Of a DNA stretch of 20,613 bases, positions 1-20,613 are shown in pieces. The DNA comes from a virus. The stretch covers positions 1 to 20,613 of IMG/VR virus record IMGVR_UViG_3300042516_003264. One strand, given 5' to 3'. The notes below the pieces were generated by a model. It had not been told where the DNA came from, made no database searches, and was given only the letters and a program-made list of their open reading frames with translations. How positions within the stretch are numbered: position 1 is the first letter of the stretch; each line of letters begins with the position of its first letter. Made by a program: the position numbers and the translations under genes.

Positions 1-57
1 CCGCAACGGGAATTTGGTCCGCCATTTACGATAGGCTTGGCGTAGTAGGTGATAGCA

Positions 58-498
58 ATGGGTAGAGGAAGAAAAACACAGGACCGAAGCGGCTGGATGC
101 GTCCGGGTGGACCGCTGCCAGCGAAAGCGCCGGGACTGAAAGCGGACGAGCAGAGGCATTACAAATGGCTGATAGGAGCGATGGCCGCACTGGGCGTGGG
201 CGGTCGGTCGGATCTGCTGAGCGTCAAGCTGGCAGCGCGGCTAACCGCCAGGTGCGAGCGGCTGCAGTCGGAACTGGACGAGCTCGAAAGCAGCACGGTC
301 AGGAACGCGGCAGGCGGCGTGGTGATGCACCCGATCTACGCCGAGCTGGGAAGGTGCGAGAGCCGGCTGAGGGACTGCCTGTGCGGCCTGTACCTGAGTC
401 CGAGAACCCGAGGCACGACCCGCCTGCCGGCGGAAAGCCAGTCCGAGGCGGTCGGCGGCGACGAGACGCCGGCGGCGCTGCTCAAGATTCTCGGCTGA
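58..498 (+). CDS. Terminase small subunit, P27-like
   Basis: Probably the DNA-recognition subunit of the packaging motor, which brings the phage genome to the large terminase. The protein is about 146 residues. Its middle and C-terminal part, with the stretch GGVVMHPIYAELGRCESRLR followed by a leucine-rich turn and LSPRTR, looks like the P27 family pattern (a hydroxyl- or HP-containing turn, a long helix, then an L-T/S-P-x-x-R end). An in-frame GTG lies at 49, but ATG 58 is preferred because AGGTGA at 47-52 sits at a normal ribosome-binding distance. The gene lies directly upstream of the large terminase, as expected. The call rests on the motif and on position; no search was run. Confidence 0.8.
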   Translation: MGRGRKTQDRSGWMRPGGPLPAKAPGLKADEQRHYKWLIGAMAALGVGGRSDLLSVKLAARLTARCERLQSELDELESSTVRNAAGGVVMHPIYAELGRCESRLRDCLCGLYLSPRTRGTTRLPAESQSEAVGGDETPAALLKILG

Positions 499-2027
499 GC
501 CTGGAGGCGGCCAAGCGTGTCGCGTTGTTCTCCGCCTCGCTGAAGCACATCAAAGGCGAGCACGCCGGGATGCCGTTCATCCTGGCCGACTGGCAGTGGC
601 GGGACATCATCAAGCCGTTCTACGGTACGCTGCGACCCGATGGTCTGCGGCAGTACCGTGCCATGCCTATCGCTCTGGCACGCAAACAAGGCAAATCCAC
701 GCTGGCGGCCATGCTCGGCCTCTATCACCTGTTTGCCGATGGCGAGCAGTACCCGGAAGTGATCTGCGCCGCCGGCAGCCGTGACCAGGCATCTATCGTC
801 TTTGATACCGCCGCGGCCATGGTCCAGAGCTGTCCGGCGCTGGCCAGCCGGTGCACGGTGCTGCGCAAGGAGATCGTCAAGAAAAGCGGCGGGTTTCTCC
901 GATGTGTGGCCGCCGATGGCCGGCTTCAGCATGGGTTGAATGCGTCCTCGATCATCGCGGACGAGGTGCATGTCTGGCCAGATCGTGAGCTGTATGAGGC
1001 GCTGACGACCTCAGTGCTGGCACGCCGCCAACCGGCAGTCATCATGATCAGCACCGCCGGCTTCGACCGGGAAAGCCTGTGGTTTGAAATCTACAACCGT
1101 GGCAAAGCCGTGGCCGAGGCGCGCAAGTCTGGCCAAGAGCTCGACGAGACGATGCTGCCGGTGATCTACGAGGCACCGCCGGATGCCGACTGGCGACTCG
1201 AAAGCACTTGGAAAGCAGCCAACCCCGGTTACGGAGTGAGTGTAAAGGCCGACTATTTCCGCCAAAAGGTCAACGAGGCCTTGGCATCGCCTGCTGAGGA
1301 GCAGAGTTTTCGCCGGCTGCACCTGAACCAGTGGACGGAAAGCAGCACCCGGTGGCTGAATATGGAGCGCTTCGACGCCTGCGCTGCGCCGCTGCCTGAC
1401 CTGAAAGGCCGAGCCTGCTGGGCCGGCCTCGATCTCAGCAGCACGCAAGACTTGAGCGCCTTGGTGCTGGCATTCCCCTACGACGACAAGATTATTCTCA
1501 AGCCGTATGCCTGGGCGCCAACCGGCGCAGTCAAGGAACGAGAGCGCCGCAACAAGCAGCGTTACGACCAGTGGGCCGCCAAGGGTTACCTGAATCTGAT
1601 CGATGGCGAAGTGATCGACTACGCCGAGATCAAGGCGCGCATTCTGGCGCTTGCCAGCGAGTACCGCATTCGAGAGATCGCCATCGACCGCTGGAATGCG
1701 GCGCAACTGGCGCAAGAGCTGCAGCAGGAAGGCCTGACCGTGGTGGCGTTTGGCCAAGGCTATGCCAGCATGTCGCCTGCAGCCAAGGCCACCGAGTCGC
1801 TCATCCTGCAAGGCCGGCTGTGGCACGATGGTCACCCGGTGCAGCGCTGGTGCTGGGGGAATGCGGTGATCGAGAGCGACAGCGCTGGAAACATCAAGCC
1901 GAGTAAGAGCAAGAGCACCGAGAAGATTGACCTGTGCATCGCCGGCATCATGGCCGTGGCGCGTGCGCAGCTTGGCGAGGTGACTGGCAGCAGCGTCTAT
2001 GAATCCCGTGGGTTGGGCATGCTGTGA
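381..2027 (+). CDS. terL: Terminase large subunit (packaging ATPase and nuclease)
   Basis: Motor that pumps DNA into the prohead and cuts it. Numbering from GTG 381, the ATPase domain shows Walker A ARKQGKST (K105), Walker B IIADE (D194, E195) and the coupling motif MISTAG. The nuclease domain shows acidic residues in GLDLSSTQD (D351), IAIDRW (D436) and EKIDLC (D517). This order matches the TerL ATPase plus nuclease families. The start is uncertain: recognisable homology begins near 501 and no ATG is close. GTG 381 has a GAGGG at 369-373 with a 7-base spacer, which implies a 118-base overlap with the small subunit; a TTG at 525 is an alternative. The upstream part of the open frame (165-380) is a shadow of the small subunit. 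Confidence 0.93.
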   Translation: MRPVPESENPRHDPPAGGKPVRGGRRRRDAGGAAQDSRLSLEAAKRVALFSASLKHIKGEHAGMPFILADWQWRDIIKPFYGTLRPDGLRQYRAMPIALARKQGKSTLAAMLGLYHLFADGEQYPEVICAAGSRDQASIVFDTAAAMVQSCPALASRCTVLRKEIVKKSGGFLRCVAADGRLQHGLNASSIIADEVHVWPDRELYEALTTSVLARRQPAVIMISTAGFDRESLWFEIYNRGKAVAEARKSGQELDETMLPVIYEAPPDADWRLESTWKAANPGYGVSVKADYFRQKVNEALASPAEEQSFRRLHLNQWTESSTRWLNMERFDACAAPLPDLKGRACWAGLDLSSTQDLSALVLAFPYDDKIILKPYAWAPTGAVKERERRNKQRYDQWAAKGYLNLIDGEVIDYAEIKARILALASEYRIREIAIDRWNAAQLAQELQQEGLTVVAFGQGYASMSPAAKATESLILQGRLWHDGHPVQRWCWGNAVIESDSAGNIKPSKSKSTEKIDLCIAGIMAVARAQLGEVTGSSVYESRGLGML

Positions 2028-2467
2028 TTAGCCTGGCGGACCTGCGGCAGTCTGGCGAACATGACTGCGGACTGGTCGCCGTGCAGGTGGTGCTGCGGCA
2101 TTTGCGCCGCCGGCCAAAGCCGCATCAATTCGGCATCCTCAACTGCAACAGCATCGACGGCACCGACCCACGCGCCATCGAGGCGTTTTTTCGCAGCATC
2201 GGCTGCCATGTGCTGGCCGGCAGCATGGCGTGGACCGACCTTGAGCAGTTCACCACCATCAGCAGGCCGGTCATCTGCCTGACCACGCCGGCGCATGGCA
2301 TCGGTCACTATGTGGTGGTGGCTGGTGTGCAGGCATCTACCGTGCACTACCAGTGCAGCACTGAGGGACCGTGCCGTTCTGGCAAGCGCACATGGATGCG
2401 CTCCTGGCATGAGGTGGACCGGCTGGGTGCCATCTATCACCAGTGGGGTATCTGCGTCTGGCGCTGA
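2024..2467 (+). CDS. C39-like papain-fold cysteine peptidase
   Basis: A 147-residue protein with the layout of a peptidase C39 domain: Q9 upstream of a DCG motif (C15) as oxyanion Gln and nucleophile, then GHYVVVAGV carrying H95. C39 domains usually follow with an Asp-Pro; here the equivalent place reads HYQCSTEGP, so the usual third acid is not obvious and activity is uncertain. There is no transporter or membrane part, unlike bacteriocin exporters. The GTG start overlaps the terL stop (GTGA), giving translational coupling. A peptidase between terL and portal is unusual. It might act in head maturation or be a structural papain-fold protein, but its function is not known. Confidence 0.65.
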   Translation: MISLADLRQSGEHDCGLVAVQVVLRHLRRRPKPHQFGILNCNSIDGTDPRAIEAFFRSIGCHVLAGSMAWTDLEQFTTISRPVICLTTPAHGIGHYVVVAGVQASTVHYQCSTEGPCRSGKRTWMRSWHEVDRLGAIYHQWGICVWR

Positions 2468-2496
2468 TCGTGTAGCCACTCACTCACAATTGAGGA

Positions 2497-3834
2497 ATGG
2501 CCAATTTCATCACGCGATGGTTCGGCTCCCGCCACAAGACCATGGGCAGCAGCCTGCGGGATCCGGCGCTGATCGACCTGCTCGGCGGACGCATCACCGA
2601 GGCAGGTGTGCGTGTGGACGAATCCACCGCTCTCACCTGCGCCACGGTGTGGGCTGCGGTGCGGGTGATCTCCGAAGGCGCCGCCAGCCTGCCGCTCATC
2701 ACCTACCGCCGGGATAGTGGCACCCGCGAGCGAGCCACCGACCATCCGCTCTACAACCTCCTGCATGACGAGCCGTGCCCAGGCATCGGGTCGCTGGTGT
2801 GGCGTGAAGCGCTATTTGCGCATGCGCTGACCTATGGCAACGGCTACGCAGAGATCGAGCGCCGAGCCAGTGACGGCATGCCGGTGGCGCTGTGGTTGCT
2901 GGCACCCGAGCGGGTTGAGCCGTACCGCGAGATCGATGGCAACATCTATTACAAGGTCACCCAACCCAAAGGCGGCCATGTCACGCTACCGGGTGCGAAT
3001 GTCATCCATTTGCGTGGTCTCGGTGGCGATGGCGTCATGGGTTACAGCGTCATTCGCACCGCACGGGAAAGCCTCGGCCTGACCATTGCGGCGCAGCAGT
3101 TCGGTGCCAAGCTGTTCGGCACCGGCGCAAGGCCATCTGGTGTGCTGGAGCACCCAGGCAGGCTAAGCGATGACGCACGGCAGCGCCTGCGTGCCGACTA
3201 CGAGCGGCTGCACTCCGGCCTCGATAATGCGCACCGCATCGCCATTCTCGAAGAGGGAATGAAGTGGCAGGCGCTTGGCGTGCCGCCGGATGATGCGCAA
3301 TTTTTGCAGACTCGGCAGTTCCAGGTGGCCGAGGTGGCTCGCTGGTTCAATGTGCCGAGCTCCAAGCTGCGGGACAACACCGGCCAGACCTACAGCAGCA
3401 TCGAGGCGGAAAACCAAGCGTTTTACACCGAGACGCTCAGGCCGTGGCTGATTCGGTTTGAGCAGGAGCTCAGCATCAAGCTGCTGAACACCGTGGAAAA
3501 GCGCGAGTACTACTTCGAGCACCTCATCGAAGGCCTGCTGCGTGCGGATGTGAAAACACGCTTTGAGGTCTACGCACTCGGCAAAAACTGGGGTATCTAC
3601 TCCACCAATGAAATACGGGAGCGGGAAAACCTGCCACCTATCGAAGGTGGTGATGTATTCCTGCAGCCGCTCAACATGCAGCCACTGGATGCGCCGGCGG
3701 GTCCGTCTGCGCCATCAGCCACCCCGGCGCTGGCCCCCGCGCCTTCGCCCAGCGCAGACTCCACCCCTGCCGGCGCCGGGGACACACCCACACGCAAACG
3801 AGGAGGCAGTAATGCAACTCGAAAAAAGAACTAG
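2497..3834 (+). CDS. Portal protein, HK97 family
   Basis: Forms the dodecameric ring at one head vertex through which DNA enters and the tail attaches. The 445 residues begin MANFITRWFGS, typical of the family, and contain the expected core around ALTYGNGYAEIER, VIHLRG, and ARWFNVPSSKL followed by QTYSSIEAENQAFY, which is strongly diagnostic of HK97-type portals. The last 60 or so residues are a disordered Ala/Pro/Ser tail ending in a basic KRGGSNATRKKN. The start ATG is preceded by GAGG at 2492-2495 with only about one base of spacing, which is unusually tight; an in-frame ATG at 2542 is a poorer alternative. The gene overlaps the start of the protease-capsid gene by 23 bases. Confidence 0.95.
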   Translation: MANFITRWFGSRHKTMGSSLRDPALIDLLGGRITEAGVRVDESTALTCATVWAAVRVISEGAASLPLITYRRDSGTRERATDHPLYNLLHDEPCPGIGSLVWREALFAHALTYGNGYAEIERRASDGMPVALWLLAPERVEPYREIDGNIYYKVTQPKGGHVTLPGANVIHLRGLGGDGVMGYSVIRTARESLGLTIAAQQFGAKLFGTGARPSGVLEHPGRLSDDARQRLRADYERLHSGLDNAHRIAILEEGMKWQALGVPPDDAQFLQTRQFQVAEVARWFNVPSSKLRDNTGQTYSSIEAENQAFYTETLRPWLIRFEQELSIKLLNTVEKREYYFEHLIEGLLRADVKTRFEVYALGKNWGIYSTNEIRERENLPPIEGGDVFLQPLNMQPLDAPAGPSAPSATPALAPAPSPSADSTPAGAGDTPTRKRGGSNATRKKN

Positions 3835-5800
3835 CAGCCTGGAGCAAGACGGCGGCAAGCTGGTCGGCTACGCCGCGGTCTATGCGCCTGCCACCAGCGA
3901 AGACCTCGGCGGCTTCAAGGAGCGCATTCACCCAGGCGCTTTTGACGCATCGCTGGAAAAGAACGCCGACATCCGAGCGCTTTGGGACCACAACACCAGC
4001 CAGCCGCTGGCACGCACCACAAACGGCACGCTCAAGCTGGCCAGCGACAAGCGCGGCCTGCGGGTGGAGATCGAGCTGCCGGAAGGCGTCAGCTACGCCG
4101 ACGACCTGCGCCAACTGGTGCGCAGCGGCGTGGTGAACCAGATGAGTTTCGGCTTCATGGTCCCGCCGGGTGGCGACACCTGGGAGAAGGACGAGGAAGG
4201 CAACGCCGTTAGGACGCTGCACAGCATCGACCTCCACGAGGTCAGCGTGGTCAGCATCCCGGCCTACCCGGACACCACTGTCGCTTTGCGCGGCCTGCGG
4301 CAGATGGACTTTGAACAAAGGCGTGCGCGGTGGCTTGCATCGCACGGTCATCGTGCTGCCAAGGAATTAGGTTTTCAATCACTCAGAGGAAATCAAATGA
4401 ACCGAATTGAAGAGCTCAAGAAACTGACCGAGGAGCGCGCTGCGCTGGTTGAGCAAATCCGCGCGCTGACTCCCGAGGAGCAGGCGCAAATGGATGCGCT
4501 CACCCAGTCGGTGACCGACCTCGATGCTCGGGTGGCCGCCATCGAGGAGGCCATGGACTTTACTCCTGCCGAGGATCAGGTCGAAGAGGAAAACGCCGGC
4601 AGCGCTGGTCAGGCTGTCGAGGCTCAGAGGAAATTGGATGAGGTCGGCGCGCGTTGTGCCAGCCTCTTGGAGAAGCTGGAAAAGCAAACCACCAGGAGAA
4701 GTGCGCCGATGGACATCAAGGTTCCCTACGCTGTCAAGGATCTGAACGACAAGGCGTGGCACAACGACCGGAAGCTGGCCATGCGCGGCTGGTTCCTCGA
4801 AGGCAACGGTCGCGCCACCGACAAGCACCGCGCCGCCGCCGAGCGCATTGGTGTGAACCTGCGCAGCCGTGACTTCAATGTGAACCTGTTCTCTGAGGCT
4901 CCCCGCAGCCGTCAGGATCTGGAACAGCGTGGCACCGGCACCCAGGTGGCCGGCACCGGCAGCCTTGGCGGTTTCACGGTTCCCACCGTGCTGGTTGAGC
5001 GCATCGAGAAGGCGCTGCTCTACTTCAACCCGCTGCGCGAATTTGCCCAGGTGCTGCGCACCGAGTCTGGCGAGGCGATGCAGCTCCCCACCAATGACGA
5101 CACCGGCACCAAGGGTGAGCTGTTGGCTGAGAACGGCTCGGTCACCGTGGCTGACACCGCCTTCGGCCAGATCACGCTGAACGCCTACACCATGAGCTCG
5201 AAGGCGCTCAAGGTGAGCTGGCAGCTTCTGGAAGACAACGCCGTCGATCTGGAAGCCTACATCGGCGACCTGCTCGGCGAGCGCCTCGGTCGCATCATGG
5301 CCGACTACGCCGCCACCGGCACCGGCTCCAGCCAGCCGCAGGGTATCGCTGCCAGCACCGCCGGCAAGACCACTGCCTCGGCGACCGCCATCACATCGAG
5401 CGAAATCCTCGATTTGATCCACAGCGTGGACATCGCCTACCGGCAGGATCCTTCCTGCGCCTTGGTGATGCACGACAGCGTGTGGCTGTATGTGCGCAAG
5501 CTGGTGGACAGCAACGGCCAGCCGCTGTTCCAAGAGTCTTACCGCATCCCCGGCGAGATTCGCGTGCACGGCTTCCCGGTTGTGATTTCCAACAGCCTGA
5601 ACAGCGCCATCACCACCGGCCTCAAGACCATGGTTTTCGGCGCCATGAACAAGTTCCTTATCCGCGATGTGGCCAACATCCGCATCCAGCGGCTGGACGA
5701 GCTCTACGCCGCCAACGGCGCCGTAGGCTTCCAGGCATGGGCTCGCACCGACAGCAAGATTCTCGCCTCCGGCGCGATCAAGCACATGGTGCAGGCCTAA
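3812..5800 (+). CDS. Prohead protease fused to HK97-type major capsid protein
   Basis: One continuous 662-residue frame. Residues 1 to about 170 are an S78 (HK97 gp4-like) prohead protease with H60 in ALWDHNTSQP, S112 in NQMSFGF and E143 in DLHEVSVVSIPA, the expected triad. Residues 196 to about 300 form a charged coiled coil like the HK97 delta (scaffold) domain. The rest is the HK97 capsid fold, with GGFTVPTVLVERIEKAL, QLPTNDDTGT, SWQLLEDNAVDLEAYIGDLL and the C-terminal segment GFQAWARTDSKI. AGGAGG at 3801-3806 fixes the start at ATG 3812; the open frame upstream of it is a shadow of the portal. Most HK97-like phages use two genes here. An internal start (4397) may yield free capsid protein. 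Self-cleavage after translation is also plausible. Confidence 0.93.
   Translation: MQLEKRTSSLEQDGGKLVGYAAVYAPATSEDLGGFKERIHPGAFDASLEKNADIRALWDHNTSQPLARTTNGTLKLASDKRGLRVEIELPEGVSYADDLRQLVRSGVVNQMSFGFMVPPGGDTWEKDEEGNAVRTLHSIDLHEVSVVSIPAYPDTTVALRGLRQMDFEQRRARWLASHGHRAAKELGFQSLRGNQMNRIEELKKLTEERAALVEQIRALTPEEQAQMDALTQSVTDLDARVAAIEEAMDFTPAEDQVEEENAGSAGQAVEAQRKLDEVGARCASLLEKLEKQTTRRSAPMDIKVPYAVKDLNDKAWHNDRKLAMRGWFLEGNGRATDKHRAAAERIGVNLRSRDFNVNLFSEAPRSRQDLEQRGTGTQVAGTGSLGGFTVPTVLVERIEKALLYFNPLREFAQVLRTESGEAMQLPTNDDTGTKGELLAENGSVTVADTAFGQITLNAYTMSSKALKVSWQLLEDNAVDLEAYIGDLLGERLGRIMADYAATGTGSSQPQGIAASTAGKTTASATAITSSEILDLIHSVDIAYRQDPSCALVMHDSVWLYVRKLVDSNGQPLFQESYRIPGEIRVHGFPVVISNSLNSAITTGLKTMVFGAMNKFLIRDVANIRIQRLDELYAANGAVGFQAWARTDSKILASGAIKHMVQA
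4397..5800 (+). CDS. Likely separate major capsid product from internal start
   Basis: Within the protease-capsid frame, ATG 4397 opens MNRIEELKKLTEERAALVEQ, which looks like a natural delta-domain N-terminus, and it is preceded by AGAGGA at 4385-4390 with a 6-base spacer. Translation from here would give a 467-residue capsid protein without the protease, allowing many more capsid copies than protease copies from one reading frame. The charged helical delta region runs to about residue 100, and QTTRRSAPMD (97-106) is near where HK97 capsid is cleaved (after residue 103). The ribosome site and start are seen directly; their use is inferred. Confidence 0.6.
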   Translation: MNRIEELKKLTEERAALVEQIRALTPEEQAQMDALTQSVTDLDARVAAIEEAMDFTPAEDQVEEENAGSAGQAVEAQRKLDEVGARCASLLEKLEKQTTRRSAPMDIKVPYAVKDLNDKAWHNDRKLAMRGWFLEGNGRATDKHRAAAERIGVNLRSRDFNVNLFSEAPRSRQDLEQRGTGTQVAGTGSLGGFTVPTVLVERIEKALLYFNPLREFAQVLRTESGEAMQLPTNDDTGTKGELLAENGSVTVADTAFGQITLNAYTMSSKALKVSWQLLEDNAVDLEAYIGDLLGERLGRIMADYAATGTGSSQPQGIAASTAGKTTASATAITSSEILDLIHSVDIAYRQDPSCALVMHDSVWLYVRKLVDSNGQPLFQESYRIPGEIRVHGFPVVISNSLNSAITTGLKTMVFGAMNKFLIRDVANIRIQRLDELYAANGAVGFQAWARTDSKILASGAIKHMVQA

Positions 5801-5836
5801 GTCTGACTGAGTCCACGCGGAGCGAGGTAAACGGCG

Positions 5837-6040
5837 ATGAAGATCCAGATGCTTGAATCGATCAGCGGACCAACCGGCACCTACCGTGCCGGCGAAATCT
5901 GGGACCACCCGGATGCCGAGGATGCGCTGAGGATCGTTGCCGCAGGGTTTGCCATCCGCGTGGACGATGTGGAAGAGGCTCCGGCGTCCAAACTGGAGAC
6001 GCCGGAAGCCAAGCAGGCCAGCAAGCGGAGCAAGCGCTAG
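5837..6040 (+). CDS. Small capsid-adjacent protein, unknown function
   Basis: A 67-residue protein. Its first half, MKIQMLESISGPTGTYRAGE followed by IWDHPDAEDALRIVAAGFA, resembles a short beta-rich protein often found just after the capsid gene in HK97-type phages (a G-x-Y-x-x-G-x-x followed by A-x-x-L/I-v-x-x-G-x-A). The tail is Lys/Arg-rich (KQASKRSKR). GAGG at 5824-5827 precedes the ATG. Its stop overlaps the GTG of the next gene. Position suggests a head accessory or connector helper; the function is not established. Confidence 0.75.
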   Translation: MKIQMLESISGPTGTYRAGEIWDHPDAEDALRIVAAGFAIRVDDVEEAPASKLETPEAKQASKRSKR

Positions 6041-6654
6041 TGGCTTTGAAAGTACTGACTGCCGCAACGGTGGAGCCAGTGTCGCTTAGCGACATGAAGC
6101 TTCACCTGCGCGTTGACCACAGCACCGACGATTCGCTCATCTCGGCGCTGATTTCGGGTGCGCGCGATTATGTCGAGCGGCACACCCGGCGCACGCTGGT
6201 GCACACAACCTATCGGCAAACCATGGACTGGTTCCCCGATGGTCCGATTGAGCTGCTCCGTGGTCCGGCGACCACCACGGCGGTTGGCGGCAGCTACAGC
6301 TACGCCATGCCACGCATACGGTACTACGACATCAACGGCGACCTACAAACCATGACGCACGCCGGCGGCGACTTCGAGCTTGATCTCGACAACAACCCGC
6401 CACGGCTGCAGCTAACACCCATGGACACCTGGCCAAACACCGAGAACGGCAAGGCCAACGCCGTCGAGGTGGACTTTGTGGCAGGCTTTGGCGCTGCTGC
6501 TGCCAGCGTGCCGGCGCTGCTGGTGCAGTGTGTCAAGCTGCTGGTCGGCCACTGGTACGAGAACCGTTCAGCGGTTCAGCCAGGCTTTGGCGGCGAAGTG
6601 CCGCTGGCGGTCGATTCCATACTGAAGATTTACTCGGCGGGTGATTACCAGTGA
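6040..6654 (+). CDS. Head-tail connector (HK97 gp6-like adaptor)
   Basis: Probable adaptor ring that docks under the portal. The 204 residues open with VEPVSLSDMKLHLRVDHSTD followed by DSLISALISGARDYVERHTRRTL, the classic signature of the gp6/QLRG connector family (a short helix binding motif, D-D-x-L-I-x-x-L-I-x-x-A-x-x-x-x-E-x-x-T). A beta-rich middle follows, then a helix PALLVQCVKLLVGHWYENRS ending near the C-terminus, also typical. The start is GTG 6040, overlapping the preceding TAG. It is followed by head closure and gp10-like genes in the standard order. Confidence 0.88.
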   Translation: MALKVLTAATVEPVSLSDMKLHLRVDHSTDDSLISALISGARDYVERHTRRTLVHTTYRQTMDWFPDGPIELLRGPATTTAVGGSYSYAMPRIRYYDINGDLQTMTHAGGDFELDLDNNPPRLQLTPMDTWPNTENGKANAVEVDFVAGFGAAAASVPALLVQCVKLLVGHWYENRSAVQPGFGGEVPLAVDSILKIYSAGDYQ

Positions 6655-6968
6655 TCATCGGCGAGCTGAGGCACCGTCTGGCGCTGCAGTCGGCCACCGA
6701 CAGCACGGACAGCTACGGCCAGCCGACACGCTCCTGGACAACCTACGCCACGGTCTGGGGGAAAGTGCTGCCGGTCACAGCCGGCGAAAGCCAACTCGCC
6801 AACCAGCAGCAGGCCGACATAACCCACCGGATCACCATCCGCCACCGCGCCGATGTGACCGCCGAGCACAGGATCCTGTTCGGCAGCCGCACGCTCAACA
6901 TCCGCGGTGTGCGGGATCTGGAGGAGCGAGGCATCGCTCTGGAGATCGATGCGGAGGAAAACGGCTAA
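6651..6968 (+). CDS. Head closure / head-tail joining protein
   Basis: A 105-residue protein beginning MIIGELRHRLALQSATDSTD, with SWTTYATVWGKVLPVTAGE and a closing ILFGSRTLNIRGV, matching the phage head-tail joining family (SPP1 gp16/HK97 gp7-like: I-G-x-L-R-h-R-I, then W-x-x-x-A-t-V-W-A-x-V, then a short beta barrel). It should seal the connector after packaging. The GTG start overlaps the stop of the connector gene (GTGA). Confidence 0.88.
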   Translation: MIIGELRHRLALQSATDSTDSYGQPTRSWTTYATVWGKVLPVTAGESQLANQQQADITHRITIRHRADVTAEHRILFGSRTLNIRGVRDLEERGIALEIDAEENG

Positions 6969-7546
6969 TGGCAGGCAGGCGTGACTTGCACCTGTATTTG
7001 GCCGGAGCCAATGAGCTCATTCAGGCTTTGCAGGAAGCCAGCAAGAAAATCAATCCGGCTTTGCGCAGGGTGGCAAGAGCTGCGACAACTCCTGTGCTTC
7101 AGTCAGCAAGGCAACTGGTTCCAGCTAGCCGCAAAAAGGTCTTGTATCAAGGCAAGAAAGTTTTCCGTTACGGAACCACCGGCCAACTCAAGAAAAGCCT
7201 TGGCTACCGCGTGACGACCTCCAAAAAAACAGGAGCCGTTCATGCCGTAGTCGGTCCTCGGCGTGGTTTTAAGATCATGGCATTCAAGGCTTATCACAAG
7301 CCAAAGCGCGGCGTTGATGCGCAGCGCAATGTGCTGGTGCCGGTCAATCCTACCTATTACAGCCATCTCATTGAGAAAGGTTTCACAGCCAAGCTTTGGC
7401 GTTCTGGAAAGCTTCGGCCAGTGCCGGCAAAGCCTTTCCTTGGTCCAGCATTGAATGCAAACAAGGACCAGATTGAAGAGATAACCGCAAGAATTCTCAC
7501 GGATGAGATTATCAAGACAATGCCTAGGAAGGCGGCGTTTTCATGA
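6968..7546 (+). CDS. HK97 gp10-like tail-completion protein
   Basis: A 192-residue basic protein. The N-terminal part, ANELIQALQEASKKINPALR followed by RVARAATTPVLQSARQLVP, matches the HK97 gp10-like family (L-x-x-A-L-x-x-l-x-x-x-v-x-x-A-l-r-x-A-A-x-P-v-x-x-A-r), followed by TGQLKKSLGYRV and VPAKPFLGPALNANKDQI, also characteristic. The family sits at the head-tail joint and helps tail completion. ATG 6968 overlaps the previous stop as TAATG. Codon choice here looks slightly less GC-biased than in neighbours. The longer open frame upstream is a shadow. Confidence 0.87.
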   Translation: MAGRRDLHLYLAGANELIQALQEASKKINPALRRVARAATTPVLQSARQLVPASRKKVLYQGKKVFRYGTTGQLKKSLGYRVTTSKKTGAVHAVVGPRRGFKIMAFKAYHKPKRGVDAQRNVLVPVNPTYYSHLIEKGFTAKLWRSGKLRPVPAKPFLGPALNANKDQIEEITARILTDEIIKTMPRKAAFS

Positions 7547-7959
7547 GTGTTCTCGGTCAGGCTGTCCGCACCTACCTGACTGGCTACGCCGGCTATTCCA
7601 CTTATTTGCCTGGCGGAATCTCACCGGACCAAACCGGCCAAGGCAACACCAGCCAACCCTATGCCGTCTACCAGTCGATCAGCCGGCAGCGGCAAAGGAC
7701 CACCGGCGGCGCCGTGGTGGCAACAACGGAGCGTGTGCAGGTCACTGTGGTGGGTGAGACGCGCGGTAGCTCACAGGCTACAGCCAACTGGATAGCCACC
7801 GCCATCGCGGCATCTCCCAGCCGACAGACCATTGGCAGCCTGTTTCTGCACCAATGGCGTGTCGAGGACGAGGCAAGCACCAACGAGATCTATCAGGACG
7901 GATCGGACGAGTCAGCACGCATAATCTCCATTGAGATTGTCGGCACTTACGCAGAGTGA
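7543..7959 (+). CDS. Tail terminator / DUF3168-like protein
   Basis: A 138-residue protein probably capping the tail tube and binding the head. The features fit the gp17/DUF3168 type: an N-terminal helix, a loop, YAVYQSISRQRQRTTGGAVV as a beta strand segment, a middle strand VQVTVVGETRG, then a helix ATANWIATAIAAS. It lies directly between gp10-like and tail tube genes, the usual place. ATG overlaps the previous stop (ATGA). The family assignment rests on fold pattern and order, not on a strong motif. Confidence 0.72.
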   Translation: MSVLGQAVRTYLTGYAGYSTYLPGGISPDQTGQGNTSQPYAVYQSISRQRQRTTGGAVVATTERVQVTVVGETRGSSQATANWIATAIAASPSRQTIGSLFLHQWRVEDEASTNEIYQDGSDESARIISIEIVGTYAE

Positions 7960-7970
7960 AGGAGTGAACC

Positions 7971-8402
7971 ATGGCCGTAGTTCTCCCCCTTGGGACCACC
8001 GCAACCCTGACGCCGGCAACCGGAACGGCGATCACCTTGAACTGCCTCAGCGTGACTGGAGCCACCCGCTCGGTCGCCATGGCTGAAATCACCGCGCTTT
8101 CGGATTACACGCTGAAGCGTTTGCCGAGCCGAGTGGATCCCGGCACCGTCAGCTTCGAGCTGTATCTGGAAGACACGGCAACAGCCACCAATCCCTTGAA
8201 AACGATCAAGGACTGGCAGGCCACCGTCACAGGGTCCAGCATTGGTTACAACAGCGTAACGCTGAGCCTGAATTTCCCAGGCTCAACCATTGACGCGCTG
8301 ATCAGCTACCAAGGCTACATCAGCGAAGTGACCGACCCGACCGTGGGTGCCGGTGACGATGCGCTGCGTTTCACGGTGACCATGCAGGTAACCGCAGTCT
8401 GA
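7971..8402 (+). CDS. Major tail tube protein
   Basis: A 143-residue, Thr/Ala/Ser-rich, beta-strand-rich protein that is the best candidate for the tail tube subunit. It begins with a GTTATLTPATG segment and has the paired pattern LPSRVDPGTVSFELYLEDT and LNFPGSTIDALISYQGYISE seen in siphovirus tube proteins, ending in a clear final strand LRFTVTMQVTAV. GGAG upstream (about 7961-7964) supports the ATG. It precedes the frameshifted tail chaperone pair and tape measure gene, a conserved order. Confidence 0.82.
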   Translation: MAVVLPLGTTATLTPATGTAITLNCLSVTGATRSVAMAEITALSDYTLKRLPSRVDPGTVSFELYLEDTATATNPLKTIKDWQATVTGSSIGYNSVTLSLNFPGSTIDALISYQGYISEVTDPTVGAGDDALRFTVTMQVTAV

Positions 8403-8414
8403 TGAGGGTGGGCG

Positions 8415-8762
8415 ATGAGTTTAAGTAGAGATGAGATTCTCGCCAAAAAAGGCGGGAAGGTGGTCGAGGTCACGGTGCCGGAATGGGGTGGCACCGTGCA
8501 TCTGCGGGAGATGACGGCGGCGGAGCGTGACGCATTTGAGCAGGCCAGCCTGGACAAGTCTGGCACCGCTCGTCTGATCAACATCCGCGCGCGTCTTGCC
8601 AGCATTTCCATCTGCGACGATTCTGGCAAGCGCCTGTTTTCCGACAGCGACATCCACCTGCTGGGTGAGCTGCCGGCATCGGCGCTTGACCGCATCTTCG
8701 ATGCCAGCATGCGCCTGAACAAGATCAGCAAGGCGGATGTGGACGAACTGGAAAAAAACTAA
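8415..8762 (+). CDS. Tail assembly chaperone, short form (gpG-like)
   Basis: A 115-residue helical protein (MSLSRDEILAKKGGKVVEVT start, then LREMTAAERDAFEQA) matching the tail assembly chaperone class that binds the tape measure protein during tail building. The pattern V-P-e-W-G-G-x-V-x-v-R-x-m-t-A-x-E-R-d is typical of these proteins in HK97-like phages. It ends in E-K-N-stop, with the final codons forming the slippery sequence used for the -1 frameshift. It is the more abundant product, and the longer form is described separately. Confidence 0.85.
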   Translation: MSLSRDEILAKKGGKVVEVTVPEWGGTVHLREMTAAERDAFEQASLDKSGTARLINIRARLASISICDDSGKRLFSDSDIHLLGELPASALDRIFDASMRLNKISKADVDELEKN

Positions 8763-9115
8763 GAAGCAATCCAACGCGAAGGATTCTCTTTGCGTTGGCC
8801 GGCCACCTCGGCATGACGGTGGCGCAGCTTGGCGACTGCATGACCAGCACGGAACTGTCGGAGTGGGCGGCGCTGCTGGCCGTTGAGCCGTGGGGGCCGT
8901 ACCGGCTGGACCTCCTGAACGCCATCTCTGCCTATGCCAGCGCTGCGCCGTGGTGCAAAGGCACCAAGGTCAGCGACTGGATGCCGCGCTTCGATGGCGG
9001 CAAACCAACGGATCAGACCTCGATGCTGGCATACTTGAAGGCATTGGGAGGTGTGGTGCATGGCGACCATCAGCAGAATGGCGATCAACCTGGCATGGGA
9101 AGGCCAGGAAGCTGA
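8415..9115 (+). CDS. Tail assembly chaperone, long form by -1 frameshift (gpGT-like)
   Basis: Reading 8415-8759, then slipping back one base and continuing from 8759 to 9115, gives a protein of about 234 residues. Across the junction it reads ELEKN then LRSNPTRRILFALAGHLGMT, followed by a small domain MTSTELSEWAALLAVEPWGP and YRLDLLNAI. That second part resembles minor tail protein T: R-R-I-x-F-A-L-G-x-x-l-g-x-x-v-x-x-l, then L-x-x-W-x-A-y-x-x-x-e-P-x-G. The -1 frame has no good start of its own before 8795 (a TTG inside the hairpin), so a frameshift product explains it better. It overlaps the tape measure start. Confidence 0.85.
8753..8798 (+). promoter_or_regulatory. Programmed -1 ribosomal frameshift signal
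   Basis: The slippery heptamer A AAA AAC lies at 8753-8759 in the right phase, directly before the stop TAA at 8760-8762. Eleven bases further, 8771-8781 (CCAACGCGAAG) pairs with 8788-8798 (CTTTGCGTTGG), an 11-bp stem with one G-U pair and a six-base loop. Slippery site, spacer and hairpin together form the classic layout for a stimulated -1 shift, as in lambda G/GT. Seen directly; efficiency is unknown. Confidence 0.88.
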
Positions 9116-11321
9116 GGCCGGTTTAGCCAAGACTTCCAACCTGCTCAAGCAGACAGGCATCGCCGCTCTGGATGCCGCCAGCAGTTTCTCGCAGATGATC
9201 CGCTCCAAGGTCGAACAGCTCGGCCTTGATAACAGCCAAATCCGCAGCTTGTCAAAACTCTCCGAGCTCGACCAGGAGCGTGCACTCGCACGCATGGAAG
9301 AGGAAAAGAATCTGCGCTCGATGTCCAAATCGAGCCAGTTGCTTTACGAACAGATGTTGGCACAGGCTGATGAGCAGGCCGCCGCTGATGAAAAGGCTCG
9401 CGCTTCGGCCAAGTCTCGCGCCGAAATGCTGTCCAAGATGACGCTGCTTGAAAAGGATCTCCTGTTTGCCAAGGAGAAAGAGCGCGCGCTGCTGCTGACG
9501 ATGACGCCAGAGCAGCAGAAGGCCTACGAGCTGAACAAGGCCAACGCCGAGAAAGTGCGAACCGAAGCCGAGCAGCGGCAGAAGATGCTGGAAAGCATGA
9601 GCGCTCTGGACCGCCGGCGCTTTCTGGAAAAGGAAGCCAGGGAAAAGGCCATCCTTGGCATGACTGAAAAACAGCAGCTCGCCTTTGAAAAGGCGGAAAA
9701 AGACAAACTAGAGAAGCAACGCAAGGCCGACCGCCTTGCCGCCATGTCGTTCATGGAACGCATCAAAGAGATGCTGAAAGGCATGAATGACCTGAAGGCC
9801 ACCATCGAGATGATCCGTGGGATCATGAATCTAGCCTTTGCCATTCCACGCTCGATTGTCAGCGGCCTGTCGGGTGTTCTCAAGCTTGGCGGCGAGCTGG
9901 AGACCACCCAGATTCAGATGGGTGCGTTGGTTGGCAACTTTGAGGCTGGCGCCAAATCCCTGGAAAACCTGCGCCAGATCACCCGCGACATGGGTGTGCC
10001 GATGCAGGAGCTGGTCGGCGGATTCCGCGATCTGGTTTCTGCCGGCCTCAATGCGCAGGATGCCGAGAAACTGCTGCGTACCTTCAGCAAACTGGCGCCG
10101 CTTCTGGGTCAAGGCGGCATTGGCCAATTGTCCAGCGGCATCGGTGCCATGGCTCAATCTGGCGTGGCCGAACGGTCAGCGCTCGATGCGATGCAGCGCT
10201 CGGGCCTGCAGGTGTACGAGCAACTGGCGCAGAAGCTGACCAACATCACCGGCACCGCCTATACCGTGCGGGATGCCATGAAGGCGGTAGAGCAGGGGGG
10301 TGTGCTGGCCAGCACGGCCATTCAAGCGATCCAGCAGGCGGCCAATTCACCCAAGGCCATCGAGGCTGCGCAGCGCATCAGCAACAGCCTAGAAGGCCAG
10401 CTCGGCAGACTGCGTGAAGGATTCACCGAGCTGCTGCGGGATGTTGGCGATGGTTTGCTGAAAGGCTTGGATGTGCAGGCCTTTGTCGCTTCACTGCGTG
10501 GCGTGTTTGAGGCGATCACGCTGATTGTTCGCAGCATTGTCGATATGTTCATGCCGATTCTCGACCCGCAGCAGCGTGGCGATGCCTTGGAAGCCACCTT
10601 TAAAAAGGTGCGGGATCTGGCGCTCGATGCCTCCGAAAAGTTTGCCAAGATGGCTGTCGACATCAAAGCGGCTTTCGATGCCTTGTTTGCTCGCATTCAG
10701 GCTGAAATCAACAAGCTGATGGCTCGGCTGGAATTCGGACCAGTCGGCCTGATTGGTGGCGGCGCGGAAGGCGCCATCAATCGTGCTTTGGCTGGAGAGG
10801 ACAAGCTGGCCGATGCCAGGGTAAAGGCAGCGCAGGCGGCAGCAGAAAAGAACAAGAAAGCCATCGATGACTTCTTTGGCAACATTCGCAAGAAGGCAGA
10901 AGACCTTGATGCTGGCCGTGCTGCAGATCGTGCGCAGTTGCCTGCCAATGCCGGACCACAGCTACCCAATGCTCGCCAACTGACCGACCAGTTTTCAGGC
11001 CTGCGCGGTCTGCAGTTGCGTGCTGGTCAAGGTGATGTCTTCCAGGCTGGTGAAATCCAGTCCGCTCTTTCCGGGTTTCTTTCCAAAATGCAACAGCCGG
11101 ATGCCGGGATTAACCAGCGCATCGAGGCCGGGAGCGCCGCGGCGGCTGAAGCCATCATCCGCAACAACAACCGGGAAGGCGTGCAGAACATTCAGGAAGC
11201 GATCAAGCAAGCCGTTGAGGCTGCGAAAGAAGAGGCGCAGAAGCAGACAGAGCTGGAGAAGGAAATGCTCAAGGCGCTTCAAGGCATCAAACTACCCGCC
11301 ACTGTTCAGGTGGCCGTCTGA
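9060..11321 (+). CDS. Tape measure protein
   Basis: A 753-residue tail length-setting protein. Residues from about 60 to 240 are a highly charged coiled coil with three imperfect repeats of about 45-55 residues, each with an L-S-x-M/L-x-x-L-x entry, an E/K-rich helix, then MS/MT-x-x-x-Q. Then comes the tape measure domain itself (SGVLKLGGELETTQIQMGAL, VPMQELVGGFRDLVSAGL, FSKLAPLLGQGGIGQLSSGI), and further helices follow. ATG 9060 is preferred over the in-frame GTG 9051 because GGGAGG at 9046-9052 is correctly spaced. At this length the tail would be roughly 110 nm by the usual rule of about 1.5 angstrom per residue (an inference). Follows the chaperone gene as expected. Confidence 0.9.
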   Translation: MATISRMAINLAWEGQEAEAGLAKTSNLLKQTGIAALDAASSFSQMIRSKVEQLGLDNSQIRSLSKLSELDQERALARMEEEKNLRSMSKSSQLLYEQMLAQADEQAAADEKARASAKSRAEMLSKMTLLEKDLLFAKEKERALLLTMTPEQQKAYELNKANAEKVRTEAEQRQKMLESMSALDRRRFLEKEAREKAILGMTEKQQLAFEKAEKDKLEKQRKADRLAAMSFMERIKEMLKGMNDLKATIEMIRGIMNLAFAIPRSIVSGLSGVLKLGGELETTQIQMGALVGNFEAGAKSLENLRQITRDMGVPMQELVGGFRDLVSAGLNAQDAEKLLRTFSKLAPLLGQGGIGQLSSGIGAMAQSGVAERSALDAMQRSGLQVYEQLAQKLTNITGTAYTVRDAMKAVEQGGVLASTAIQAIQQAANSPKAIEAAQRISNSLEGQLGRLREGFTELLRDVGDGLLKGLDVQAFVASLRGVFEAITLIVRSIVDMFMPILDPQQRGDALEATFKKVRDLALDASEKFAKMAVDIKAAFDALFARIQAEINKLMARLEFGPVGLIGGGAEGAINRALAGEDKLADARVKAAQAAAEKNKKAIDDFFGNIRKKAEDLDAGRAADRAQLPANAGPQLPNARQLTDQFSGLRGLQLRAGQGDVFQAGEIQSALSGFLSKMQQPDAGINQRIEAGSAAAAEAIIRNNNREGVQNIQEAIKQAVEAAKEEAQKQTELEKEMLKALQGIKLPATVQVAV

Positions 11322-11329
11322 GGTAACCA

Positions 11330-12313
11330 ATGGCCTACACGCTTTTCAAAGAAGTCATCGAAGGCCGCAGCGGCAGCGTGGACCAGCGCTACCAGCGCGC
11401 CTATAAGCGCGTGTTTCTGGTCAAGACAGATTCGGCTGGCTACGGTCCATACTACGCTGGGAGCCATCCCAGCCTGCCGCTGGTCTGGTCGGTGCATCCA
11501 GAGGATCCTTTCGCCTATTGCGTTGGCTTCTCGGTTGATCAAGACCAGAATGATGGCACCCTGTGGCGCGTCACAGCTAACTATGCCTATAACGCCGACA
11601 CCTTTCAGGGTGGCGGAGTCGGCACTGGCGCCACCGGAAATCCGGCCATCGACACCCAGCAGCAAGGCCAAGCACCGACTGAGCGTGTGCAGAATCCACT
11701 GTCTAGGCCGCGGGACTACCAAATAGCCACCGTGGCCTACCCGGAAGCGCTGCGCGGCGACACCAACGGTAACGCCATTCTCAACAGCGCCTACGACCCA
11801 TTCTTGCCACCAAGCGAAATCCAGCGTTTTGGCGCTCAGGTGACTATCGGCCTCAATGCGGCCACGCCACCGTCTGAAGCATGGATGAGCGCAGTTGGCA
11901 AGCTGAACGCCAGCACGCTGACCATCACGCCGCCAGGTTCCACCATTTCGCTGGCAGCCAAAACCACCCGCCTCAACAGCCTCAACGCTCAGGCCGTCTA
12001 TGAAAACGGCGTAGCCTATTGGAGGTGGACGCTGGCCTTCGAGTTCAGGCCGAGCACGACTACCTACACCAGCGGTTGGGTGCAGCTTGGCAGCAGTTGG
12101 CCAGTCCTCGGCTGGAAGCTGGTGCTGCTCGATGCCGGCAAACGCCGCTGGGATGGCACGCGCTGGACGCCGTTTACTGATCCACCTGGACAGCAGCCAG
12201 TCACCCAGCCGGTGCTGATGGACGGCAACACCAACCGGCTGGCCGCCAACACCAAGCCGTACTACAAGGCCTGGGACATCTACCCGACCGTCACCTTCCC
12301 GAGTCCGCTCTGA
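11330..12313 (+). CDS. Probable tail tip/distal tail protein, unknown family
   Basis: A 327-residue protein after the tape measure, where distal tail and baseplate genes lie. It opens MAYTLFKEVIEGRSGSVDQR and is rich in aromatic residues and beta segments (VFLVKTDSAGYGPYYAGSHP, AYWRWTLAFEFRP, WVQLGSSWPVLGWKLVLLDA), with no membrane segment or signal peptide. I recognise it as a style seen in planctomycete prophages but cannot name a family. The GAGG in TGAGGT (11318-11323) precedes ATG 11330. A tail-tip or baseplate hub role is inferred from position only. Confidence 0.6.
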   Translation: MAYTLFKEVIEGRSGSVDQRYQRAYKRVFLVKTDSAGYGPYYAGSHPSLPLVWSVHPEDPFAYCVGFSVDQDQNDGTLWRVTANYAYNADTFQGGGVGTGATGNPAIDTQQQGQAPTERVQNPLSRPRDYQIATVAYPEALRGDTNGNAILNSAYDPFLPPSEIQRFGAQVTIGLNAATPPSEAWMSAVGKLNASTLTITPPGSTISLAAKTTRLNSLNAQAVYENGVAYWRWTLAFEFRPSTTTYTSGWVQLGSSWPVLGWKLVLLDAGKRRWDGTRWTPFTDPPGQQPVTQPVLMDGNTNRLAANTKPYYKAWDIYPTVTFPSPL

Positions 12314-12840
12314 TGCCTGGCTATTCGCTGGAGCTGGAGACAATCAAGCGCCTTGGCAAGATGCTCAAGGCGTATGAAGGCGGCGGCATGGCGCCAACGC
12401 TGCGGGAGCACCTCACCGAGCAATACGAGGTGCAAGGCGTTGCAGTGCGCGTGGTGCAGGTGACGGGTGCCAAGCAATCAGACGGCACCTACCCGGCAAA
12501 GCTGCTTGGCAGAAATAGCGAGGCCTACAGTGCCACTTGGTCAGATTACGAGATCGTCAGCGTCATCGAGCCAAACAACGCCACGCTGACCAACGGCAAC
12601 AAGTATGTGGCGCTCTGCGTTGGCTGGTATGCCGGCAGTGGTTCCGGGTCCGGCTCAGGCTCTGGCAGCGCGTCCGGTCTGTGGGTGGTGGCTGGTAGTG
12701 TTTCCAGCACTGCGTCAAACCTGACGCAAACCGTTGTGACTGATGTGACCTGTTCTGGTTCGACGCTGGTGGTGACCAAGAAGACTCTAGTCATACCAGG
12801 TGGCTCTATTTCTTCTGGCTCAGGCAGTGGATCCGGTTGA
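12313..12840 (+). CDS. Tail-associated protein with Ser-Gly repeats
   Basis: A 175-residue protein starting by ATGA overlap. Residues 1 to about 105 look like a compact alpha/beta domain (MPGYSLELETIKRLGKMLKA, EVQGVAVRVVQVTG, NGNKYVALCVGWY). Then a (Gly-Ser)6 tract at 12634-12669, a Ser/Thr-rich beta segment, and a second Gly-Ser tract that runs to the last residue. No known family is recognised. The domain resembles a tail-fibre or tip module with flexible linkers. Its stop overlaps the start of the next gene, which begins with its own Gly-Ser tract. Confidence 0.6.
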   Translation: MPGYSLELETIKRLGKMLKAYEGGGMAPTLREHLTEQYEVQGVAVRVVQVTGAKQSDGTYPAKLLGRNSEAYSATWSDYEIVSVIEPNNATLTNGNKYVALCVGWYAGSGSGSGSGSGSASGLWVVAGSVSSTASNLTQTVVTDVTCSGSTLVVTKKTLVIPGGSISSGSGSGSG

Positions 12841-12920
12841 TGGCTGAGGTCAAGTTTTACTACAGAAATTGCACCTGTTGCTCAGGAAGCGGTTCAGGCT
12901 CCGGCAGCGGGTCCGGCAGT
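12634..12920 (+). repeat. Three (Ser-Gly)n-coding tracts
   Basis: Tracts at 12634-12669, 12814-12837 and 12882-12920 code for alternating Gly and Ser across two adjacent genes. The Ser codons vary (agt, tcc, tca, tct, agc) and so do the Gly codons (ggc, ggt, ggg, gga), so this is repetition kept at the protein level, not a simple DNA microsatellite. Confidence 0.9.
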
Positions 12921-13586
12921 CAGAATTGTGAGTGCCAATATTGGGCAAATACGCCTTGCGCTGGTGAATCCTACGATGCTTGTGAAAGCATTCGGCTGAG
13001 AGCTGTTATTACCTTTGACTATTCAGGCTGCAGTTCCTTTTACGGTGGCAGTTTTTGGAAATGTTCCGGTTCATCTGCCAGCGGAGCTGAGACTGGAATA
13101 GCGCCACCAGAAGAGAGCGGCAGTGACAGCGGTTCATGTCTTCAAGAATGTCCAGATTGTTGCGACCTGTTGCCAGACAGCATCACCCTAGATCTTGTTT
13201 GTGTTGGTGACACCTATGTCACCGAAAATTTGATTGATGCAAATCCGGAAGATCCAAGCTGGTCATTTGACAGCAACTGCCTTGGCAACAGGCCAGACAA
13301 GCAGACCTATATGGTTTTCCCAAGCTGCATGTTTAGCGATAGCAATAATTGCACCGGAATACTTAACATACCTCTAGACGGGTTTTATTTGGTTTTCTAC
13401 CTGTTTGCTGATCCTTTTTACTTGAATCTTGTTTCCTGCAATCCGCTAGATGTCAGATACTCAATAACCTGCGGCAATTCAAGCACTTCAGTTGGTTTCA
13501 GTTTGATGCCATGTCTGAGCGCCTGTATTGGCGACAACACCTGCTGCGTGAGAGCAAACATTTCTATAACCGAGGCTTTTCCGTGA
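12840..13586 (+). CDS. Cysteine-rich Ser-Gly protein, likely tail-tip/receptor protein
   Basis: A 248-residue protein, MAEVKFYYRNCTCC then (Ser-Gly)6 then QNCECQYW. It contains about 23 cysteines (roughly 9 percent), including CC pairs and a SCLQECPDCCD cluster, spread along the whole length. There is no clear signal peptide, so disulfides would have to form after lysis or the cysteines bind metal. A hydrophobic, aromatic segment (FYLVFYLFADPFYLNLV) lies in the C-terminal third, but it looks like a beta region rather than a clean membrane helix. The gene is AT-richer than its neighbours, suggesting recent transfer or a fast-evolving receptor-binding module. Function unknown. ATG overlaps the previous TGA. 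Confidence 0.6.
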   Translation: MAEVKFYYRNCTCCSGSGSGSGSGSGSQNCECQYWANTPCAGESYDACESIRLRAVITFDYSGCSSFYGGSFWKCSGSSASGAETGIAPPEESGSDSGSCLQECPDCCDLLPDSITLDLVCVGDTYVTENLIDANPEDPSWSFDSNCLGNRPDKQTYMVFPSCMFSDSNNCTGILNIPLDGFYLVFYLFADPFYLNLVSCNPLDVRYSITCGNSSTSVGFSLMPCLSACIGDNTCCVRANISITEAFP

Positions 13587-14929
13587 TTGCAAAGCCGTGT
13601 CCACGCGATGCAAAAACATGCCTTTGCCACATCTGCAAGCTGTTCCTGCATGACGAACGCTACCGCAAACTCTGGAACGGCGAAGGACCAGCGCAGCCGG
13701 CACCCGTCATCCCAGGCAAAACATTTGCCAGCAACGCCGACCTAGCCAGAGAGCGAGCCAGACGCGGCAGAGCCAAGTGCCAGTACCTAGGCGACAAGCT
13801 GGAGCTCAAGACCACCTGTCCAGTCGGTTGCGGTGGTGGCACCGAGCTGCACGCTTGCGCCATCCATGGCACCTGCCGGCGCTTCGGCAACGACGAATCG
13901 GTGATGACCTGCTGGCGCTGTCCTGAGTACCAAGCGGAAGAGCAGCTAACGGTAGACCAGTGGGTACAACTGCTCACCAGCACCAAGCGCACCGACGATG
14001 GCGCCATTTACACAGGCAACCAGACCAAGGCGGTCGGTCGCATCATCGATGACCTGCGCCACAACCTTATCGGCAGCCGGCCAGACTTTGCCGTCGAGCG
14101 CGGCATCGTCACCACCGGCGGCGGTCGCTACTGGCCGGGAACCTGGACGATGGCCGCCATCTGCCGGGAAATTGGCTGGAGGCACCCGATACAGGCTTGG
14201 TATCTCGGCGAGAAAGAGCATGACGCCTTCTGGATCAATGAGCTGCGCAAGCTTGATGTCCTATGCGTGGACGCATACGAGGTGCGGAAACTCAATCCGT
14301 ACCGCATTCTGAACGGCTTTGAGTCCAAACTCTATGCGGTGCTGCATTCCGGCATCCAGCAGCCTCTATGGATGGATTCAGACTGCTACCCCTGCCGAGA
14401 CCCCAACCTGCTCTACGAGTGCAGCCTGTACCGGGAAACCGGCAGCGTGCACTACCCAGACCTAGCCAACGCCGAGCCATGGACACGCTGGGAGGGCTGG
14501 GGTGTGGAGCGTGACGACTCGCCACCTATTGAAACTGGCCAGTATCTCTACCACCTAGGCCGTGTGTGGGAAGAAGCGCAGATCGCCAGCAAGCTAAATG
14601 AAATGTCAGACCTGACATATCACTGGGACTACGGTGACAAGGGACCGGCACGGGTCGCCTGGGCGTGGACCAAGCGCCGCCGCGCCATCTACCAAACGGT
14701 CCCAGAGTGGCGAGGTCCGGCGTTCATCCATCTGGGACCAGATGGCAATCCCCTGTTCATCCACCGCTGCCGCGGCAAGGTAAACCCCAAAGGCAACAGC
14801 TTCTACACGCCGCAGCACGGCAACGGCACCGAGCCGCACAACAACCTGCCAGCCGAAGCCATTTACCAGCACTTTTTAGCCAAAGCCAAGGCGCTTTCCG
14901 AGCTTCGTGAATCCTCTACCTCAGAATGA
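13583..14929 (+). CDS. Glycosyltransferase (mannosyltransferase-like) with N-terminal Cys cluster
   Basis: A 448-residue protein. The catalytic part starts at GIVTTGGGRYWPGTW (G174), followed by HPIQAWYLG, LNPYRILNGFESKLYAVLHS and WMDSDCYPCRDPNLLYE, where D265 and D267 give the DxD sugar-nucleotide/metal motif. This order resembles the GT-A mannosyltransferase family (Mannosyl_trans3). Residues 1-116 carry eleven cysteines (C6, C13, C15, C18, C66, C79, C83, C92, C98, C110, C113) and two to three histidines, a probable zinc ribbon. The start is taken as GTG 13583, overlapping the previous stop as GTGA; the open frame starts further up at 13511 but that part lies inside the upstream gene. The target may be host surface sugars or the neighbouring Ser-Gly proteins. 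Confidence 0.8.
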   Translation: MIAKPCPRDAKTCLCHICKLFLHDERYRKLWNGEGPAQPAPVIPGKTFASNADLARERARRGRAKCQYLGDKLELKTTCPVGCGGGTELHACAIHGTCRRFGNDESVMTCWRCPEYQAEEQLTVDQWVQLLTSTKRTDDGAIYTGNQTKAVGRIIDDLRHNLIGSRPDFAVERGIVTTGGGRYWPGTWTMAAICREIGWRHPIQAWYLGEKEHDAFWINELRKLDVLCVDAYEVRKLNPYRILNGFESKLYAVLHSGIQQPLWMDSDCYPCRDPNLLYECSLYRETGSVHYPDLANAEPWTRWEGWGVERDDSPPIETGQYLYHLGRVWEEAQIASKLNEMSDLTYHWDYGDKGPARVAWAWTKRRRAIYQTVPEWRGPAFIHLGPDGNPLFIHRCRGKVNPKGNSFYTPQHGNGTEPHNNLPAEAIYQHFLAKAKALSELRESSTSE

Positions 14930-14948
14930 GGAAAAGAGGAGAATCCGC

Positions 14949-15182
14949 ATGGATTGGCTCACCGCAGCACGCGACCTAGGCTTCCCAGCAGTCATCATCG
15001 CCGGCATGGGTTACGCCATCTGGACTGCGGGAAGCTGGATCGGCAAAGAGCTGCTGGTGCCACTCAGGAACAGGCATTTCGACTTCCTCACATCGCTTGA
15101 GCAGACCAACAAAACCATAGCGGAAAGCATCAAAGAGGTGCACACGCGCATCAACGAGCTGACCTGTCTTCGGAGGGATTAA
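14949..15182 (+). CDS. Small single-span membrane protein (possible holin or spanin-like)
   Basis: A 77-residue protein with one hydrophobic helix, GFPAVIIAGMGYAIWTAGSW, near the N-terminus, followed by a polar helix FLTSLEQTNKTIAESIKEVH likely to form a coiled coil. ATG 14949 is chosen because AGAGGAGA at 14935-14942 lies at good spacing; the upstream in-frame ATG at 14907 is inside the glycosyltransferase gene. Such small membrane proteins near the end of phage late operons are often holins or holin partners, which is an inference here. Confidence 0.65.
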   Translation: MDWLTAARDLGFPAVIIAGMGYAIWTAGSWIGKELLVPLRNRHFDFLTSLEQTNKTIAESIKEVHTRINELTCLRRD

Positions 15183-15854
15183 ATGATTTGGGCGCTATTG
15201 CTGATCGCCGGTCAGGATCTGAAACTGCCGGCAGAAGTCAAAGGCGAGGTGGCCGCCTTTGTCACCGTGCTGGCGGAAACCAGCGGTAAACAAGTCAAGT
15301 TCTACCCTATCGATGCCGGCCTGTCGGTTTTCCCGGCAGCGCTCCTGGCAAATCCAAAAGCCACCGTGGTGGTCGCAGCCAAGGCCGGCACCTATCGCCT
15401 GCTGGCCTACACCGCATCCGGCGACATCCCAAGCGACCCGCAGATTTGCAAGGTCATCATTGGCGGCGGTAAGCCAGACGATGAGAAACCACCACCGCCA
15501 CCAATTCCACCACCCGACAGCGACCCGCTGCTCGAAAACCTCATCGGCATCTACGGCGGCCTGCAGGAGCCTAACAAGCAGAAACACATTAAGGCGCTGG
15601 CCGACATCTACCGCCGCGCCGCTGCCACAGTGGACCAGTACGCCGACCTTGGCACGCTCTACGGAGGCATTCGCCGAAGCGCGACCGAGGTGATTCCTGC
15701 CGATTCCATCCGGCCTATTCGCGAGCGCATCGCCGTCGAGACCATCCGCCAGCTTGGCGACCAGCCGCAGGCGCAACTGACTCCAGCGCTCACTAGCAAG
15801 GCGGCCAGCTATTTCAGCCGTCTTGGCTTTGTCCTGGAGGAGCTGGCGAAATGA
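15183..15854 (+). CDS. Ig-like/poly-proline protein, unknown function
   Basis: A 223-residue protein. An N-terminal beta domain (about residues 10-95) has GLSVFPAALLANPKATVVVA followed by AKAGTYRLLAYTASGD, reading like an Ig-like fold. A Pro tract KPPPPPIPPPDSD then leads to a helical C-terminal domain (NKQKHIKALADIYRRAAATV). It begins MIWALLLIAGQ, a short hydrophobic stretch too weak to call a signal peptide. GGAGGG at 15173-15178 supports the start, and the preceding stop is immediately adjacent. The same two-domain style occurs in planctomycete prophages next to papain-like peptidases. Possible cell-surface or tail-associated role; not established. Confidence 0.6.
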   Translation: MIWALLLIAGQDLKLPAEVKGEVAAFVTVLAETSGKQVKFYPIDAGLSVFPAALLANPKATVVVAAKAGTYRLLAYTASGDIPSDPQICKVIIGGGKPDDEKPPPPPIPPPDSDPLLENLIGIYGGLQEPNKQKHIKALADIYRRAAATVDQYADLGTLYGGIRRSATEVIPADSIRPIRERIAVETIRQLGDQPQAQLTPALTSKAASYFSRLGFVLEELAK

Positions 15855-16759
15855 GCGAGGAACTGACCGAGTACGCCACAGGCTGGATCGATGACCAGGA
15901 GGCGGTCACCGAGGTGGTGCAGGAACTGCCGTGGTCCAACTTCGGCGCAACGGATGCCGGCTCGGTGTCGTTCGATGAAATCCCAGAGCATGTCTACGGC
16001 TGGAAGGATTACGAACAGGTTACGGGTCAGCCGTGGCCGATTTTCAACCAATCAAATTATGGGACATGCGTCAGTTTTGGTACAGCGTCCGCCATGCTGT
16101 TTACTCAAGTAAGCGAGATTAAACGAGGCGACCAAGAAAAGGCGCGCATCCCCTCAATGGAGGTGGTCTACGCTGGGAGCCGTGTGGAAGTCGGCGGCGG
16201 TCGCATCCGCGGCGATGGCTCGGTCGGCGCCTGGGCAGCCAAATGGGTGAACCTGTGGGGTGTGGTCCCGCAGGATGTTTACGGCTCGCACGACCTGACC
16301 AAATACGATGGCGCACGCGCTCGCCGCTGGGGTGCGCCAGGTGCCGGCTGTCCCAACGAGCTGGAGCCTATCGCCAAGAAGAACCCGGTCGGCAGCGTCA
16401 CGCTGGTGACCAGCTTTGAGGATGCGTGCATCGCTTTGTCTCAAGGCTTCGGCATCAATGTCTGCAGTTCACAGGGTTTCCGCATGGTGCGCGACAGCGC
16501 AGGTTATTGCACCGCTGCCGGTAACTGGGCGCACTCCATGGCATTCATCGGCTACCGCAAAGGCGCTCGACCCGGTCTGTTTGTTGTGAACAGTTGGGGT
16601 GGCAACTCCACCACGGGTCCGGCGCCGGAAGGTGGGCCGGCCTCCGGCTGGTGGGTTGAGGCGAAAGTCGCCGACAACATGCTGCGAGCGCGTGACTCGT
16701 TTGCATATTCAAAGTTTACAGGGTTTCCGGCCAATCGCACGATTGATTGGATCGTCTAG
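15851..16759 (+). CDS. Papain-like (C1) cysteine peptidase
   Basis: A 302-residue protein with all the papain landmarks in order: Q67 and nucleophile C73 in NQSNYGTCVSFG, H228 in NWAHSMAFIGY, and N247 in VVNSWGGNS. The region between carries the usual helix and beta folds, including PSMEVVYAGSRVEVGGGRIR. There is no signal peptide and no long propeptide. Start overlaps the previous stop (ATGA). Possible roles are lysis (cutting host wall or envelope protein, since planctomycetes have protein-rich envelopes) or virion entry. This is a different gene from the C39-like peptidase after terL. Confidence 0.82.
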   Translation: MSEELTEYATGWIDDQEAVTEVVQELPWSNFGATDAGSVSFDEIPEHVYGWKDYEQVTGQPWPIFNQSNYGTCVSFGTASAMLFTQVSEIKRGDQEKARIPSMEVVYAGSRVEVGGGRIRGDGSVGAWAAKWVNLWGVVPQDVYGSHDLTKYDGARARRWGAPGAGCPNELEPIAKKNPVGSVTLVTSFEDACIALSQGFGINVCSSQGFRMVRDSAGYCTAAGNWAHSMAFIGYRKGARPGLFVVNSWGGNSTTGPAPEGGPASGWWVEAKVADNMLRARDSFAYSKFTGFPANRTIDWIV

Positions 16760-16769
16760 GAGGTGGAGC

Positions 16770-17093
16770 GTGGATCCGTTACGAGTTCCGACTGAGTTTC
16801 CCGTGGTCAGCATCCGCAATCTGCTGGATTTTGTCCGCGGTAAGCATGCCTGGGATGTGGAGATTTTTGAGTCTGCGCTGACCGTGGTGGCCTACGGCTA
16901 CGGCATGGCGGCTTTGCCGAAGGCTATCGGCGCTGCGCTGCCTGACCCAGCACCCGTCAACACCGTGGTGATTGAAGGCCTGCAGGCGGCACTTGACCAG
17001 CACGAAAACCCGGAAGTCAAAACCGGCATCATTCCTTGGGCGATCATTATTGAGTTTGCCATCAGCAAGCTGCTTGAGCATCTGGCGAAATGA
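16770..17093 (+). CDS. Small protein, unknown, possible membrane-associated
   Basis: A 107-residue protein starting at GTG 16770 behind a strong AGGAGG at 16758-16763. A mildly hydrophobic stretch ALTVVAYGYGMAALPKAIGA could be a membrane or amphipathic helix, and a second, IIPWAIIIEFAISKLLEHL, lies at the end. A short two-segment protein next to a papain-like peptidase could be part of lysis, but I recognise no family. The open frame extends upstream to 16599 inside the peptidase gene as a shadow. Confidence 0.6.
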   Translation: MDPLRVPTEFPVVSIRNLLDFVRGKHAWDVEIFESALTVVAYGYGMAALPKAIGAALPDPAPVNTVVIEGLQAALDQHENPEVKTGIIPWAIIIEFAISKLLEHLAK

Positions 17094-17407
17094 TTTGGGA
17101 CCGGCTGTTGCGCTCGGCTGGCCAGTACTGGGGTGCTGCTCGCTCTCCCAAATGGTCAGCCGTGCGCAAAGCCTTCGTCAAATCCAACCCTTACTGCTCA
17201 GCCTGCGGCACAACCCGTGAGCTAGAGGTTCACCACATCATCCCGTTTCACATCGATGCCAGCCGCGAGCTCGACACCGCCAACCTATTGACGCTGTGCT
17301 CCGATTGTCACTTCTACATCGGCCACCTGAAGGACTGGAACAGGTACAACCCGCAGGTGCGGGATGATGCGTTGGCGCTGTTCAGGAGGTTCTCGGAAAC
17401 CATTTAG
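17090..17407 (+). CDS. HNH endonuclease
   Basis: A 105-residue nuclease of the HNH/beta-beta-alpha-metal fold. CSACG and CSDCH supply zinc-binding cysteines, LEVHHIIPFH gives the catalytic His pair, and LDTANLLTLCSDCHFYIGHL holds the conserved Asn and final His. The ending (DWNRYNPQVRDDA) is typical of a common phage/planctomycete form. HNH proteins often assist terminase in cutting DNA at packaging, but this gene sits at the far end of the late operon from the terminase. Start overlaps the preceding stop (ATGA). It ends only two bases from the oppositely directed next gene, with no clear terminator between. Confidence 0.9.
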   Translation: MIWDRLLRSAGQYWGAARSPKWSAVRKAFVKSNPYCSACGTTRELEVHHIIPFHIDASRELDTANLLTLCSDCHFYIGHLKDWNRYNPQVRDDALALFRRFSETI

Positions 17408-17409
17408 CG

Positions 17410-18462
17410 CTACTTGACCCCGACCTTTTTCTTGGCTTGTACCAGCGCTTCCGTAGCCTGCTTGATCAAATCCTGCTTTTCTGCGTCAGGTAAGGTCGAT
17501 GCGTTCACATACTTGATTGCATCCGCCAGGCGCTTGTCGCCGTTCTGAATGTAGGTGATCGCCTGCGCCTGCATCTGGTCGGCAATCTTTGGGTTGGATT
17601 CCTTGAAGGAATCGTCGTAGCGCTTGATGTATGAGGCCAAACCGGAAGATAGTTTGGTAATGGAGCTTTTCGCTTTTGCGTTTACCTTATCCACCTTTTC
17701 AATTTGATCTTTTTCTTCTTTCATTGCTTTCATTTTTTTGTCTTTTTCCAGCTTTTCTAATTCCATTTTCTTGTTTTCAGCTAATGCGATTTCTCTTTCA
17801 GTCGACTGCTTTTTCAGGGACTCTTTGACCAAAACTGAGGTGTAATTAAGCAGTTCAGGCTTAACCGTCTCAATAACCAGAACTGTTTTGTTTGCACCTA
17901 ATACGGATGTGTATGAAGTTGTTTTTGCGATTTGAAAGCATGCGTCAATTTTAAACTTCATTCCGTCAGTCAAGCCATTGGTATTGATGCCATCGACAAC
18001 AAAAAAATCACTTAATATTTTGCCATCATTTATTTTCGCAAGAATTTGGTTTTTGTTAATCACCTGAACTACTTCAAAACCTTCATCAATTGTGCCAATT
18101 TCATTTAATTTAAAATGAAAGATTCTTGGAATTAAAAGCCTATCACCAGCTTCTATTTCCTTAAGCAATATCTCCGAATAGTTGACAAAATTGTCGTCGT
18201 TTTCAATGTCTTTAAAATAAGAAACTTGGTTTTTGAAATCCTTTCCAGGCTCTCTTTTGATGCTTCCTATAAGCGTAAAAATGTTTTTTGTTTCTTGAAG
18301 TTCTTTTCTGTCATTCAAAACAAATGCGTTAAATTTGTAAGCATTTGTAATTGACCATTGGCCGATTTTAAAAGCCAGAACCTTGTATTGTTCCAGTTCA
18401 CCTTTGTCTTGGTAAAAATTTGAAGACAAAAAACTTAAGCCAACAAAAATACTAGCGACCAT
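17410..18462 (-). CDS. AT-rich accessory protein downstream of integrase, unknown
   Basis: A 350-residue protein starting MVASIFVGLSFLSSNFYQDK, with a hydrophobic N-terminus that may be a signal or anchor. The middle is beta-rich (VVQVINKNQILAKINDG, KTVLVIETVKPELLNYTSVL). A strongly charged Lys/Glu coiled coil follows (ENKKMELEKLEKDKKMKAMK) and then a helical C-terminal domain. No family is recognised. AGGAG lies 9 bases before ATG, inside the stop of the integrase gene, so the two form an operon. The coding DNA from about 17650 to 18430 is clearly AT-richer than both sides, while the 3' end is near the phage average. This suggests foreign cargo expressed in the lysogen, possibly a surface or exclusion protein. 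Function unknown. Confidence 0.7.
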   Translation of the reverse strand: MVASIFVGLSFLSSNFYQDKGELEQYKVLAFKIGQWSITNAYKFNAFVLNDRKELQETKNIFTLIGSIKREPGKDFKNQVSYFKDIENDDNFVNYSEILLKEIEAGDRLLIPRIFHFKLNEIGTIDEGFEVVQVINKNQILAKINDGKILSDFFVVDGINTNGLTDGMKFKIDACFQIAKTTSYTSVLGANKTVLVIETVKPELLNYTSVLVKESLKKQSTEREIALAENKKMELEKLEKDKKMKAMKEEKDQIEKVDKVNAKAKSSITKLSSGLASYIKRYDDSFKESNPKIADQMQAQAITYIQNGDKRLADAIKYVNASTLPDAEKQDLIKQATEALVQAKKKVGVK

Positions 18463-18473
18463 GGGACGAGCTC

Positions 18474-19625
18474 CTAACCGTATCTCTCTACAATTTGGGA
18501 CCGCTGGGACTCTGTGATTTGCGCATAACGCAAAGTGATGTTGTCAGACTGGTGACCGAGAATAGCACCAATCACATCGGTATCAACACCTTTCAATTTC
18601 AAATAGGTCGCCGAAGTGTGGCGAATTTGCCTAGGGGTATAGGCTGGTATTCCTAACTCTTGGCACCGCCTCACAAACACATTGCGGTAGGTGTCCTTCA
18701 GGATGGTCCCGCCTTTTGTAGTTGGGAACAACAAGCCGCCAGACTTGGCGCTGGCGATAAAAGGCTCAACGGCTTTCCGCGCTCTTGGTCCCAACAAAAT
18801 GACCAGCTTTTGACCACGGTGCCGGCCTTTATGTTGTCGCGGTATGTACTGCCAGACACCATCGCCACGCTTGATTTCCTTGGCACTGGCAGTGATAGCT
18901 GTTTCTGCGCGCTGGCCGGTGTAAAGGTGGAAATTAAAGATGGCTCGCCATCTGCCTTTGAGCGCTTGCCTAAGCATCGCTAGGTGCTTGATTGGGATAG
19001 GCTCAATCAGCCGGCTTTTCTTGCCAACACCGCGGACTCGTTCCCACCTGGACAATCGGATGAACTGTTCGCTTGTGATCCAGTCCTGTTTTTCAGCCTT
19101 GGAAAAGCAGCGAACTAATCGACCCATGTATTCCCGAAGTGTTTTGGCGCTGATCTTTTTCCTACCCATCGCCAGTCGATCCCTGACGAGGTGCATGTGC
19201 TGGCGTGAAATCTCTTTAAGTGGTGTGGACCCAAGGCCAAAATCAGCGACCAGCTGAGCGGCTCGTTTGCAAACTCCGAATTCTCCGGTCGGCTTACCAT
19301 CCAAACGAACATATTCGCGCCGGCATTCCTCCAGCCACCAAGCCAGCAGGCCTGCCCAGGTGTGAACCTTCGTTGGAACCTTTGACTTAATTTCGCCAGC
19401 ATTTTCTCTGATATATTCTTCTGCCCACTTTGTATAGGCAAGCTGGGTGTCAATTACACCTGAAGGACCAAAGTAAACAACCTTCTTGGTGCCGGGAATG
19501 GTCACATAAGAGCGACCTGACGCCTTATGGTGGCGCAGGGTTGGCACCCGGATTTTCGGTAAAGCTGACTGAATTTCGGTAGAAGGTTTCGGTAAATGAT
19601 CCAATTTTCGGTAATCTTCTGGCAT
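18474..19625 (-). CDS. int: Tyrosine recombinase (integrase)
   Basis: A 383-residue site-specific recombinase. The N-terminal arm-binding type region (TLRHHKASGRSYVTIPGTKK, then VVYFGPSGVIDTQLAYTKWA) is the type I associate with planctomycete phages. A core-binding helical domain follows, then the catalytic domain with R239 (TGQRAE), R335 in RQIRHTSATYL, H358 (LGHQSDN) and Y367 (RYAQ). The usual first His of box II is replaced by R332. ATG 19625 is used here; a GTG at 19547 is an alternative start that would remove 26 residues and leave all five TTTCGGTAA repeats outside the gene. Its recombination target is probably tRNA-Pro, given the fragment at 19692-19737. It reads into the downstream AT-rich gene. 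Confidence 0.94.
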   Translation of the reverse strand: MPEDYRKLDHLPKPSTEIQSALPKIRVPTLRHHKASGRSYVTIPGTKKVVYFGPSGVIDTQLAYTKWAEEYIRENAGEIKSKVPTKVHTWAGLLAWWLEECRREYVRLDGKPTGEFGVCKRAAQLVADFGLGSTPLKEISRQHMHLVRDRLAMGRKKISAKTLREYMGRLVRCFSKAEKQDWITSEQFIRLSRWERVRGVGKKSRLIEPIPIKHLAMLRQALKGRWRAIFNFHLYTGQRAETAITASAKEIKRGDGVWQYIPRQHKGRHRGQKLVILLGPRARKAVEPFIASAKSGGLLFPTTKGGTILKDTYRNVFVRRCQELGIPAYTPRQIRHTSATYLKLKGVDTDVIGAILGHQSDNITLRYAQITESQRSQIVERYG

Positions 19626-19635
19626 TTTCGGTAAT
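19553..19635 (+). repeat. Direct repeats TTTCGGTAA, integrase-side arm (5 copies)
   Basis: Copies of T(T)TTCGGTA(A/G) begin at 19553, 19574, 19587, 19605 and 19625, all in the same direction, with TTTCGG steps of about 20, 13, 19 and 20 bases. Regular spacing near two helical turns fits cooperative binding of integrase arm domains or Xis. They lie across the integrase start codon and first 25 codons. Not CRISPR: unit and spacer are far too short. Confidence 0.75.
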
Positions 19636-19691
19636 CCTAACCGAGGTAGCCGTTTTGCGTTTTACCCTTATTTTCCAGAGGTTTAAGGCAT

Positions 19692-19737
19692 TCGGGGCGA
19701 CAGGATTCGAACCTGCGACTTCTTGGTCCCAAACCAA
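19692..19737 (-). other. tRNA-Pro(TGG) 3' fragment, probable att core
   Basis: On the minus strand the sequence folds as a tRNA 3' half: anticodon stem TTGG, loop TTTGGGA (anticodon TGG), CCAAG, variable AAGTC, T-arm GCAGG-TTCGAAT-CCTGT (first pair is G-U) and acceptor strand CGCCCCG then discriminator A. The 5' half is absent, because what precedes it is AT-rich unrelated sequence. It should be the crossover region for integration into the host tRNA-Pro gene. No CCA is encoded. Confidence 0.85.
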
Positions 19738-19780
19738 TCTGAAAAATTTGGAAAACACTGCAAAACAAGCCTCTTTCTGC

Positions 19781-19869
19781 TTTTCGGTAGCCATTCTGGC
19801 CACAACCTATACCCCCATTTTCCCCTGATTTCTTCAGTACGGAAGTGCAATTTCGGTAATTCGGTAAAT
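19781..19869 (+). repeat. Direct repeats TTTCGGTAA, far arm (3 copies)
   Basis: Copies at 19781 (TTTTCGGTAG), 19851 (TTTCGGTAAT) and 19860 (TTCGGTAAAT), the last two nearly adjacent. They have the same direction as the integrase-side set, on the other side of the tRNA fragment. The two sets together make the arms of an attP site. Confidence 0.65.
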
Positions 19870-19928
19870 CTTGTTTTTCGTGGTTGTCTACTAAGAAGTC
19901 ACTGGTAGGTTATTCCGTATGCGCAGGG

Positions 19929-19958
19929 TTGACTGGTTATAGTGAACATGCGTACAGT
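19929..19958 (+). promoter_or_regulatory. Possible sigma-70 promoter for the HTH gene
   Basis: TTGACT (19929-19934) and TACAGT (19953-19958) with an 18-base gap fit a -35/-10 pair directed at the HTH gene. It is the best match in this intergenic region. Planctomycete promoters are not fully like E. coli, so this is tentative. Confidence 0.35.
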
Positions 19959-19964
19959 AAAGGT

Positions 19965-20037
19965 GTAGGGACTGTCTCCCCTACCCGGATCGCCGGCGTG
20001 GTGATCCGCCTTAGCGCCAGAATGGCCTAGGCGAAAT
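19965..20037 (+). promoter_or_regulatory. Structured 5' leader of the HTH gene
   Basis: Three inverted repeats sit in a row: GTAGGG (19965-19970) with CCCTAC (19979-19984), CGGATC (19986-19991) with GATCCG (20003-20008), and an imperfect CGCC...GGCG pairing around 20008-20034. No U-run follows, so they are not ordinary terminators. They could form a folded leader or protein-binding sites. No good ribosome-binding site precedes the gene. Confidence 0.35.
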
Positions 20038-20049
20038 TGGACATAAAAA

Positions 20050-20334
20050 GTGGAGTTCTTGAAAACGACCGAGGTGGCTCGCCAGTTGGCGGTTTCACCC
20101 AACACAGTGCTCAGTTGGATAACGACCGGCGTACATATCGCCGGCATAAATCACCGGCTCGATGCGCAACGCATTGGGCGCAATTTCCGAATCACCCAAG
20201 ATTCGGTGAATAAATTCCTGGCTGATATGCAGCCAAACCAGACTATTTCTTGCGTGGCTTCTTCGCCTTCGGCTTTGCGGCTTCCTGCTCGGCGGGAGTC
20301 TCGGAGTCTGGAGCGGCAGTTACGGAAGAAATGA
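20050..20334 (+). CDS. Excisionase-like HTH protein
   Basis: A 94-residue protein from GTG 20050. MEFLKTTEVARQLAVSPNTV then LSWITTGVHIAGINHRLDAQ and RIGRNFRITQDSVNKFLADM form the winged helix-turn-helix of the MerR/excisionase type (HTH_17), with a small extra loop before the R-I-G-R strand, as in planctomycete phages. The last 30 residues are Ser/Arg-rich and overlap the opposite gene, so they may be non-conserved tail. With an int gene and attP next to it, an excisionase or control role is likely. A strong ribosome site is not visible. Confidence 0.75.
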   Translation: MEFLKTTEVARQLAVSPNTVLSWITTGVHIAGINHRLDAQRIGRNFRITQDSVNKFLADMQPNQTISCVASSPSALRLPARRESRSLERQLRKK

Positions 20335-20476
20335 TTTCTGGGTGGTTTTGCTTTAGCCACATTTCGTGTGCTTTGTCCATCTGAAATCCCATAGGCGTAC
20401 CAAATTTCAGTTGAACAGCCATAGCACGCGCTCTGGTCAGGTCTGAAACCCGAATTTGCGGTTTTTTACCGGCCAA
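20243..20476 (-). CDS. Small basic protein, unknown
   Basis: A 77-residue protein if TTG 20476 is used; that start sits 8 bases from GGGAGG (20484-20489 on the minus strand). A second TTG at 20482 is too close to the same site. The N-terminal part, KKPQIRVSDLTRARAMAVQL then KFGTPMGFQMDKAHEMWLKQ, looks like a compact helical domain. The tail is Ala/Lys/Pro-rich (EAAKPKAKKPRKK) and likely binds nucleic acid. The 3' end overlaps the 3' end of the HTH gene on the other strand by 92 bases. No known family is recognised. Confidence 0.55.
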   Translation of the reverse strand: MAGKKPQIRVSDLTRARAMAVQLKFGTPMGFQMDKAHEMWLKQNHPEIISSVTAAPDSETPAEQEAAKPKAKKPRKK

Positions 20477-20492
20477 ATGCAAAGCCTCCCTA

Positions 20493-20586
20493 GTCGACCC
20501 CTGTCAACAAAAATTACCAAGTTTTCCTTGAATTGAAAAGTTTTTAAACCGAATAGGGTTACAGGGGTTGACAGGGGTCGACCCCT
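20493..20586 (+). promoter_or_regulatory. Inverted-repeat operator or origin-like region
   Basis: A perfect 16-base inverted repeat, GTCGACCCCTGTCAAC at 20493-20508 and GTTGACAGGGGTCGAC at 20567-20582, is separated by a 58-base AT-rich spacer. The right copy extends into a 14-base palindrome AGGGGTCGACCCCT (20573-20586), and just before it is a tandem ACAGGGG unit (20561-20567, 20571-20577). The right copy holds a TTGACA (20568-20573) that may be a -35 element for rightward early genes past the window, with only a weak -10 following. Looping or repressor binding, or a replication origin, are both possible. Confidence 0.55.
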
Positions 20587-20613
20587 AGATAAACATACGC
20601 CTGACACGGTGGA

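What the first reader, a model, noticed from the sequence alone, without database searches (positions are those of the whole stretch)
19553..19869. Apparently intact attP: tRNA-Pro 3' fragment between two arrays of TTTCGGTAA arm sites
Eight direct repeats lie on both sides of a tRNA-Pro(TGG) 3' fragment next to a tyrosine integrase. An integrated prophage would normally separate the two arms onto its opposite ends. Having both here points to the free phage genome, or to a circular assembly join. The repeats are a clear candidate for a new integrase/excisionase arm-site consensus.
Basis: partly seen in the sequence, partly recalled or inferred. Interest (0 to 1): 0.75.

Follow-up and report, generated by a model that had tools for sequence, protein, structure and literature searches.

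The report
Intact phage attachment site, tRNA-Pro targeted
This is the complete chromosome-attachment site of an uncultured temperate phage: a borrowed tail of a proline tRNA gene flanked by eight short repeats that its integrase probably grips; it is an ordinary kind of site, well preserved, with the unusual detail that several repeats lie inside the start of the integrase gene.

Summary
Eight direct TTTCGGTAA-type repeats (five at 19554-19634, three at 19782-19867) flank a 46-nt tRNA-Pro(TGG) 3' fragment (19692-19737, minus strand), beside a tyrosine integrase and a divergent HTH/excisionase-like gene. No shuffle out of 3000 gave more than five copies of any 9-mer. The window is an entire IMG/VR contig. 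An 85%-identical relative (33.8 kb) has the same anatomy, with structural genes on one side and about 12 kb of phage early genes on the other, so this is an unsplit attP in a phage genome, not a prophage edge. The 46 nt are identical to the 3' part of complete tRNA-Pro(TGG) genes in 27 bacterial genomes. The repeats are conserved as DNA: four are read in three different reading frames at the start of the int ORF, where synonymous divergence falls to 0.23 against 0.74 in the rest of the gene. The best reading is integrase arm-type sites of a standard tRNA-targeted attP, which probably also autoregulate int. This is a new member of a known kind. Planctomycetota is a plausible host but is not proven. 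No integrated copy was found, and no binding was tested.

The parts
18474..19625 (-). tyrosine integrase, 383 aa from ATG 19625 (conserved TTAGGA 9 nt upstream); a shorter alternative starts at GTG 19547
   Evidence: PF00589 5.7e-17; phrog_1 integrase 5.5e-38; catalytic residues R239, K266, R335, H358, Y367 read from the sequence (R332 replaces the box-II His); homology with other integrases begins about residue 27
19554..19562 (+). arm-type repeat 1 TTTCGGTAA (inside int ORF)
   Evidence: 9/9 conserved in relative
19574..19582 (+). arm-type repeat 2 TTTCGGTAG (inside int ORF)
   Evidence: 9/9 conserved
19587..19595 (+). arm-type repeat 3 TTTCGGTAA (inside int ORF)
   Evidence: CTTCGGTAC in relative
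19606..19614 (+). arm-type repeat 4 TTTCGGTAA (inside int ORF)
   Evidence: 9/9 conserved
19626..19634 (+). arm-type repeat 5 TTTCGGTAA (between Shine-Dalgarno-like TTAGGA and int ATG)
   Evidence: 9/9 conserved
19692..19737 (-). attP core: tRNA-Pro(TGG) 3' fragment, 46 nt; predicted crossover within the anticodon loop TTTGGGA at 19727-19733
   Evidence: exact match to the 3' part of complete tRNA-Pro(TGG) in 27 genomes; identical in relative
19782..19790 (+). arm-type repeat 6 TTTCGGTAG
   Evidence: lost in relative (4/9)
19851..19859 (+). arm-type repeat 7 TTTCGGTAA
   Evidence: 9/9 conserved
19859..19867 (+). arm-type repeat 8 ATTCGGTAA (shares one base with repeat 7)
   Evidence: 9/9 conserved
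20050..20334 (+). putative excisionase, 94-aa HTH_17 protein, divergent from int
   Evidence: PF12728 5.4e-7; phrog_66 and phrog_2907 excisionase, about 1e-4; 84% identical in relative, same place

Best explanation
This is the intact attP of a temperate tailed phage, in its non-integrated form. The integrase's catalytic and core-binding domains act at the anticodon stem-loop part of the tRNA-Pro(TGG) fragment. Its N-terminal domain holds TTTCGGTAA arm sites on both sides of the core, five on the int side and three on the excisionase side, so that bent attP DNA captures a host tRNA-Pro gene. Integration would leave the host tRNA intact, because the phage supplies an identical 3' end, and would put the five-site arm at one prophage end and the three-site arm at the other. 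The HTH_17 protein is the likely directionality factor for excision. Because the int-side sites cover the start of int, Int bound there should also repress its own gene. Shown here: the anatomy, the conservation, the tRNA identity and the phage genes on both sides in a relative. Inferred: Int binding, the crossover position, Xis function and autoregulation.
For: Repeats far above chance and confined to this site, in the window and in the 33.8-kb relative, where exact copies occur only at att and 1-mismatch copies elsewhere are at control level. Sites are 90% conserved against 82% for other att sequence and 78% for nearby int coding; seven of eight sites are kept (one of them altered at both ends) and one is lost. 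Repeats inside the int ORF are read in three frames, and there pS is 0.23 against 0.74 in the rest of int while pN is higher (0.165 against 0.097), so the constraint acts on DNA and not on protein. The core equals the 3' 46 nt of complete tRNA-Pro(TGG) in 27 genomes. Phage structural genes lie on one side and SSB-like, replication, RusA and HNH genes on the other in one contig. Another integrase sits directly after the same tRNA-Pro in a Gemmataceae genome. The same plan is described for mycobacteriophage Pixie, with direct arm sites on both sides of a tRNA core (PMC3203893).
Against: No binding data. No prophage with the arms split was found. Conservation rests on only two distinct sequences. 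One site (19782) is absent in the relative. An N-terminal arm-binding fold is suggested by predicted strand-strand-strand-helix only in a very low-confidence model (mean pLDDT 35), which is not usable. The excisionase assignment rests on weak profile matches.
Confidence: 0.82

Rival explanations
1. The site is attP, but the repeats are bound by the HTH_17 excisionase (or by Xis and Int in competition) and not mainly by Int; Int arm sites are something else in the conserved stretches.
For: A 57-nt stretch at 19811-19867 is almost invariant beyond the repeats, so other protein sites exist; the HTH_17 gene is adjacent and co-conserved.
Against: The repeats stand on both arms and number eight, as Int arm sites do. 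Excisionase sites usually lie in a few copies on one arm (general knowledge of lambda and KplE1).
Confidence: 0.12
2. The repeats are replication iterons or repressor operators that happen to lie around the tRNA fragment.
For: The same 9-mer forms arrays in other phages inside Phage_rep_O replication genes.
Against: Those arrays have a TTACC half in front (TTACC-N-TTTCGGTAA), which the window repeats lack. The relative's replication initiator lies 6 kb away with no such repeats. The repeats bracket the integration core.
Confidence: 0.05
3. An integrated prophage end or a mis-joined contig, with the apparent attP created by assembly.
For: The window contig ends only 746 b after the last repeat, so its right side alone cannot exclude it.
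Against: The relative shows the same junction in contigs from two metagenomes (100% identical to each other over 20,304 b), followed by 12 kb of phage early genes in the 33.8-kb one.
Confidence: 0.02

Closest known systems
Mycobacteriophage Pixie attP (and L5, Giles, CrimD), tyrosine-integrase attP sites (PMC3203893)
   Same: 47-bp common core overlapping a tRNA gene, integrase next to it, direct arm-type repeats on both sides (Pixie: two of them left and three right in direct orientation)
   Different: Different tRNA (Lys in Pixie), different arm consensus, integrase only about 25% identical to actinophage integrases; here eight sites, four of them within the int ORF
KplE1 prophage intS / attL, autoregulated integrase (PMC2951348)
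   Same: tRNA 3' fragment, then arm sites, then int, all in one direction, with arm sites overlapping the int control region
   Different: There the sites overlap the promoter and the autoregulation was measured; here the sites overlap the start codon and first codons, and regulation is only inferred
tDNA islands with an anticodon-centred attP (Islander subsite A, PMC4383910)
   Same: Identity begins at the anticodon stem and runs to the 3' end of the tRNA gene, so the tRNA is restored
   Different: No integrated copy known for this phage

Membership tests
Tyrosine integrase attP of the arm-and-core (bivalent) kind | adjacent tyrosine recombinase with catalytic residues | tested here: met
   PF00589 5.7e-17; R239, K266, R335, H358, Y367 present; box-II His replaced by R332
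Tyrosine integrase attP of the arm-and-core (bivalent) kind | core identical to a host attB | tested here: met
   46 nt identical to complete tRNA-Pro(TGG) genes in 27 genomes
Tyrosine integrase attP of the arm-and-core (bivalent) kind | repeated short sites on both sides of the core | tested here: met
   5 + 3 direct repeats, conserved in relative
Tyrosine integrase attP of the arm-and-core (bivalent) kind | N-terminal arm-binding domain in Int | tested here: inconclusive
   no Pfam arm-binding domain; structure model too poor; residues 27-75 conserved in relatives
Tyrosine integrase attP of the arm-and-core (bivalent) kind | Int binds the repeats | not testable with these tools
   needs gel shift or footprint
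Tyrosine integrase attP of the arm-and-core (bivalent) kind | integrated copies with one arm at each end | tested here: inconclusive
   no close relative of the integrase in 392 genomes of the phylum of G003 (Gemmataceae; two matches at E<=1e-25, only 27-30% identical) or in 289 of the phylum of G006 (Chthoniobacterales; none at E<=1e-20); repeat pairs in hosts at control level
Phage_rep_O-type origin with TTTCGGTAA iterons | repeats inside a replication initiator gene, in a TTACC-N-TTTCGGTAA dyad | tested here: not met
   window repeats lack the TTACC half and lie at int; Rep_O genes carry them in L018, L060, L083

The most novel reading that the evidence does not exclude
Arm-type sites are built into the first codons and the ribosome-binding region of the integrase gene itself, so that the recombination complex and control of int expression use the same DNA; the extra N-terminal 26 residues exist mainly to carry these sites.
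Probability: 0.35. Interest if true: 0.4.

Novelty: new member of a known kind. Interest (0 to 1): 0.33.

Why it matters
It gives a complete, testable attP with a clear arm-site consensus for a phage lineage that, judging by tRNA and portal-protein relatives, probably infects Planctomycetota or neighbours. A tRNA-Pro(TGG)-specific integrase with its full attP is a candidate integration tool for bacteria with few genetic tools. The overlap of arm sites with the int start is a clean case for testing integrase self-repression.

Tried and rejected
(1) Relatives by repeat pattern: over 100 viral contigs hold TTTCGGTAA pairs, but apart from the two contigs of the relative the best arrays have no related integrase, and three checked are in Phage_rep_O genes. 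(2) More integrase relatives: the A1 alignment and the HTH protein found only the same two contigs; the phage collection gave about 25% identity only. (3) Structure prediction of Int from two sequences: pLDDT 35, discarded; no fold search made. (4) Prophages with related portal proteins in Planctomycetota: no related integrase in the stretches fetched. (5) A terminase search in the same phylum failed twice on the server. (6) Rfam found no RNA here, the tRNA fragment alone does not fold unusually, and promoter and terminator scans are at chance level. (7) Related integrases L166 and L168 (next to tRNA-Asn) have no comparably clear arm array.

Full report
What is there. The window is a whole IMG/VR virus contig of 20,613 b without terminal repeats. 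From left to right it carries a large terminase subunit, a portal, a prohead protease fused in one long ORF to the major capsid protein, tail-side genes, an HNH gene, then a tyrosine integrase on the minus strand (18474-19625), the site in question, and a 94-aa HTH_17 protein on the plus strand (20050-20334).

The repeats. Eight plus-strand copies of TTTCGGTAA, at most 1 mismatch each, start at 19554, 19574, 19587, 19606, 19626 | 19782, 19851, 19859. In 3000 dinucleotide shuffles of the 350-b segment no 9-mer reached more than five non-overlapping copies; eight are observed. An earlier version of that test counted overlapping copies in T-runs and is superseded. Exact copies occur nowhere else in the window. 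In the relative's 33.8-kb contig the exact copies are all at its att site, and 1-mismatch copies elsewhere are at the level of the reversed-pattern control.

The core. Window 19692-19737 (minus strand) is TTGGTTTGGGACCAAGAAGTCGCAGGTTCGAATCCTGTCGCCCCGA. The same 46 nt occur exactly in 27 genome contigs, and in each ARAGORN finds a complete tRNA-Pro(TGG) over them. The window itself has no complete tRNA. Identity starts at the anticodon stem and ends at the discriminator base, the pattern of anticodon-centred tDNA attachment sites (PMC4383910). I therefore predict the strand exchange in the anticodon loop TTTGGGA (19727-19733); this is inference.

Not a prophage edge. A relative in two IMG/VR contigs (33,805 and 20,304 b, identical over the shorter one) has an 85% identical integrase and the same att anatomy. 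In the longer one, structural genes precede int and about 12 kb of phage early genes follow the excisionase-like gene: SSB-like DUF669, replication initiator, DUF4326, RusA, HNH. Both arms are thus together in the middle of a phage genome. That the window phage is the same is by homology, since its contig stops 746 b after the last repeat.

DNA-level conservation. Between window and relative, the repeat positions are 90% identical, the remaining att sequence 82%, nearby int coding 78%, and the leader of the HTH gene 70%; the core is invariant (the core interval in that script was set one base low, which does not change the result because 48 nt are shared). Site 19782 is lost in the relative and site 19587 has changed at both ends; the others are unchanged. 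Four of the int-side repeats lie within the int ORF and are read in three different frames. In codons 1-26 synonymous divergence is 0.23 against 0.74 for codons 27-383, while nonsynonymous divergence is higher, 0.165 against 0.097. The constraint there is on DNA. The numbers are small (14 changes) and from one pair of sequences. Related integrases (27-28% identical, Planctomycetota genomes) begin close to window residue 27, so residues 1-26 are either an extension that carries the sites or, if GTG 19547 is the true start, untranslated leader. A conserved TTAGGA nine bases before ATG 19625 favours the ATG.

How it works. By analogy with characterised tyrosine integrases, the N-terminal domain of Int holds arm sites while the other two domains hold the core. 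The two unequal arms (five sites 100-172 b from the predicted crossover, three sites 56-133 b on the other side; with the crossover centre set one base over, at 19730) would end up on opposite prophage ends. The order tRNA fragment, arm sites, int, all in one direction, is the arrangement that PMC2951348 ties to integrase self-repression. The HTH_17 protein matches excisionase families weakly.

Host. Exact cores occur in three Planctomycetota contigs, many Spartobacteria, and Ignavibacteria/Bacteroidota. Portal relatives at up to 43% identity are found in 15 of 246 genomes from the phylum of the Gemmataceae genome G003, and a terminase relative (35%) in 1 of 195 genomes from the phylum of the Chthoniobacterales genome G006. 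The queries differ, so this is a hint and not a measurement. A Gemmataceae genome carries a different integrase gene about 106 b after the same tRNA-Pro, so this tRNA gene is used as an integration site in that phylum. No integrated copy of this phage was found.

Verdict. An ordinary, unusually legible attP, and a new member of a known kind; the nearest published layout is that of mycobacteriophage Pixie (PMC3203893). What goes beyond routine is the placing of arm sites over the int start.

Noticed in passing
L018, L060, L083 (also L009, L012, L039, L042, L049, L094): The same 9-mer TTTCGGTAA, preceded by TTACC-N, forms arrays spaced about 18-24 b in other phages; in the three checked (L018, L060, L083) it is inside Phage_rep_O replication genes. 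It looks like an origin iteron shared by distinct phages.
   Followed up: partly
L143 2-1388: Gemmataceae genome with a distantly related integrase gene (about 20-24% identical) starting about 106 b after the 3' end of the same tRNA-Pro(TGG): another integrated element at this attB.
   Followed up: partly
20493-20582: Perfect 16-nt inverted repeat GTCGACCCCTGTCAAC / GTTGACAGGGGTCGAC, arms 58 nt apart around AT-rich DNA, absent from the relative, which has a different 81-b palindrome at 27779-27859 of its contig; possible operator or origin.
   Followed up: partly
19811-19867: 57-nt stretch nearly invariant between window and relative (one change), longer than the two arm sites in it; probably holds further protein sites (Xis or a DNA-bending protein).
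   Followed up: no
3563-5800: Prohead protease (Peptidase_S78) and major capsid protein matches lie in a single open frame, suggesting a fused protease-capsid gene.
   Followed up: no
12313-13586: Two neighbouring ORFs with long Ser-Gly repeats (SGSGSG), one of them cysteine-rich.
   Followed up: no
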